Below are positions 1 through 64,000 of a stretch of DNA of 64,000 nucleotides, one piece after another (the stretch's first letter is position 1; each line of letters starts with the position of its first letter). A program made the translations under genes and the position numbers. Source of the stretch: Candidatus Tenderia electrophaga (GTDB lineage Bacteria > Pseudomonadota > Gammaproteobacteria > Tenderiales > Tenderiaceae); contig CP013099.1 of assembly GCA_001447805.1 (NCBI GenBank), forward strand, positions 3,295,181 through 3,359,180, in the 5' to 3' direction. The notes beneath the pieces were generated by a model, which did no database searches, was not told the DNA's origin, and saw only the letters and a program-made list of their open reading frames with translations.

Positions 1-1
1 G

Positions 2-919
2 ACCGCCAAGGCGCTGTGGTACATCTATCTGACCCTGACCATCGCCTGCGGCCTGGCGTACTGGGCGGCGGGCATGAATGCTTTCGACGCCGTGGCCCAT
101 GCCTTTTCCACCGTGGCCATCGGCGGCTTCTCCACCCACGATCTGAGCATGGGCTACTTTTTCGCCGAGGCACCGCTGGTGGAGGTGGTGGCGATCGTGT
201 TCATGTTTTTGTCGGGGATCAATTTTGCGCTGCATTTTCTGGCCTGGCGTCGTCACGGCCCGCGCGCCTATTTCGTCGACACCGAATTCAAGGTCTATGC
301 CGCCATTCTCCTGATCGCCGCCATCGTGACCAGCGCTTATCTCTATTGGACCGCCACCTTCGAGTCGCCGGGTGAGGCGGCGCTGCGCGGTGTGTTTCAG
401 GCCGTCTCCATCGGCACCACTACCGGTTTCACCGTGGCCGAGTATCACACCTGGCCCGGCATCCTGCCCATCATGCTGCTGATGATGAGCTTCATCGGCG
501 GCTGCGCCGGCTCCACCGGAGGCGGTATGAAGGTGATTCGGGTGGTGATGCTGATTAAGCAGGGCGCGCGCGAGATCCTGCGCCTGGTCCATCCCAGCGC
601 CCACATTCCGGTCAAGGTGGGCAACAAGGCCTTGACAGACCGGGTCATGGAGGCGGTGTGGGGCTTCTTCTCGCTCTATGTCGTGTGTTTTTGCATCATG
701 TCCCTGATCCTGGTGGCCACCGGGCTCGACTTCGTGACGGCCTTTTCCGCCGTGGCGGCCTGCATGAATAATCTGGGTCCGGGGCTGGGCGACGTGGGGT
801 CCAACTACACCAGCGTCAATGATGTCGCCAAGTGGGTGCTGTGTTTCGCCATGTTGCTCGGCCGCCTGGAGATCTTTACCCTGTTGGTATTGTTGACCCC
901 CGCCTTCTGGCGTAAATAG
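2..919 (+). CDS. trkH: Trk-type potassium uptake membrane subunit TrkH (3' part)
   Basis: The gene enters from upstream of the window and about 305 C-terminal residues are present. It is a polytopic inner-membrane protein that imports K+ together with the NAD-binding subunit TrkA. Three of the repeated pore-loop filters can be read: the TVAIGGFS segment, SIGTTTGFT in the middle and NNLGPGLG near the end, each followed by a hydrophobic helix. The family is normally about 480 residues, so roughly the last two thirds is here. The methyltransferase gene follows after 17 bases and may be co-transcribed. The partner trkA is not in view. Confidence 0.93.
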   Translation, partial: TAKALWYIYLTLTIACGLAYWAAGMNAFDAVAHAFSTVAIGGFSTHDLSMGYFFAEAPLVEVVAIVFMFLSGINFALHFLAWRRHGPRAYFVDTEFKVYAAILLIAAIVTSAYLYWTATFESPGEAALRGVFQAVSIGTTTGFTVAEYHTWPGILPIMLLMMSFIGGCAGSTGGGMKVIRVVMLIKQGAREILRLVHPSAHIPVKVGNKALTDRVMEAVWGFFSLYVVCFCIMSLILVATGLDFVTAFSAVAACMNNLGPGLGDVGSNYTSVNDVAKWVLCFAMLLGRLEIFTLLVLLTPAFWRK

Positions 920-936
920 CATAAGGAACAGCTGTG

Positions 937-1521
937 ATGAGCGACCCGACCCAGGAAAAATGGGATCGTATTTATAGTCAAACCCGCGAGCAGGCCGTGC
1001 CCGCCATGGCGGTGGTGCGCGATAACCTGCACCTGGTGCCGGAAGCGGGCGCGGGTCTGGAACTGGCCTGCGGCCTGGCGGCCAACAGCTTCGCCCTGGC
1101 CGAGGCGGGCCTGGAAATGGATGCCTGGGATATTTCGCCGGTGGCGGTGGAACAGATCAACCGCCGTGCCGCCGACAGCGGCTTGCCGGTCCGGGGCGAG
1201 GCGCGCGACGTGGTCAGCCGTCCGCCCGCGAGTGGCCGCTACGATGTGGTGGTGGTGAGCCACTTTCTCGACCGTTCCATCATCCCCGCCATTCAAGACT
1301 GTCTCAAACCGGGGGGGCTGGTGTTCTATCAGACCTTTACCCAGACGCGCGTCAGCGAGGGCGGTCCCACCAATTTGGACTTTCGTCTGGCCGACAATGA
1401 GCTGTTGCAGCTGTTTAAAGGCTTCAAGGTGCTGGTCTATCGTGAAGAGGGGCGCCAGGGGGACACCACCCAGGGCTTTCGCAACGAGGCCCTGCTGGTG
1501 GCACAGAAGCCTGCCGTCTAA
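937..1521 (+). CDS. class I SAM-dependent methyltransferase, TehB-like
   Basis: A 194-residue soluble protein with a Rossmann-type methyltransferase fold. Motif I is LELACGLAAN (residues 41-50), followed by an acidic strand end (WDIS) and the post-motif stretch YDVVVVSHFLDR. ATG at 937 is preferred over GTG at 934 because AAGGA at 923-927 lies nine bases before it. The size and motif spacing match small TehB-type or thiopurine-type methyltransferases that detoxify small molecules, but the substrate cannot be told from sequence. It follows trkH closely, a pairing that may only be positional. It is convergent with the acyltransferase gene. Confidence 0.75.
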   Translation: MSDPTQEKWDRIYSQTREQAVPAMAVVRDNLHLVPEAGAGLELACGLAANSFALAEAGLEMDAWDISPVAVEQINRRAADSGLPVRGEARDVVSRPPASGRYDVVVVSHFLDRSIIPAIQDCLKPGGLVFYQTFTQTRVSEGGPTNLDFRLADNELLQLFKGFKVLVYREEGRQGDTTQGFRNEALLVAQKPAV

Positions 1522-1566
1522 GCCGCATTCCTCGGCGCCCTTGAGCCGTCCGCACGGGGTGAACCT

Positions 1567-2451
1567 TTACCTGTCATAAATATCCGCTTCGCCCGCCGGC
1601 CGGGTGCGGAAGCGTTTATACCCCCATTGATACTGCGTCGGCAGGCGGCGCACCGCCTGTTCCACCATTTGGTTGAGCGCCGTGAGCGATGTTTCCAGAT
1701 CCTTAGCATAGAGTGCATCGGGCGCCGGCGCGAAGTGAATGGCGAAGCCGCGGGCGCGCGGCAGGCGTTCGGCATAACAGCACAACACCGTGGCCCCGGA
1801 CTTGCCGGCCAAGCGCGATAGCAGGGTCATGGTGTTGGCCTGAATGCCGAAGAAGGGGGCGAACTGGCCGCCGCTATCGCGCGGGTCCTGGTCCGGCAGG
1901 ATGGCCACCACTTCGTTGTGCGCCAGGGCCTGATAAAGCGCACGCACGCCCTTGGCCGTGGTGGGCACCAGCTTGGCGCCGAAGTGCTCCCGTGCCCGGC
2001 GGATCAACGCATCCAGCGCCGCCTGCCGCGGCGGGCGATATAGGCTGGTCATGGGATAGTGTGACGAGCAGTATAGTCCGATGACTTCCCAGTTGCCCAG
2101 GTGGGGGATGGCCAGGATCACGCCCTTGCTTTGCGCCAGGGCATGCTGCAAATGTTGGCCGCCGTGAACCGTTGCAACCAGCTCGGCAAAGCGTTGTTGA
2201 TTGCCCAGCCACAGGCGTCCGCTTTCAAAAAAGGCCTTGCCGGTTTCGGCCAGGTTTTGGCGCAGCAGTCGCTGTCGCTGCGCCGGGTTCAGTTCGGGAA
2301 AACACACGTTCAGGTTGGTCTGGGCAACGCGCTTTAGTTCATTGTCGCCGAGCATGAGCCATCGGCCCAGCAGGGCGCCGCAGAGATGATTGAAGCGCAA
2401 GGGCAGGCGCGCGCTGAGGTGCAGCAGCGCACGGATCAGGTTAGCGCGCAT
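1567..2451 (-). CDS. lipid A biosynthesis-type (LpxL/HtrB family) acyltransferase
   Basis: A 294-residue enzyme of the LpxL/LpxM lysophospholipid acyltransferase superfamily, which adds a secondary acyl chain to lipid A at the inner membrane. The catalytic HX4E motif is HLGNWE (His117 to Glu122). The LPDQDPRDSGG stretch and the FFGIQANTMTLLSRLA segment are also typical of the family. The N-terminus has the usual short amphipathic or hydrophobic anchor. It lies 11 bases downstream of the DUF2007 gene in the same direction, so the two are probably one transcript. Whether it acts as LpxL, LpxM or on ornithine lipids cannot be decided here. Confidence 0.85.
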   Translation of the reverse strand: MRANLIRALLHLSARLPLRFNHLCGALLGRWLMLGDNELKRVAQTNLNVCFPELNPAQRQRLLRQNLAETGKAFFESGRLWLGNQQRFAELVATVHGGQHLQHALAQSKGVILAIPHLGNWEVIGLYCSSHYPMTSLYRPPRQAALDALIRRAREHFGAKLVPTTAKGVRALYQALAHNEVVAILPDQDPRDSGGQFAPFFGIQANTMTLLSRLAGKSGATVLCCYAERLPRARGFAIHFAPAPDALYAKDLETSLTALNQMVEQAVRRLPTQYQWGYKRFRTRPAGEADIYDR

Positions 2452-2462
2452 GTCTCACCGGG

Positions 2463-2696
2463 TTAGTTTTCGGCATCGATTTGATCAGAGTCGTCGCGCG
2501 CCAGGATGCGGCGCGCCTGTTCGGCTTGCGGCGGCACCTGCAGTTTGATGCCGCCCACGGCGATGCTGTAGAGCCAGTCGGTTTGCACTAGGTGTTCGTC
2601 GGCCAGATGGGCGTCCAGGCCTTCGGCCAGCAGGCGGCCCATGGCGATATGGGCCTCAGGCGAGGTATCGAAACTGGCGACGGTAACAAAGTCCAT
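2463..2696 (-). CDS. DUF2007 family small protein
   Basis: A 77-residue protein matching the DUF2007 ('putative prokaryotic signal transducing protein') family. It opens with an FVTVASFDTSPEAHIAMGRLLAEG segment, then has the typical central pattern of a short loop followed by IKLQVPPQAEQARRIL, an alternating beta-alpha-beta arrangement seen in small ferredoxin-like domains. Family members often sit beside unrelated metabolic genes and no activity is established. It is the first gene before the acyltransferase and is divergent from the NfeD-like gene, with the intervening bases holding a possible promoter. Confidence 0.72.
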   Translation of the reverse strand: MDFVTVASFDTSPEAHIAMGRLLAEGLDAHLADEHLVQTDWLYSIAVGGIKLQVPPQAEQARRILARDDSDQIDAEN

Positions 2697-2720
2697 GGCG
2701 CTGGAAAACCTGATCGGGGT

Positions 2721-2726
2721 TATACT
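2721..2726 (+). promoter_or_regulatory. possible -10 element of the NfeD-like gene
   Basis: TATACT matches the sigma-70 -10 consensus at five of six positions. No good -35 is present 16-18 bases upstream. Its position means that the ATG at 2729 would lie before or at the transcription start, which is one reason for choosing the ATG at 2780 for the downstream gene. Confidence 0.3.
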
Positions 2727-2779
2727 TTATGGGTTTCGATCATTTTAACAGGAGTGGCCGCTCCGGCGGTCATAGGCTT

Positions 2780-3229
2780 ATGGATTATATTGCGCAATTC
2801 GGTTTTCATTGGTTCTGGTTCGGCACCGCCACCCTGTTGCTGGCCATTGAGGCGGTGCACGGCAAATTCATGTTTATGGCCGCCAGTCTGGCGGCGGTAG
2901 CGTTAGGGATTCTGAGTCATTTTTATCCCGGCATTGCTTTCCCCATACAGATCCTGTTTTTCGGCGTCATCGCCGCGGTCTTTATCTGGGTGGCCCGATC
3001 CTCTCTAGAGACGCGCATGGAGCGCATCCGGCGGCAGCAGGAGATCGTGCAACAGCGCAGTTATGTGGGTCAGGTGCTGACCCTGGTCAGCCCCATCGAA
3101 AACGGCCGGGCCCACCAGAACCTGGACGGCACGGTCTGGACCCTGCAGGGGCCGGATGCCCCCGCCGGTGCGCAGGTCAGGGTGGTGGACATGGGGGCGG
3201 GCTGGCTCCGGGTTGAAGCGTTGGATTGA
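2780..3229 (+). CDS. NfeD-like membrane protein
   Basis: A 149-residue protein with two or three N-terminal hydrophobic helices (about residues 8-75), a short charged linker rich in Arg and Gln, and a C-terminal OB-fold-like domain with VGQVLTLVSPIENGRA and a closing GAGWLRVEAL strand, as in short NfeD proteins. NfeD proteins usually work with a stomatin/SPFH protein in membrane-domain organisation, but no SPFH gene is adjacent. The in-frame ATG at 2729 would add 17 residues without hydrophobic character and overlaps a -10-like hexamer, so 2780 is preferred. The gene is convergent with plsY. Confidence 0.78.
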   Translation: MDYIAQFGFHWFWFGTATLLLAIEAVHGKFMFMAASLAAVALGILSHFYPGIAFPIQILFFGVIAAVFIWVARSSLETRMERIRRQQEIVQQRSYVGQVLTLVSPIENGRAHQNLDGTVWTLQGPDAPAGAQVRVVDMGAGWLRVEALD

Positions 3230-3239
3230 ACCGCTGTGA

Positions 3240-3824
3240 TCATTGACTGATTTTGCCTTCCGCGCCGTTCATCAGGCGCTGAATGTTGCTGCGATGGCGC
3301 CACAGCAGCAGCAGCGACATCACCAGGCTGAGGATGATATAGATGCGGTTTGGCAGCAGTACCCAGGTATACACCGGCGCCAGCACTGTCGCCGTCAGGG
3401 CTGCGAGCGAAGACACCTTGAACAGCTTGGCGGTGACCAACCAGGTGGCCAGCAGCGCCAATGCCAGCGGCCAGGACAGGCCCAGAAAGACGCCCATGGC
3501 GGTGGCCACGCCCTTGCCGCCGTGAAAGCCGAAAAAGACCGGATACAAATGGCCGAGAAAGGCGGCCATGGCCGCGGCCGCCACCACGCTGTCAGCGACG
3601 CCGGCCAGCTGCGCCAGCAGCACCGGCAGCAGGCCCTTGAGCATATCGCCGAACAGGGTGACGGCGGCCGCCTTTTTGCCGCCGTAGCGCAGTACGTTGG
3701 TGGCGCCGGGGTTGCGCGAGCCCTCGGAACGGGGATCGGGCAGGCCCATCAGTTTGCAGGTGATGATGGCCGCCGACAGCGAACCGAGTAGATAGGCGAA
3801 CACAACCAGGGCGATATCAAGCAT
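3240..3824 (-). CDS. plsY: acyl-phosphate:glycerol-3-phosphate acyltransferase PlsY
   Basis: A 194-residue polytopic membrane enzyme that acylates glycerol-3-phosphate from acyl-phosphate, the first step of phospholipid synthesis in the PlsX/PlsY route. The three conserved cytoplasmic motifs are visible: GSLSAA at residues 14-19, the glycerol-phosphate-binding GSRNPGATNVLR at 35-46, and GFHGGKGVAT near 99-108. Length and topology are standard. It is divergent from folB, the same neighbour pair (plsY/folB) seen in many gammaproteobacteria. plsX is not in the window. Confidence 0.96.
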   Translation of the reverse strand: MLDIALVVFAYLLGSLSAAIITCKLMGLPDPRSEGSRNPGATNVLRYGGKKAAAVTLFGDMLKGLLPVLLAQLAGVADSVVAAAAMAAFLGHLYPVFFGFHGGKGVATAMGVFLGLSWPLALALLATWLVTAKLFKVSSLAALTATVLAPVYTWVLLPNRIYIILSLVMSLLLLWRHRSNIQRLMNGAEGKISQ

Positions 3825-3835
3825 AATATTTCACA

Positions 3836-3865
3836 TTGATGAACACGGGAACGGGGCGTAATGAT
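3836..3865 (+). promoter_or_regulatory. candidate sigma-70 promoter for folB-folK
   Basis: TTGATG at 3836-3841 and AATGAT at 3860-3865 are separated by 18 bases, in the short region divergent between plsY and folB. Each hexamer matches consensus at about four positions, so this is only a moderate candidate. Confidence 0.33.
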
Positions 3866-3917
3866 ACGGTAAATCGGGCCGCATTGCCCACTCTTCAAAG
3901 CAACGACAAGCAGACAG

Positions 3918-4274
3918 ATGGATATTATTTACTTAAGTGATTTGCGTATTCAGACCGTGATCGGCGTGTTCGACTGGGAGCGGGAGATCAAACAAGAGGT
4001 GGTGATCGATCTGGAGATGGCCAGCGACATCCGCCGCGCCGCCGAGACCGATGCGCTGGAAGACACCCTGGACTACAAATCGGTGGCCAAGCGCGTCATC
4101 GGCTTCGTCGAGGCGAGCGAGTTTCAGTTGGTGGAGACCCTGGCCGAACGCGTCGCCGCCGTCGTGCGTCAGGAATTCGGCGTGCCCTGGCTGCGGCTGC
4201 GGCTGAACAAGCAGGGCGCGCTGCGCGGCGCCCGCGACGTGGGGGTGATTATCGAACGCGGCACAAAGGAATAG
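3918..4274 (+). CDS. folB: dihydroneopterin aldolase FolB
   Basis: A 118-residue enzyme of tetrahydrofolate synthesis. It cleaves 7,8-dihydroneopterin to 6-hydroxymethyl-dihydropterin and glycolaldehyde. The start is typical of the family (MDIIYLSDLRIQTVIGV followed by an acidic and basic helix). The conserved LDYKSVAKRV segment and the C-terminal lysine/arginine stretch LRLNKQGALRGARDVGVII agree with known FolB proteins. folK begins two bases after its stop, so the two consecutive pathway enzymes are surely co-transcribed. Confidence 0.95.
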   Translation: MDIIYLSDLRIQTVIGVFDWEREIKQEVVIDLEMASDIRRAAETDALEDTLDYKSVAKRVIGFVEASEFQLVETLAERVAAVVRQEFGVPWLRLRLNKQGALRGARDVGVIIERGTKE

Positions 4275-4276
4275 GT

Positions 4277-4768
4277 ATGGCCCAGGTCTATGTCAGCGTC
4301 GGCAGCAACATCGAGCCGACCGCCAATATCCGCTCCGCCATGCGTGAATTGCGCCGTCATTATCCGCAACTGCTGCTGTCCTCGGTCTACGAGAGCGAGG
4401 CGGTGGGGTTTGCCGGCGACAACTTCTACAACCTGGTGGTGGGCTTCGAGACCGATGATGACGTCTACCGCGTCGCCGCGGTGCTGAACAGCCTTGAGGC
4501 GAGCCATGCCCGCGACCGGCGCGCGCCCAAGTTCAGCTCACGTACCATTGATCTGGATCTGCTGTTGTATGACGATGCCGTCATTCATCAAAACGGCCTC
4601 AACATTCCCCGCGACGAGATCACCAAAAACGCCTTCGTGCTCTGGCCTCTGGCCGAGATCGCCGGCGATCTGACGCATCCCCAGACCGGACGCAGCTATG
4701 CCGAGATGTGGCGCGATTACGATAAGAATCGCCAGTCGCTCTGGCCTATCCCCTTTGGCTGGGATTGA
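4277..4768 (+). CDS. folK: 2-amino-4-hydroxy-6-hydroxymethyldihydropteridine pyrophosphokinase FolK
   Basis: A 163-residue HPPK that transfers pyrophosphate from ATP to the product of FolB. Family signatures are clear: the VYVSVGSNIEP start, FYNLVVGFETDDD, and the catalytic segment RRAPKFSSRTIDLDLLLYDD that carries the two Mg-binding Asp residues. An IPRDEITKNAFVLWPLAEIA stretch ends the core. It is the second gene of a folB-folK pair and ends six bases before the oppositely oriented pteridine-reductase-like gene, so three pterin genes lie together. Confidence 0.96.
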   Translation: MAQVYVSVGSNIEPTANIRSAMRELRRHYPQLLLSSVYESEAVGFAGDNFYNLVVGFETDDDVYRVAAVLNSLEASHARDRRAPKFSSRTIDLDLLLYDDAVIHQNGLNIPRDEITKNAFVLWPLAEIAGDLTHPQTGRSYAEMWRDYDKNRQSLWPIPFGWD

Positions 4769-4774
4769 TGCGGA

Positions 4775-5527
4775 TCAGAAGCCCAGCGTCCGCCCGCCGT
4801 CCACATTGATGATCTGGCCGCTGATGTAGTCGGCGTCGCGGATCAGAAACAGCACCGTCTTGGCGATATCCGCCGGCGCGCCCTGGCGTTTCAGGGCCGT
4901 GCGGTTGATGATCTGTTCTTTCGTCTTGGGTTTGAGCGCCCGTTCCGGCCAGAGGATGGCGCCGGGGGCGACGCCGTTGACGCGCAGCTCCGGCCCCAGC
5001 TCGCGCGCCAGCGCCATGGTGAGCATGGCCAGCCCGGCCTTGGCAGCGCTGTAGATGGGATAGTCTTTCATGGGGCGCTGGGCGTGGATGTCGACGATGT
5101 TGATGATGCAGCCCTGCCGTTTTTTCAGCTCGGGCGCCGCCGCCTGAGACAGAAAAAACGGCGCCTTCAGGTTGCTGCCGATGAGATCATCCCAGTCCGC
5201 CTCGCTGGCGCTGTCCATGGGGGTGGGATAAAAGGTCGAGGCGTTGTTGATCAGCACGTCCAGGCGTTGCCAGGGCTGACACGCGGCGGCAATGACGGCG
5301 GGCAGTCGCGCGGTGTCCAATAGGTCGGCCTGCAGCGGCACCACCGAGTCGGGCCGTATCGCATTCAGCTGCGCCGCCAGGGCCTCGGCTTGCGCGCTGG
5401 AATGGCGATAGTGCAGGGCGATGTTCATGCCGGCGCCGTGCAGCCGGCGCGCCAGTTCGGCGCCGATGCGGTGGGCCGCGCCCGTGATCAGGGCGACCTT
5501 ATTGTCCAGCTTGGCAGGGTCGTTCAT
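4775..5527 (-). CDS. pteridine reductase-type short-chain dehydrogenase
   Basis: A 250-residue SDR with the NADP-binding TGAAHRIG motif (residues 15-22), NNAS at 94-97 and the catalytic YSAAK (Tyr159, Lys163). The position normally held by the catalytic Ser, 13 residues before the Tyr, is Asp146 in VDIHAQ; this Asp-Tyr-Lys set is characteristic of PTR1/FolM-like pteridine reductases, which reduce dihydrofolate or dihydromonapterin. The RIG rather than GIG motif agrees with NADPH preference. Its place directly convergent with folB-folK supports a pterin substrate. It could act as an auxiliary dihydrofolate reductase; that is inference. Confidence 0.87.
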   Translation of the reverse strand: MNDPAKLDNKVALITGAAHRIGAELARRLHGAGMNIALHYRHSSAQAEALAAQLNAIRPDSVVPLQADLLDTARLPAVIAAACQPWQRLDVLINNASTFYPTPMDSASEADWDDLIGSNLKAPFFLSQAAAPELKKRQGCIINIVDIHAQRPMKDYPIYSAAKAGLAMLTMALARELGPELRVNGVAPGAILWPERALKPKTKEQIINRTALKRQGAPADIAKTVLFLIRDADYISGQIINVDGGRTLGF

Positions 5528-5594
5528 CGTGTTTCGGACCGGTTTCGGATAGACTGTCGCACTTTACCCCATCGAGCCGTAAACAGGAATTCAG

Positions 5595-6782
5595 ATGTCA
5601 GACACAGGCGCAGAGCTGCCGCCGCCGGACCCGATCGCTGCGCAGCACAGCGCACGACTGCAGGCCGCCATGCGCAGCGAGATCGACGCCGCCGGCGGCG
5701 CCATCCGCTTCGCCCGTTTCATGCAGATGGCGCTGTACCAGCCCGGGCTGGGCTATTACAGCGCCGGGGCGCGCAAGTTCGGCGCGGCGGGGGATTTCGT
5801 CACCGCGCCGGAGCTATCGCCGCTGTTCTCGCGCTGCCTGGCGCGCCAGTGCCGCCAGATATTGGCTGAGATCGGCGGCGGCGATATCCTGGAGTTCGGT
5901 GCCGGCACCGGGGTGATGGCCGCTGAGCTGTTGCTGGAACTGGAACGCCTCGACACGCTGCCGGGACAGTATTTGATTCTCGAACTCAGTCCCGACCTGC
6001 GCCAGCGCCAGCGCCATACCCTGGCCCGTCGCGCCCCCCATTTGCTGGAGCGCGTCAGCTGGCTGGACGCGCTGCCCCACGCCGGTTTGCAGGGGGTGAT
6101 TCTGGCCAATGAAGTGGTGGATGCCATGCCGGTGCACTTGGTGCGCTTTCTTGAGGACGGCGTGGCCGAGCGCTTCGTCGCCTGGAACGGTCGCGCCTTC
6201 GAATGGCGGGAACATGCGCCGCAGGCCGATCTGCAACAGGCCGTTGACTTGTTGCTCGACGAACTCGGTACTGAGGTGTTCTGTCCCGGCTATCTCAGCG
6301 AGATCAATCTGGCGCAACGCGGCTGGATCAACAGCTTGGCCGGTGTGCTGCAAAAAGGCGCCGCCCTGATCATCGACTACGGCTTTCCGCGCCACGAGTA
6401 TTACCACCCCGACCGCACCGCCGGCACCTTGATGTGCCACTACCGTCACCGCGCCCACGGCGACCCGTTGATTCTGGCGGGATTACAGGATATCACCGCC
6501 CACGTGGATTTCACCGCCCTGGCCACGGCGGCCCAACAGGCCGGGCTGGATGTGCTGGGCTATACCAGTCAGGCCCAGTTCCTGCTCGCGACCGGCCTGA
6601 CCGAGATGGTGGCGCAGCTCGACCCGGACGATACACGCCACTACTTACAGTTTACTCAACAGGTCAAAAAGCTTACTCTGCCTAATGAAATGGGCGAGTT
6701 GTTCAAAGTGTTGGCCTTGGGTCGCGGTCTGTCCGAAAGGCTGCAAGGCTTTGTTTTGCAGGACCGACGGCAGCGGCTCTAA
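5595..6782 (+). CDS. MidA/NDUFAF7-like SAM-dependent methyltransferase (COG1565)
   Basis: A 395-residue protein of the COG1565 family. Family hallmarks are IRFARFMQMALYQPGLGYY near residue 37-55, a FVTAPELSPLF segment, motif I LEFGAGTGVMA (99-109), and the later DYGFPRHEYYHPDRTAGTL segment. The human relative NDUFAF7 methylates an arginine of a complex I subunit. The bacterial role is not settled, though a protein-arginine methyltransferase function is plausible. It starts 67 bases upstream of nothing else shared, being divergent from the pteridine reductase gene, and is followed by the sensor kinase gene. Confidence 0.85.
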   Translation: MSDTGAELPPPDPIAAQHSARLQAAMRSEIDAAGGAIRFARFMQMALYQPGLGYYSAGARKFGAAGDFVTAPELSPLFSRCLARQCRQILAEIGGGDILEFGAGTGVMAAELLLELERLDTLPGQYLILELSPDLRQRQRHTLARRAPHLLERVSWLDALPHAGLQGVILANEVVDAMPVHLVRFLEDGVAERFVAWNGRAFEWREHAPQADLQQAVDLLLDELGTEVFCPGYLSEINLAQRGWINSLAGVLQKGAALIIDYGFPRHEYYHPDRTAGTLMCHYRHRAHGDPLILAGLQDITAHVDFTALATAAQQAGLDVLGYTSQAQFLLATGLTEMVAQLDPDDTRHYLQFTQQVKKLTLPNEMGELFKVLALGRGLSERLQGFVLQDRRQRL

Positions 6783-6843
6783 GTTTTCCCCATAAAAAGT
6801 CGATATTTCAATAATCCCATTCTAGATATAAGGGAAGGGGCTT

Positions 6844-9057
6844 GTGCGCGCAGCGGCGGCGTTTAGGCGATATTGCCAAATTGCTTTATTGATCATCGGG
6901 TTGATGCTCGATGGTGGCGCCGTCGCGGCCGAAGCCAATGCCGCGTGGATCAGGATTGGTGTACTGACCAAGGGCAATGAGCCGCTGACCTTGCAGCGCT
7001 GGTCATCTACCGCTGACTATCTGCACCAGCACATTGCCGCCCGGCATTTTCGTATCGTGCCTTTGGATTTCAGTCAGATCGAGGCCGCCGTCAGCGGCGC
7101 CGAGATCGATTTCTTGCTCGCCAATCCCGCCATTTTCGCCGAGATGGAGACCGCCTACGGCGCCGCCGCCATGCTCACGCTTAAGCGCCGCGTGCTTGCC
7201 GAACGCTCCGCCGCTGTGTTTGCCGGGGCCATCGTCGTCAAGGCTGGGCGCCACGACCTACGTGGTATCGAACACCTAAAAAACATGCGCTTTGCAGCGG
7301 TGGATCCAACCTCCTTCGGCGGCTGGGCAATGGCCTGGCGCCAGATGAAGCTTAACGCTATCGACCCCTTTGTCGATCTTGCCGGGATTAAATTTCTCGG
7401 TTCCCACGAGGCGGTGGTGCAGGCCGTGCTCGACGGCACTGTGGATGCCGGCACGGTAAGGACAGGCGTACTGGAACAGATGGCCAGCACTGGCCGACTC
7501 GATCTGGACCAAGTACATGTCATGATGGAGCAAGGCGGCGCACTGGGCCACCCGAGCTTTGAGCTTTCGCTGTTGCATAGTACGGCGTATTACCCAGAGT
7601 GGCCGTTGGCCAGTCTGCCCCATACCGATAGCCAATTAGTGAAACAGGTGGCGCTGGCCCTGCTGGCGATGAATGCCGGTGATCCAGCCGCCCGGGCGGC
7701 TGGCATTGCCGGGTGGCAGCCGCCGGCCAATTACCTGCCGGTGCACGATTTGATGCGTGATCTGAAGCTGGCCCAATACCAGCATTTCGGCGAAGTCGAA
7801 TTGCTCGATGCAGCGCGCCAGCACTGGCGCTGGGCGGCCTTGATCGTGCTGGCCCTGCTGCTGCTCACGGCGCTGGTGGTCTATGTCTTGCGGCTCAATC
7901 GGCACAATGCCGGTATTAATCGTCGCCTGCGCACCAAGAACCAACGGATTCAAGAAAGTGAACAGCGTTTGGCGGCGATCCTGGACAATGTCCTCGAAGC
8001 GGTGGTGACCATCGACTTTGCCGGCAACATCCAGACCTTCAATCGCGCCGCCGAGATGATTTTCGGTTACCGCCAACATGAGGTCGTCGGGTGCAATGTC
8101 AGCATGCTCATGCCGGCCCCGGTCGCGGCCGGCCATGACCAATTCATTGGCAACTACATCCGCACAGGCGAGGCCACGATCATCGGTATCGGGCGTGAAA
8201 GCGAAGGCTTGCGCAAGAATGGTGAAGTGTTCCCCCTCGAACTGGCGGTCAGCGAGGTGGCGCTGCGCGGCGAACGCATGTTTGTCGGCATCCTGCGCGA
8301 CCTGAGCGAGAAGAAGGCCCATGAAGAGCGCCGTCGGCAGATGGAAAGACTGGAAGCACTATCCAAAATGGCCGGCGGTTTCGCCCACGAATTCAATAAC
8401 CTGTTGTCCAGCATTGTCGGTTATACCGATATGTTGCTACTCGAGCTGGGCGACGCTCCCGAGCGCACTGCGGATCTAAGGCAGGTGATGGATGCGGCGC
8501 TGCGCGCCAAGTTGTTGGTCAAGCAATTACTCGACGTCAGTCGCAGCGATTATGAAGCGGCCTTGGTGCTGATGCCGCAGAAGATCGTCACCGAGGTCGT
8601 GGAGCTGTTGCAGAGTCTGTTACCCGACGGTGCCGAGATTCACAGCGATCTGCAGTGCCAGGCGTGCCAGGTCCTCATGTCGCCGCTGAATTTCCAGCAG
8701 ATTGTCATGAACTTGGGTATGAACGCCATCGAGGCGCTGGCCGAGGGCGGCCGGATCGACATCAGTTTGGAATGCGGCCCACTGGACGAGCGCGTGGCGG
8801 CGGACATGGACGACCTGGCCGCCGGCGAGTATGCCGTGCTCACGGTGTCCGATGACGGCCGTGGTATAGCGGCGGAACGGTTGGCGCATATCTTCGAGCC
8901 CGTCTTTACAAATCATGACGTAGTCAAGGATCAGGTGGTCGGCCTGGCGGCCATTAAGGAGATCATCCACCGTCATCACGGCGCCGTCGAAGTACACAGC
9001 GCGCCCGGCACGGGCACCTGTTTCAAGGTCTATCTGCCCTGCACTCGGGCCGGTTAA
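6844..9057 (+). CDS. sensor histidine kinase with PhnD-like periplasmic domain and PAS
   Basis: A 737-residue membrane kinase starting at GTG 6844 after a strong AAGGGAAGGGG. Order of parts: signal anchor (about 8-27), periplasmic domain (30-325) resembling phosphate/phosphonate-binding PhnD-type proteins (DYLHQHI, IDFLLANPAIFAEM, AVDPTSFGGWAM), transmembrane helix (about 330-350), PAS (375-485), phospho-acceptor helix with FAHEFNNLLSSI (His515), and an ATPase domain with N-box MNLGMNAIEAL and DDGRGI. The ATP-lid region reads VVKDQVVGLAA where a Gly-rich GTGLGL motif is expected, so ATP binding may be altered. No response regulator gene is adjacent. Confidence 0.86.
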   Translation: MRAAAAFRRYCQIALLIIGLMLDGGAVAAEANAAWIRIGVLTKGNEPLTLQRWSSTADYLHQHIAARHFRIVPLDFSQIEAAVSGAEIDFLLANPAIFAEMETAYGAAAMLTLKRRVLAERSAAVFAGAIVVKAGRHDLRGIEHLKNMRFAAVDPTSFGGWAMAWRQMKLNAIDPFVDLAGIKFLGSHEAVVQAVLDGTVDAGTVRTGVLEQMASTGRLDLDQVHVMMEQGGALGHPSFELSLLHSTAYYPEWPLASLPHTDSQLVKQVALALLAMNAGDPAARAAGIAGWQPPANYLPVHDLMRDLKLAQYQHFGEVELLDAARQHWRWAALIVLALLLLTALVVYVLRLNRHNAGINRRLRTKNQRIQESEQRLAAILDNVLEAVVTIDFAGNIQTFNRAAEMIFGYRQHEVVGCNVSMLMPAPVAAGHDQFIGNYIRTGEATIIGIGRESEGLRKNGEVFPLELAVSEVALRGERMFVGILRDLSEKKAHEERRRQMERLEALSKMAGGFAHEFNNLLSSIVGYTDMLLLELGDAPERTADLRQVMDAALRAKLLVKQLLDVSRSDYEAALVLMPQKIVTEVVELLQSLLPDGAEIHSDLQCQACQVLMSPLNFQQIVMNLGMNAIEALAEGGRIDISLECGPLDERVAADMDDLAAGEYAVLTVSDDGRGIAAERLAHIFEPVFTNHDVVKDQVVGLAAIKEIIHRHHGAVEVHSAPGTGTCFKVYLPCTRAG

Positions 9058-9132
9058 GGCTGCTTTGAAATGAGTGTGGTCCGAGTGAGCGTGTTTGTGC
9101 TCGGATCGCGAGCGCCGCTTGAAAGGCGGGTG

Positions 9133-10296
9133 TCAGGCCGGGTCGGGCGCGACCTCGGGTTGCAACAAGGATACGATTTGGTCGCGGTTGAGGACGCCGA
9201 CCAGCTTGGCCTTGTCATTGACGATGGGCAGGTGGCGAATGTGTTTTTCATCCAGCAGAGGCAGCAGTTCGGCGATGTGCGAGTTTTCCGGTGCGGTGAT
9301 CACGGGATGGCTCATGATCTGGCCGACGACCTCCGGTTTGTCCGAGTCGGGCCCGGGTGTCGGTTTGATCAATGCCTGAATGCGTTGTTCCAGTGCGGCT
9401 TGGGGATAATCCCGGGCATGCCTGATGAAATCCTCCAGCGTGACGATGCCGATCACGTGCTGGGCGCAGTTGATGACCGGGATGGCGCTGGTGCGGTGCC
9501 GGCCCAGCCACGCCCAGGCCTCGTCCAGCGGGGTGGCGAACTCAGCCGCCAACGGGCTGGGGATCATCACATCGGAACAGCGCAGGTCGCCGAGATGGCG
9601 GCGGTGGTAATGGTGGCCGGCCTCCTGGTAGAGGCGCATCAGGTCATTCCGGTTGACGTCGATGAAGGTGTCGAAATGCTGTAGGGCATGATCCAGGTCC
9701 TGATCCTCAAAGGGCGGTTTCAGGTTCAGTTGCCGGGGTTCCTCGTCCCGCCGCAGCAGGGGTGATTCGAACCCGTCCTGACGCGGGCGACGCTGTAGCA
9801 GGATGGCCATGCCCCGTACCGCGCCATAAAGAATGACGGCATTCAGCAGTACCGGGGTGAAGACGAACAGATAGCCCAGCTGGGTGACGTCGGGGCCGGC
9901 CAGCACGGTGAGCATGGCCGTGGCGCCGCCGGGCGGATGCAGGCAGCGTAAATACTGCATGGCGAGCACGGCGCCGGTCACCGCCAGCGGGATGGCGAGC
10001 AATGGGTTGGGGATGTAAAGCGCGCATGTGACGCCGATGCCGGCACAGATCAAATGGCTGCCGAGCAGCGGCCAGGCCCGGTTCATGGGGCTTGAGGGGA
10101 TGGCGACCAGCAAGACAGTGGAGGCGCCCATGGAGGCGACGATGAAGGGTGCCGTGCCGGGGGAGAGAAAGCGGTAGCTGATCCAGGTCACCACGCCCAT
10201 GGCGATCAGCGCGGCGAGTGAGCTGAGCAGCATGTCGCGGTGGCTGAGATCCTGTTGGCCGGCCAGTCTGTGGAAAAGTGTACGCAAAAAGGCCAC
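9133..10296 (-). CDS. HPP family membrane protein with two CBS domains
   Basis: A 387-residue protein starting at GTG 10296 (AGGAT nine bases upstream). The N-terminal half has four or five membrane helices and the namesake motif CLHPPGGATAM (His120-Pro122). The C-terminal half carries two CBS domains: CSDVMIPSP to IVTLEDFIRHA, and IMSHPVITA to LVGVLNRDQIVSLL. CBS pairs usually bind adenine nucleotides and gate transporters. HPP proteins without CBS have been linked to nitrite transport in plastids and cyanobacteria; a regulated anion channel is a reasonable guess but not shown here. Confidence 0.85.
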   Translation of the reverse strand: MAFLRTLFHRLAGQQDLSHRDMLLSSLAALIAMGVVTWISYRFLSPGTAPFIVASMGASTVLLVAIPSSPMNRAWPLLGSHLICAGIGVTCALYIPNPLLAIPLAVTGAVLAMQYLRCLHPPGGATAMLTVLAGPDVTQLGYLFVFTPVLLNAVILYGAVRGMAILLQRRPRQDGFESPLLRRDEEPRQLNLKPPFEDQDLDHALQHFDTFIDVNRNDLMRLYQEAGHHYHRRHLGDLRCSDVMIPSPLAAEFATPLDEAWAWLGRHRTSAIPVINCAQHVIGIVTLEDFIRHARDYPQAALEQRIQALIKPTPGPDSDKPEVVGQIMSHPVITAPENSHIAELLPLLDEKHIRHLPIVNDKAKLVGVLNRDQIVSLLQPEVAPDPA

Positions 10297-10328
10297 AGCG
10301 GTAATATCCTGAAAATAAAGGTGTTTTT

Positions 10329-10357
10329 ATTATACATCTTTTTGTGCCAGGTCGGCA
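10329..10357 (-). promoter_or_regulatory. candidate sigma-70 promoter of the HPP-CBS gene
   Basis: On the minus strand a perfect TATAAT (plus positions 10329-10334) lies 33 bases upstream of the GTG start of the HPP gene. The -35 at 17 bases (plus 10352-10357, read TGCCGA) is poor, so the promoter may depend on an activator or on the AT-rich flank. Confidence 0.42.
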
Positions 10358-10413
10358 CCCGTCACACAGGCCCTGCCGGGGGCGGCGGCTCGCCGTTCAA
10401 GGCTTGGGCTGAA

Positions 10414-11451
10414 TCAGCGCTTGTAGCCCGTGACCATGATAAAGGGGCTGGGCGGCGCCATTTGGCGCGATTCGATGTCGACAAAGCCCACTTCGCGCAG
10501 CATCGCCTCCATCTCGGCGGTGGAATAGGAGCTGCCGCCGACGGTGTTGATGATCTGGTTGACGCCGATCAGGGCGGCCAGTTGCGGGCCTTTTTTGTCG
10601 GCGTGCAGCAGCTGTTCCTGGATCATGATGACGCCGTCTTTGTTCATGGACTCATAGCATTTCCGCAACAGCTTTTTGATGTTCTCAGGCGATTCCTGGT
10701 TGGTCATGGAGGACAGCAGCATGGCGTCGTTGCCGGAACCCAGCGAGTCGGTGTTGTAGTCGCCCGCACGCAGTTCGACCCGGTCTTGCATGCCGTACTG
10801 GTCAACGATCTCTTTGGCGATCTCGAGGTTTTGTTCGCGGTCCATGGCCACGGCCTTAAGGCCATCATACTTTTCACAGAACTTGACCGCGAAGGTGGCC
10901 GGGCCACAGCCCACGTCCATGAGTTGGGTCTTGCCGGACAGGTCAATCATGTCAGTAAGCACGTCGGACTGGGATAGGGCACGGTTGTGCATGCCCATCA
11001 TATAGTTGCGCGTTTCCTCGTCGCTGTAGGCCTGGTGCATCAGAGCCGACGGTGTACCGGTCTTGACTGTGTTATAGAGTCCGCCCCAGGCCTCGTACCA
11101 GTTCTCGAACATGTAGACGATGCCGCCCTGGTAGAACTTGCTCGATTGGGTGAGAAAGGTCTGGCTGAAGTCGTTATTGCGGAAGGTGTCGCCGTCGCGG
11201 TCGAGAAAATCCATCGACACCAGGGCGCTGAGCAGGGCGCCGAGGCAGCGGCGGTCCGACTCGGTCTCCCGGGTCAGGGTGTCCAGGTCCTTGGCCTGGC
11301 CGTCCAGCAGATTGAAAACATCCAAGCGGTTGGCGGCGTGCAAGGCACAGGACTGCCAGTAGGCCGAGGCCACCTGCATCACCCGCATCGGGTCCATTCC
11401 ATCGGGGAGTCCCCAGCCCGTGTTGTCGTTTTTATCCCATGACTCAGACAT
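10414..11451 (-). CDS. O-methyltransferase-like SAM-dependent methyltransferase
   Basis: A 345-residue protein with the two-part build of the dimeric O-methyltransferase family. There is an N-terminal winged-helix dimerisation region (about 22-100, with ALHAANRLDVFNLLDG and LGALLSALVSMDFLDRDG) and a C-terminal SAM fold with motif I LMDVGCGPATFAVKF (178-192). The segment KDGVIMIQEQLLHADKKGP and the closing MAPPSPFIMVTGYKR also fit. Relatives modify quinones, bacteriochlorophyll, carotenoids and polyketides, so the substrate is open. It stands alone, divergent from the HExxH gene, with no biosynthetic genes nearby. Confidence 0.8.
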   Translation of the reverse strand: MSESWDKNDNTGWGLPDGMDPMRVMQVASAYWQSCALHAANRLDVFNLLDGQAKDLDTLTRETESDRRCLGALLSALVSMDFLDRDGDTFRNNDFSQTFLTQSSKFYQGGIVYMFENWYEAWGGLYNTVKTGTPSALMHQAYSDEETRNYMMGMHNRALSQSDVLTDMIDLSGKTQLMDVGCGPATFAVKFCEKYDGLKAVAMDREQNLEIAKEIVDQYGMQDRVELRAGDYNTDSLGSGNDAMLLSSMTNQESPENIKKLLRKCYESMNKDGVIMIQEQLLHADKKGPQLAALIGVNQIINTVGGSSYSTAEMEAMLREVGFVDIESRQMAPPSPFIMVTGYKR

Positions 11452-11623
11452 TCAAACCTCACATATTCCATATAAAGCAAAATAAACACAGCACAGCAAT
11501 ATGAATCATAGGGAATTTTTTGTCCAGCCGAGGGGCGCATGGGGTTACACTGAAGACGCCCCGCCGGATTGCAGGCGTGTTCGACGGGGGTTGATTAAGC
11601 ATTTGATATAAAGAGGAATAGCT

Positions 11624-12109
11624 GTGGTGCTGAAATGCGGCGAGCTGGCGCCGCCCGAATTGCAGGCGTTGCTGGGGCGCTATGACATGGCGCTGGCGTG
11701 GGTGGCGGACGAGGCAGCGATTCCCGGCAGCTATTGGGGCGACAGCGAAGCGGGGCTGATCGCCAATCGTCTGCTGGTGCGTAACGATACGCCGCTGCAC
11801 TCGGCCTTGCATGAGGCCTGTCATTACATCTGCATGGACGGTCGGCGTCGCGCCGGCCTGCATACCGACGCCGGCGGTGGCTACGACGAGGAAAACGGTG
11901 TCAACTATTTGCAAATCCTGTTATCGGACTATATCCCTGAGTGCGGCCGGGAGCGCATGTGCGCCGACATGGACGCCTGGGGCTACTGTTTTCGTTTGGG
12001 TTCGGCGCGCGCGTGGTTTGAGCAGGATGCCGAGGACGCTCGGCAGTGGTTATTGACCCACGGCGTCATTGATGTGGCGGACCGGCCGCGCTGGCGTCTG
12101 CGGGCATAA
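11624..12109 (+). CDS. conserved protein with HExxH zinc-metalloprotease-like motif
   Basis: A 161-residue protein starting at GTG 11624 after AAAGAGG at eight bases. The helix HSALHEACHYI contains a classical HExxH zinc-binding motif (His63, Glu64, His67). A downstream ENGVNYLQILLSDYIP helix could provide a third ligand, such as an Asp or Glu. There is no signal peptide, so it should be cytoplasmic. I recognise the pattern as a conserved hypothetical of gammaproteobacteria but know no assigned function. It could be a small metallopeptidase or a metal-binding protein. It is divergent from the O-methyltransferase-like gene. Confidence 0.68.
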   Translation: MVLKCGELAPPELQALLGRYDMALAWVADEAAIPGSYWGDSEAGLIANRLLVRNDTPLHSALHEACHYICMDGRRRAGLHTDAGGGYDEENGVNYLQILLSDYIPECGRERMCADMDAWGYCFRLGSARAWFEQDAEDARQWLLTHGVIDVADRPRWRLRA

Positions 12110-12113
12110 TGCG

Positions 12114-12129
12114 CATGTAAACATGTAAA
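12114..12129. repeat. tandem duplication of an 8-base unit
   Basis: The unit CATGTAAA occurs twice in immediate succession, just after the stop codon of the HExxH gene and 28 bases upstream of the -35 of the DUF481 gene. It may be chance or a pair of half-sites for a regulator. Confidence 0.5.
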
Positions 12130-12156
12130 TAATTGTATCCTGAGCCGACCTGCCCG

Positions 12157-12186
12157 TTGAATTGACGCGTATATTGGCCATAGAAT
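12157..12186 (+). promoter_or_regulatory. candidate sigma-70 promoter of the DUF481 gene
   Basis: TTGAAT at 12157-12162 and TAGAAT at 12181-12186 are 18 bases apart; the -10 matches five of six consensus positions. The start codon lies about 40 bases beyond the predicted transcription start, preceded by AAGGGG. Confidence 0.48.
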
Positions 12187-12233
12187 TGCAGCGACGAAAA
12201 CAATAACGATACGACATAAACTAAGGGGTAGAC

Positions 12234-12941
12234 ATGAAGAAAGCAGCTGTGCTTGTTTTGGGCGTTTTGGCGGCGGGTGCGGCCGCAGCGCAGGATGGCG
12301 GCGCTGTATGGAGCGGCGAGGCGGAGTTGGGCATTGTCGCCACCGAGGGGAATACCGAAACTCAGACCATCAACGCCAAGGCCAAGGCCGTCAACGAGCG
12401 TGACAAGTGGAAGCACCAAGCCAGTGTCGACGCGCTCAATACCGAAGACAATGATACCACCACGGCCGAGCGTTACACGCTGACCGGCAAGACCAGCTAC
12501 AAGCTCTCCGTGCGTGATTATCTGTTCGGTATTGTGACTTACGAAGACGATCGTTTCAGCGGCTACGACTGGCGCGCCAGCGAGGCGGTGGGTTACGGCC
12601 GGCGCGTGATTGCGCAGGAGGATTTGGAGCTGGACTTAGAAGCCGGTGTCGGTGCGCGCCAAAGCAAACTGGATAACGGCACCGAAGAGGACGAGGGCCT
12701 GATTCGCCTCTACGGTTTGTTGGCCTGGGACGTCAGCGATACATCGAAATTCACTCAAGAGCTGAGTTCGGAAATCGGTGAGGATACCACCATCTCCAAA
12801 TCGGTGACCGGCCTCAAATCGCAGATCAACGGTAGCTTGGCGATGAAGCTCACTTACAGTGTCAAGCACGTCTCTGACGTGCCGCCCGGCATTGAAAAGG
12901 TGGATCGCGAAACCGCCGTGACCCTGGTCTACAGCTTCTAG
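12234..12941 (+). CDS. DUF481 family outer-membrane beta-barrel protein
   Basis: A 235-residue exported protein. Residues 1-20 are a signal peptide ending AAGAAAAAQ. The mature part opens WSGEAELGIVATEGNTETQ, the hallmark N-terminus of DUF481 (YdiY-like) proteins, followed by alternating amphipathic strands with charged turns and a terminal TAVTLVYSF strand ending in Phe, the usual signal for outer-membrane barrel assembly. The family's function is unknown; some members are acid- or salt-induced. It has its own promoter candidate and no operon partner. Confidence 0.85.
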   Translation: MKKAAVLVLGVLAAGAAAAQDGGAVWSGEAELGIVATEGNTETQTINAKAKAVNERDKWKHQASVDALNTEDNDTTTAERYTLTGKTSYKLSVRDYLFGIVTYEDDRFSGYDWRASEAVGYGRRVIAQEDLELDLEAGVGARQSKLDNGTEEDEGLIRLYGLLAWDVSDTSKFTQELSSEIGEDTTISKSVTGLKSQINGSLAMKLTYSVKHVSDVPPGIEKVDRETAVTLVYSF

Positions 12942-13058
12942 CGCTATACGGAGACGAACTAAAAAACAACGTAGCACTCGCCCATGACGGCGATGGCGTT
13001 GGCCTATGAAGGCGATAACAGCGAGCTGGATGAACGTTTTCGCGAGGCGGAACGCGTT

Positions 13059-13276
13059 TCATTTTTTGCCGCGCCCATCCCCGTTGTCATATATCAACCC
13101 GAGTAACAACGGGACCCGAGGGTCGCCGTCCTGCGCCGGCCCCAGGCACTCCTTCATGGCAGCGGCGTCACTAGCGTTGTTATAGGCCCTAGTGCCGTCT
13201 GCCAGATCGGCCTGTGTCGCGATAGGCAGCGGGCCGAATGCGCATATCGCGGCGCACACAGGCTGCGGTGTTGCAT
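13059..13276 (-). pseudogene. broken Sel1-repeat protein gene
   Basis: On the minus strand an ATG at 13276 follows AGAGGACACC. It begins MQHRSLC and then loses frame within the next few bases. Shifting by one base restores a signal-peptide-like AAICAFGPLPIATQADLADG, then TRAYNNASDAAAMKECLGPA and LLLGLIYDNGDGRG, which is the recognisable start of a Sel1 repeat (LGLMYDNGxG). A stop follows at once at 13059, where an intact protein would continue with further repeats. So the gene has both a frameshift and a truncation. Neighbouring DNA shows no mobile element that would explain it. Confidence 0.6.
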
Positions 13277-13455
13277 GGTGTCCTCTGATATCGCTGGGGT
13301 CGGTCCCTTTGTCGAAAATCTGATCGTGGCAGCGCACGGGAGTTCAGACTATTATCAAATAGTCCCATCTGCTTAAGAGCTCGGTGCGCTTTTCTTCCGG
13401 GCGTGATCTAACCAAACTGTCTGAGCGCATTGCTTGTGTACGGAGAAGCTCGAAC

Positions 13456-13821
13456 GTGAAAAATCTTCTGCTTCCGCTGTTGATTAGTCTGCTGCCGGCC
13501 TGCGGCGATTCCATCGGTCATCACGAGCGTATCTTGCGTGATGATCTGGTGCAGGTGAAATATTCGGATGGGATTTCGCTATTGGAGGCGAAATATATCG
13601 CCGATGCCTATCTATATCTGCACGGTGGGCGCATCGGCAAGGCACCGCATGTCAAGGTGCGAGACGGCGGCGCGGTTTGGTTGTGTGATATTTATGGCGG
13701 GCGCGCCATTAGTCCGGAACGTGCCGACAGTCCGCCGGTAACGGTGGACAAAAAGACCGGTCACGTCAATTGGGCTGAAGGCCCCGAGTTGAGTCGGGTC
13801 GAACTACCCTTGATCCGGTGA
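13456..13821 (+). CDS. small lipoprotein, possibly NTF2/PepSY-like
   Basis: A 121-residue protein starting at GTG 13456 after GGAG at 13442-13445. Residues 1-16 are a lipoprotein signal with lipobox LLPAC (Cys16). The mature domain has the helix LLEAKYIADAYLYLHGG, then strands VKVRDGGAVWLCDIYGG and a closing VTVDKKTGHVNW. This helix-then-strand layout with a terminal 'DKKTG' hairpin resembles PepSY-like and NTF2-fold immunity-type domains, but I cannot place it firmly. The ATG-free 72 bases upstream are open but lack a ribosome site, so the longer frame is rejected. Confidence 0.62.
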   Translation: MKNLLLPLLISLLPACGDSIGHHERILRDDLVQVKYSDGISLLEAKYIADAYLYLHGGRIGKAPHVKVRDGGAVWLCDIYGGRAISPERADSPPVTVDKKTGHVNWAEGPELSRVELPLIR

Positions 13822-13873
13822 GGGCTTGGTCTTTTTTTATGGACGGCCCGCTTGCTATTCATGCTACCGTGAC

Positions 13874-13914
13874 CTCCAAGCGCGCATCCTGGATGTCCGG
13901 GCGCGGACTTGGAG
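13874..13914. repeat. imperfect inverted repeat after the RRM gene
   Basis: CTCCAAG (13874-13880) pairs with CTTGGAG (13908-13914), and GCGCG-rich inner arms extend the stem. It lies just beyond the 3' end of the minus-strand RRM gene and could act as an RNA stabiliser or weak terminator; no T-run follows on that strand. Confidence 0.4.
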
Positions 13915-13939
13915 TGGTGGGTTAAGAGGGCAATTGGGT

Positions 13940-14200
13940 TTATCTGCGTCGCCGCGATTTCTTCGGGCTTTCAAAATTTACACGCAGCGGCCGGCCGCTG
14001 AAATCCTTACCATCGAGTCCGGCGATGGCGGCGCGGGCTTCATGGCCTTCCATCTCGATAAAACCGAAGCCTTTGCACTGGGCGGAAAACACATCAGTGG
14101 CCAGTTTCAGAGAACGCACCGTGCCGAACTGGGAGAATAACTCGTGCACCTCTTTGTCGGTGGTGCTGGATGGCAGGTTGCCGACGAATAATTTTTTCAC
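13940..14200 (-). CDS. RRM-type RNA-binding protein
   Basis: An 86-residue single RNA-recognition-motif protein starting at GTG 14200 (AAGGAG seven bases upstream). RNP2 is LFVGNL (residues 4-9) and RNP1 is KGFGFIEM (43-50), followed by the usual AIAGLDGKDFSGRPLRVNF and a basic SPKKSRRRR tail. Such small RRM proteins are common in cyanobacteria and scattered proteobacteria and are often cold-induced. It lies 109 bases downstream of a cold-shock protein gene on the same strand, with a strong terminator between them, so it is probably transcribed separately. Confidence 0.92.
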   Translation of the reverse strand: MKKLFVGNLPSSTTDKEVHELFSQFGTVRSLKLATDVFSAQCKGFGFIEMEGHEARAAIAGLDGKDFSGRPLRVNFESPKKSRRRR

Positions 14201-14251
14201 GTCAATTCTCCTTAGTGACTGACTGAGTGAGGGGGCGCTTGGACGGGCGCG

Positions 14252-14284
14252 GAAAAAAAGACCCCCGCTGTGACAGCGGGGGTC
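14252..14284 (-). terminator. intrinsic terminator of the cold-shock gene
   Basis: An 11-base-pair perfect stem (14260-14270 with 14274-14284) with a three-base loop is followed on the minus strand by a run of seven T (plus 14253-14259). It lies 25 bases after the stop of the cold-shock gene. Confidence 0.92.
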
Positions 14285-14309
14285 TGCTTATCTGATGGCT
14301 AATGGCCAA

Positions 14310-14516
14310 TCAAACTTGCGGCTGAACTTGCGCAGCTTGCAGGCCTTTGGGGCCTTTTTCCACTTCGTAGTTGACAGTCTGGCCTTCGGCCAAGGTCTTG
14401 AAGCCATTGCCGGTAATGGCGCTGAAGTGTACGAACACGTCGTCGCTGCCGTCGCTTGGAGAGATAAAGCCGAAACCCTTGGCCTCGTTAAACCATTTAA
14501 CAGTACCTGTATTCAT
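14310..14516 (-). CDS. cold-shock domain protein (CspA family)
   Basis: A 68-residue single cold-shock domain that binds single-stranded RNA and DNA and melts RNA structure. It opens [17 protein letters not shown] with RNP1 KGFGFIS (13-19), has RNP2 VFVHF (27-31) and ends [10 protein letters not shown], all standard. The start follows GAGG at a good distance. It has a long 5' region free of genes and its own terminator, the normal arrangement of a cold-inducible csp gene with a regulatory leader. Which CspA paralogue it is cannot be told. Confidence 0.95.
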
Positions 14517-15043
14517 TTTGAAATCCTCAAAAGCATAATTGTGTAGAGTGTTGCATGCAGGTGACGCAGAGGATTCAGAGAGGTGCCGAGAAGAAGGGTG
14601 TTCAGGGTGTTCTAAGAAAGCCAGCTTGAGTCAGTGCAAGCGGAATTCACTATAACCCAGTTTGCAACAGAAAGCTTGTGTTTTTTATCCTGAGCGTGCA
14701 CGCGGGTGGACGGCCTCCCGACGCGTATTTCGCCGATGTCCTGCTGTTGTAAACGGATCCCCGCGGATACCCCACGGTGCCGCGCCGCGGCGGCTGGGCG
14801 GCGCGATGGGCGTGCAACGGTCGGGCATTGCTCTTCGGCCGCGCCATGCATCAGCCTAATGTGTTAATTAAATCAATGCCTTGAAGTGGTGTTGCCGGGG
14901 CGGGCTGTTTCATCGGAAAAAACGATAAGCATGTTCGTAATAATCAATTTCCTATATTTATTAAGCTGGATTAAACTTCTTTCAAAGGATAGAAAAGAAG
15001 TAATTAGCACTCGTTTTAAATTTATTATAAAGAGGATACGACC
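14517..15043. other. intergenic region: csp leader and upstream region of the exported repeat protein
   Basis: No convincing gene. Minus strand: a TATAGT hexamer at plus 14649-14654 could be the -10 of the cold-shock gene, giving a leader of roughly 125 bases, as in cspA. The middle (14700-14850) is very GC-rich. From about 14930 the sequence turns AT-rich up to the AGAGG ribosome site at 15031 of the following gene, but no clear -35/-10 pair stands out. Open frames crossing this stretch have no protein-like character. Confidence 0.5.
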
Positions 15044-15382
15044 ATGAAAATGAAGCATATCAATATGGCGATGGGGTTGGCAGCGACACTGGCCGTAACT
15101 TCAGTACAGGCGGGCGCATACTCGCCACTGGCGGCGGATCGCTACGGTGCATCCCCTTTCGTCAGCCAGGTATTGGTGGCTGAGAAAGAGACTCAAGTCT
15201 CAGCGATTCATATAGAAGCCCGCGAGCCGCAGCGCAGCTACCAAGCGTTTGCCGCCAACAGCTACAAGGCCTCACCCTTTAAGTTTCGCGCCGCGCGTGA
15301 ACCCCTGGATACGGACGTTCAGGTCGGCCAGTTCGAAGGTACCGGCTTCAAGCTCTTCAGCGCCGACCGCTACTACAAGTAA
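15044..15382 (+). CDS. small exported protein with repeated ASPF motif
   Basis: A 112-residue protein with a clear signal peptide (cleavage near residue 23, TSVQA). The mature part carries a repeated motif: YSPLAADRYGASPF (26-39), YQAFAANSYKASPF (66-79) and a shortened FKLFSADRYYK at the C-terminus (102-112). Charged spacers rich in Glu and Arg separate the copies. AGAGG at 15031-15035 gives a good ribosome site and a strong terminator follows, so it is a real single-gene unit. I do not recognise the family. The aromatic/Ala motifs suggest binding to a surface or a partner rather than catalysis. Confidence 0.75.
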   Translation: MKMKHINMAMGLAATLAVTSVQAGAYSPLAADRYGASPFVSQVLVAEKETQVSAIHIEAREPQRSYQAFAANSYKASPFKFRAAREPLDTDVQVGQFEGTGFKLFSADRYYK

Positions 15383-15435
15383 GGCCTGTTGATGCGCCGC
15401 TCCGTTCTCCGCTGCGCAAGAGATGATTAAATGAT

Positions 15436-15468
15436 GACGGCCACCCGCAGGTGGCCGTCGTTTTTTTT
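15436..15468 (+). terminator. intrinsic terminator after the exported repeat protein
   Basis: A nine-base-pair perfect stem (15436-15444 with 15451-15459), six-base loop, then one G and eight T. It closes the single-gene unit and separates it from the convergent porin gene. Confidence 0.93.
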
Positions 15469-15485
15469 GCTGACGCCCGTCAGGC

Positions 15486-16562
15486 CTATTTGTGGGTCCA
15501 GGCGAAGTTATAGCGAATACCCGCCGACACCACATTGCTGTCGTTACCCAGGGCGGCGATGGCGGTGTTGTTGTTGGACGTGGTGTGCGGCGCGCTGATG
15601 TAGGTATAGCCGCCATTGGTGTCGTTATCGATGGCGGAGTAGAGCGCAAACACCTCGAGATCGTTGTTCAGCATGTGTGATACGCCCAGGGCGTAATAGG
15701 TCGCACCGCTATCCGTGCTGTTGTCGATGTCGTCTGCCATGGCAAAGGCCAATTTCACGGTGGTGTTATTGATGCGATGGCCGACGCCGAAGTAATAGGC
15801 GTTGCGCGAATTGTCGCTGGCATCGGTGACCGTGTCATACATGCCGGTCAACACAGTCTTGTCCTTGAGTGTATAAGTCAGCGCCAGTTTGGTGGCCGAG
15901 ATATCGTTGCCAGTGGCCTGCCCATCCACGTCGTAAGACAGTGAGGCGTACAGGGCATCACGGCTGTAGTTAAACTGTCCGCCGAAATCGTTGCTGCCGT
16001 CGTCGCTTTCATCGGCGCCGTACTGCAGATGCCAGCTGAAACCGTTGATGTTGGGACCGAAGTAGATCAGGCTGCTGCCGATGCCGCCGTCGAAATAGAT
16101 GTCGCTGGTGCCGTCCAAGTTTCTATCCCCGGTGGTGCCCATGATGGCGCTGTAATCGGCGGCGGTGCTGCCGAACATGTCCAGGTGATTGGTAGAGGTC
16201 TTCCAGGGGCGGCCCTGAAAACCGAGTGCGACGATGCCCCAGTCGTCATTGGACAGACCGGCCCAACCGTCGCGGCCGCCGCCGAACAGGCTGCTGTCAC
16301 CCGCCCCGCCGCCGGCGTCCATACCGACGAAGCTGTCGAACAGATACACAGCAGTCAGGTTTTCATCGATACTTTTGGTGCCCTTAATGCCAAAGGCGGA
16401 GTGATTGTTGCTGATGGCGGTGGTGCTGGCCGTGGTGTTGTCCAGTGCCTCAATCGACAAACCGACTGAACCATAAATCGTCAATTCGTCGGCGGCTGCC
16501 GTGGTGCTCAGACCCAGGGCCAGGGCGACGGCTGTGACGCATTTTTTTTTGTGGGTGAACAT
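15486..16562 (-). CDS. Gram-negative porin
   Basis: A 358-residue outer-membrane barrel. Residues 1-24 are a signal peptide (LALGLSTTAAA). The mature start DELTIYGSVGLSIEAL is typical of the general porin (Porin_4) family, and the protein ends SAGIRYNFAWTHK, though the strand-final Phe is followed by four residues instead of being terminal. Loop 3-like acidic and Gly-rich stretches (DAGGGAGDSSLFGGG) would line the pore. A ribosome site AGAGAGG precedes the start. It is monocistronic and convergent with the exported repeat protein gene. Substrate preference cannot be read from sequence. Confidence 0.88.
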   Translation of the reverse strand: MFTHKKKCVTAVALALGLSTTAAADELTIYGSVGLSIEALDNTTASTTAISNNHSAFGIKGTKSIDENLTAVYLFDSFVGMDAGGGAGDSSLFGGGRDGWAGLSNDDWGIVALGFQGRPWKTSTNHLDMFGSTAADYSAIMGTTGDRNLDGTSDIYFDGGIGSSLIYFGPNINGFSWHLQYGADESDDGSNDFGGQFNYSRDALYASLSYDVDGQATGNDISATKLALTYTLKDKTVLTGMYDTVTDASDNSRNAYYFGVGHRINNTTVKLAFAMADDIDNSTDSGATYYALGVSHMLNNDLEVFALYSAIDNDTNGGYTYISAPHTTSNNNTAIAALGNDSNVVSAGIRYNFAWTHK

Positions 16563-17004
16563 GTGGTGTGTTCCTCTCTAGAGTTTGAATTGAAAAAAGA
16601 CTTTGTTGTGCAGGCCGGCATTTCGCGTCATTGCTGAGCGCTTTGCCCGGCGCTGAAAAGGCTTTTCAAACCCGCATTAGGGGATATCCCTGATTTGGCG
16701 TGTGTCAAAAGCATCTCCTGCGTAAGGCGGCCGGTAGACGGATGCATGCTTAAACCTGTGGACCCCACTGGCATCTTTTTCGTCCAAATCCTTAATATCT
16801 TTAGCGGTTTAGGTGGGTTTCCCTAGGTTAGGCGTGAAGACGACGGGGTGCTTGATGCCGATCTGGAATTGGACCAAATCCCAATTCAACGCCAGCTAGT
16901 TAAGAGGGCGCCGATAATTTGCCGCGCCAAATATTTTTGCCCAGCGGCGGTCATAACAGCGACAATAGAAAATATTTTTTATTGGTTTAGGAAAGCTGAC
17001 GACA
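16563..17004. other. intergenic region upstream of the porin and the CxxCxxCC gene
   Basis: This 442-base gap divides two divergent genes. It holds the porin promoter candidate listed separately and an AT-rich segment (16960-17000) next to the AGGAAAG ribosome site of the gene at 17005. A frame open from 16848 overlaps that gene in another phase and looks non-coding. Nothing else recognisable was found. Confidence 0.45.
16681..16708 (-). promoter_or_regulatory. candidate porin promoter with overlapping palindrome
   Basis: On the minus strand a perfect TTGACA (plus 16703-16708) and TATCCC (plus 16681-16686) are 16 bases apart. The -10 overlaps the perfect 10-base palindrome GGGATATCCC (16681-16690), which could be an operator. 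The leader to the porin ATG would be about 115 bases. Confidence 0.42.
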
Positions 17005-17481
17005 ATGGCGAAGCAAGGCGTGCAAGCAATCGGTCAAGCCCGTCCCTGCGGCGAGTGTTCCTTGTGTTGCGACGGCTGGGTCAAGACCGAGGTGTTGGGC
17101 CAGCGGGTGGATGTGGGCCAACCCTGTCCGTATAGCTCGGGCCATCATTGCACCATCCATGAAACTCGGCCGGAAGATCCCTGCCGCATCTTCTTTTGCG
17201 GTTGGGCCGAGCCCGGCAGCCGCCTGCCGGAGTGGATGAAGCCCAGCGAGTGTGGGGTGATTGTCATCACCGGCAGGTCCAGCTGGCACGGCCGGCCGGT
17301 GGATGTCCTGGTGGCTGCAGGCGGCGAGATCGAGCCGCGTGTGCTGGAATGGTTTCAGGCCCATGCGCTCAAGGAGCGGCGCCCCTTCGTGTTCCAGAGC
17401 AACGAGCAATGGTTCGGTTTTGGGCCGCCCGAGTTTCAGCAGGCGGTGAAAGAACAGGGGCGGTTGCTGTTTGAGCGCTGA
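17005..17481 (+). CDS. YkgJ-like CxxCxxCC metal-binding protein
   Basis: A 158-residue cytoplasmic protein with a cysteine-rich N-terminal half: CGECSLCCDGW (from residue 13), then CPYSSGHHCTIHETRPEDPCRIFFCGW. The CxxCxxCC start and the later Cys-rich CTIHxxRPxxC block are the signature of the YkgJ family, thought to chelate zinc or an iron-sulfur cluster. The C-terminal part is a plain alpha/beta region ending LLFER. No function is known for most members. It is convergent with the histidine phosphatase gene, four bases away. Confidence 0.75.
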   Translation: MAKQGVQAIGQARPCGECSLCCDGWVKTEVLGQRVDVGQPCPYSSGHHCTIHETRPEDPCRIFFCGWAEPGSRLPEWMKPSECGVIVITGRSSWHGRPVDVLVAAGGEIEPRVLEWFQAHALKERRPFVFQSNEQWFGFGPPEFQQAVKEQGRLLFER

Positions 17482-17485
17482 GTGC

Positions 17486-18019
17486 TCAAACGGTGTAATG
17501 AATGATCTGGCAGTTGTCGACCTCGATGTCGCGCAAGCGCTCGTCTGATATGTTGCCCGCGAAATGGGCGATGACCACCCGCAGGGTCTCTTCGTGGGCC
17601 ACGACCAGAATGGCAGCGTTGGGCTGTCGTTTCAGCCACTCGATAAAGCCGCTGACGCGCTGTTTGTGATCCAGCAGTGATTCGCCGCCGTTGGCGCGAA
17701 CATGCAGCGGGTCGTGCCCGGTGGCGGCGAAATAATCCGTCACCGGGCGGCCGTCGAAGCCTGAGCGAATGTCATTGATATCGGGGTGTTCTTCAATCGG
17801 GATATGGTGATAACGGTTGATAATCTCAGCCGTCTGTCGTGTGCGCGGCAAGGGGGAGACGATGATGCGCTCCAGCCCGGCGTGACGCAGTGCCTCGGCG
17901 GCGTGCTGCGCCTGTTTGACGCCCGTTTCAGTCAGGTGTACATCCCGGCTAGGATCATCGTTGCAGAGTCCCAGGTCGTTATAGTTGGTGCGTCCGTGAC
18001 GGGTGAAATAGAGTTCCAC
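17486..18019 (-). CDS. histidine phosphatase family protein
   Basis: A 177-residue member of the phosphoglycerate-mutase-like (histidine phosphatase) superfamily. The phospho-accepting motif is FTRHGRTNYND (His8), the second core histidine is in LVVAHEETLRVV, and VSPLPRTRQTAEII supplies the second arginine. Length fits small alpha-ribazole phosphatase, SixA or YhfR-like enzymes. The substrate is unknown. It lies downstream of the coiled-coil protein gene on the same strand, 75 bases away, and may share its transcript. Confidence 0.85.
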   Translation of the reverse strand: MELYFTRHGRTNYNDLGLCNDDPSRDVHLTETGVKQAQHAAEALRHAGLERIIVSPLPRTRQTAEIINRYHHIPIEEHPDINDIRSGFDGRPVTDYFAATGHDPLHVRANGGESLLDHKQRVSGFIEWLKRQPNAAILVVAHEETLRVVIAHFAGNISDERLRDIEVDNCQIIHYTV

Positions 18020-18094
18020 GGCGGTCTTTGCGGCAGATGTGGCGGAGGGGAAATGGTGGCACGGATTGCGCCGTCGGGAAAGATGCGCTGCGCC

Positions 18095-19030
18095 TTAGCG
18101 GCGTGGGTTGCCGTTTTTCTGTTTGAGCTTTTTCCAGGTTTCCGAGTCCGGGGTGGTGGCCCACTCCCACACGCGTCTGAACAAACCCTTTTTTCGCGTC
18201 GGCAACTCGGCGGCGGGCGGGGGCGGGGCTTCGAAGCTCGAGCTGAACAGGGTTTGTTTCTGAATCTCGGGTAACTCCTCGGCGTGCGGGTCGGCCTGCT
18301 CTGCGGCTGGATGGGTGTCGAACGTGGAGATCTCATGCTCGCTCATCTCCACCATTTCCATGGCCACCGGCATGGCGCTGATGCTGTTGCCGCTGTCGAG
18401 ATGGTTTAGGTTATCCTGCAGATCCTGGTGGGAGGCGGTGAGGAATTGCTGCATAGCGTGCGACAGCTCCGGTTTGGCCAGCATGCGCTCGGTCTCGGTC
18501 ATCATGGTGACGATCTCGGTGCGGATGACCTTGCGATAGGCGCGCTCCTTTTGTTTGACCGTCGAGAGCCGGGCGCGAATCTGCTCGGCGGGGATATACA
18601 GCTCAGAGGGCTCGGTGGCCTCGCCGCGGCTGTGCAGCAGCACGCGCAGGGCGATCGCCGTCTGGGACTGTTTCTGGTAGTCCTTGAGCAGGGCTTCGAT
18701 CTTGCCCGCTTCGGGGCCGACCAGGACCTCATCGTCCAGCTCCGAGATCTTGAGAATGCGCCCCAGGTTGGTCCTGACCACCCGCTCCAGGGTCGCCAGG
18801 CTTTGCATCAAGGTCGCGCTGGGCTGAGACTTGGTGGAATCCTGCAGCCGGGTGTAGGTGAGCACCACCTCTTTGGGAATATCGGAGCTGGGCTGGCCCA
18901 GCAGCAGTGAGGCCTCGAGACTATCGTGCAGACGCTCGATATTGACGGCGATCTTGACCGCCTTTTCCAGCGCCTCGCGCTTTTCCTCGAGGGCTCTGAT
19001 TTCCTTGCCGGGATCCCGCTTCGCTACCAC
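18095..19030 (-). CDS. unrecognised coiled-coil protein
   Basis: A 311-residue protein I cannot assign. It begins with a strongly charged helix (KEIRALEEKREALEKAVKIAV), likely coiled coil, followed by further alpha-helical segments to about residue 225. An acidic, proline-containing linker (DTHPAAEQADPHAEELPEI, then FEAPPPPAAELP) leads to a basic Trp-rich tail (RKKGLFRRVWEWATTP and KKLKQKNGNPRR). There is no signal peptide or membrane helix. The tail could bind membrane, nucleic acid or a protein partner. Codon use looks like its neighbours, so recent transfer is not indicated. It precedes the histidine phosphatase gene. Confidence 0.72.
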   Translation of the reverse strand: MVAKRDPGKEIRALEEKREALEKAVKIAVNIERLHDSLEASLLLGQPSSDIPKEVVLTYTRLQDSTKSQPSATLMQSLATLERVVRTNLGRILKISELDDEVLVGPEAGKIEALLKDYQKQSQTAIALRVLLHSRGEATEPSELYIPAEQIRARLSTVKQKERAYRKVIRTEIVTMMTETERMLAKPELSHAMQQFLTASHQDLQDNLNHLDSGNSISAMPVAMEMVEMSEHEISTFDTHPAAEQADPHAEELPEIQKQTLFSSSFEAPPPPAAELPTRKKGLFRRVWEWATTPDSETWKKLKQKNGNPRR

Positions 19031-19214
19031 TACCTGCTCCTGTCGTGCCGCTGTGGGCCGATCATGGGTTTGCCGTTCACTAATCGGTCGGCATACTCTG
19101 TTTTATGATAGCGTCCGCCGGCGCGCTTTGTTGAGCACCGCTAGTCGCTGCCGGTCTCCGTGCGATACCCGGGGTTTATGTCTAACTTAATGAACGGTGG
19201 TGAAATTTTTGTCA

Positions 19215-19628
19215 GTGCTGCGGATTTCCAATAAACTCGCCATTGCGCTGCGGGAGGTCGAGCTCAATTTTATCCGCGCCCAGGGCGCTGGCGGCCAGAA
19301 CGTCAACAAGCTCGCCACAGCGGCGCATTTGCGTTTTGATATCAGGGCTTCATCCCTGCCCGAGATCTACAAGGAACGATTGCTGGCGTTTAAAGACCAA
19401 CGCATCAGTCGCGACGGGGTGGTCGTCATTAAGGCTCAGCGCTATCGCAGTCAGGAGAAAAATCGCGACGACGCTTTGGCGCGTCTGGCCGATTTGCTGC
19501 GCAAGGCCACCCAGACGCGCAAAAAACGCAAGGCCACCAAACCGAGCCGGGCGGCGCAGCGGCGGCGTCTGGAGGGCAAGATAAAGCGCGGCCGCCAGAA
19601 AGACCTGCGGCGCAAGCCCGAGGTGTAG
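19215..19628 (+). CDS. arfB: alternative ribosome-rescue factor ArfB (YaeJ)
   Basis: A 137-residue peptidyl-tRNA hydrolase that frees ribosomes stalled on mRNAs without a stop codon. The catalytic GGQ lies in [12 protein letters not shown] (GGQ 26-28), followed by [19 protein letters not shown] and a long basic tail ([16 protein letters not shown]) that probes the empty mRNA channel. GTG at 19215 gives [10 protein letters not shown], matching the start of E. coli YaeJ; in-frame GTG codons at 19197 and 19200 would add six residues. It is divergent from the coiled-coil gene and convergent with the DUF1289 gene. Confidence 0.92.
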
Positions 19629-19631
19629 CGC

Positions 19632-19817
19632 TTATTCGGAGGTGCGGCGGCGGGCCGCGCATTTTTGCAGAATGCTGAGGCGTTGGCCGCGGTCGGCGGC
19701 GGCCCATGCGCTGATCTCCGCCAAGCTTCTGAAACAGCCCAGGCAGATATCGTTTGGGTCCAGGCAGCAGCGCCGTACGCAGGGTGAGGCGATATCCCTT
19801 GGCCGCTCGTCATCCAT
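19632..19817 (-). CDS. DUF1289 family Cys-rich protein
   Basis: A 61-residue protein with the DUF1289 pattern: SPCVRRCCLDPNDICLGCFRS, containing the C-x3-C-x6-C-x2-C arrangement, then EISAWAAADRGQRLSIL. The start MDDERPRD at 19817 is chosen because upstream codons in the open frame are unlike the family and overlap the DUF2750 gene. The cysteines probably bind a metal or an Fe-S cluster. It follows the DUF2750 gene by 13 bases on the same strand, so the two are likely co-transcribed. Confidence 0.82.
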   Translation of the reverse strand: MDDERPRDIASPCVRRCCLDPNDICLGCFRSLAEISAWAAADRGQRLSILQKCAARRRTSE

Positions 19818-19830
19818 CGGCAGGCTGAGC

Positions 19831-20217
19831 CTATTGAGCGCCGGCGGCGTGGGTCTCGTGCAGCAGCTCAGCGGCGGCAACGATGATGCAGTCGCCCTCT
19901 TTGTCCGGGCATACCGCTGGCAACAGCTCATCCCGCTCCATGCCCGGCAGCCATTTGTCCAGCCAATCAGTCAGGGGGATGGCTTGTGGCTGGCAATCGG
20001 CGAACTCACCGCTGGCCCAGGCCGCGGCCATCTCCCGGTGCGGCCAGACCGGTAGGTGCTCTTCGCCCGCTTCCGTCAGAATCACCCAGCCTTCGTCCCC
20101 GGCCAAGCCCCAGACCTGCTTCAGTTCGACTGTCTTACGGATGAAATAGTCATAACGCTGCTCGGCGGGCATGCGCTCGATGGCGTCGAGTTCGGTGGTG
20201 CTCAGTGGCTTGCTCAT
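19831..20217 (-). CDS. DUF2750 family protein
   Basis: A 128-residue soluble protein with features of DUF2750: RYDYFIRKTVELKQVWGL near the N-terminus, then EGWVILTEAG and the hallmark LPVWPHREMAAAWASGEF, ending with IPLTDWLDKWLPGM. The ATG at 20217 follows AAAGGT and gives a family-like N-terminus; 24 more codons are open upstream but are proline-rich and unconserved in style. Function unknown. It is upstream of the DUF1289 gene and downstream of tex on the same strand. Confidence 0.8.
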   Translation of the reverse strand: MSKPLSTTELDAIERMPAEQRYDYFIRKTVELKQVWGLAGDEGWVILTEAGEEHLPVWPHREMAAAWASGEFADCQPQAIPLTDWLDKWLPGMERDELLPAVCPDKEGDCIIVAAAELLHETHAAGAQ

Positions 20218-20327
20218 GGGGATACCTTTAATGGGTGGCGCAGGTGCGAATGGGGGCGCCATTATAGGGCGCCGCGGCGGGTCCGGCAAACCGCGTCATG
20301 GCACCGCCGTGCACAGCGGTTTGGGTG

Positions 20328-22640
<2,313 letters not shown>

Positions 22641-22777
22641 GGGGTGCGGTCCTTTCTTAACTGCATAAATCCGAAATCGACGCGGCCATTATACGGAGAC
22701 GCCTGATGTCGTGCACCGGACAAGACGCGAGGGTGTTTGCCGGGTAGAATAGCCGCACTTTTTGCCGGAGCAAGGTG

Positions 22778-23575
22778 ATGGATTTCATACAGATTCTGGT
22801 GTTGGCGGTGTTGCAGGGGCTGACTGAGTTCCTGCCCATCTCCAGCTCCGCGCACCTGATCCTGGTGCCGGTGATCGCCGGCTGGCAGGACCAGGGCCTG
22901 GCCTTCGATGTGGCGGTGCACTTGGGTACCCTGGCGGCGGTGGTGTTCTATTTTCGTCATGAGTTGCAGCTCATGACGCGGGACTGGGCCACCTCCCTGG
23001 CGCGGCGTCAGACTGTGGGTGACAGCCGTCTGGCTTGGGCGGTGCTGTTCGGCACGATCCCCGTGGGGCTGGCAGGCTTGCTGTTCGAAGGGATCATCGA
23101 GACCCATCTGCGCTCCACTCTGGTGATCGCCGCCACCACCATCCTGTTCGGTCTGTTGCTGGGCTGGAGCGACTGGCGCGGCCGCAGCAGCCGTGACGAA
23201 CACAGCATCACCTGGCGGGATATCCTCATCATCGGCTGCGCCCAGGCCTTGGCCCTGATCCCCGGCACCTCACGTTCCGGCATCACCATGACCGCCGGCC
23301 TGATGCTGGGGCTGACGCGCGCGGCCGCGGCGCGCTTCTCCTTCCTGCTGTCCATCCCGGTGATCCTGTTGGCCGGCGGGCTCAAGACCCTCGAGCTGAT
23401 CGGTGCCGGCCTGCCGGTGGACTGGACCGCCCTGGTGCTGGGGGCCGCGGTGTCGGGGCTGAGCGCCTATCTCTGCATCCATGTTTTTCTCAAGCTGTTG
23501 GAGCGCATCGGCATGATGCCGTTCGTGATCTATCGCCTAATCCTGGGCGGGATATTATTGTTGCTGGCGTTGTGA
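22778..23575 (+). CDS. uppP: undecaprenyl-diphosphatase UppP (BacA)
   Basis: A 265-residue polytopic membrane phosphatase that recycles undecaprenyl pyrophosphate to the monophosphate carrier used for peptidoglycan and O-antigen. Both signature motifs are present: QGLTEFLPISSSAHL (13-27, catalytic Glu17) and IPGTSRSGITMTAGLMLG with the conserved Arg. About eight membrane helices can be counted. ATG 22778 is preferred over GTG 22775 because GGAG at 22767-22770 gives seven-base spacing. It stands alone between tex and petA. Confidence 0.96.
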   Translation: MDFIQILVLAVLQGLTEFLPISSSAHLILVPVIAGWQDQGLAFDVAVHLGTLAAVVFYFRHELQLMTRDWATSLARRQTVGDSRLAWAVLFGTIPVGLAGLLFEGIIETHLRSTLVIAATTILFGLLLGWSDWRGRSSRDEHSITWRDILIIGCAQALALIPGTSRSGITMTAGLMLGLTRAAAARFSFLLSIPVILLAGGLKTLELIGAGLPVDWTALVLGAAVSGLSAYLCIHVFLKLLERIGMMPFVIYRLILGGILLLLAL

Positions 23576-23849
23576 TGCGCGGCCAAACCGATGCTTGAAC
23601 GGATTGATCTATCGGCTATTTTTGTCAAAATCGACCAGCTTTTGCTGGACCGTTGTCCTTACGTATTGTAGGATTAAAAGACCGCGATATTTGTCAGGGT
23701 ATTAACGTGATTACCGGCAGGGTAATTCAAAAAAGTCTAGGGTTTGGTAATACCAATTTCAGAGCGGCATTGCCGCCCAAACACGAACTACCGCTTTGAG
23801 TCAGTAAGGCATCCAAGAACACGCAAACCAATTTAGAGGTCGTTTAGAG
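23576..23849. other. intergenic region between uppP and petABC
   Basis: This 274-base stretch has no gene. It holds a short hairpin CCAGC-TTTT-GCTGG near 23636-23649 that lacks a T-run, and the petA promoter and palindrome listed separately. Confidence 0.5.
23726..23756 (+). promoter_or_regulatory. candidate petABC promoter overlapped by a 13-base palindrome
   Basis: TTCAAA (23726-23731) and TAATAC (23748-23753) are 16 bases apart, about 100 bases before petA. The -10 lies inside the perfect palindrome TTGGTA-A-TACCAA (23744-23756). A repressor bound there would block the promoter, so oxygen- or redox-responsive control of bc1 synthesis is possible; that is inference. Confidence 0.38.
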
Positions 23850-24362
23850 ATGGCGAGTGATAAAGAACTGGACAATCCCGAACGTCGGGACTTTCTCGGT
23901 GCCGCAACTGTGGCGGTGGGCGCAGTCGGTGTCGCCGGGGCCTGTTATCCATTCATTAGCAGCATGAACCCAAGTAAGGACGTCAAGGCCCAGGCGACGT
24001 CCACGGTCGATCTGGCCTCCATCCCCGTGGGCAAGACCCACACGGTGGAATGGCAGGGCAAACCGGTATTCGTGGTGCATCGTACCGACGAAATGATCAG
24101 CGCCATGCAGCAGAGCAACACCGACCTCGACCCGGAGCCCGACAGTGAACGCGTCAAGCAGCCCCAGTGGCTGGTGGTGCTGGGTATCTGCACCCATCTC
24201 GGCTGTGTGCCCAACCGCACTGAGAAAGGCTGGAATTGCCCCTGCCACGGCAGCGTCTACGACAACAGCGGCCGCGTGTTGCGCGGCCCGGCGCCGCGCA
24301 ACCTCATCGTACCGCACTATGCATTCGTCGATGAGCGCACCATCATCATCGGCAAGGCCTAA
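23850..24362 (+). CDS. petA: ubiquinol-cytochrome c reductase Rieske iron-sulfur subunit
   Basis: A 170-residue Rieske protein of the bc1 complex that passes one electron from ubiquinol to cytochrome c1. The N-terminus has a Tat-like ERRDFLGAAT signal anchor (11-36). The [2Fe-2S] ligands are in CTHLGC (114-119) and CPCHGS (130-135), with the usual disulfide cysteines included. The insertion DPEPDSERVKQPQW before the cluster is normal for the proteobacterial group. It is the first gene of petABC, 12 bases before petB. Confidence 0.97.
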   Translation: MASDKELDNPERRDFLGAATVAVGAVGVAGACYPFISSMNPSKDVKAQATSTVDLASIPVGKTHTVEWQGKPVFVVHRTDEMISAMQQSNTDLDPEPDSERVKQPQWLVVLGICTHLGCVPNRTEKGWNCPCHGSVYDNSGRVLRGPAPRNLIVPHYAFVDERTIIIGKA

Positions 24363-24374
24363 GGGGAAAGCGAA

Positions 24375-25676
24375 ATGTTCAAGAAAGCATATGCCTGGGT
24401 GGACGAGCGTTTCCCCCTCACTGAGGTCATCAAGCACGAACTGACCGAGTATCCGGTGCCGCGCAATCTCAATTACATGTGGAGTTTCGGCTTCCTGGCG
24501 TTGTTTGTGTTGGTAGTGCAGATCGTCAGCGGCATTTTTCTGGCCATGCACTACAAGGCCGACGTCAACATGGCCTTCGACTCTATTCAGCACATTATGC
24601 GCGACGTGAACTACGGCTGGCTGATCCGCTATCTGCATTCCACCGGGGCCTCGGCCTTTTTTGTGCTCATCTTCCTGCACATCGGCCGAACGCTGTACTA
24701 CGGTTCGTATCGGCGCCCGCGCGAATTTTTGTGGTGGACAGGCTTGTTGCTGTTGATGTTGCTGATGGCAACCGCCTTCATGGGCTACCTGCTGCCGTGG
24801 GGACAGATGTCCTACTGGGGTGCCCAGGTGATTACCAGTCTGTTCGGCACGACGCCGGTGTATGGCGAAGACATCGTGCGTTGGCTGCGCGGTGATTTCG
24901 TCGTCGGCGACGCCACCCTGACGCGCTTTTTCGCTTTGCACTATCTATTTCCCTTCATTATCGCCGTGGCGGTGGTGATTCACCTGGTGGCGCTGCACTG
25001 GGTCAAGAGCAGCAATCCCTCGGGTATCACCTTGCATGCCAAGGACAACATCCCGTTCCATCCCTACTTCACCATCAAGGACTTATTCGGCCTGGGCGTA
25101 TTCCTCATCGTGTTCTTGGGCTTTGTCTTTTTTAATCCTGAATTTTGGATAGAGGCGGACAACAATATCGCCGCCGATCCCATGCAGACGCCGGCCCACA
25201 TCGTGCCGGAGTGGTACTTCCTGCCCTTCTACGCCATCCTGCGTTCCATTCCCGACGCCTTGGGCGGCGTGATCGCCATGTTCATGGCCATTCTGATTTT
25301 CGCCGCCATGCCCTGGCTGGATCGCTCCAAGGTGCCGGGTGGGGCGCTGTATCGCCCTGGTTACCGCGTTATGGTGTATGTCTTCTTTCTCGATGTGTTG
25401 GTGCTCGCCTACATCGGCGCCCAGCCCGCGGAAGGGGCCTATATCACCATCGGTCGCATCGCCACCTTCATCTACTTCGGTCTGTTCCTGTTGTTGCCTT
25501 TCGTCTCAGCACGTGAGGAGCGGCGCTCGCGCGAAGCAGGGCTGCCGCGTGAGGCGGAGAAACTGATTCGCGAGGAGCAGGAGGAGCTGCTGAGAAACGA
25601 GCACTATCTGCGCCGCAAAGAGGACGAGCTCCAGTTGAAGCAGATTCGCAAGCGCCTGAAGGATGAGGAGCAATAA
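24375..25676 (+). CDS. petB: cytochrome b subunit of the bc1 complex, with long charged C-terminal tail
   Basis: A 433-residue cytochrome b with eight membrane helices. The haem-ligand histidines lie in helix B (RYLHSTGASAFFVLIFLHIGR) and helix D (FFALHYLFPFIIA and VIHLVALHWV). The Qo-site PEWYF motif is present in IVPEWYFLPFYAIL. After the last helix (near residue 375) comes about 55 residues of almost purely charged sequence, from REERRSREAGLPREAEKLI to QIRKRLKDEEQ, a predicted coiled coil. Related proteins end soon after the last helix at about 400-410 residues, so this tail is an addition. petC starts two bases after the stop. Confidence 0.96.
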   Translation: MFKKAYAWVDERFPLTEVIKHELTEYPVPRNLNYMWSFGFLALFVLVVQIVSGIFLAMHYKADVNMAFDSIQHIMRDVNYGWLIRYLHSTGASAFFVLIFLHIGRTLYYGSYRRPREFLWWTGLLLLMLLMATAFMGYLLPWGQMSYWGAQVITSLFGTTPVYGEDIVRWLRGDFVVGDATLTRFFALHYLFPFIIAVAVVIHLVALHWVKSSNPSGITLHAKDNIPFHPYFTIKDLFGLGVFLIVFLGFVFFNPEFWIEADNNIAADPMQTPAHIVPEWYFLPFYAILRSIPDALGGVIAMFMAILIFAAMPWLDRSKVPGGALYRPGYRVMVYVFFLDVLVLAYIGAQPAEGAYITIGRIATFIYFGLFLLLPFVSAREERRSREAGLPREAEKLIREEQEELLRNEHYLRRKEDELQLKQIRKRLKDEEQ

Positions 25677-25678
25677 CA

Positions 25679-26344
25679 ATGAAAAAGCTTTTGGCAATAC
25701 TCGGCGCCGTGACCTTGCTGGCGGGCACGGATATGGTACTGGCGGCCGCCACCGGTACGCTGACGCATATCGATGTGGACGAGTCCAATGAGGCGCGCCA
25801 ACGGGGGGCCGAAACCGTCATCAGCACCTGTCTGCTGTGTCACAGCCTAAAGTACGTCAAGTTTATCAACCTCACCGAAATCGGCATGGCCAAAGAGGAC
25901 ATCGAATTTCTGTTGATGGACCAGGGTATCAGCGACCGCATGATGAGCCTGTCGCCGGTGGAGGTGCGCGAGGAGTCCTACGGCAAGGTGCCGCCGGACC
26001 TGTCGCTGATGGCGATCGCGCGCAAAAACGGTCCGGACTACCTCTACACCTTATTGACCGAGTACTACTACACCGAAGAGGGTGAAACGGATAATCATCT
26101 GTTTCCCGGCATCAAAATGCCCGATGTGTTGGCCTACGCCGATACCGAGCCGGGTTCGGCCGAGCGCGCCGAGGCCGAGGCCCAGGCACGCGATGTGGCC
26201 TCGTTTCTGAAGTGGACCGCCGATCCGAACGCGGACACGCGCGAAAGTATCGGCGTGTATGTGATGATCTACCTGGTCATTCTCACCGCACTGTTGTATC
26301 TGCTGAAACGCCGCGTCTGGCGTGGGGTGCACAAAACCGAATAA
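25679..26344 (+). CDS. petC: cytochrome c1 subunit of the bc1 complex
   Basis: A 221-residue c-type cytochrome. Residues 1-23 form a signal peptide; the haem is bound at CLLCH (51-55) and the sixth ligand Met is in GIKMPDVL. The domain has the EESYGKVPPDLSLMAIAR and YLYTLLTEYYY segments typical of bacterial c1, and one C-terminal anchor helix (VYVMIYLVILTALLYLL). It completes the petABC operon. In many gammaproteobacteria sspA/sspB follow; here a tiny membrane protein gene follows instead. Confidence 0.96.
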   Translation: MKKLLAILGAVTLLAGTDMVLAAATGTLTHIDVDESNEARQRGAETVISTCLLCHSLKYVKFINLTEIGMAKEDIEFLLMDQGISDRMMSLSPVEVREESYGKVPPDLSLMAIARKNGPDYLYTLLTEYYYTEEGETDNHLFPGIKMPDVLAYADTEPGSAERAEAEAQARDVASFLKWTADPNADTRESIGVYVMIYLVILTALLYLLKRRVWRGVHKTE

Positions 26345-26403
26345 CGCAGCCGCGCTGCCGGTCTCCTACCTGTCTAAGCCCCGCAGGTCGCCCCCAGGCA
26401 TTT

Positions 26404-26419
26404 TGTGATCTATGTCACA
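26404..26419. promoter_or_regulatory. perfect CRP-type binding site
   Basis: TGTGA-N6-TCACA is an exact match to the cAMP receptor protein half-site consensus with correct spacing. It lies between petC and the small membrane protein gene. If the site is centred at -41.5, transcription would start near 26453, and a weak TACTGA-type -10 lies at 26443-26448. Vfr and other CRP-family regulators share this motif. Confidence 0.65.
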
Positions 26420-26495
26420 GAAAACGGCGCGCGTGTGGTCTTTACTGATAGTGAGGACGAAATAAAGTCCCCGTCAAGATGATAGGAGGTGCGTC

Positions 26496-26627
26496 ATGAC
26501 CCTAGGTGCAATGAGTTTCGGAATCATTTTACTGGCATGCTTAGTGCCCACCATAGTCGCCGTATTGGCAACCGAACTTGATGAAGAAGTCGCCATGCGC
26601 GGCGGTTCTCACAAGATCCACCACTAA
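26496..26627 (+). CDS. 43-residue small membrane protein
   Basis: An ATG preceded by an almost perfect ribosome site (TAGGAGGTG, with AGGAGG at 26484-26489). The product opens MTLGAMSFG, has a single hydrophobic helix (about residues 8-26, FGIILLACLVPTIVAVLAT), then an acidic ELDEEVAM and a basic GGSHKIHH end. It is too short for most gene finders. A strong terminator follows and a CRP-type site precedes, so this is a complete transcription unit. I know no named family. By analogy with CydX- and CcoM-like subunits, it may stabilise a respiratory complex, but that is inference. Confidence 0.68.
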   Translation: MTLGAMSFGIILLACLVPTIVAVLATELDEEVAMRGGSHKIHH

Positions 26628-26652
26628 CGTAAAAAAGTGCGTTAGGAAGCGC

Positions 26653-26690
26653 AAGGCTCCGTCCGCAGAGGGTGGGGCCTTTCCTTTTTT
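26653..26690 (+). terminator. intrinsic terminator after the small membrane protein
   Basis: AAGGCTCC (26653-26660) pairs with GGGGCCTT (26674-26681) with one G-T pair, followed by TCCTTTTTT. It lies 25 bases after the stop of the 43-residue gene and before the convergent lipA. Confidence 0.75.
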
Positions 26691-26708
26691 CGGGGTGGGC
26701 AATTCGGT

Positions 26709-27677
26709 TTAAGAGACCTGCTGTCCCGCCGCCTGCAGGTCGGCATGATAAGAGGAACGCACCATGGGTCCGCTGGCCACATTGCTGAATCCCAGTTGTT
26801 TGGCTGTCTGGGCCAGGCGCTCGAAGCTCTCCGGCGTGACGTAGCGCTCCACCGGCAGATGGTGACGGCTGGGTTGCAGGTACTGGCCCAGGGTCAGCAT
26901 GTCCACATCATGGGCGCGCAGGTCGTGCATCACCTCGATGATCTCCGCATCGCTTTCACCCAAGCCCAGCATCAGGCCCGACTTGGTCGGAATGCCGGGA
27001 TGGGTGCGCTTGAAGCGCTGCAACAAGGTCAAGGACCATTGGTAGTCTGCGCCGGGACGGGCCTGCCGGTAGAGCCGCGGCACGGTCTCCAGATTGTGGT
27101 TAAACACATCCGGCGGGGCAGTGCCCAGTTCGGTCAAGGCGACGTCCATTCGGCCGCGGAAATCGGGCACCAATATCTCGATGGTGAGTTGCGGCGAGCG
27201 CCGGCGCGCCGCTCGGATGCAGGCGGCGAAGTGGCCCGCGCCGCCGTCGCGCAGGTCGTCGCGATCCACGGAGGTGATTACTACATAGCGCAAACCCATG
27301 GCCCGGATGGTCTCGGCCAGGTGCTGCGCTTCGTCTGGATCAAGGGCTTTGGGGCGACCGTGGGCGACGTCGCAAAAGGGGCAGCGCCGGGTGCAAATGC
27401 CCCCCATGATCATGAAGGTAGCGGTGCCGTGATCGAAACACTCGCCCAGGTTGGGGCATTGCGCCTCCTCGCACACGGTGAATAATCTTTGTTCCCTGAG
27501 TATGCCCTTGAGCCGCGCCACTTCCGGACTGGTGGGCGCCTTGGCCTTGATCCAGCGCGGTTTTTTCAGCGGCTCGTCCTTGGGCACCACCTTGATGGGG
27601 ATGCGCGCGGTCTTGGCGGCGCCCTTAAGCGGGGCCAGGGATTCGATGCGTTCGCGTTCCAGGGATTTGTCCGACAT
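26709..27677 (-). CDS. lipA: lipoyl synthase LipA
   Basis: A 322-residue radical SAM enzyme that inserts two sulfurs into protein-bound octanoate. The auxiliary cluster cysteines are in [12 protein letters not shown] (Cys69, 74, 80) and the radical SAM CxxxCxxC is CTRRCPFC (95-102). The later segments [21 protein letters not shown] and the near-terminal [10 protein letters not shown] with the cluster-ligand serine are present. It is the last gene of the dacA-dat-ybeD-lipB-lipA series, seven bases after lipB. Confidence 0.98.
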
Positions 27678-27684
27678 GTGTCAT

Positions 27685-28317
27685 TCAACCTTGTACGTAT
27701 TCGGGGTCAGTATACCCCAGCTGTCGAGCCAGCTTGGTGCACAGCGCCGGGGTGACGCTGGCGATGCTGTCCGGCCCGCCCAGATCGACCAGCTGGGTCA
27801 CCTGCATGCCGTGGTGGCCGCAGGGGTTGATGCGGCTAAAGGGACTCAGGTCCATATTCACATTCAATGCCAGCCCGTGATAGCTGCAGCCACGCCGCAC
27901 GCGCAGGCCGAGGGCAGCGATCTTGCGCTTACCGACATAGACGCCGGGGGCGTCGCGCCGACCGTGGGCTTGGATATCGTAATCCGCCAACAGTGCGATA
28001 ACGGCCTGTTCGATGCGTTCCACCAGTGCCCGCACGCCCAGCTTGCGCCGTTTCAGGTCGATGAGCAGATAGGCCACCAGCTGCCCCGGGCCGTGATAGG
28101 TCACCTGGCCGCCGCGGTCGATCTTGATCACCGGGATATCGCCGGGGCTGAGCAGATGTTCGGTTTTGCCGTTCATGCCTTGGGTGAACACCGCGTTGTG
28201 CTCCAGTAGCCAGATCTCATCGACTGTGGTGTGGTCGCGGTGGTCAGTGAATTGCTGCATGCGGCGCCACACCGGCTGGTATGGCTGACGCCCGAGTTGG
28301 CGGATCAGGGGGGGCAT
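27685..28317 (-). CDS. lipB: octanoyl-[ACP]:protein N-octanoyltransferase LipB
   Basis: A 210-residue enzyme that moves octanoate from acyl carrier protein to lipoyl domains, supplying the substrate of LipA. Family motifs: [33 protein letters not shown], the active-site Lys in KRKIAALG and the active-site Cys in [10 protein letters not shown]. Its ATG shares one base with the stop of ybeD (TGATG), which implies translational coupling. Confidence 0.97.
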
Positions 28318-28586
28318 CAGAGTGCCATCAAGACCCGTTCGTGGGCGCTGAGGCTGCGGTAGATTGCGTCCAGCTGCTCGCGGCTCTCGGCCTCGAAGGT
28401 GATGGTGATCGACACATATTTACCCGCCGCGCTGGGCTGGCTGCTGACCGCGCCCTCACTCAGATCGGCCACGTGTTGGCGCACCAGGGAGACCACCAGG
28501 GCATCGAAATCGTCCTGCGCCAGTCCCATGGCCTTGATGCTGAAACGGCAGGGAAATTCCATTAAGGGAGCGTCGTGGCGGCTCAT
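28317..28586 (-). CDS. YbeD/DUF493 family protein
   Basis: An 89-residue protein of the DUF493 (YbeD) family, with [21 protein letters not shown] at the start and [20 protein letters not shown] in the middle, giving a beta-alpha ferredoxin-like fold related to ACT domains. The role is unknown, though the gene is conserved beside lipB and dacA. Start at 28586 overlaps the stop of the aminotransferase by four bases; upstream extension of this frame is antisense-like and unconserved. Confidence 0.92.
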
Positions 28587-29452
28587 GTCGTTTCCACCGC
28601 GCCGGCGATCAGGGCGCGTTTGTAGTTTTGATAGAGCCTGTGCATTTGCCGCCAGATCGGGCCGGGGCGGCCCGCGCCCACGGCTTGGTCGTCGAGCCGG
28701 GTGACGGGCAGCAACTCCTTGGTGGAACTGGACAGCCAGATCTCCTCCGCCCGCTGCAGTTCCTCGGGGCCGAATTCGCACTCCTGTTGTGCCAAGCCCT
28801 GGGCGGCCGCCAGCTCCAGCACCAGGTCGCGGGTGATGCCCGGCAACAGGAAGGGACCCTTGGGCGGCGTTTTGATGACACCGTCCGTCACGATGAAGAC
28901 GTTGCTGGCCGCGCCCTCGGTGACCACACCGTCGCGCACCAGGATGGCTTCCTGGGCGCCGGCGTCGATGGCCTGCTGGCGCAGCAGGATATTGGGCAGC
29001 AGGGCGATGGCCTTGATATGGCAATACTTCCAGCGGATATCGTCCAGGGTGATGGCGGCGACACCGTCGTGCAGCAGCTCGCTGGCCACTGGTTTCAGCG
29101 GGCTGCTGGCTATGAACACGGTCGGCTCGGTGTCGAGCGGAAAGGCATGATCACGCGGCGCGTGGCCGCGGGTGATTTGCAAATAGATCGATTGTTCGCC
29201 ACCGCCGTTCGCCTGCGCCAGGCGTTGCAGAATCTCGGTCCATTCGGCATTGGACATAGGATTGGCCAAGCGGATGCCGTCCAGGCTGTGCTGCAGCCGC
29301 TGCAGGTGTTCGTCGACGCGAAACAGACGTCCGCCGTAGACCGGAATCACCTCATAGACGCCGTCGCCGAACACGAAGCCGCGGTCCATGACCGGAACGA
29401 AGGCTTGGTCTTGCGGCAGAAAACGGCCGTTGAGAAAGACGATATCCGACAT
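28583..29452 (-). CDS. dat: D-amino-acid transaminase (class IV PLP enzyme)
   Basis: A 289-residue fold-type IV aminotransferase. The PLP lysine is Lys147 in CHIKAIALLPNIL, and the D-amino-acid aminotransferase fingerprint RGHAPRDHAFP (95-105) supplies the carboxylate-binding Arg and His. This favours D-Ala/D-Glu transamination over branched-chain activity. EGAASNVFIV and the terminal substrate loop are normal. Its place between dacA and ybeD suggests it re-uses D-alanine released by the carboxypeptidase. It overlaps ybeD by four bases and follows dacA by seven. Confidence 0.9.
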   Translation of the reverse strand: MSDIVFLNGRFLPQDQAFVPVMDRGFVFGDGVYEVIPVYGGRLFRVDEHLQRLQHSLDGIRLANPMSNAEWTEILQRLAQANGGGEQSIYLQITRGHAPRDHAFPLDTEPTVFIASSPLKPVASELLHDGVAAITLDDIRWKYCHIKAIALLPNILLRQQAIDAGAQEAILVRDGVVTEGAASNVFIVTDGVIKTPPKGPFLLPGITRDLVLELAAAQGLAQQECEFGPEELQRAEEIWLSSSTKELLPVTRLDDQAVGAGRPGPIWRQMHRLYQNYKRALIAGAVETT

Positions 29453-29459
29453 GGAAGGA

Positions 29460-30632
29460 TTATTCGAACAGCAACAAGGCTTCGTCCACCAGGCGGCTGA
29501 ACAGCCCGCCTTCGGGAATGTCCTGCAGCGCCACTAGGGCTTGGCGCGCCAGCACCTCACCGTCGAGAGAGACTTCCAGCATGCCGTATTGCTTGCCTTT
29601 CTCGATCGGCGCCGTGAGCGTGGGTGAGATCTTCATGTTGGCGTTGAGATCGTCGTATTGGCCGCGCGGAATGGTGACATACATCTCCGCGGCGAGCCCC
29701 AAGGGCAGTTGTTCGCTCGCGCCCTTCCAGACGCGCGCCTCGGTGAGTTTCTCCAAGGGCGCGTAGAGGCGGTGGGTCTCGTAAAAACGAAAGCCGTAGC
29801 TGAGCAGTTTCTGGCTTTCACGGGCGCGGGCGTTTTCGCTCTTGGCGCCCAGTACCACCGATATCAGCCGCATGTCGTCGCGCTTGGCGGAGGACACCAG
29901 GCAGTAGCCGGCGGCCTCGGTGTGACCGGTCTTGATGCCGTCCACACTGTCGTCCTGCCATAACAATTTGTTGCGGTTGTACTGGGTAATGCCGTTGTAG
30001 GTAAATTGCTTAATCGAGTACCAGGAATAGTGTTCGGGAAAGTCGCGGATCAGGGCGCGCGCCAGGGCGGCCATGTCGCGGGCGTTGGTGTAATGATCGT
30101 CGTGCGGCAGGCCGGTGCTGTTGACGAAGTGGCTGGCCGTCATGCCCAGTTCCTCAGCGGTGCGGTTCATCAGATTGGCGAACACCTCTTCGCCGCCGGC
30201 CACGTATTCGGCCAGGGCCACTGTGGCATCGTTGCCGGATTGCACGATCATGCCCTTGAGCAGGGTCTCCACCGGGACCTTTTTGCCCACCTCGACAAAG
30301 GTGCGTGAACCCGGCATGCGCCAAGCCTTTTCGCTGATCAAGACCTCGTCATCCAGCTTGATCTTGTCCATCTGCAGCTCGTTGAGCACGATGTAGGCGG
30401 TCATCATCTTGGTCAAGCTGGCCGGTTCCAGGCGTTCCTCGGCCTTTTCCTCGGCGATGATTCGGCCGCTGTCGAAGTCCATCAACACGAAACTGCGCGC
30501 GCCGATATCGGGCGGCGGCGGTGCGTCGAGAGCGGCGCCTGCAGCGCTGCCGAACAGGGTGAGGAGGGTGGCGCAAAGAAGACTGACAAAGCGCGTGAAA
30601 TGGGACGAAAAGGCTAGGCTGGCAGTGATCAT
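29460..30632 (-). CDS. dacA: D-alanyl-D-alanine carboxypeptidase (PBP5/6 family)
   Basis: A 390-residue low-molecular-weight penicillin-binding protein that trims the terminal D-Ala of peptidoglycan pentapeptides. Signal peptide at 1-34. Active-site motifs: SLTK (Ser72, Lys75), SGN in VQSGNDATVALAEY, and KTG in IKTGHTEAAGYCLV. The C-terminal beta domain is followed by an amphipathic anchor (PEGGLFSRLVDEALLLFE). AGGAA lies just upstream of the ATG. It heads the dacA-dat-ybeD-lipB-lipA series. Confidence 0.96.
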   Translation of the reverse strand: MITASLAFSSHFTRFVSLLCATLLTLFGSAAGAALDAPPPPDIGARSFVLMDFDSGRIIAEEKAEERLEPASLTKMMTAYIVLNELQMDKIKLDDEVLISEKAWRMPGSRTFVEVGKKVPVETLLKGMIVQSGNDATVALAEYVAGGEEVFANLMNRTAEELGMTASHFVNSTGLPHDDHYTNARDMAALARALIRDFPEHYSWYSIKQFTYNGITQYNRNKLLWQDDSVDGIKTGHTEAAGYCLVSSAKRDDMRLISVVLGAKSENARARESQKLLSYGFRFYETHRLYAPLEKLTEARVWKGASEQLPLGLAAEMYVTIPRGQYDDLNANMKISPTLTAPIEKGKQYGMLEVSLDGEVLARQALVALQDIPEGGLFSRLVDEALLLFE

Positions 30633-30735
30633 ATTTCCTGAATGGGGCGGCAGAGTGAAAAAACTAAAATGGAATGGTAATCAATGGACGCTAGTTTACC
30701 GGGAATGTTCCGGAAAATGTAATTGTCGTCTTGAT

Positions 30736-31590
30736 TTAGTCAATGACCACGCTGGTATTGGTAATGCCCTGATGCACCAGGCGCGAGGCCAGCTGCTGCG
30801 CCTCTTGGTCGCTCGCCAGCGGGCCGATGCGTACCCGATAGACCGGCTGGGTCGGGTCGCTGCCGGGAAAGATATGCACCGGGCTGCCAGCCATCTGCGC
30901 CAGGCGGCGGCGCAGGTTTTCGGCATTCAGGCGTGAATTGAAGGCGCCCACCTGCAGATACAGGTGCTGGTCAGATGCGGCGTCTGGCGCCGTTTTGACA
31001 GCATCTGCCGGGGCGGTTGGCTGTACCCGTTGCTGCGCCAGACGGTGGGCCTGGGGCCGGGACGGGTCGATGGCGCGGATCTCCACCCGGCCGGTGCCGT
31101 GCGTGTTAATGCCCAACTTGATGGCTGCGGCGTAGGAGAGGTCGATAATGCGGCCGTCGTGAAACGGGCCGCGGTCATTCACCTTGACGATGACGCGGCG
31201 ACCGTTGTCCAGATTGGTGACCTCCACATAGGTGGGCAGGGGCAGGGTCTTGTGCGCCGCGGTCATGGCGTACATGTTATAGGTCTCGCCGCTGGAGGTG
31301 CGCCGGCCGTGGAACTTGGTGCCGTACCAGGAGGCGATGCCGCGCTCGATAAACCCTTGGCTGCTGTTCAAGGTCGTATAACTCTTGCCATGCACTATGT
31401 ACGTGGGCGGATTGCCGTATTTGCTCAGTGGTTCGTGGCGCGGCACGGCGTCGGGAATGGCGTCCACGTTGACATGCCCGCTGGGGGCGCCGTCACCACG
31501 CTGAAACGGACCCGAGGCACAGCCGCCCAGCAGGGCCAGCAGGGCCAGGGCGGGGGTGAAACGGTGCATGCGTTGCAGCGAGGAGGTCAT
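30736..31590 (-). CDS. rlpA: septal lytic transglycosylase RlpA (lipoprotein, SPOR domain)
   Basis: A 284-residue outer-membrane lipoprotein: lipobox LLGGC near residue 24, double-psi beta-barrel RlpA domain (GIASWYGTKFHGRRTSSGE to VKVNDRGPFHDGRIIDLSYAAA, with the catalytic Asp and His-like residues), a short linker, and a C-terminal SPOR domain (LYLQVGAFNSRLNAENLRR to the end) that binds denuded septal glycan. Its start overlaps the end of mltB by four bases. Confidence 0.95.
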   Translation of the reverse strand: MTSSLQRMHRFTPALALLALLGGCASGPFQRGDGAPSGHVNVDAIPDAVPRHEPLSKYGNPPTYIVHGKSYTTLNSSQGFIERGIASWYGTKFHGRRTSSGETYNMYAMTAAHKTLPLPTYVEVTNLDNGRRVIVKVNDRGPFHDGRIIDLSYAAAIKLGINTHGTGRVEIRAIDPSRPQAHRLAQQRVQPTAPADAVKTAPDAASDQHLYLQVGAFNSRLNAENLRRRLAQMAGSPVHIFPGSDPTQPVYRVRIGPLASDQEAQQLASRLVHQGITNTSVVID

Positions 31591-32594
31591 TGGTCAATAT
31601 TAGCCTGTGCCTGGAGTTGGCGCTTGATGCCCTGGCTCAGTTGGTAGACCGCCATGGCATACAGTTCGCTGTGATTGTAGCGTGTGATAGCGTAGAAATT
31701 CCGCAGTCCGAGCCAGTATTCCGGCCCGGTTTTGCTTTGCAGCACGATCAGATCGGCCTCCCATTGCTCGGAGACGCTGTGCTCGGGCGTATAGCCGCGT
31801 TGGCGCCACTGTTGAATCGCGGTGTCGGGTTTTTTTAAACGCCCGTTTTCAGTCGGCGCGCCGGCGCCGGGCAGCACCGGTACGGCCACCGGCTGGTTAC
31901 GCTGCCAGCCATGGCGGGCCAGATAATTGGCCACGCTGCCGATGGCGTCGGCGCTGTTGTCGAGCAGGTCGCGAATGCCATCGCCGTCGAAGTCCACGGC
32001 GTAGTGGCGATAGCTGCTGGAGATGAATTGCGGCTTGCCCATGGCGCCGGCATAGGAGCCGGTCACCGCCAGCGGATCGAAACGTTCTTCGCGGCTGAGC
32101 AGCAGAAACGCCTCCAGCTCCTTGAGGAAAAACGTGCTGCGGCGCGGATAGTCGAAGCCCAGGGTGGCCAGCGCGTCGGCCACCCGATACTTGCCGCGAT
32201 ACCGGCCGTAGCGCGTCTCCACGCCGAGGATGGCGGTGATGATCTCGGCCGGCACGCCGTATTTGCTCTCGGCCCGTTGCAGCACGCTGTGGTGCTGGCG
32301 CAGGAATTCGGCACCTTCATCCATGCGCGCCTGGGTGACGAAGAGGGGGCGGTACTGATGCCAGGGTTTGGCCTCGTAGGGTCGGTTCATGGCGTCGATG
32401 ATTTCGGGCCGAATCTCCACCTGTTCAAACACGCGCTGCAATTCGCCGCGCTCGAATTTGTGGGTGTCGGCGATACGTTCGATAAAGGCCTGTACATCCT
32501 GGCGCGCGGCGGTGTTGGCGCCGACCGTCAGCGGTAGGGTCAGAAGGCCGCATAGCAGCGTGTTGAGCAACAGTCCGTGTCCGAGTTTTTGCAT
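31587..32594 (-). CDS. mltB: membrane-bound lytic murein transglycosylase B (MltB/SltB)
   Basis: A 335-residue peptidoglycan lyase. Residues 1-24 are a signal peptide without a good lipobox (TLLCG), so it may be soluble and periplasmic like Pseudomonas SltB1. The catalytic Glu is in ILGVETRYGRYRGKYRVADALATL, and GAMGKPQFISSSYRHYAVDFDGDG is diagnostic. Start ATG 32594 gives a proper signal; the same open phase runs far upstream through rodA but has no protein character there. It lies eight bases after rodA. Confidence 0.95.
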   Translation of the reverse strand: MQKLGHGLLLNTLLCGLLTLPLTVGANTAARQDVQAFIERIADTHKFERGELQRVFEQVEIRPEIIDAMNRPYEAKPWHQYRPLFVTQARMDEGAEFLRQHHSVLQRAESKYGVPAEIITAILGVETRYGRYRGKYRVADALATLGFDYPRRSTFFLKELEAFLLLSREERFDPLAVTGSYAGAMGKPQFISSSYRHYAVDFDGDGIRDLLDNSADAIGSVANYLARHGWQRNQPVAVPVLPGAGAPTENGRLKKPDTAIQQWRQRGYTPEHSVSEQWEADLIVLQSKTGPEYWLGLRNFYAITRYNHSELYAMAVYQLSQGIKRQLQAQANIDQ

Positions 32595-32602
32595 GATGTG
32601 AA

Positions 32603-33742
32603 TTACCCGCTGGTGAGTAGTTTGCGATGTGTCTGGATCGACATCAGGATGCCAAAGGCCGCCATCAGTGTCACCATCGAGGTGCCGCCGTAGCTCACCA
32701 GCGGCAGGGGCAGCCCCACCACCGGCAGCATGCCCGAGACCATACCTATGTTGACGACCAGATAGACGAAAAAGGTAAGTGTCAGGGCGCCCGCCAGCAG
32801 GCGCGTGAAGCTGTCCTGGGCCTGGACGGCGATATACAGGCCGCGGGCGATGATGAACAGATAGATGGCGAGCAGGATCAGGATGCCGAAAAAGCCGAAC
32901 TCCTCGGCGAACACGGCGAAGATGAAATCGGTGGAGCGCTCCGGGAGAAACTCGAGTTGCGATTGGGTGCCGTTGAGCCAGCCCTTGCCGTACAGCCCCC
33001 CCGAGCCGATGGCGATCTTGGACTGAATGATATGGTAGCCGGAACCGAGCGGATCGCTTTCCGGATTGAGAAAGGTCAACACCCGCTGGCGTTGGTAATC
33101 GTGCATGCCGAAGAACCACAGCAGCGGCGCGCAGGCCGCGGCCAGGATGGCGCAGCCGCCCACCAGACGCCAGGAGATGCCGGCCAGCAGCACGGTGAAG
33201 ATGCCGGCCATGGCGATCAACAACGAGGTGCCCAGGTCCGGTTGTTTGACGATCATAGCCACCGGCACCAGGATGATCACGGCGGTGACGACAATGGCGC
33301 GACGCGACGGCGGCAGGGTATTTTCGGCCAGATACCAGGCGATCATCATGGGCACCGCCAGCTTCATGATCTCGGAGGGTTGGAAGCGGAACAGGCCCAG
33401 GTCGAGCCAGCGCTGCGCCCCCTTGCCCACATCGCCGATGACGAGCACTGCCACCAGCATCAGCACCCCGGCGCCATACACCCAGGGCGCCCAGCGTTCG
33501 ATGTGATGCGGCGCGATCTGGGCGAAGAAAAACATTACCCCGAAGGCGATGCCGAGACGGATGCATTGACGCCACACCAGCCCGATGTCCTGGCCGCCGG
33601 AGCTGTAGAGCACCACCAGGCCGACCGCCGACAGGGCCACCAGTCCAAGCAGCAGGGGCCAGTCCATGTGCAGGGTGCGACTGCCGAAGCCGCCCTTATT
33701 GCGCCGGTCGATCCAGTGGCCGTAGTTGCGCGCCTGATTCAT
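32603..33742 (-). CDS. rodA: peptidoglycan glycosyltransferase RodA
   Basis: A 379-residue SEDS-family membrane protein with about ten helices, polymerising glycan in the elongasome with PBP2. Conserved parts include GLFRFQPSEIMKLAVPM, PDLGTSLLIAMAG, a large periplasmic loop with NPESDPLGSGYHIIQSKIAIGSGG and the catalytic-area FLPERSTDFIFAVFAEEFG. The stop codon side is followed by mltB. Its ATG overlaps the end of the PBP2 gene by four bases. Confidence 0.97.
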   Translation of the reverse strand: MNQARNYGHWIDRRNKGGFGSRTLHMDWPLLLGLVALSAVGLVVLYSSGGQDIGLVWRQCIRLGIAFGVMFFFAQIAPHHIERWAPWVYGAGVLMLVAVLVIGDVGKGAQRWLDLGLFRFQPSEIMKLAVPMMIAWYLAENTLPPSRRAIVVTAVIILVPVAMIVKQPDLGTSLLIAMAGIFTVLLAGISWRLVGGCAILAAACAPLLWFFGMHDYQRQRVLTFLNPESDPLGSGYHIIQSKIAIGSGGLYGKGWLNGTQSQLEFLPERSTDFIFAVFAEEFGFFGILILLAIYLFIIARGLYIAVQAQDSFTRLLAGALTLTFFVYLVVNIGMVSGMLPVVGLPLPLVSYGGTSMVTLMAAFGILMSIQTHRKLLTSG

Positions 33743-35586
33743 GGTTTCGCTCCCAGATATTGATCGATTACCGCCCCGGCGATGGGGGCCGCCACTGCGC
33801 CGCCGCTGCCGCCGTTCTCCACGATGACTGCCACGGCGATGCGCGGCACGTCGGCGGGGGCGAAGGCGATGAATAGGGCGTGGTCGCGCAGGTGACTGGC
33901 GACATCCTCTTCCACGTATTCCTCGTCCTGTTCGATGCCGAATACTTGGGCGGTGCCGGTCTTGCCGGCGATCTTGTAAGGCTGGCCGCGATTGAGTCGG
34001 CGCGCCGTGCCGTGCTGGCCGTAGATGACGTTTTCCATGGCGCTGATCACCGTGTCCCAGTGCTCGGGTTTGATCTTGGCGATGAGGCTGTCCGGATCGG
34101 TGCTGGCAATCGCCTGTTGTGCGTTTGCGGATTGCAGTACGTGATCAAGCAGACGGGGTCGGACGGCACTCCCCCGGCCGGCCAGAATGGCGGTGGCGCG
34201 TGCCAATTGCAAAGGCGTGGAGAGGGTATAGCCCTGGCCGATACCGGCGATCAGGGTCTCGCCCAGATACCAGGGCTCGCCGCGCACGCGCCGCTTCCAC
34301 GCGGTGGAGGGCAGGATGCCGCTGGCCTCGCCGGCGATGTCGATGCCGGTCTTGCGGCCGAAGCCGAAGGGGGCGAGAAAGTCGTGGATCAGGTCGATAC
34401 CCATGGTCTGGGCCAGATCGTAATAATAGACATCGCAGGACTCGGTAATGGCCTTCCTCAGATCGGTCATGCCGTGGCCCTGTTTTTTCCAATCGCGGTA
34501 TTTGCGTTCATCGTCCTTGATGGTGTGCCAGCCGCGGCAGAAGATGCGCGTCTGCGGCGTAACGGTGTCCGACTCCAGGCCGGCCAGGCCGACAAACGGC
34601 TTGATGGTTGAGCCGGGCGGGTACTGGCCCAGCAGGGCGCGGTTGAACAGCGGCTTGGCGCGCGAGGTCTGCAAGGCGTTATAGGTCTTGTGGTCGATGC
34701 CGTTGACGAACAGATTGGGATCGTAGTCACCCAGACTGGCCATCACCAGCACATCGCCGTTGCGCGGATCGATGGCCACCACCGCGCCGCGTTCCCCTGC
34801 CATGGCCTGCTTGGCGCTGCGTTGCAGCTCGGTATCCAGGGTCAGCACGACATCCTTGCCCGGCACCGGCGGGCTGCGGTCCAGCACGCGCAGGGTGCGG
34901 CCCAGCACATTGGTCTCGACGCGTTGAAAGCCGACCGTGCCGTGGAGCAGTTCCTCATAGGCCTTTTCGATGCCCAGCTTGCCGATATGGCTGCTGGCGG
35001 CGTAGTTGGAGGCATTGATGCGCTGCAGCTCCTGTTCATTGATGCGGCCCACGTAACCCACGGCATGTACAGCGAGATTCTTTTGCGGATAATCGCGCGT
35101 CAGCCGCGCGGCGATCTCCACGCCGGGAAAGCGGTGGCGGTTCACTGCCAGGCGTGCCACCTCCTCGTCGCTGAGGCGGTGGCGCAGGGCGATGGGCTGG
35201 AAGCGGCGCGATTGTTGGCGGCGTTCATGAAAGCGTTCGATATCTGTTGGGCTGATGGCGACGATCTCGGCCAGTTCGGCAATGGTGGCGTCCAGGTCGT
35301 CGACCCGTTCCGGCACCACCTCCAAGGCGTAGGTGGGCAGATTCTGGGCCAGGATGACGCCGTTGCGGTCGAAGATCAGGCCGCGCGTCGGCGCCAGCGG
35401 CTGAAGGCTGACGCGATTGTTCTGCGATAAGGTGGTGTAGTGCTCGTGGCCGATGATTTGCAAATAGGCCATGCGCGCGACAATGGCCAGCAAGATCAAT
35501 AGGATCCCGATAAAGGCGATCACGGCGCGCGAGGTAAACAGCTGGGTTTCGCGGAAGTGGTCCTTGATGGCGATGCGGTGGGCCAT
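33739..35586 (-). CDS. mrdA: penicillin-binding protein 2 (elongation transpeptidase)
   Basis: A 615-residue class B PBP. An N-terminal membrane helix (about 20-45) precedes the pedestal domain (SLQPLAPTRGLIFDRNG). The transpeptidase motifs are STIK in YPPGSTIKPFVGLAG, SCD in ITESCDVYYYDLAQ, and KTGTAQ. The insertions CRGWHTIKDDERKYRDWKKQGHG and FGRKTGIDIAGEASG are typical of PBP2. It sits nine bases after mreD and overlaps rodA. Confidence 0.97.
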   Translation of the reverse strand: MAHRIAIKDHFRETQLFTSRAVIAFIGILLILLAIVARMAYLQIIGHEHYTTLSQNNRVSLQPLAPTRGLIFDRNGVILAQNLPTYALEVVPERVDDLDATIAELAEIVAISPTDIERFHERRQQSRRFQPIALRHRLSDEEVARLAVNRHRFPGVEIAARLTRDYPQKNLAVHAVGYVGRINEQELQRINASNYAASSHIGKLGIEKAYEELLHGTVGFQRVETNVLGRTLRVLDRSPPVPGKDVVLTLDTELQRSAKQAMAGERGAVVAIDPRNGDVLVMASLGDYDPNLFVNGIDHKTYNALQTSRAKPLFNRALLGQYPPGSTIKPFVGLAGLESDTVTPQTRIFCRGWHTIKDDERKYRDWKKQGHGMTDLRKAITESCDVYYYDLAQTMGIDLIHDFLAPFGFGRKTGIDIAGEASGILPSTAWKRRVRGEPWYLGETLIAGIGQGYTLSTPLQLARATAILAGRGSAVRPRLLDHVLQSANAQQAIASTDPDSLIAKIKPEHWDTVISAMENVIYGQHGTARRLNRGQPYKIAGKTGTAQVFGIEQDEEYVEEDVASHLRDHALFIAFAPADVPRIAVAVIVENGGSGGAVAAPIAGAVIDQYLGAKP

Positions 35587-35595
35587 GGGTAACGA

Positions 35596-36087
35596 CTACT
35601 TAATACCGAAGTGGCGACGGATATCTCGCAGAATCAGATAGATCCAGGGCCACAACAGGGTGGAGCTGACGGCGGGCAGCCAGTCGCTCCAGCTGCTGCT
35701 CTTGAGGTCGGTGATGCCATTGACCCACATCACCAGCACTTGATACAGAATCAGCAGACCCATGATACTGAGCGCCTGTTGCCACATGGGAAAGATGCGA
35801 ATCTGTTGATATACCTTCTGGGTAAGATAAACGACAACCACCAGCGCCAGGGCGTGCTGACCCAAGAGGGCCCCTTTTAATACATCCAACATCAGGCCCA
35901 GGCCAAAAGCGGTGAAGATGCCGATGCGGTGCGGCAGGGCCATGCACCAATAGATCAGCACCAGCGCCAGCCACTCCGGGCGGAAGGCCGCCATCCATTG
36001 AGGCAGGGGGATGAGGGTCAAGATCAGCGCCGCCACATAGGTCAGGCCGATGATGATCATGCCGCCGCCGCGGGTGACCTGGGCCAT
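35596..36087 (-). CDS. mreD: rod shape-determining protein MreD
   Basis: A 163-residue protein with five or six hydrophobic helices and little polar sequence, including IPLPQWMAAFRPEWLALVLIYW and IGIFTAFGLGLMLDVLKGALLGQHAL, the conserved MreD core. It links MreC to the RodA/PBP2 machine in the inner membrane. Its start shares one base with the mreC stop, and mrdA follows, so mreCD-mrdA-rodA is a single unit. Confidence 0.94.
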   Translation of the reverse strand: MAQVTRGGGMIIIGLTYVAALILTLIPLPQWMAAFRPEWLALVLIYWCMALPHRIGIFTAFGLGLMLDVLKGALLGQHALALVVVVYLTQKVYQQIRIFPMWQQALSIMGLLILYQVLVMWVNGITDLKSSSWSDWLPAVSSTLLWPWIYLILRDIRRHFGIK

Positions 36088-36950
36088 TAGTTCTGCGCCT
36101 CCGTGGCCCGCGGCGCGGGTTCAGTCTCGGGTATGGTGGGCCATACCAGCAACACCTCGCGGCTGCGCTGCAGTTCCGCCGCCGGGCGGGCGCTGACCCG
36201 GGCGAAGGGCTGACCCGGGTCGATATCGATGGCGCTGATGGTGGCCACCGGATAGCCCTGCGGAAAACGGCCCCCCAGGCCGCTGCTCACCAGCAGGTCG
36301 CCCACCTGGATGTCGGCGTTGTTGGGGAAGTGGGGGATGTCTAATTCCTCCGGATTACCGGTGCCGATGGCGATGGCGCGCAGGCCGTTGCGGTTTACCG
36401 CCACCGGGATAGCATGATTGGGGTCGCTGATTAACATGGCGGTACTGGTGAGCGGGCCGACACGGGTGATCTGGCCCATGATGCCGTGGGCGTCGAGCAC
36501 CGGCTGGCCGGGGTAGAGTTCGTCGCCGCCGCCCTTGTTGACCACGATCTGGCTGGAGAAGGGTTCCATATCCACCGCCAACAGCTCAGCAATCAGCACC
36601 CGCTCGCCCACCTTAAACGAGGAATCGAGCAGCTGGCGCAGGCGCATGTTTTCGCTCTCCAGCGCGGCCATCTTCTGCAGTCGCACATCGTAGAGCAGTT
36701 GCTGGGTCTGGAGGGTGGTGACCTCGGCCATCAGGGCTTCGCGCGTGGCAAAGCTTTCACCCATCCATGCGCCCGCGGTGACGGGCAGGTTGACCAGGGT
36801 CTGGATAGGGTAGACCACCACCGAGACCGCGGCGCGCACCTCTTTCAGGTATTGGAAGCGGTGATCCAGCACCATCAGCAGGACACACGCGAGGGCGCAC
36901 GCCACAAAGCGTACGTTGGCGGATGAACCGTGTACGAATAGAGGTTTTAT
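36087..36950 (-). CDS. mreC: rod shape-determining protein MreC, apparently with an ATA start
   Basis: A periplasmic elongasome scaffold: membrane helix (residues 16-32), coiled coil (about 70-115, TLQTQQLLYDVRLQKMAALE) and beta-rich C-terminal domain (MGQITRVGPLTSTAMLISDPNHAIPV; VSSGLGGRFPQGYPVA). The family usually starts MKPLF. Here AAA-CCT-CTA-TTC is preceded by ATA at 36950, with GGAG eight bases upstream, and no ATG, GTG or TTG occurs in frame before a stop. The only canonical in-frame start nearby is GTG at 36905, which lacks a ribosome site and removes 15 conserved-style residues. So either ATA is used or the short form is made. Confidence 0.9.
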   Translation of the reverse strand: MKPLFVHGSSANVRFVACALACVLLMVLDHRFQYLKEVRAAVSVVVYPIQTLVNLPVTAGAWMGESFATREALMAEVTTLQTQQLLYDVRLQKMAALESENMRLRQLLDSSFKVGERVLIAELLAVDMEPFSSQIVVNKGGGDELYPGQPVLDAHGIMGQITRVGPLTSTAMLISDPNHAIPVAVNRNGLRAIAIGTGNPEELDIPHFPNNADIQVGDLLVSSGLGGRFPQGYPVATISAIDIDPGQPFARVSARPAAELQRSREVLLVWPTIPETEPAPRATEAQN

Positions 36951-37023
36951 GACGCTCTCTCCAGCCCCTTCCCGGGGCTGTTGACTGCCAATTCAGCCGT
37001 CCGTTCAAGGGCCGGCGGCAGGA

Positions 37024-38082
<1,059 letters not shown>

Positions 38083-38244
38083 TTACCTGTTAAAAAATAG
38101 AGACTGAATAGAGTTACGGCCAAAACCTGCGGTAATTTAGCAATTTGTCAGGGCTTTGGGCAAGCGCGCAATTGTGCTAACTTTGCCTGCCTTGCGTCGG
38201 CTCAGGCCGGCATAACGCGAATATCCAAGCAGCGGAGTGAACAA

Positions 38245-38532
38245 ATGAGTCTTGAGCGGAGTGATGTGGACAAGATCGCCCACTTGGCGCGTCTTGAGAT
38301 TGCGGCCCCGGATGTTCCGGAAATGGCCGCTACCCTATCCAAGATTCTCGATCTGGTGGCGCAGATGGACGCCGTGGATACCAGCGCTGTCGCGCCCATG
38401 GCCCACCCCCTGGAGATGGCCCAGCGTCTGCGCGAGGATGCGGTCACCGAGACCGATCAGCGCGAGCGCTTTCAAGCCCTCGCGCCGCAGACCGAAAACG
38501 GGCTGTACCTGGTGCCCAAGGTGATTGAGTGA
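38245..38532 (+). CDS. gatC: Asp/Glu-tRNA amidotransferase subunit C
   Basis: A 95-residue GatC that holds GatA and GatB together in the enzyme that amidates Glu-tRNA-Gln or Asp-tRNA-Asn. Family features: [39 protein letters not shown] and a [14 protein letters not shown] end, all standard. It is the first gene of gatCAB. The start ATG follows AGCGGAG at a normal distance. Confidence 0.96.
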
Positions 38533-38571
38533 ACTCTGCTTCCAGCCCGGACACTTAAAACGATTTAGACT

Positions 38572-40026
38572 ATGCACACAAAAACCATTGCCCAGCTGTC
38601 GGCGGGCCTGAAGGCCGGCGCATTTTCCAGCGAGGAACTCACCCGCGCCTATCTCGACCGCATCGAACAGCTGGATGCCCAGGTCAACGGCTATATTACC
38701 GTCACCCGGGACGCGGCCATGGCCGCCGCCCGGGCCGCCGACGCCGACATCAAGGCCGGCGGCGCCGCGCCGCTGACCGGCATCCCCATCGCCCAGAAAG
38801 ACATCTTCTGCACCGAGGGCGTGAAGACCAGTTGCGCGTCCAAGATGCTGGACAACTTTATCTCGCCCTACGACGCCACCGTGATCGAGCGATTCAAACA
38901 GGCGGGCGCGGTGATGTTGGGCAAGACCAACATGGACGAGTTCGCCATGGGCTCCTCCAACGAGACCAGTTTCTACGGCGTGGTGAAAAACCCCTGGGAC
39001 CTGGACGCCGTGCCCGGCGGCTCCTCCGGCGGTTCGGCCGCGGTGGTGGCGGCGCGTCTGGCGCCGGCGGCCACCGGCACCGATACCGGCGGCTCCATCC
39101 GCCAGCCGGCGGCGCTGTGCGGCATCACCGGCCTCAAGCCCACCTACGGCCGCGTCTCGCGCTACGGCATGATCGCCTTCGCCTCCAGTCTGGATCAGGC
39201 CGGCCCCATGGCGCGCAGCGCCGAGGACTGTGCTCTGATGATGAATGTCATGGCCGGTTTCGACGCGCGCGACTCCACCAGCGCCGATCAGCCCGTACCC
39301 GATTACACGGCGGATTTGAACCAGTCGCTGAACGGGCTGAAGATCGGCCTGCCCAAGGAGTATTTTGCCGCAGGTCTGGACAATAACGTGGCCGCTGCGG
39401 TGCAGGCGGCCATCGAGGACTACACAAAGCTGGGCGCTGAGGTGGTGGATATCAGCCTGCCCAATACCGGCCTGTCGGTGCCGGCCTATTACGTGGTCGC
39501 CCCGGCCGAGTGCTCCTCCAACCTGTCGCGTTTCGACGGTGTGCGCTTCGGCCATCGCTGTGACGCTCCCAACGACCTGATGGATCTCTACAAGCGTTCG
39601 CGCGGCGAGGGCTTCGGCCCCGAGGTCAAGCGCCGCATCATGATCGGCACCTACGCCCTGTCGGCCGGTTATTACGATGCCTATTATTTGAAGGCGCAAA
39701 AAGTGCGTCAGCTCATCAGTCAGGATTTCAAGCAGGCCTTCACAAAGGTGGATGTGATCATGGGGCCCACCTCGCCCACGGTGGCCTTCAACCTGGGCGA
39801 ACGCACCGACGACCCGGTCACCATGTATCTTTCAGACGCCTACACCATCGCCACCAACCTGGCCGGTCTGCCGGGGATATCGGTGCCCTGCGGTTTCGTC
39901 GGCAAGCGCCCGGTGGGGCTGCAGATCATTGGCAACTACTTCGACGAGGCGCGCCTGCTCAATGTGGCGCATCAATACCAGCAGGTGAGCGACTGGCACA
40001 ACCGGGCGCCGGAGGGCTTTCAATAA
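38572..40026 (+). CDS. gatA: Asp/Glu-tRNA amidotransferase subunit A
   Basis: A 484-residue amidase-signature enzyme that hydrolyses glutamine for the GatCAB complex. The Ser-cisSer-Lys triad is Lys76 (IAQKDIFC), Ser151 ([10 protein letters not shown]) and nucleophile Ser175 ([11 protein letters not shown]). The conserved glutamine-binding FDGVRFGHR and the C-terminal [13 protein letters not shown] are present. It follows gatC by 39 bases. A palindromic element separates it from gatB. Confidence 0.98.
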
Positions 40027-40028
40027 TC

Positions 40029-40107
40029 CTTACCGCGAAGGACGCAAAGGGTCGCAAAGTTAAAACCGAACTATCCTTGGCGTTACTTCGCGTCCGTTGC
40101 GGTTAAC
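40029..40107. repeat. imperfect palindromic element between gatA and gatB
   Basis: The left arm (about 40030-40060), starting TTACCGCGAAGGACGCAAAG, is repeated in inverted form in the right arm (about 40076-40107), ending GCGTCCGTTGCGGTTAA, with roughly three quarters identity and a 15-base A-rich centre. The ACCGCxAAGGACGCxAAGG word is known to me as a dispersed non-coding repeat in many proteobacterial genomes. The transcript would form a long hairpin between the two coding regions. Confidence 0.65.
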
Positions 40108-40133
40108 ATATTAGATTTAAGAGGAATTCAGCA

Positions 40134-41582
40134 ATGCAATGGGAAGTCGTCATCGGTCTGGAGATTCACGCCCAGCTTGCCACCAAGAGCAAGATCTTTT
40201 CCGGCGCCTCCACCGCCTATGGTGCCGCGCCCAACACCCAGGCCTGCGCCGTCGACCTGGGGTTGCCCGGGGTGTTGCCGGTGTTGAACAAGGAGGCGGT
40301 GCGCATGGCGGTGAAGTTCGGCCTGGCGACCAATTGCGAGATCACCCGCCGCTCGGTTTTTGCGCGTAAGAATTATTTCTATCCCGATCTGCCCAAGGGG
40401 TACCAGATCAGCCAGTACGAACTGCCCATTGTCGCCAACGGCCATCTGGACATCGAGCTGGAGGACGGTGCCACCAAGACCATCGGCATCACCCGCGCCC
40501 ACCTGGAAGAGGATGCGGGCAAGTCGCTGCACGAGGACTTTCACGGCATGACCGGCATTGACCTGAACCGTGCCGGCACCCCATTGCTGGAGATCGTCTC
40601 CGAGCCCGACCTGCGCAACGCCAAGGAGGCGGTGGCCTATATGCGCAAGGTTCATTCGCTCGTACAGTATCTGGAGATCTGCGACGGCAACATGCAGGAA
40701 GGCTCGTTCCGCTGCGACGCCAACGTCTCGGTGCGGATTAAAGGCGAGTCGAAATTCGGCACCCGCGCCGAGCTGAAGAACCTCAACTCTTTCCGTTTCA
40801 TCGAGCGCGCCATCAATTATGAAGTGGAGCGCCAGATCGAAATCATCGAAGGCGGCGGCGAGGTGGTGCAGGAGACCCGCCTCTATGACGCCGATAAACA
40901 TGAGACCCGTTCCATGCGCGCCAAGGAAGAGGCCTTCGACTATCGCTATTTTCCCGATCCCGACCTATTGCCGGTGGCGGTGGAGGCGTCCTTCATCGAG
41001 GCGGTGCGCGCCACCCTGCCGGAACTGCCCGCGGCCAAGAAGCAGCGTTTTATTGACGACTACGGCATCAAGGCCGAAGACGCCGTCATTCTCACCGGCA
41101 GCCGCGAATTGGCCGACTTTTTTGAGGCTGCGGTGCAGGCCGGCGCCGACGCCAAACTGGCGGCAAATTGGATCATCGTCGAGCTGCTCGGCGCGCTCAA
41201 CCGTGAGGGCAAGGGACTGGCCGGCAGTCCGGTCTCGGCCGAGATGCTCGCCGGCATGATCAAGCGCATCCAAGACAACACCATTTCCGGCAAGATCGCC
41301 AAGCAGGTGTTCACGGCCATGTGGGCGGGCGAGGGCGAGGCCGATGCCATTATCGAGGCCAAAGGCCTGAAACAGGTCACCGACAGCGGCGCCATCGAAA
41401 AGATCATCGATGAGGTGTTGGCCCGCAATCCCAAACAGATCGAGGAATACAAGGCCGGCAAGGAAAAAATGCTCGGCTTTTTTGTCGGTCAGGTGATGAA
41501 GGCCTCGCAGGGCAAGGCCAATCCGGCGCAGGTGAATCAGTTACTTAAGCAAAAGCTGCAGGACCAAACACCCTCGAATTAG
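40134..41582 (+). CDS. gatB: Asp/Glu-tRNA amidotransferase subunit B
   Basis: A 482-residue GatB that activates the tRNA-bound Glu or Asp with ATP and transfers ammonia. Hallmarks: [58 protein letters not shown] and [12 protein letters not shown]. The C-terminal helical and YqeY-like tail ([21 protein letters not shown]) binds tRNA. It completes gatCAB. The ATG follows AGAGGAATTCAGCA. Confidence 0.98.
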
Positions 41583-41586
41583 CGCG

Positions 41587-41609
41587 AAGCCGCCGCCCTT
41601 GCGGCTTTT
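41587..41609 (+). terminator. weak intrinsic terminator after gatB
   Basis: AAGCCGC (41587-41593) pairs with GCGGCTT (41601-41607), with a seven-base loop and only four T at the end. It lies five bases after the gatB stop. Confidence 0.55.
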
Positions 41610-41735
41610 CCGTGGCACAGGAACGACCAAAGTGCAGCCCTAAATATTCCCCTTGTGTAGTCCGATAGCATTTCTTGACAGTAACATTTTGTAGGCACGC
41701 CCCGTTTGAGCTGGGGAGGTAAGGAGGCATGGGAA

Positions 41736-42140
41736 ATGGACGAAGCCGTCGTCAACGCAGTCAAACAGAGCTATGGTCGCAGCCTGGGAAACCATGATTT
41801 GATGAATGAATTCTACGACAGGCTCATGGCGAGTCATGCCGATATTGCCCGCATGTTCAGTGGCATCGATATGCGCAAACAGCAGGCGGTACTCAAGCAG
41901 TCACTCTCCATGGCTATCTTGTACCCGCGCGACAACCTGATTGCGACCCACGCCATGGAGCGGGTGCGTAAAAGCCATGCCCGCGACCGGCTCAACATTC
42001 GTCCCGAACTCTATAAATATTGGCTGGATACCCTGATGGGCGTGGTGGCGGAGTCCGACCCCGAGTTCACGCCGGAGCTGGAACAGCAATGGCGCGCCGT
42101 GCTCAGTCATACCATCTCGTTTATCGCCGAGGGCTACTGA
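41736..42140 (+). CDS. single-domain bacterial globin
   Basis: A 134-residue haem protein. ATG 41736 follows AAGGAGG at eight bases and is preferred to the upstream start at 41706. The proximal histidine is His81 in VRKSHARDRLNIRPELYKYW, where the F helix leads into the FG corner and G helix. The B-E region reads YDRLMASHADIARMFSGID. It resembles sensor-type and single-domain globins rather than truncated TrHb. Possible roles are oxygen or NO binding; no partner gene marks which. It is alone between gatB and the SIMPL gene (convergent). Confidence 0.82.
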   Translation: MDEAVVNAVKQSYGRSLGNHDLMNEFYDRLMASHADIARMFSGIDMRKQQAVLKQSLSMAILYPRDNLIATHAMERVRKSHARDRLNIRPELYKYWLDTLMGVVAESDPEFTPELEQQWRAVLSHTISFIAEGY

Positions 42141-42158
42141 GCGGGCGCGCCCGCGTCT

Positions 42159-42911
42159 TCACTTCCCGCTCTGTACGACGAATTCAACCAGTGTATTGGC
42201 GCCGTAAGTAATGCCGCCGAAATCGCCGCTGGCCGGCGCCGTGTCGGCCGTGTTTGAGATACCCTCTTGCCCCGGTTTTGCCGGCGCCATGCGTTGCAGC
42301 TGCGGGGTGCGCGCGAAGACCTGCGGGGTGCTGACGCGGATCGGCTGCAGCGTCACGCCCAATTGTCCTTCGTAAAGCGCCCGTTTGTCCTGAACCATGG
42401 TAAGCGCCTTTTCCAACACCTTCAGCGTGTTCGTCGCGGCGGCCGAATCCTCAAACGTCATGGTGCCGAGGAAGATTTCCTTGTGGCTGTCCACCAGACG
42501 GGCGATGGTCTGCAGCTGTGCTTCGTTGCGAATGGAGATTTTGACTTCGTTGCTGACTTCGTAGCTGCTGGGCTTGTCACCGAACCAACCGTAGTCGGGG
42601 GTGGAAGAAAAATTGGAGGCCCGGATGGCCTCGGCGTCGATGCCCGCCTGCTGCAGTTGTTGCCGCAGGGTGTGTCTGAGGGCCTCGTTTTTCTGCAAGG
42701 CGTCCTGGAGTTTGTTTTCCTTGGTGCGCACGGCGATGCTTACCACAGCGCGGTCCGCCTCCACCTTTTCCTCGGCCTCGCCCTCGATGGCAATGATTTT
42801 CTTTTGATCCAGCAAGTACTGCGACAGCTCGTGGGGTGTGCCGCTCAACTCGGGGGCGGCGTTGGCCAGCAAGGGCAGGGCGTAAAGCAATGTGGCGGCG
42901 ATCTTGTGCAT
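42159..42911 (-). CDS. periplasmic SIMPL (DUF541) domain protein
   Basis: A 250-residue exported protein with a signal peptide (IAATLLYALPLLANA). The DUF541/SIMPL fold is shown by IIAIEGEAEEKVEADRAVVSIAV, ALRHTLRQQLQQAGIDAEAI and SYEVSNEVKISIRNEAQL, ending with a YGANTLVEFVVQSGK strand as in E. coli YggE. Members are linked to oxidative stress. ATG 42911 follows CGGAGG; the frame extends seven more codons upstream without a ribosome site. It is the last gene of the hemA operon, 13 bases after the M67 gene. Confidence 0.83.
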   Translation of the reverse strand: MHKIAATLLYALPLLANAAPELSGTPHELSQYLLDQKKIIAIEGEAEEKVEADRAVVSIAVRTKENKLQDALQKNEALRHTLRQQLQQAGIDAEAIRASNFSSTPDYGWFGDKPSSYEVSNEVKISIRNEAQLQTIARLVDSHKEIFLGTMTFEDSAAATNTLKVLEKALTMVQDKRALYEGQLGVTLQPIRVSTPQVFARTPQLQRMAPAKPGQEGISNTADTAPASGDFGGITYGANTLVEFVVQSGK

Positions 42912-42924
42912 GACATCCTCCGGA

Positions 42925-43332
42925 TTAGGCAAGTTGTAGGGCGATCTCCTCGGCCCGGCGATCTTTAATGCGAAAGGCGGCCATTTCCAACACGCCGATG
43001 GTATTGAGGGAGACGATCAGGTAGACCGCCTCGGGATAACTGGCCTCGCTCAAATCGGTGACCGAGGGCAGCGCCGGGGCGCGCGGATGGGAATGGTAAA
43101 TGGCGATCAGCGCCTCGCCCTTGTCGCGCATATGGCGCATGGTCTCGATTTGTGCGCGCGGGTCCATTTGAAAGCGGCGCGTCCGATCCAGGGCGGCATT
43201 GTCGATGGGATAACAGTGTTCGGCGCGGCCATCGCGGCCGCCGATAAGGCCACAGATTTCCTTGTCGGGGGATTGCTGCGCCTGATTCAGAATAGTGTTG
43301 ACCAGCGGGCGGGGCAGAGTAAATGTGTCCAT
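42925..43332 (-). CDS. M67 family JAMM metallopeptidase
   Basis: A 135-residue JAB1/MPN/Mov34 protein with the full catalytic zinc motif: Glu25 in EICGLIGG, and HSHPRAPALPSVTD (His80, His82, Ser90, Asp93). It should be an active isopeptidase-like enzyme. Free-standing bacterial JAMM proteins commonly cleave ThiS- or MoaD-like sulfur carriers after a C-terminal Gly-Gly. Here it lies 20 bases after prmC, at a spot where moeB/thiF-type genes often follow in related bacteria, which fits a sulfur-carrier role. No ThiS-like gene is visible in the window. Confidence 0.86.
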   Translation of the reverse strand: MDTFTLPRPLVNTILNQAQQSPDKEICGLIGGRDGRAEHCYPIDNAALDRTRRFQMDPRAQIETMRHMRDKGEALIAIYHSHPRAPALPSVTDLSEASYPEAVYLIVSLNTIGVLEMAAFRIKDRRAEEIALQLA

Positions 43333-43352
43333 ATCCGTGTCCGTGATTCGGT

Positions 43353-44180
43353 TTATGCCGGCCGGCGACCCGCCGTGATGCGTTCATTATCGCCCCAATC
43401 ACGCCGGCTGTTCACCTCGGTATAGCCATGCCGGGCCAGCAGGGCGCGCACCGCCTCGCCTTGATCATAGCCGTGCTCCAGCAACAGCCAGCCGGGCGCA
43501 CGTAAGTGGTGGCCTACTTGTGCCACGATGATGCGCATGGCCGCCAGGCCGTCGACACCGGGGCTCAAGGCCTGCAAGGGTTCATAGGGCAGGCCGTCGT
43601 CCTGCAGGTGGCGATCATGCGCCTCGACGTAGGGTGGATTGCTGGCGATGAGCTGAAAGCGTTCCGTTGCATGCAGTGCTGCGTGCCAGTCGCCTTGGCG
43701 GAATTCGACGTTATCGATGCCCAGGCGGTGGGCATTGGCCTGGGCGATGTGCAGGGCCTGGGGGCAGATGTCGGTGGCGACGACGCGACAGCGGCGGCGC
43801 TCGTTGGCAATGGCCAGGGCGATGGCGCCGGCGCCGGTGCCGAGGTCGGCGATGCGCCAGTCGGCGTGCGGCGGAATCAATTGCAGCGCCTGTTCCACCA
43901 ATACTTCGGTGTCGGGTCGCGGGATCAGCGTGGCGGGGCTGACCTGCAGCCGCAGGGACCAGAATTCACGCCAGCCGGTAAGGTAGGCCAGGGGTTCACC
44001 GCGGTCACGGCGCGCCACCAAGTTCCGGAACTCGCTGAGTGGCGTTGCCGCCACGTCGCGCTCGGGCCAGGCGCGCAAGTAACTGCGCTCCTTGTCCAAA
44101 ACGTGGGCCAGCAGCGCCTCGGCATCTAGCGTATCAATGCGGGTCTTGGCCTCGGCCAGTACCTGGGCGATGCTGGGCAC
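43353..44180 (-). CDS. prmC: release factor glutamine methyltransferase PrmC
   Basis: A 275-residue enzyme methylating the GGQ glutamine of RF1 and RF2. It has motif I DLGTGAGAIALAI (112-124), NPPYVEA (181-187) that binds the glutamine side chain, and the family-specific REFWSLRLQVSPATLIPRPDTE. It follows prfA by four bases, so the enzyme is made beside its substrate. Confidence 0.97.
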   Translation of the reverse strand: MPSIAQVLAEAKTRIDTLDAEALLAHVLDKERSYLRAWPERDVAATPLSEFRNLVARRDRGEPLAYLTGWREFWSLRLQVSPATLIPRPDTEVLVEQALQLIPPHADWRIADLGTGAGAIALAIANERRRCRVVATDICPQALHIAQANAHRLGIDNVEFRQGDWHAALHATERFQLIASNPPYVEAHDRHLQDDGLPYEPLQALSPGVDGLAAMRIIVAQVGHHLRAPGWLLLEHGYDQGEAVRALLARHGYTEVNSRRDWGDNERITAGRRPA

Positions 44181-44184
44181 AAAC

Positions 44185-45264
44185 CTATCCGTCGCTCATG
44201 GCCGCCAGCAAATCGGCCTGATATTCGCTGGTCAGCGGTTCGACCACCGGGCCCAGATTGCCCTGCATGATGTCGTCGAGCTTGTAGAGCGTCAGGTTGA
44301 TGCGGTGATCGGTGACCCGCCCCTGGGGATAATTATAGGTGCGGATGCGTTCGGAGCGATCGCCGCTGCCCACCAGCTGACGCCGGGTGCTGGCCTGTTC
44401 GGCGGCCTGCTTCTCCTGCTGCATGGTGTAGAGTTTGGCCTGCAGCAGGGACATGGCGCGGGCGCGGTTCTTGTGCTGCGAGCGTTCGTCCTGGCACTCC
44501 ACCACGATGCCGCTGGGCAGGTGGGTGAGGCGGATGGCCGAGTCGGTCTTGTTGACGTGCTGGCCGCCGGCGCCGGAGGCGCGATAGGTGTCCACCTTGA
44601 GGTCCGCGGGGTTGATGTCGATCTGTTCCAGCGCGTCGGCCTCGGGCATTACCGCCACGGTGCAGGCTGAGGTGTGAATACGGCCCTGGGACTCGGTCTC
44701 GGGCACGCGCTGCACGCGGTGGGCGCCCGACTCGAATTTGAGTTTGGAGTAGGCGCCGCGGCCGATGACGCGCGAAATGATCTCTTTATAACCGCCGTGC
44801 TCACCCAGGCTCTCGCTCAGCACTTCGACCTGCCAGCCCTGTTGCTCGGCGTAGCGCGCATACATTTTGAACAGATCGCCGGCGAAGATGGCGGCCTCGT
44901 CGCCGCCGGTGCCGGCGCGGATTTCCAGATAGGTGTTCTTGTCGTCGTTAGGGTCCTTGGGCAGCAGCAGTTTCTGCAGCTCGGCCTCCAAGGCTTCCTG
45001 TTTCTCGCGCGCGTCTTTGAGTTCGTCCTCGGCCATGTCGCGCATGTCCGGGTCGGCCAGCATTTCCTCGGCGGTCTCCATGTCCTCCACGGTCTGACGG
45101 TACTGTGTAAAACAGGCGATCACCGGATTCAGCTCGGCATATTCTTGTGACAAGACGCGGAATTTTTTTTGGTCGGCGATCGTATCCGGGTCGGCCAGGA
45201 GTGCATTGATCTCCTGCAGCCGCTCGGAGAGATTCTCCAGTTTGCTGCGTATGGATGGTTTCAC
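44185..45264 (-). CDS. prfA: peptide chain release factor 1
   Basis: A 359-residue RF1 that ends translation at UAA and UAG. The stop-codon-reading tripeptide of the PxT type is PET (188-190) in [20 protein letters not shown], and the catalytic GGQ is 233-235 in GAGGQHVNK. The N-terminal coiled coil and C-terminal [13 protein letters not shown] are standard. It lies four bases after hemA and four before prmC. The usual third base of the tripeptide region in E. coli is Ala; Glu here is a minor variation. Confidence 0.98.
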
Positions 45265-45268
45265 GGGT

Positions 45269-46531
45269 TTAACGTTGGGTCTTTTTGAGTTGGAACAGCA
45301 GGCGCGCCGCGTCCAGGATTTCGTCTCGGCCGTCGAAGCCGGCCTGGCGCAGTTGGGCGCTGGGGGCGTGGGTGAGTTTGTTAGTCAGGTTGTGGGCCAG
45401 CTTTTGCAATACCTGTTCGGCATCCGCGCCGTTGGCCAGCCGTTGCATGGCCTTGGCCACTTCGGCTTCGCGGATGCCCATGGCGTGGTCGCGAAATTGG
45501 CAGATGGTGTCCACGGCGCTTAAGGATTGCAGCCAGCCCATGAAATGGGCCACTTGGGTGTCGATGATCTCTTCGGCCTGTTCGGCGGCCTCCTGGCGTG
45601 ATTTCAGGCCTTCTTCGATGATCTCCTGCAGGTCGTCGACAGTGTAGAGATAGATGTCCTCCATGGCGCCCACCTCCGGCTCAATATCGCGCGGCACGGC
45701 GATGTCGATCATCAGCATGGGACGGTGTTTGCGCGCCTTAATGGCGCGTTCCGTCGCGCCCTTGCCCAGGATGGGCAGCTGGCTGGCGGTGGAGGAGATG
45801 ACGATGTCGGCCTCGGCCAGGTGATGCGGGATCTCGCCCAGGGCGATGGCGTAGGCATCGAATTCCTGGGCCAGGGTATGGGCCTTTTCCACTGTGCGGT
45901 TGGCAATGATCATGCGCCCGATGCCGCTGGCATGCAGGTGGCGGGCGGCCAGCTCGATGGTCTCGCCGGCGCCGATCAGCAACGCGGTGTGTTCCTCCAT
46001 GCCGCTGAAAATCTGCTTTGCCAGGCTGACGGCGGCGAAGGCCACCGAGACCGGACTGGAGCCGATGGCGGTGTCGGTGCGTACCTGTTTGGCCACCGAG
46101 AAGGTGTGTTGGAACAGGCGGCTGAGCAGTTTGCCGACGGTGCCGGCCTGCTGTGCCTTGCTGTAGGCGTCCTTGATCTGACCCAGGATCTGGGGCTCGC
46201 CCAGGATCAGGGAATCGAGCCCGCTGGCCACCCGCAAGACATGGCGCACCGCCAATTGATCCGGATGCACGTACAAATAGGGGCGCACCTCGGCATCGCT
46301 GAGTTTATGATAATGCTCGAACCAGTCGATAACGGTGTTGCCGTCGCGTTGATTGCTGCAGCACACCAGCTCGGTGCGGTTGCATGTCGACAAAATGGCG
46401 GCCTCGCTCACCTCCTGGGTGGAGGTTAGTTCATGGAGCGCATCGGCAAGGCGCTCGGGGGCGAAGGATACGCGTTCCCGAATTTCGACCGGAGCGGTTT
46501 TATGGTTGATGCCGACGGCGAGCAGGCTCAT
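45269..46531 (-). CDS. hemA: glutamyl-tRNA reductase HemA
   Basis: A 420-residue enzyme that reduces Glu-tRNA-Glu to glutamate-1-semialdehyde, the first step of C5 haem synthesis. The catalytic Cys50 is in [29 protein letters not shown]-like and [15 protein letters not shown] segments mark the substrate and NADP regions. The N-terminus [16 protein letters not shown] is typical, including the Lys11-type degradation signal region. It heads a hemA-prfA-prmC-M67-SIMPL operon and is divergent from the TPR lipoprotein gene. Confidence 0.97.
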
Positions 46532-46557
46532 TGAAACTTTTCAGCCACTTAGGTAAT

Positions 46558-46621
46558 CCAATTAGACGAGGAATTCTGCTGTATATGCCCGATAATGGCA
46601 AGTAGAGCAACCAATTAGACG
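46558..46621. repeat. two direct repeats of an 11-base word in the hemA/lipoprotein divergent region
   Basis: CCAATTAGACG occurs at 46558-46568 and again at 46611-46621, 53 bases apart start to start, which is close to five helical turns. The two copies flank a TATACA-like -10 for hemA on the minus strand, and the second directly precedes the -35 of the plus-strand promoter candidate. A shared regulator site is possible. Confidence 0.5.
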
Positions 46622-46628
46622 CAACATT

Positions 46629-46657
46629 TTGGGGCTGAGTTCCCCCTAGGGTAGACT
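46629..46657 (+). promoter_or_regulatory. candidate promoter of the TPR-lolB-ispE unit
   Basis: TTGGGG (46629-46634) and TAGACT (46652-46657) are 17 bases apart, 38 bases before the ATG of the TPR lipoprotein gene. Three and four consensus matches respectively, so support is modest. Confidence 0.33.
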
Positions 46658-46695
46658 AGCCGAACTGACATCGATCCAGTCTCGCGGAGGGCAGG

Positions 46696-48417
46696 ATGAA
46701 GCCTTATTCATTAATATTCGGACCTTTCCTTTTAATATCAATGCTTTCAGCCTGTGCTACAGCGCCTCAGCCGGGTGTTCAGGCGCCCGAGGAGCAGGCT
46801 GAGATGCGCGCCAGCGGCCCCGAGCTGCCGGATGTCGAACTCACCCCCGAGCTGCTCAACGACCTGTTCGTGGCCGAGGTGGCGTTACAGCGCGGCGAAT
46901 ACGAAACGGCGGTGGAATACTATACCCGCCTGGCCAAACAGACCGCCGACCCCCGACTGGTGGAGCGCGCCACCCGCATCGCCCTGTTTACCCGCGAATA
47001 TCAGGCCGCATTGGAGTTGGGTCGGCAGTGGATCGAGTTGGACCCGACCAATGCCGATGCCGGCCAGATCCTCACCATGCTGCAGGTCAAAGCCGGCGAC
47101 TACAGCGCCGCGCTGGAATCGCTGGAACTGGTGGCGGCCACCGCCGAGGACGATGCCAGCCGCTATCTCATGATGATTCGCCTGCTCGGCCGCGAGCAGG
47201 ATAAGGACGCGGCCTTGGAAGTGATGCAACGTTATCTCGAGCGGCATCCGGACGATAACGCCGCCCTGTTCGCTCATGCCCAGTTGTCCCTGCGCGCCGG
47301 CAAGCTGCAACAGGCGGAGACCACCATCGATCGACTGTTGGTGTTGGATCCCGACTGGACCCAGGCGGTCATTCTGCGCGCGCGTATTCTGCAGGCCGAC
47401 AATCGCGAAGCGGCCGCCTTGGATTATCTCGGCCAGAGGGTGCGCCGCAACGGCGACGATATGGAGCTGCGGGTGCAGTACGGCCGCATGTTGGTCGACG
47501 TGGATCGTCCCAACGAGGCACTGGAGCAGTTTCGCAAGGTGCTCAAGGCCCAGCCCGAAAACGATGACATCCTGTTTGCCGCCGGCTTGGTGGCGCTGCG
47601 TGTCGAGCTGATCGACGAGGCGCGCGACTATTTTCTGCGCCTCAACGACCGCGCCGTGCGCGTCGACGAGACCGGCTATTACCTCGGCCGTATCGAGGAG
47701 ATCAAGGAAAACTATGACCGTGCCATTCGCTGGTACAGCAGCGTCAGCCGTGGCGAAAACTATCTCAATGCCCAAGTGCGCAGCGCCTTGCTGCACGCGC
47801 GCCAGGGCGACGTGGACGCGGCCCGCGCCCTGCTGCATGCGGCCCAGGCGCGTACGCCCGGGCAGCAGTTGCGCCTGTATCTGGCCGAAGGTGAGATCCT
47901 GCGCGATGTAGGGCATTATCAGGCGGCCCTGGATGTCTACGATCACGCCCTGCAAGGGGCGCCGGGCAACACTGAGCTGCTGTATGCCCGCGCTATGGTG
48001 GCGGAAAAGCTGGGCCGCATTGACCAGCTCGAGCGCGACCTGCTGGCCATTCTGGAACGCGAACCCGACCACGTCGACGCCCTCAATTCCCTCGGCTATA
48101 CCCTGGCCGATCGCACCGATCGCATCGACGAGGCCTATACCTACGTCAAGCGCGCCCTGGAATTGGAGCCGGACAGCTTTTATATACTGGATAGCATGGG
48201 CTGGGTGTTATACCGCCAGGGCAAATTGGATCAGGCCCTGGAGTATTTGCAGCGGGCCATGAACAAGAATGCAGACGCCGAAGTCGCCGCCCACCTGGGT
48301 GAGGTGCTGTGGGTCAAGGGCGACCACGACGGCGCCCGCAGCATCTGGCAGCAGGCCCTGGAGACCAGCCCCGAAAGCACTGCCGTGCGCAATACCATCA
48401 AACGATTCGAAAAATAA
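46696..48417 (+). CDS. TPR-repeat outer-membrane lipoprotein
   Basis: A 573-residue lipoprotein with lipobox LSAC (cysteine near residue 20) in SMLSACATAP. The rest is a long run of helix-turn-helix tetratricopeptide repeats, for example LQRGEYETAVEYYTRLAKQ, RYLERHPDDNAALFAHAQL and LNSLGYTLADRTDRIDEAY. It is found upstream of lolB in many gammaproteobacteria, here sharing TAATG with it. It is probably a periplasmic scaffold at the outer membrane; its partner is unknown. The gene starts after GGAGGGCAGG. Confidence 0.87.
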   Translation: MKPYSLIFGPFLLISMLSACATAPQPGVQAPEEQAEMRASGPELPDVELTPELLNDLFVAEVALQRGEYETAVEYYTRLAKQTADPRLVERATRIALFTREYQAALELGRQWIELDPTNADAGQILTMLQVKAGDYSAALESLELVAATAEDDASRYLMMIRLLGREQDKDAALEVMQRYLERHPDDNAALFAHAQLSLRAGKLQQAETTIDRLLVLDPDWTQAVILRARILQADNREAAALDYLGQRVRRNGDDMELRVQYGRMLVDVDRPNEALEQFRKVLKAQPENDDILFAAGLVALRVELIDEARDYFLRLNDRAVRVDETGYYLGRIEEIKENYDRAIRWYSSVSRGENYLNAQVRSALLHARQGDVDAARALLHAAQARTPGQQLRLYLAEGEILRDVGHYQAALDVYDHALQGAPGNTELLYARAMVAEKLGRIDQLERDLLAILEREPDHVDALNSLGYTLADRTDRIDEAYTYVKRALELEPDSFYILDSMGWVLYRQGKLDQALEYLQRAMNKNADAEVAAHLGEVLWVKGDHDGARSIWQQALETSPESTAVRNTIKRFEK

Positions 48418-49085
48418 TGCCGCATCATTCCAACCGCACCCGGTGCCCGCGCGCCCTGGGTGTTTTTTTTGTTCTGCTGAGTGGGCTTTTGCTATCGGCC
48501 TGCGCCACGCGGCCCGCCATCTCGCCACCCGTCTCAATCGAGCAGCGCGCCGCCGAATGGCAGGCCCAGCGCCGGGCGCTGGCGCAATTGGAACGTTGGT
48601 CTTTCAGCGGCCGCGTCGCCGTCAAAGACAAGCAGTCGGACAGCTGGAGCGCCGCACTGGCCTGGCAGCAGCGCGGCGACAGTTACGACATCCGTCTGAG
48701 CGGCGCCTTCGGGCGGCAGGCGGCACGACTGTTCGGCCGGCCGGGTTATGCCGTCATCGAGACCGGCGCGCAAGCCGCCCTGTCGGCCAGCTCGGTGGAA
48801 ATGCTGATGCAGGAGCAATTGGGTTGGTCGGTACCGGTACAGGGCTTCAAACACTGGCTGGTCGGCGCCCCGGCCCCCGGCATGATCGACCGCTATGCCT
48901 TGGATGCGGCCGGGCGTCTGGCTGAGTTGCAGCAGTCCGGCTGGCAGATCCGCTACAGCCGTTATCAACGCGTCGCCGATCTTGACCTGCCGCGTAAGCT
49001 GGAGCTGGAAAACCCGCGTCTGCGTATCCGGCTGGTGATCGATGACTGGGACCTGGCTCGGGGCGACGCCGACGATGTGGTCTGA
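48417..49085 (+). CDS. lolB: outer-membrane lipoprotein receptor LolB
   Basis: A 222-residue lipoprotein that receives lipoproteins from LolA and inserts them in the outer membrane. The signal has lipobox LLLSACAT. The fold is marked by [45 protein letters not shown] and a terminal [12 protein letters not shown]. Its ATG overlaps the TPR gene stop, and it overlaps the ispE start by 11 bases, the usual lolB-ispE arrangement. Confidence 0.93.
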
Positions 49086-49941
49086 ACATTGGCCGGCGCC
49101 GGCCAAGCTCAATCTGTTTTTACACATCACCGGCCGCCGCGCCGACGGTTATCACCTGTTGCAGAGTGTGTTCCAGTTTCTCGATTATGCCGATGAATTG
49201 AGTTTCGCCCTGCGCCAAGACGGCCGGGTGCGCCGCGTCGACGCCCTGGCCGGCGTGGCCGAGCTCGATGATCTCACCGTGCGCGCCGCGCGTGCGCTAC
49301 AGCAGTTCAGCGGCACCGCTCAAGGGGTGGATATCCGCCTCCACAAACGCCTGCCCATGGGCGGCGGCCTGGGCGGTGGCAGTTCCGACGCCGCCACCAC
49401 CCTGGTGGCGCTGAACCGGCTTTGGGGGCTCGGGCTCAGCGTCGATCAGCTGGCCGCGCTGGGCCTGGCGTTGGGCGCCGACGTGCCGGTGTTCGTGCAC
49501 GGCCAGGCTGCCTGGGCCGAAGGCGTGGGCGAGCGGCTCACCCCCATCGATCTGCCCGAGCCCTGGTTCGTAGTGATTATCCCGCCCTGCCAGGTGTCGA
49601 CGGCCGAGATCTTCGCCGCGCCGGAATTGACACGCGCGGCGCAAAGCATCAAAATACCCGCCTTTCTCGACGGGCAGGCTAGCAACGTCTGCGAAGCGGT
49701 GGTGCGCAAGCGCTACCCGGACGTAGATAAGGCTTTGAATTGGTTGGCCCGATACAGCCAGTCCCGCATGAGTGGCACGGGTGCCTGTGTCTTCGCCCCG
49801 TTTGCCGAAGAGGCGGATGCGCGACGTGTTTTGCAACAGCTGCCGGGCCCCTGGCATGGCGTTGTTGCCAAGGGTTTGAACCGGTCCCCGCTGTTGGATC
49901 GCCTGACCCAAACGTCCCATTCAGACGCGAGAACAGTTTAA
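49075..49941 (+). CDS. ispE: 4-diphosphocytidyl-2-C-methyl-D-erythritol kinase IspE
   Basis: A 288-residue GHMP kinase of the MEP isoprenoid pathway. Motifs: [22 protein letters not shown] at the start, the ATP loop [15 protein letters not shown], and the C-terminal [17 protein letters not shown] 49075 is family-like ([13 protein letters not shown]) and lies inside the end of lolB, implying coupling. tRNA-Gln follows after four bases. Confidence 0.96.
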
Positions 49942-49945
49942 TTAT

Positions 49946-50020
49946 TGGGGTGTCGCCAAGCGGTAAGGCACAGGGTTTTGATCCCTGCATACCCAGGTTC
50001 GAATCCTGGCACCCCAGCCA
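49946..50020 (+). tRNA. tRNA-Gln (TTG)
   Basis: A 75-base cloverleaf with encoded CCA. The acceptor TGGGGTG pairs with CACCCCA. The anticodon stem CAGGG/CCCTG encloses TTTTGAT with anticodon TTG, and the T arm reads CCAGGTTCGAATCCTGG. It sits between ispE and prs, as in other gammaproteobacteria. Confidence 0.98.
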
Positions 50021-50062
50021 TATTTTTGTCCGGTGAATAGAAAAGCGAGAGAGGTTCGAGTC

Positions 50063-51019
50063 GTGGCTGACAGCAGGATGATGGTGTTCACTGGTAACGC
50101 CAACCCCCAGCTCGCCCAGGCGGTGGTCAAATACCTCGATACCTCTCTGGGCAAGGCGGTGGTGGGCCGTTTCAGCGACGGCGAGATCATGGTCGAGGTC
50201 ATGGAGAATATCCGCGGCCGCGATGTCTTCATCGTCCAGTCCACCTGCGCCCCCACCAACGACAATCTGATGGAGCTGTGCGTCATGATGGACGCCATGC
50301 GCCGTGCCTCGGCCGGCCGCATCACCGCCGTCATCCCCTATTTCGGCTACTCGCGTCAGGACCGCCGGCCGCGCTCCGTGCGCGTGCCCATCACCGCGCG
50401 CGTGGTGGCCGACATGCTCACCGTCAGCGGCGCCGATCGCATCATGACCGTCGACCTGCACGCCGACCAGATTCAGGGCTTTTTCGACCTGCCGGTGGAC
50501 AATATCTACGCCTCACCGATTTTGCTGGGCGATATCTGGCGCCACAAGATCGGCGACGACATCGTCGTCGTCTCGCCCGACGTGGGCGGTGTCGTCCGTG
50601 CCCGGGCCTTAGCCAAACGTCTCGACGATGCCGACCTGGCCATTATCGACAAACGCCGCCCCAAGCCCAATGTGGCGCGGGTCATGAATATCATCGGCGA
50701 TGTCGAGGACCGCACCTGTATCCTGATCGACGACCTGGTGGACACCGCCGGCACCCTGTGCACCGCCGCCGGGGCTTTGAAAGAGCACGGTGCGCAGAAG
50801 GTGGTGGCCTACTGTACCCATCCGGTGTTGTCCGGTCCGGCGGTGAGCAATATCGAGAATTCCAAGCTGGACGAGTTGGTGGTGACCGATTCCATTCCGC
50901 TTTCGCCTGAGGCCCAGGCCTGCAGCCAGATCCGCCAGCTCAGTATCGCCGAGCTGCTGGGCGAGACCATTCGCCGCATCAGCAACGAAGAATCGGTCAG
51001 CTCGCTGTTTGTTGAGTAA
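50063..51019 (+). CDS. prs: ribose-phosphate pyrophosphokinase Prs
   Basis: A 318-residue PRPP synthase. It supplies PRPP for purine, pyrimidine, His, Trp and NAD synthesis. GTG 50063 gives a start aligned with E. coli Prs ([13 protein letters not shown]), preceded by GAGAGG. Key segments: [13 protein letters not shown], the flexible loop [22 protein letters not shown] and the PRPP loop [12 protein letters not shown]. The protein ends [15 protein letters not shown]. Confidence 0.97.
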
Positions 51020-51022
51020 GGG

Positions 51023-51046
51023 AAAGGGGCGGCTGGCGCCCCTTTT
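51023..51046 (+). terminator. intrinsic terminator after prs
   Basis: AAAGGGGCG (51023-51031) pairs with CGCCCCTTT (51037-51045) around a five-base loop, ending with four T. It lies three bases after the prs stop, so rplY downstream is likely to have its own promoter. Confidence 0.8.
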
Positions 51047-51192
51047 CGAATTCCAAGCGCTAAAGTGAGCGCTCACGGCGGCCGGGGCTTACAAGAATTT
51101 GTGCGTTCAGTGTGTTGACTGACGGCGCAAGCCATGCCGACCCTGGTCGCGGGGGAGGCGAAACATTAACTCTAATATAGAGAGACAGAAAA

Positions 51193-51840
51193 ATGAGTGT
51201 TGAAGCGTTTATCGTAGATGCAGAGCTGCGTAACGACGAGGGGAAAGGTGCGAGCCGCCGCCTGCGTCGTGAAGGCAAAGTGCCCGCCGTGATCTACGGC
51301 GGTAACAGAGACCCCCAGAGCATCAGCATGGCCAAGAATATCATCTGGCAGCAGATCGAAAATGAGGCGTTTTTTTCCCACATTGTCACGGTCAACGTGG
51401 CCGGTGAGGCGCAAAAGGCGGTGGTCAAGGACCTGCAGATGCATCCCTTCAAGCAGGCCATCGTGCACATGGATTTTCTGCGCGTTGACGAGGCCTCGAT
51501 GATCAAGGTCTCCGTGCCCCTGCATTTCATCGGTGAAGATATCGCCCCCGGCGCCAAGGCCGGCGGTGTGGTGACGCATCAGATGACCAGCGTCGAAGTC
51601 AGCTGTCCGGCGGGCAAGCTGCCGGAATACCTGGAAGCGGATGTGTCCGCGATGGACATCGGCGACTCGCTCCATCTTTCCGAGCTGAAACTGCCGGAAG
51701 GCGTCGAGATCGTCGAGCTGAGCCACGGCGAAGAGCATGACCTGCCCGTGGTGAGTATTGTGGCCAGCCGTGCCGGCAGCGTCGAGGAAGAGGTGGAAGC
51801 CGCGCCTGAGGCGGGCGAAGACGAAGCCGCCCCGGAATAA
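51193..51840 (+). CDS. rplY: 50S ribosomal protein L25 (general stress protein Ctc type)
   Basis: A 215-residue long-form L25 that binds 5S rRNA. The N-terminal domain holds NDEGKGASRRLRREGKVPAVIYGG, then the TL5/Ctc-type second domain VSVPLHFIGEDIAPGAKAGG and LPEYLEADVSAMDIGDSL, and an acidic Glu/Ala-rich tail. GAGAGACAG precedes the ATG. It is followed by pth 31 bases later, the usual order. Confidence 0.96.
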   Translation: MSVEAFIVDAELRNDEGKGASRRLRREGKVPAVIYGGNRDPQSISMAKNIIWQQIENEAFFSHIVTVNVAGEAQKAVVKDLQMHPFKQAIVHMDFLRVDEASMIKVSVPLHFIGEDIAPGAKAGGVVTHQMTSVEVSCPAGKLPEYLEADVSAMDIGDSLHLSELKLPEGVEIVELSHGEEHDLPVVSIVASRAGSVEEEVEAAPEAGEDEAAPE

Positions 51841-51871
51841 GTCCTACGCCTGTAGGGCTTGAAGGAGACCG

Positions 51872-52456
51872 GTGTTGTCTGCCGTGGTTGCCTTGATTGT
51901 CGGTCTGGGAAATCCCGGCCCGCAGTACGAAGCGACTCGGCACAACGCCGGTTTTTGGTTTGTCGAGCAGGTGGCACGCCAACACGGCGCCCAGTTCCGC
52001 TTCGAGGCCAAGTTTCATGGCGAGCTAGCCAAGCTCAGCATCGCTGAGCGGGATGTGTGGCTGCTTAAACCCCAGACCTTCATGAACCGTTCCGGCCAGT
52101 CCGTGGCGGCCGTGGCGCGTTTTTACAAGATACCGCTGGAACACATTCTGGTGGTGCATGATGAGCTGGACCTGCCGCCGGGGACGGCGCGCTTGAAGCG
52201 GGGCGGCGGTCATGGCGGCCACAACGGTCTGCGCGATATCGTCGCCCAGATGGGCGGCCGGGATTTCATGCGCCTGCGCATCGGCATCGGCCATCCCGGC
52301 CACAGTAAACAGGTCAGCCACTATGTGCTCAGCCGCGCCGCTGCCGAGGATCAAGGCCTGATCGAGGCATCAATCGACGCGGCCCTGGCGGTGCTCCCCC
52401 AGGTGGTGGGCGGTGAGTTCCAGAAGGCCATGAATACACTGCACTCGGACAACTAA
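51872..52456 (+). CDS. pth: peptidyl-tRNA hydrolase Pth
   Basis: A 194-residue enzyme that frees peptides from tRNA. Signatures: [21 protein letters not shown] with the catalytic His, [24 protein letters not shown] and [15 protein letters not shown]. The start is GTG 51872 or the following TTG, after AAGGAG. It lies between rplY and ychF. Confidence 0.96.
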
Positions 52457-52470
52457 CAGGAAACCGAATT

Positions 52471-53562
<1,092 letters not shown>

Positions 53563-53647
53563 TGGCTTATTGCCCTTTGCCTTGACAAGCACAGGTTAAA
53601 ACCGGAAAATTCGCAATCCTGTCCGGGCCCGGCGCCCGATACGCAAT

Positions 53648-53724
53648 GGCTACGTAGCTCAGCTGGTTAGAGCACATCACTCATAATGATGGGGTCCCCT
53701 GTTCGAATCAGGGCGTAGCCACCA
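53648..53724 (+). tRNA. tRNA-Met (CAT, elongator)
   Basis: A 77-base cloverleaf including CCA. Acceptor GGCTACG pairs with CGTAGCC, the anticodon stem CATCA/TGATG encloses CTCATAA with anticodon CAT, and the T arm reads CCCCTGTTCGAATCAGGG. The first acceptor pair is a normal G-C, unlike the initiator, so it is an elongator. Confidence 0.96.
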
Positions 53725-53839
53725 TATTTCCCCTGGCCCCGGCGAGATTTGTCCTCTCCTTTTTCGCCCGCCTCAATAGTTTCCTTAACCGGACGATAAC
53801 CAACGCGAGGCAAGCCTCACGTACCACAGCGACCGGCTG

Positions 53840-54169
53840 GTGTTGGCCTGGCAACAGCCAGGCCGTGCGTGGCGCGCCGTGTGTTCCACCCTATTAGCGT
53901 TGGTCAAGTGTATGTTCTATGAATTCATTGCCCGTGGTTTACGGGAAACCCCCTGGCTGAGTCTGCTTGAGGACATTGCCGCGATCTGCCTGGTATTGAT
54001 GGTTCCCACATTGATCGAGGGCGTATGCCGGCTCGCGGGGGTGACGCAATCGATGTATGCCTTCCTGTTGTCCCTCTATTTGCTCAGCTCCGTTGTGGCC
54101 GTCGCCTTCACCGCGATTTTGCTCCATCGCTTGTGGGGGCGGGGGCGTCAAGTAGAGACCGACACATAA
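53840..54169 (+). CDS. small orphan membrane protein
   Basis: A protein of up to 109 residues from GTG 53840, or 85 residues from ATG 53912. It has two strongly hydrophobic helices (LLEDIAAICLVLMVPTLI and MYAFLLSLYLLSSVVAVAFTAI) and a basic C-terminal end (LLHRLWGRGRQVE). Neither start has a good ribosome site. I do not recognise the family and it stands alone after tRNA-Met, so it may be a lineage-specific gene or a decayed one. Confidence 0.42.
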   Translation: MLAWQQPGRAWRAVCSTLLALVKCMFYEFIARGLRETPWLSLLEDIAAICLVLMVPTLIEGVCRLAGVTQSMYAFLLSLYLLSSVVAVAFTAILLHRLWGRGRQVETDT

Positions 54170-54309
54170 GTCTCAGAGCCGCGCAGGATCACCGTCATTT
54201 CCAGTCTGCTGTCCTGAGACACTGCTGCGCTACCATGCGCCGCCTAGCTGCAGCAAATTTCGCCAGATCTGGGTATCCTGGGGCTGAATGAGAACGACAA
54301 GGTACTGTC

Positions 54310-54615
54310 ATGGCAAACAAAGTATTGGTTAAAGAGAGTGGTATCCACGGCCTGGGGTTGTTCGCCAAGCAGAAGATCCGTAAGGGTGAAGTGATCGGCG
54401 CCATCAAACCCAAGCGCGCCAAGAGAAACGGTCCGCACGTCCTGTGGGTGTCCGACACCGAGGGCCATAAGGTCGAGGGGCCGTTGCGGTACATCAATCA
54501 CAGCCCTGCGCCCAATGCCTGTTATTGCGATGATTTGACCGTCATCGCCCTTAAAGACATCCAGCCGGGTGACGAAATCACCCATAATTACGGCACCGAC
54601 TGGCACCAGGAGTAG
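54310..54615 (+). CDS. small SET-domain protein
   Basis: A 101-residue protein consisting of little more than a SET fold. It opens VKESGIHGLGLFAKQKIRKGEVIG, has the pseudoknot motif RYINHSPAPNACY (the NHS element) and ends with GDEITHNYGTDW (the catalytic-Tyr ELxxxYG-like element). These are the SAM- and lysine-channel motifs of protein lysine methyltransferases, in a very short form. Bacterial members exist in many proteobacteria; targets are mostly unknown. It is a single-gene unit. Confidence 0.85.
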   Translation: MANKVLVKESGIHGLGLFAKQKIRKGEVIGAIKPKRAKRNGPHVLWVSDTEGHKVEGPLRYINHSPAPNACYCDDLTVIALKDIQPGDEITHNYGTDWHQE

Positions 54616-54643
54616 TCCTTTCCCGGGCTTGGCGCGTCGTCAT

Positions 54644-54656
54644 TTGAGGGCCTCAA
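54644..54656. repeat. 13-base perfect palindrome
   Basis: TTGAGG-G-CCTCAA lies 29 bases after the SET gene. It could be part of a hairpin or an operator for the rhodanese/GGDEF-EAL unit, whose start is about 98 bases downstream. Confidence 0.5.
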
Positions 54657-54753
54657 GCTCCATAGCTTTATTCAACATTTTTACCCATCTGCCGATGCTT
54701 AACTAGACGTTGCCGTAGCAGCACGAAGTTTAGTGGGAGAGAGGTGAGTGTTT

Positions 54754-55206
54754 ATGCAGGCCAGGGGGGCTTTATGCATGCCCGGAGTGGTGATTTTTGC
54801 CGCCGTTTTTAGCGGTGCGCTGTCGCCCGTTTCCGCCTGGAGTGAGGAAGGATCTGCCCCCGCCGCCATCGAGGGCGCCGTTTTGCTCAGCGCCGAGGAG
54901 CTGGTTGCGACTTTCGAGCACCATCCCCGATTGGTCATGATCGATGCCCGTCTGACGGGGGATCGGCGCCAAGGCTATATCGAAGGCTCGGTCAGTTTAC
55001 CCAACACCGAGACCGACTGTGACAGCCTGGCGCGAGTGCTTCCCGGCTTCGACCATCCGGTTGTGTTTTACTGCAACGGTCCCAAATGTCGTCGCAGTTA
55101 CGTGGCGGTCAAGCGCGCCCGGCGCTGTGGTTATACCCGGATCTACTGGTTTCGCGGCGGCTTCGCCGAGTGGAAGGCCAAGGGTTATCCGTATCTGAAT
55201 GAATAG
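54754..55206 (+). CDS. exported rhodanese-domain protein
   Basis: A 150-residue protein with a signal peptide (VVIFAAVFSGALSPVSA) and one rhodanese domain: LLSAEELVATFEHHPRLVMIDAR, the active-site loop CNGPKCRRS (first Cys catalytic) and YWFRGGFAEWKAKGYP. It should be periplasmic and handle persulfide or cyanide/thiosulfate sulfur. ATG 54754 is preferred over GTG 54748 because GAGAGG lies at a better distance. Its last codons overlap the start of the GGDEF-EAL gene by eight bases, so the two are translationally coupled. Confidence 0.85.
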   Translation: MQARGALCMPGVVIFAAVFSGALSPVSAWSEEGSAPAAIEGAVLLSAEELVATFEHHPRLVMIDARLTGDRRQGYIEGSVSLPNTETDCDSLARVLPGFDHPVVFYCNGPKCRRSYVAVKRARRCGYTRIYWFRGGFAEWKAKGYPYLNE

Positions 55207-57574
55207 GTCGATTGTGTCTGTCTTGTCTCCCAATCATTGGTCCATGCGCACCAGTCTGGTTGCCACCATCCTGGCGATGGCCGTCATCGGAGTCGTATTG
55301 GTGGTGGTGGCCGGCGAGTTCTATCGCGATCTCGCCCTGGATAACCAGCGCAAACTGCTCACCGAAATCATCGAGATGGAAGTCCATGAACAACTCGAAG
55401 GCGCACAGCAACGTGCCATTGAGGTGGGCACGTCGATACGCGCGGACGTGAGCTTTCGTCAGGCCTTGGAACAGCATCAGTCTCCCCGCTTGGAAGCGGC
55501 GCTGGTGCGCTATATCGAGCGCCATGCCCCCATGTTTGCCCGGCTCAATATCAAACGCACGGTGGTCTTGGATAAGGACTTTCGCGCGCTGGTGAACCTG
55601 GAGCTGAGCCCGTCCGTGTCCTCGAGTGACGTATTGCCTTGCCACGCCCAGATAGAGCGACTCAAGCACGGCCCGGGAAATGGTCGGACCGCGCATTCCT
55701 TATTGTGCCCGGTGGACGGCAGAGTCTACCTGGGCACGTTGATGCCCATCGGCTCGGATCCGGTACAGGGGTATCTGCAGATCAACACCGACGCGGCCTT
55801 GGATATCAAGAAACTGGAAAAGCTTCTGAACACGCCTTTGCTGATCAACTTTACCGACGGCGTTGAGGCCTATCGATCGCCGCAGTGGGTGGAGCGTTCC
55901 GCGGCCGGCGCGACGCTGCGCATCGATCATACCTTGAGAGACGCACGCGGCGACGCCTATCTACTCATCAGCCTGATATTCGATGTGGCCGCGTTTCAGC
56001 AGAAGCTGAAACAGACCGAGGGCTTGATCTTGATGGGGGCCGCCTTGATCACTCTGGTCGCCGTGCTGATTGCCCTGCTGCTGCTGCAGAAGACCACGCT
56101 GCAACCGTTGGGCGCACTGACTCAGCAGCTGCGCCTGGTAGGTGAAAACCAGGACCATTTGGGCGAACAGGTGCGGGTCAGCGGCAACAAGGAGCTGTGC
56201 CAGCTTGCCACCCACTTCAATGCCGTGTCCACCGAGCTGCGTGAACTCTATCAGAAACTGGAAAAGCTGGCCTTCACCGACGCCTTGACCGGCTTGCCCA
56301 ATCGCGAATTATTTTATGATCGCCTCACCCAGCTGATACTGCTGGCGCGCCGTGTCCCGGGCCAGTTTTCCCTGTTCGTCATGGATCTGGATCGTTTCAA
56401 ATACATCAACGACACCCTGGGGCATCAGGTGGGCGACGAGCTGCTGCGCCAGGCCGGCGCCCGACTTCACGACGTGGTGCGCGAGACCGATACCATCGCC
56501 CGCCTCGGCGGCGACGAGTTCGCCGCCCTGCTACCCAAGGTGGTGGATACCCAGGGGGCGATCATCGTTGCCGAGCGTATGCACGCGGCCCTGGCCGAGC
56601 CTTTCATCATCGACGGCCACCAGCTCAATAGCGGCATCAGCATCGGCGTGGTGATGCATCCTTATCACGGCGAAAATCAGCATGAGTTGATGCAGCGCGC
56701 CGACGTGGCTATGTACCACGCCAAGCAGAATCAGATGGGGTATGCCTTTTACGAAACCGAAATTGATAAGCACAACGTGCTCGAACTGACCTTGGAGACC
56801 GAGCTCAAACACGCCATTAATAACGATTCGCTCAAGCTGTTTTACCAGCCCAAGATCATCGTCGATAGCGGCGAGGTGTACGGCGCTGAAGCCCTGCTGC
56901 GCTGGATTCATCCTGAGCGCGGTTTTATTCCGCCCGATGCGTTCATCCCCATGGCGGAACAGACCGGGTTGATTCATCCGCTCACCAAGTGGGTGCTCAA
57001 GACCGCCGTGCGCCAGGCCAAGCAGTGGCATGAGCGCGGCATGATGCTGAATGTGGCTATCAACCTATCGGCCCAGAGTCTGCGCGACCCGGGTCTCATC
57101 GAGACTATCGAGTCCACCCTGCGGGAGGTCGACATGGCGCCCCATTATCTGACCCTGGAGCTGACCGAAACGGCGGTCATGTCCGACCCGCGCCGGGCCC
57201 TGGATATCCTCACCGAGCTTGACCAGAAAGGGGTCATGTTGTCCATTGATGACTTCGGTACGGGATATTCCTCGTTGGCCTATCTGAAGCAGCTGCCCAT
57301 GGACGAGCTCAAAATCGACCGCTCGTTTGTCATGGAGATGGACAAAGACAAGAATGATGCCGTCATCGTCCACTCCACTATTGATCTGGCCCATAACATG
57401 GGGCTCAAGGTGGTGGCCGAGGGCGTGGAAACCGACCAGGCCTGGCATACCCTCAAGGCCTTGGGCTGCGACATGGGACAAGGCTATTTCATGTGTAAAC
57501 CGGTGGATGCGGACACCTTCATGGAATGGCTGGACAGCTCGGCCTGGCATCCGCCCAAACAACAGCAGGTTTAG
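55199..57574 (+). CDS. membrane sensor with GGDEF and EAL domains (dual c-di-GMP enzyme)
   Basis: A 791-residue protein: membrane helix (about 17-40), periplasmic sensor domain (40-275) of unknown fold, second helix (280-303), HAMP-like region, GGDEF domain with LGGDEF (437-441) and EAL domain with EAL (564-566). Both active sites look complete: EAL has LTETAVM, DDFGTGYSSL, the Lys in LKIDRSFV and VAEGVET. It could make or break cyclic di-GMP. No RxxD inhibitory site is obvious just before GGDEF. Coupling with the periplasmic rhodanese suggests that a sulfur signal could be sensed; that is inference. Confidence 0.92.
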   Translation: MNRSIVSVLSPNHWSMRTSLVATILAMAVIGVVLVVVAGEFYRDLALDNQRKLLTEIIEMEVHEQLEGAQQRAIEVGTSIRADVSFRQALEQHQSPRLEAALVRYIERHAPMFARLNIKRTVVLDKDFRALVNLELSPSVSSSDVLPCHAQIERLKHGPGNGRTAHSLLCPVDGRVYLGTLMPIGSDPVQGYLQINTDAALDIKKLEKLLNTPLLINFTDGVEAYRSPQWVERSAAGATLRIDHTLRDARGDAYLLISLIFDVAAFQQKLKQTEGLILMGAALITLVAVLIALLLLQKTTLQPLGALTQQLRLVGENQDHLGEQVRVSGNKELCQLATHFNAVSTELRELYQKLEKLAFTDALTGLPNRELFYDRLTQLILLARRVPGQFSLFVMDLDRFKYINDTLGHQVGDELLRQAGARLHDVVRETDTIARLGGDEFAALLPKVVDTQGAIIVAERMHAALAEPFIIDGHQLNSGISIGVVMHPYHGENQHELMQRADVAMYHAKQNQMGYAFYETEIDKHNVLELTLETELKHAINNDSLKLFYQPKIIVDSGEVYGAEALLRWIHPERGFIPPDAFIPMAEQTGLIHPLTKWVLKTAVRQAKQWHERGMMLNVAINLSAQSLRDPGLIETIESTLREVDMAPHYLTLELTETAVMSDPRRALDILTELDQKGVMLSIDDFGTGYSSLAYLKQLPMDELKIDRSFVMEMDKDKNDAVIVHSTIDLAHNMGLKVVAEGVETDQAWHTLKALGCDMGQGYFMCKPVDADTFMEWLDSSAWHPPKQQQV

Positions 57575-57577
57575 GCG

Positions 57578-59089
57578 TTAATGCCTGTCGCGATCCAGGC
57601 GGCGGTAGGAGATCGCCTCGCTTAAATGGGCCGTGCCAATGGCCTCACTCCCGTCCAGATCGGCAATGCTGCGCGCCACCCGCAGGATGCGATGGCTGGC
57701 TCGCGCCGACAAGCCCAGGCGTTCCGTGGCCTGTTCCAATAGACCCCGATTGTCGGCACTTAGCCGGCAATACTGATCGATTTCGCGGCTGCCGAGGCGG
57801 TGATTGGCCTTGCCGGCACGTTGCTGTTGAAGCGCGCGGGCCTGTTCCACCCGCCTGCGCACCGTGGCGCTGTCCTCGCTGTCTCCGGCGCGGTCGCTGT
57901 AGAGCATCTCCCTGGGCAGGGGCGGCACCTCGATGTGCATGTCGATGCGGTCCAGGATCGGACCCGAGATGCGGGCGCGATAACGCTGCACCTGATCGGC
58001 AGTGCAGCGGCAACGACCGCCGGCATCGCCCAGATAGCCGCAGGGGCAGGGGTTCATGGCGGCGATGAGCTGAAACCGGGCCGGGAACTCGGCCTGTCGT
58101 GCCGCTCTGGAGATGGTCACCTTGCCCGATTCCAGCGGCTCGCGCAGCACTTCCAGCACGCGCCGGTCGTACTCGGGCAATTCATCCAGAAACATCACCC
58201 CGTTGTGGGCCAGGGAGATCTCCCCCGGGCGCGGGTTGCCGCCGCCGCCCACCAGGGCCACGCCCGAGGCGGTATGGTGCGGGGCACGGAAGGGGCGCTG
58301 TCTCCAGTTGGCGGGGTCGAAGCCGCCCTGGCTGATGGACTGGATGGCGGCCGTCTCCAAGGCCTCCTGCTCGGTCATGGTGGGCAGGAGGCCGGGCAGG
58401 CGGCTGGCGAGCATGGTCTTGCCGGTGCCGGGCGGTCCCATCATGAGCAGGGAGTGGCCGCCGGCAGCGGCGATCTCCAAGGCACGCTTGGCGTGGTGCT
58501 GACCGCGCACATCGCTGATGTCGGCATGCTGCGTCGGCTGGGCGGGCACGTCGACGCGTGGCAGCGGCGCCAACACCTCGTTGCCGTTGAGATGGGCGCA
58601 GACCTTCAGCAGATGATCGGTGGCCAGGATAATGGTGTCGCCCGCCAGGGTGGCCTCGGCGCCGTTGTCCGCGGGCAGCAGCAGCGCCCGTCCGGCGCGG
58701 CCGCAATGGGCCGCCACCGGCAACACGCCGCGAATGGCGCGCAGTTCGCCGCTCAGCGCCAGTTCACCGACGAATTCGTAATCGCTGAGTCTGTCCTTGG
58801 GGATCTGGCCGGAAGCCGCCAGGATGCCCAAGGCGATGGGCAGATCGAAACGGCCGCCCTCCTTGGGCAGGTCGGCGGGCGCCAGGTTGATGGTGATGCG
58901 GCGGGCGGGGAAGTCGAACTGGCTGGTGAGCAGGGCGCCGCGCACCCGGTCCTTGCTCTCCTTCACCGCCGCCTCGGGCAGGCCGACGATGTTCAGACTG
59001 GGCAGGCCGTTGGCCAGATGCACTTCCACCGTCACTAATGGCGCATCGATGCCGGCACCGGCACGGCTGTAGACAACGGCAAGCGACAT
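57578..59089 (-). CDS. YifB/ComM family AAA+ ATPase (Mg-chelatase-like)
   Basis: A 503-residue protein: N-terminal ChlI-like domain (VEVHLANGLPSLNIVGLPEAAVKESKDRVR), central AAA+ with Walker A GPPGTGKTM and Walker B MFLDELPEYD, then a zinc-finger-like CPCGYLGDAGGRCRCT segment and C-terminal lid. The E. coli homologue ComM promotes branch migration during natural transformation. It ends three bases after the GGDEF-EAL gene (convergent). Confidence 0.94.
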   Translation of the reverse strand: MSLAVVYSRAGAGIDAPLVTVEVHLANGLPSLNIVGLPEAAVKESKDRVRGALLTSQFDFPARRITINLAPADLPKEGGRFDLPIALGILAASGQIPKDRLSDYEFVGELALSGELRAIRGVLPVAAHCGRAGRALLLPADNGAEATLAGDTIILATDHLLKVCAHLNGNEVLAPLPRVDVPAQPTQHADISDVRGQHHAKRALEIAAAGGHSLLMMGPPGTGKTMLASRLPGLLPTMTEQEALETAAIQSISQGGFDPANWRQRPFRAPHHTASGVALVGGGGNPRPGEISLAHNGVMFLDELPEYDRRVLEVLREPLESGKVTISRAARQAEFPARFQLIAAMNPCPCGYLGDAGGRCRCTADQVQRYRARISGPILDRIDMHIEVPPLPREMLYSDRAGDSEDSATVRRRVEQARALQQQRAGKANHRLGSREIDQYCRLSADNRGLLEQATERLGLSARASHRILRVARSIADLDGSEAIGTAHLSEAISYRRLDRDRH

Positions 59090-59163
59090 TGACCCCCCCT
59101 TCAGATAGGCCGGTTTATCAAGGCTCGATTATGGCCAAGCGCTGTCGCACTGGCAAACCGTGG

Positions 59164-59430
59164 TTACAGGCTGTTGGATTGGTCTTCCTTGAGCTGTTGT
59201 TCCAGGTGTTCCACTTGATTCTGCAGGGCGTCCAATTTGGCGCGGGTGCGCGCCAGCAGGGCCGATTGCACCTCGAATTCCTCGCGCGTCACCAAGTCCA
59301 GCTTGTTGAAGGTGGATTGCAGGGTGGCGTGGAAGTTTTTCTCCAGATCCTGCTGCAGTTCGCGCACCCCGGCAGGGACTGAGTTGGCCAGCTTCTTGGC
59401 CATGTCGTCGAGCATTTTCGGGTCGATCAT
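59164..59430 (-). CDS. ubiK: ubiquinone biosynthesis accessory factor UbiK (BMFP domain)
   Basis: An 88-residue mainly coiled-coil protein, formerly YqiC: MIDPKMLDDMAKKLANSVP, then LVTREEFEVQSALLARTRAKL with the conserved EEFEVQ core, ending in Leu and Gln-rich helix. It assists UbiJ in ubiquinone synthesis. The start at 59430 follows GAGGAACGCG. It is divergent from the glnK regulatory region and followed by the yifB gene 74 bases on, a common pair. Confidence 0.9.
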   Translation of the reverse strand: MIDPKMLDDMAKKLANSVPAGVRELQQDLEKNFHATLQSTFNKLDLVTREEFEVQSALLARTRAKLDALQNQVEHLEQQLKEDQSNSL

Positions 59431-59501
59431 GTCGCGTTCCTCGCTTGAAAGTAGCCCTAAGTGTACGTCAAAACCGTGCCTCGCTACATGCCCCAAAATG
59501 G

Positions 59502-59518
59502 CGCACCAGGGTGGTGCG
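59502..59518. promoter_or_regulatory. NtrC-type enhancer site
   Basis: CGCACCA-GGG-TGGTGCG is a perfect palindrome that follows the NtrC consensus GCACCA-N3-TGGTGC. It lies about 130 bases upstream of the predicted sigma-54 start, a normal enhancer distance. Confidence 0.82.
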
Positions 59519-59545
59519 TCAGCCGTCTGCGCCTTGTTCGAATTG

Positions 59546-59557
59546 GTGCGCGCGCAC
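59546..59557. repeat. 12-base palindrome GTGCGCGCGCAC
   Basis: A perfect palindrome between the NtrC-type site and the sigma-54 promoter. It carries GTGC/GCAC halves in reversed order relative to the NtrC site and could be a second weak binding element. Confidence 0.45.
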
Positions 59558-59612
59558 TGGGCAGGTTCGCGTTCTGTTTTATAAGCAAATGAAATGCAAT
59601 GACTTTCAAGAT

Positions 59613-59628
59613 TGGCACGGCATGTGCT
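59613..59628 (+). promoter_or_regulatory. sigma-54 promoter of glnK-amtB
   Basis: TGGCACG-N4-GTGCT matches the -24/-12 consensus TGGCACG-N4-TTGCW with one change (G for T). The essential GG and GC doublets are ten bases apart, as required. Transcription should start near 59640, about 74 bases before glnK. Confidence 0.82.
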
Positions 59629-59689
59629 CAAGGCCTTACACAGCTGAAAGATGAACGCAGGTGTTTGGGCTTGTAAGGCTCCAATGTGA

Positions 59690-60052
<363 letters not shown>

Positions 60053-60077
60053 TAAAGCAATCTGGAGGTTATGAAAG

Positions 60078-61346
60078 ATGGAAAATAATATTTTTCAACT
60101 GCAATACGCCATGGACACCTTTTACTTTTTGGTGTGTGGCGCCTTGGTCATGTGGATGGCGGCTGGCTTCGCCATGCTGGAGGCGGGTATGGTGCGCTCC
60201 AAGAACACCACTGAGATCCTCACCAAAAATATCGCGCTGTTCGCCATTGCCTGCACCATGTACCTGATCTGCGGTTATCAGATCATGTACGGCGGTGGCT
60301 GGTTCCTGTCCGGCATTGCCGGCGGTGACTCACTGGTGGCCGATGCCCTGTCGGCATCCGCCGAGGAAGGCTTTGAAGGCGGTTCGGTGTATTCCGGCGC
60401 GTCCGACTTCTTCTTTCAGGTGGTGTTCGTCGCCACCGCCATGTCCATCGTCTCCGGTGCCGTGGCCGAGCGCATGAAGCTGTGGGCCTTTCTGGCCTTT
60501 GCTGTGGTCATGACCGCCTTCATCTATCCCATGGAAGGTGCCTGGACCTGGGGCGGCAGCGAAGTCTTCGGTATGTACAACCTGGGTGACCTGGGCTTCT
60601 CCGACTTCGCCGGCTCGGGCATTGTGCATATGGCCGGCGCGGCCGCGGCCCTGGCCGGTGTGCTGGTGCTGGGTGCCCGTAAAGGCAAGTACGGTCCCGA
60701 CGGTCAGATCAACGCCATTCCCGGTACCAACATGCCGCTGGTGACGCTGGGCACCTTCATCCTGTGGATGGGCTGGTTCGGCTTCAACGGTGGGTCTGTA
60801 CTGAAGCTGGGCGATATCGCCAATGCCAATTCCGTCGCCATGGTGTTCCTCAATACCAATGCGGCGGCGGCCGGTGGTGTCATCGCTGCGCTGATCCTCG
60901 CCCGCCTCATGTTCGGCAAGGCCGATCTGACCATGGCCTGCAACGGCGCCTTGGCCGGTCTGGTGGCCATCACCGCCGAGCCGTCGACCCCCAGCCCGTT
61001 AATGGCGACCATCATCGGTGCCATCGGCGGCCTGATCGTGGTCTTCGCCATCGTGGGTCTGGATAAGATCAAGATCGACGATCCGGTCGGTGCCATTTCC
61101 GTGCATGGTGTGGTGGGCATCTGGGGGCTGTTGGCGGTTCCGTTGACCAATGACGGTGCCAGCTTCAGCGGCCAGATCATCGGTGGCCTCACCATCTTCG
61201 TCTGGGTCTTCGTCGTCAGCCTGATTGTCTGGCTTGGCCTCAAGGCGATCATGGGCGTGCGCGTCTCGGAAGAGGTGGAGTACGACGGCGTCGACGTTGC
61301 CGAGTGTGGCCTGGAGGCCTATCCGGAGTTCACCACGGGCAAGTAA
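60078..61346 (+). CDS. amtB: ammonium transporter AmtB
   Basis: A 422-residue polytopic transporter with eleven helices, forming a trimer that conducts ammonium. The pore twin-histidines are in GIVHMAGAAAALAG and SVHGVVGIWGLLA. The N-terminal FLVCGALVMWMAAGFAMLEAGMV is typical and the C-terminal cytoplasmic tail (RVSEEVEYDGVDVAECGLEAYP) is the GlnK-binding part. A strong terminator follows. Confidence 0.97.
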   Translation: MENNIFQLQYAMDTFYFLVCGALVMWMAAGFAMLEAGMVRSKNTTEILTKNIALFAIACTMYLICGYQIMYGGGWFLSGIAGGDSLVADALSASAEEGFEGGSVYSGASDFFFQVVFVATAMSIVSGAVAERMKLWAFLAFAVVMTAFIYPMEGAWTWGGSEVFGMYNLGDLGFSDFAGSGIVHMAGAAAALAGVLVLGARKGKYGPDGQINAIPGTNMPLVTLGTFILWMGWFGFNGGSVLKLGDIANANSVAMVFLNTNAAAAGGVIAALILARLMFGKADLTMACNGALAGLVAITAEPSTPSPLMATIIGAIGGLIVVFAIVGLDKIKIDDPVGAISVHGVVGIWGLLAVPLTNDGASFSGQIIGGLTIFVWVFVVSLIVWLGLKAIMGVRVSEEVEYDGVDVAECGLEAYPEFTTGK

Positions 61347-61372
61347 CACCAACCTCCCTAAAGCTGGTGTGG

Positions 61373-61403
61373 CGCCCGGGTGTAAAAACCCGGGCGTTTT
61401 TTT
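61373..61403 (+). terminator. intrinsic terminator after amtB
   Basis: CGCCCGGGT (61373-61381) pairs perfectly with ACCCGGGCG (61388-61396), six-base loop, then seven T. It closes the glnK-amtB unit. Confidence 0.94.
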
Positions 61404-61440
61404 GTGTAAGCTAGACGGCAAACACAAGAAGATAGCCGCA

Positions 61441-62046
61441 TTGCCCCGACTGAGACTGCAACAACTGACCTGTAAGCGACTGGAGTCGCTCGACCTCGAT
61501 ATCGGTGCGGCGCAGATCGTCTGCCTCTCCGGCGCCTCGGGCTCGGGCAAATCCACCTTACTGCGCGCCATTGCCGATCTCGATCCTCATCAAGGTCAGG
61601 TCTGGCTCGACGACCGGGAACAAAACAGCGTAGCGCCGCCCCAGTGGCGCAGTTGGATCGGTATGCTGGCGGCGGAAAGTCTGTGGTGGTTTGACAGTGT
61701 CAAGCCTCACTTCGCCAGGTTGGAGCAGGAATGGTTGGAGATGCTCGGCTTCGAATTGCGTGTGCTGGACTGGCAAGTGAGTCGCCTGTCCAGCGGCGAA
61801 CGCCAGCGCTTGGCCCTGTTGCGCCTGCTCTCCCATACCCCCAGGGCGCTGCTGTTGGACGAGCCCAGCGCCAACCTCGACGCCGAGAACACTAAACGCA
61901 TCGAAGCCTTGATCCAACACTATGCTGATTATTACCAGGCGCCGGTACTGTGGATCAGTCATGATGCCGACCAGATTGCGCGTGTCGCGCAACGCCATTA
62001 TCGACTCGAAGCCGGGCGCCTGGTGCGCCAGGAGATGTCGCTATGA
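61441..62046 (+). CDS. fetA: ABC transporter ATP-binding protein, FetA (YbbL)-like
   Basis: About 201 residues from TTG 61441. Walker A is SGASGSGKST, the signature is LSSGERQRLALLRLL and Walker B is ALLLDEPSANLD, followed by the WISHDADQ H-loop. Unlike most, it is short (no extra domain). No ATG or GTG with a ribosome site exists near the start, so the exact N-terminus is uncertain. It overlaps the downstream permease gene by four bases, which matches the FetA-FetB pair linked to iron export or oxidative stress. Confidence 0.85.
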   Translation: MPRLRLQQLTCKRLESLDLDIGAAQIVCLSGASGSGKSTLLRAIADLDPHQGQVWLDDREQNSVAPPQWRSWIGMLAAESLWWFDSVKPHFARLEQEWLEMLGFELRVLDWQVSRLSSGERQRLALLRLLSHTPRALLLDEPSANLDAENTKRIEALIQHYADYYQAPVLWISHDADQIARVAQRHYRLEAGRLVRQEMSL

Positions 62047-62843
62047 CCATGATCACTTTGTCGTGGTGGGACGTGGCCATCGCTGCGTTGTTGGTACTGC
62101 TGTTGGCCGGACTGTCGGTCTGGCAGCGCTTGGCCTTGCACAAACAGATTCTCATTGCCGGCGTGCGCACCGTTGTGCAACTGGCGCTGGTGGGCTTGAT
62201 CCTTGAGCTGATCTTCGCCGATGCGCGCTTGCTGTGGGTGGTGCTCATGGCCGTAGTTATGCTTGCTGTGGCCGGTTATGAAACCATGGCGCGGCAAACG
62301 CGCCGTCTCGGCGGCGGCTGGGCCTACGGCATCGGCACCGTATCCTTGTTCACCTCATCGTTCACCGTGGCGCTGTTCGCCCTATTGGTGATCATCGGCA
62401 ACGAACCCTGGTATCAGCCCCAGTACGCCATCCCGCTGCTGGGCATGATGCTGGGCAACACCATGAACGGTATCGCCCTGAGCCTGGACAGGTTGATGAG
62501 CATGGCCTGGCAGCAGCGCGCGGTGATCGAGCAACGTCTCATGCTCGGCCAGCATTGGCAGGAGGCCATCAGCGAACTGCGTGTAGAGGCCATGCGCGCC
62601 GGGATGATTCCCACCATTAACGCCATGGCGGCGGTGGGCGTGGTGAGTTTGCCGGGTATGATGACCGGGCAGATACTCTCGGGCACTGCGCCCATCGAGG
62701 CGGTGAAATATCAGATCATGATCATGTTTATGGTGGCGGCAGGGGCCGGATTCGGCACGGTGGTGGCCTTGCACTTGGGCGCCAGGCGCCTGTTTGACGA
62801 GCGCCAGCGCTTGCGCTTGGAGCGCCTGCATGCGGTTAAATAA
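62043..62843 (+). CDS. fetB: ABC transporter permease, FetB (YbbM/UPF0014)-like
   Basis: A 266-residue protein with about seven helices. Family hallmarks are VRTVVQLALVGLILELIF, LLGMMLGNTMNGIALSLDR and the coupling-loop-like GMIPTINAMAAVGVVSLPGMMTGQ. It forms a transporter with the overlapping ATPase. E. coli FetAB is associated with iron homeostasis and hydrogen peroxide resistance. No iron regulator site is obvious here, because the pair begins right after the amtB terminator. Confidence 0.9.
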   Translation: MTMITLSWWDVAIAALLVLLLAGLSVWQRLALHKQILIAGVRTVVQLALVGLILELIFADARLLWVVLMAVVMLAVAGYETMARQTRRLGGGWAYGIGTVSLFTSSFTVALFALLVIIGNEPWYQPQYAIPLLGMMLGNTMNGIALSLDRLMSMAWQQRAVIEQRLMLGQHWQEAISELRVEAMRAGMIPTINAMAAVGVVSLPGMMTGQILSGTAPIEAVKYQIMIMFMVAAGAGFGTVVALHLGARRLFDERQRLRLERLHAVK

Positions 62844-62904
62844 TATAGCTTGCCGTATACTCACTGCCGCTTAAGACAGCAGCCCTATATATGGAATCAA
62901 TACA

Positions 62905-63888
62905 ATGAAATATATCGAAGTGATCGCCGACGACGGCAGTTCGGCCACCGTCGCGGCGATCGCCGCCAAGGTCAAGGCGCTGGACTTTCGTTTCGGCATG
63001 CGCGATGACGCCGGCATGCGCCAGATGCGCATGTTGGTGAGTGATAACCAACTGCAGGCGGCCTTGGACACCCTGCAGAATGTCCTGGGGGCCCAGCCCA
63101 GCGCCCGCATCGTGGTGTTGCCGGTGGAGACATCCCTGCCCAAGGCGGATGAAAGCGAGCGCAAGCAGGCGCGTTCGGCCACGGCGGCGCGCGAATCACT
63201 CTATGAGCAGGTGGAGAAGAACGGACGCCTGGATAGTAATTATCTGATATTGGTAGGGCTGTCCACCATCGTCGCCGCCATCGGCCTGATCGAAAACAAT
63301 ATCGCGGTGGTGATCGGCGCCATGGTGATCGCCCCCCTGCTGGGGCCCAACCTGGCATTGAGCCTTGGCACCGCCCTGGGCGATGTGGCCTTGATGCGCA
63401 AGTCGGCGAAGACCCTGTTTGCCGGTGTGCTGTTGGCAGTGGCACTGGCGGCGTTGTTGGGCGCGTTCTGGCCCGGTGATCTGAGCAGTCCTGAGCTCAC
63501 CTTGCGCACTGTGGCCGAGTACGACTCCATTGTTCTGGCACTGGCCTCCGGTGCGGCGGCGGCCCTTTCACTGACCACGGGGCTGTCGAGCGTCTTGGTC
63601 GGGGTGATGGTGGCCGTGGCGCTGTTGCCGCCGGCGGCAACGCTGGGCTTGATGCTGGGGGCGGGCAATACGACCCCGGCCATGGGGGCGGCGCTGCTGC
63701 TGGCCGTGAATATTGTCTGCGTCAATCTGTCGAGTAAATTGGTGTTCTTTCTCAAGGGTATCCGTCCGCGCACCTGGTTGGAGAAGGAGACCGCCACGCG
63801 GGCCATGCGCGTCTATATTCTGGGATGGCTGGTGACCCTGGCGGTATTGATTGTCATTATCTACGTCCAGGGCAGTTTGCCGGTCTGA
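62905..63888 (+). CDS. DUF389/TIGR00341 membrane protein
   Basis: A 327-residue protein with an N-terminal soluble ferredoxin-like domain (MKYIEVIADDGSSATVAAIA, to about residue 80), a charged linker, and a C-terminal domain of six or more helices including LDSNYLILVGLSTIVAAIGLI, IAVVIGAMVIAPLLGPN and ALLPPAATLGLMLG. It matches the DUF389 family. The function is unknown; membrane stress or transport roles have been suggested. It follows fetB by 61 bases and could be co-transcribed. Confidence 0.85.
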   Translation: MKYIEVIADDGSSATVAAIAAKVKALDFRFGMRDDAGMRQMRMLVSDNQLQAALDTLQNVLGAQPSARIVVLPVETSLPKADESERKQARSATAARESLYEQVEKNGRLDSNYLILVGLSTIVAAIGLIENNIAVVIGAMVIAPLLGPNLALSLGTALGDVALMRKSAKTLFAGVLLAVALAALLGAFWPGDLSSPELTLRTVAEYDSIVLALASGAAAALSLTTGLSSVLVGVMVAVALLPPAATLGLMLGAGNTTPAMGAALLLAVNIVCVNLSSKLVFFLKGIRPRTWLEKETATRAMRVYILGWLVTLAVLIVIIYVQGSLPV

Positions 63889-63890
63889 GT

Positions 63891-63925
63891 AGGCGCACCA
63901 TCAACGCTGTATCGTGGTAGCGCCT
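63891..63925. repeat. inverted repeat after the DUF389 gene
   Basis: AGGCGCACCA (63891-63900) pairs with TGGT-A-GCGCCT (63915-63925) with one bulged base. It lies just after the stop codon. There is no T-run, so it is not a simple terminator. Confidence 0.45.
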
Positions 63926-63945
63926 CCATGGACTATGCTCTAACT

Positions 63946-64000
63946 ATGCTCACAGCAAGCCAAAAAGCGCACTATCGGCAACGTCTCCTGACCCTCTTGG
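63946..64000 (+). CDS. start of a possible DksA/TraR-like protein (cut by the window edge)
   Basis: From ATG 63946 (or 63928) the frame reads MLTASQKAHYRQRLLTLL and runs off the end. The start 'LTxxQxxxxRQRLL' resembles the N-terminal helix of DksA-type zinc-finger proteins. Only 18 residues are visible and no ribosome site is convincing, so this is tentative. Confidence 0.28.
   Translation, partial: MLTASQKAHYRQRLLTLL

What the first reader, a model, noticed from the sequence alone, without database searches (positions are those of the whole stretch)
26404..26690. Unannotated 43-residue membrane protein with a perfect CRP-type site, after petABC
Seen directly: an exact TGTGA-N6-TCACA, a near-perfect AGGAGG ribosome site, an ORF with one hydrophobic helix flanked by acidic and basic ends, and a terminator 25 bases after the stop. 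Together these are a complete, compact transcription unit that a length cut-off would miss. Known: small single-helix proteins such as CydX, CcoM-type and AcrZ bind respiratory or transport complexes. Inference: this one may tune or stabilise the bc1 complex or another membrane complex under catabolite or redox control.
Basis: partly seen in the sequence, partly recalled or inferred. Interest (0 to 1): 0.75.

Follow-up and report, generated by a model that had tools for sequence, protein, structure and literature searches.

The report
Conserved CRP-linked membrane microprotein in Tenderiales
A 43-residue membrane protein beside the bc1 respiratory genes is a real, conserved gene with a conserved CRP-type control site, found almost only in one small bacterial order; its function is unknown and its link to the bc1 complex looks like a neighbourhood coincidence.

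Summary
Window 26404-26419 is an exact TGTGA-N6-TCACA, AGGAGG lies six bases before the ATG at 26496, a 43-codon ORF runs to 26627, and a terminator starts 25 bases after its stop. It is a genuine gene. A homologue occurs in 9 of the 11 genomes held for the order; the two without it are draft genomes in which PetC is not found either. The frame is under strong purifying selection (closest pair dN 0.09, dS 1.17). The CRP-type arms are conserved in every upstream region that could be read (7 exact, 2 with one mismatch) while the N6 core drifts. The genome encodes a CRP/Vfr orthologue. No Pfam, NCBIfam or PDB family matches. A diverged relative exists in one other gammaproteobacterial order. The bc1 interpretation is weak: petABC lies elsewhere in two of the four genera carrying the gene, while lipA stays nearby in all; paralogues and distant homologues are not next to petC. 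Best reading: a lineage-specific single-helix accessory or modulator protein of an unidentified membrane complex, under cAMP-CRP control. The host is probably 'Candidatus Tenderia', an electroautotroph. New family of a known kind.

The parts
26404..26419 (+). CRP/Vfr-type site TGTGATCTATGTCACA
   Evidence: Exact palindromic arms. Arms conserved upstream of orthologues in G001, G002, G003, G006, G007, G009 (exact) and G010, G004 (one mismatch), with varying N6 core.
26447..26452 (+). putative -10 hexamer (GATAGT); aligned bases are TATAGC in G001, G006 and G007
   Evidence: Inference from alignment A3: same spacing from the CRP-type site in most orthologues; no conserved -35; no sigma-70 consensus hit.
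26455..26470 (+). short inverted repeat GGAC-N8-GTCC in the presumed 5' leader
   Evidence: Also GGACA..TGTCC in G001 and G006, GGAC..GTCC in G003, GGGG..CCCC in G009; not evident in G007 and G010. Window fold is not better than shuffles (z -0.21); role unknown.
26484..26489 (+). ribosome binding site AGGAGG
   Evidence: GGAG invariant in the 8-sequence alignment.
26496..26627 (+). 43-aa single-helix membrane protein gene, founder of an unnamed Tenderiales family
   Evidence: Homologues in 9 of 11 order genomes; pooled pS 0.76 versus pN 0.21; alignment A1 invariants L16 P18 A25 D29 E30 G37 H39 H42.
26653..26691 (+). intrinsic terminator (12-pair stem, then TCCTTTTTTC)
   Evidence: stable hairpins follow the stop in all 8 orthologues folded.

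Best explanation
The locus is a self-contained gene for a single-pass inner-membrane microprotein, controlled by cAMP-CRP (Vfr-type), in the order Tenderiales. Most likely the protein packs its helix (invariant Pro18, nearly invariant Cys15, small residues) against a larger membrane protein or complex and stabilises or tunes it, with the conserved tail (D-E ... A-M-H-G-G-[FW]-H-K-x-H) docking at the membrane surface or binding a metal. Shown: the gene is real, selected as protein, and carries a conserved CRP-type site and a terminator. Inferred: CRP regulates it (direction unknown); one membrane-spanning helix with a probable N-out/C-in orientation; a partner-binding mode of action. Not determined: the partner.
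For: Homologues in 9 of 11 order genomes, and in all three of those at least 90% complete and at most 5% contaminated; the two without it (77% and 88% complete) also give no PetC match. Closest pair dN 0.09, dS 1.17; pooled pS 0.76 versus pN 0.21 in frame, while the other two forward frames give pN above pS. CRP-type arms kept while the core varies. The genome encodes a CRP/Vfr orthologue (PDB CRP/CAP E 2e-88, closely matching recognition helix). One hydrophobic helix in all members. Positive charges only C-terminal. hhalign links the distant group at 94.8% probability, E 5.5e-8, while NapE, another small helix protein with a mid-helix proline, scores under 1%. Characterised single-helix microproteins of this size, such as CydX (PMC4325964) and CcoM (PMC10433244), are subunits of membrane enzymes.
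Against: No partner is identified and no neighbour apart from lipA is conserved. The paralogues read in full (L015, L016, L017) lack a good CRP-type site at the matching distance. The CRP-type site lies about 35.5 bases before the putative -10 (roughly -47.5), not at the canonical -41.5 or -61.5, so activation by CRP is not established.
Confidence: 0.5

Rival explanations
1. It is a dedicated accessory subunit of the cytochrome bc1 complex encoded by petABC just upstream.
For: Directly follows petC in genera g1 and g4. In G004 the contig with petC ends just after a one-mismatch CRP-type site, as expected if the gene follows.
Against: G007 and G010 keep both petC and the gene but apart, 54 kb away or on another contig, and no homologous ORF was seen directly after their petC. 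Paralogues are not next to petC. Stable hairpins with T-runs separate petC from the gene in G001, G002 and G006. The distant homologues are also not next to petC.
Confidence: 0.1
2. It acts without a fixed partner, altering membrane state or potential under starvation, like E. coli YohP.
For: Same size class and topology; YohP is linked to starvation and lowers membrane potential (PMC12719787). CRP control would fit an energy or starvation signal.
Against: Sequence-specific conservation of the tail (D29, E30, G37, H39, H42) and of mid-helix C-L-V-P suggests a defined binding surface.
Confidence: 0.2
3. It is a metal- or haem-linked membrane protein using the H-x-x-H tail, for instance serving metal delivery to a cofactor-containing complex.
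For: H39 and H42 are invariant in the order, often with further histidines at 35 or 43; Cys15 is nearly invariant.
Against: The distant group keeps FH-x-K but not the second histidine. No other metal-site signature.
Confidence: 0.12
4. It is a type I toxin-like hydrophobic peptide.
For: Short, hydrophobic, strong ribosome site, duplicated in some genomes.
Against: No sigma-70 promoter-like site found on either strand around the gene; single copy at a stable locus in most genomes; strong purifying selection; hydrophilic conserved tail; conserved CRP-type control.
Confidence: 0.03

Closest known systems
CydX (cytochrome bd accessory subunit, 37 aa; TIGR02106/PF08173 named from memory)
   Same: Size, single helix, variable sequence with a few fixed residues.
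   Different: Lacks the CydX motif YxxWxxGx15E/D (PMC4325964), is not beside cydAB, and gives no Pfam or NCBIfam CydX hit. The window genome's cydAB has its own small hydrophobic ORF after cydB.
CcoM (36-aa cbb3 oxidase subunit of Pseudomonas stutzeri; PMC10433244)
   Same: Single-helix size class; a subunit of a respiratory enzyme, one possible mode of action here.
   Different: No sequence relation was tested directly; not beside cco genes.
NapE (TIGR02973)
   Same: Small single-helix protein with a mid-helix proline; one paralogue gives E 0.054.
   Different: hhalign against NapE sequences under 1% probability, nine residues aligned.
YohP (27-aa E. coli membrane protein; PMC12719787)
   Same: Tiny membrane protein under nutritional control.
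   Different: Shorter; no homology tested.

Membership tests
CydX | Motif YxxWxxGx15E/D (PMC4325964) or curated model hit | tested here: not met
   Motif absent in all 15 sequences; no Pfam or NCBIfam CydX hit.
CydX | Encoded with cydAB | tested here: not met
   cydA is at G000:C1:331500, hundreds of kb away on the chromosome, with its own small ORF after cydB.
NapE | Profile similarity above the curated cut-off | tested here: not met
   13.6 bits against a cut-off of 68.8; hhalign 0.4-0.7% probability.
bc1 accessory subunit | Genetic linkage with petABC | tested here: not met
   Unlinked in G007 and G010; linked in genera g1 and g4.
bc1 accessory subunit | Co-purification with bc1 | not testable with these tools
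   Needs an experiment.
CRP-regulated gene | TGTGA-N6-TCACA site conserved between species | tested here: met
CRP-regulated gene | Cognate CRP/Vfr protein in the genome | tested here: met
   G000:C1:3584640; CRP E 2e-88, Vfr E 7e-87.
CRP-regulated gene | Site at a canonical class I/II distance | tested here: inconclusive
   About -47.5 if the putative -10 is right; start site unknown.

The most novel reading that the evidence does not exclude
A lineage-specific microprotein subunit or regulator of the electron-transfer chain in electroautotrophic Tenderiales, with a metal- or haem-binding histidine tail, placing part of that chain under cAMP-CRP control.
Probability: 0.12. Interest if true: 0.7.

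Novelty: new member of a known kind. Interest (0 to 1): 0.42.

Why it matters
It adds a well-supported protein family, absent from Pfam, NCBIfam and PDB by sequence search, to an order that probably includes the electrode-growing 'Ca. Tenderia electrophaga'. It shows how a conserved regulator site plus frame conservation can rescue genes below annotation length limits, and gives a concrete candidate CRP target in an autotroph. If its partner proves to be a respiratory complex, it would be a handle on how this uncultivated organism tunes electron flow.

Tried and rejected
Phylum-wide search with the 15-sequence profile gave only short chance matches, mostly inside long ORFs. NapE homology was suggested by one weak hit and rejected by hhalign. 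Missing CydX: rejected, cydAB has its own small ORF, although that ORF has no Pfam match itself. A CRP regulon inferred from the other four exact sites: no respiratory or otherwise related gene set was evident near them, and their number is near chance. Naming the organism through its 107-kb contig in the plasmid collection gave no match. The main text of the Tenderia metatranscriptome paper (PMC5371394) does not mention CRP or cAMP, and none of the 'small' or 'hypothetical' passages shown concern this gene; its supplementary tables could not be opened.

Full report
What is there. On the + strand, between petC (25679-26344) and the convergent lipA (26709-27677, minus strand), the window holds TGTGATCTATGTCACA (26404-26419), AGGAGG (26484-26489), an ATG at 26496, a 43-codon frame to 26627, and a terminator from 26653. 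Upstream, petA, petB and petC are confirmed by Pfam as the Rieske protein, cytochrome b and cytochrome c1. lipA is named from its sequence by eye, not by a family search.

Is it a gene? Yes. A homologue with an open frame is found in 9 of 11 genomes of the order, all assigned to one family, in four of five genera; the two without it are 77% and 88% complete and also give no PetC match. In the named genome collection one relative of the window's genus is titled 'Candidatus Tenderia sp.' (L019; its contig has the same length as G003:C246). From this and the genome layout (3.66 Mb plus a 107-kb second contig) I infer that the window comes from Ca. Tenderia; the plasmid collection did not confirm it. 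Between the window and its closest relative dN is 0.09 and dS 1.17; pooled over 28 pairs pS is 0.76 and pN 0.21, and the two other forward frames give pN above pS. In the codon alignment all gaps inside the frame are multiples of three. Three genomes (G001, G004, G010) hold a second copy elsewhere.

Is the control site real? An exact TGTGA-N6-TCACA is expected a few times per genome by chance, and five are present. But an exact site lies 77-92 bases before the ATG in G000, G001, G002, G003, G006, G007 and G009, and a one-mismatch site in G010 and after petC at the contig end in G004. The six core bases vary freely while the arms do not. The genome encodes a CRP orthologue whose recognition helix (RQELGRIVGCSREMVGRVLKNLE) closely matches CRP and Vfr. 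Eight other CRP/FNR-type proteins over the family cut-off are present, so the identity of the regulator is inferred from the site. The putative -10 sits at a fixed spacing in most orthologues, but the geometry (centre about -47.5) is not canonical, so activation versus repression is open.

What does the protein look like? AlphaFold gives a single helix, residues 3-35, mean pLDDT 80. Hydropathy over 19 residues is 2.4-3.0 in all Tenderiales members. The N-terminus carries no positive charge; lysine, arginine and histidine are all in the tail, which suggests N-out/C-in by the positive-inside rule, weakly because the tail is also acidic. Invariant positions are L16, P18, A25, D29, E30, G37, H39 and H42. 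A diverged form (MEATWYEILIWTLVPTLIGVLASEIDVLGTIKDHFHIKPKAGV) occurs in three genomes of one other gammaproteobacterial order, where a second tiny hydrophobic ORF follows it; hhalign supports homology at 94.8%. No Pfam, NCBIfam or PDB sequence family matches.

Does it belong to bc1? The neighbour that stays is lipA, seen downstream in every complete locus read, with one extra gene between in G007; petC adjacency is lost in G007 and G010, and nothing similar was seen directly after petC there. Relatives G001, G002 and G006 have a terminator-like hairpin between petC and the gene, so it is an independent unit. The paralogues sit beside unrelated genes. The bc1 reading is therefore not supported beyond local synteny. 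The published metatranscriptome groups bc1 with succinate dehydrogenase and the canonical cbb3 oxidase as a possible forward chain (PMC5371394) but is silent on this gene in the passages read.

Verdict. A real, selected, CRP-linked single-helix microprotein family, new by sequence, of a known general kind. I commit to a helix-packing accessory or modulator role as most likely (0.5), with partner unidentified, and put bc1 at 0.1. That the gene is real I hold at about 0.97, and CRP control at about 0.85.

Noticed in passing
L079:3850-4014 (G000:C1, after cydB): Small ORF directly after cydB (MTNPIIKRLTTRWSQRQREWGWFLVLWCAGMLGVLGLTALVRLVMAL region) that may be the bd oxidase's own accessory subunit; no Pfam family hit above cut-off.
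   Followed up: partly
L028:1317-1445, L029:1315-1425, L031:1306-1461 (minus strand): In the other gammaproteobacterial order the diverged homologue is followed by a second conserved tiny membrane ORF (MAKERLVSSDDAPIVVGLAVITILLMVLGSWVSITT), suggesting a two-microprotein operon.
   Followed up: partly
L028, L029, L031, upstream of the diverged homologue: A conserved GTGA-N5-TCAC-TGTA element, one base shorter than the CRP-type spacing, precedes the homologue in the three genomes (AGTGATCTTGTCACTGTA, GGTGACCTTATCACTGTA, GGTGATGTTATCACTGTA).
   Followed up: no
L009 and L017 (G010:C7:185820-186903): Two family members about 1 kb apart flank a 176-aa cysteine-containing ORF; only the first has a CRP-type site.
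   Followed up: partly
window 26455-26470: Short inverted repeat just downstream of the putative -10 that recurs in several orthologues with changed but paired bases (GGAC/GTCC, GGACA/TGTCC, GGGG/CCCC).
   Followed up: partly
window 14255-14661, minus strand: Rfam cspA thermoregulator RNA (RF01766, 89 bits).
   Followed up: no
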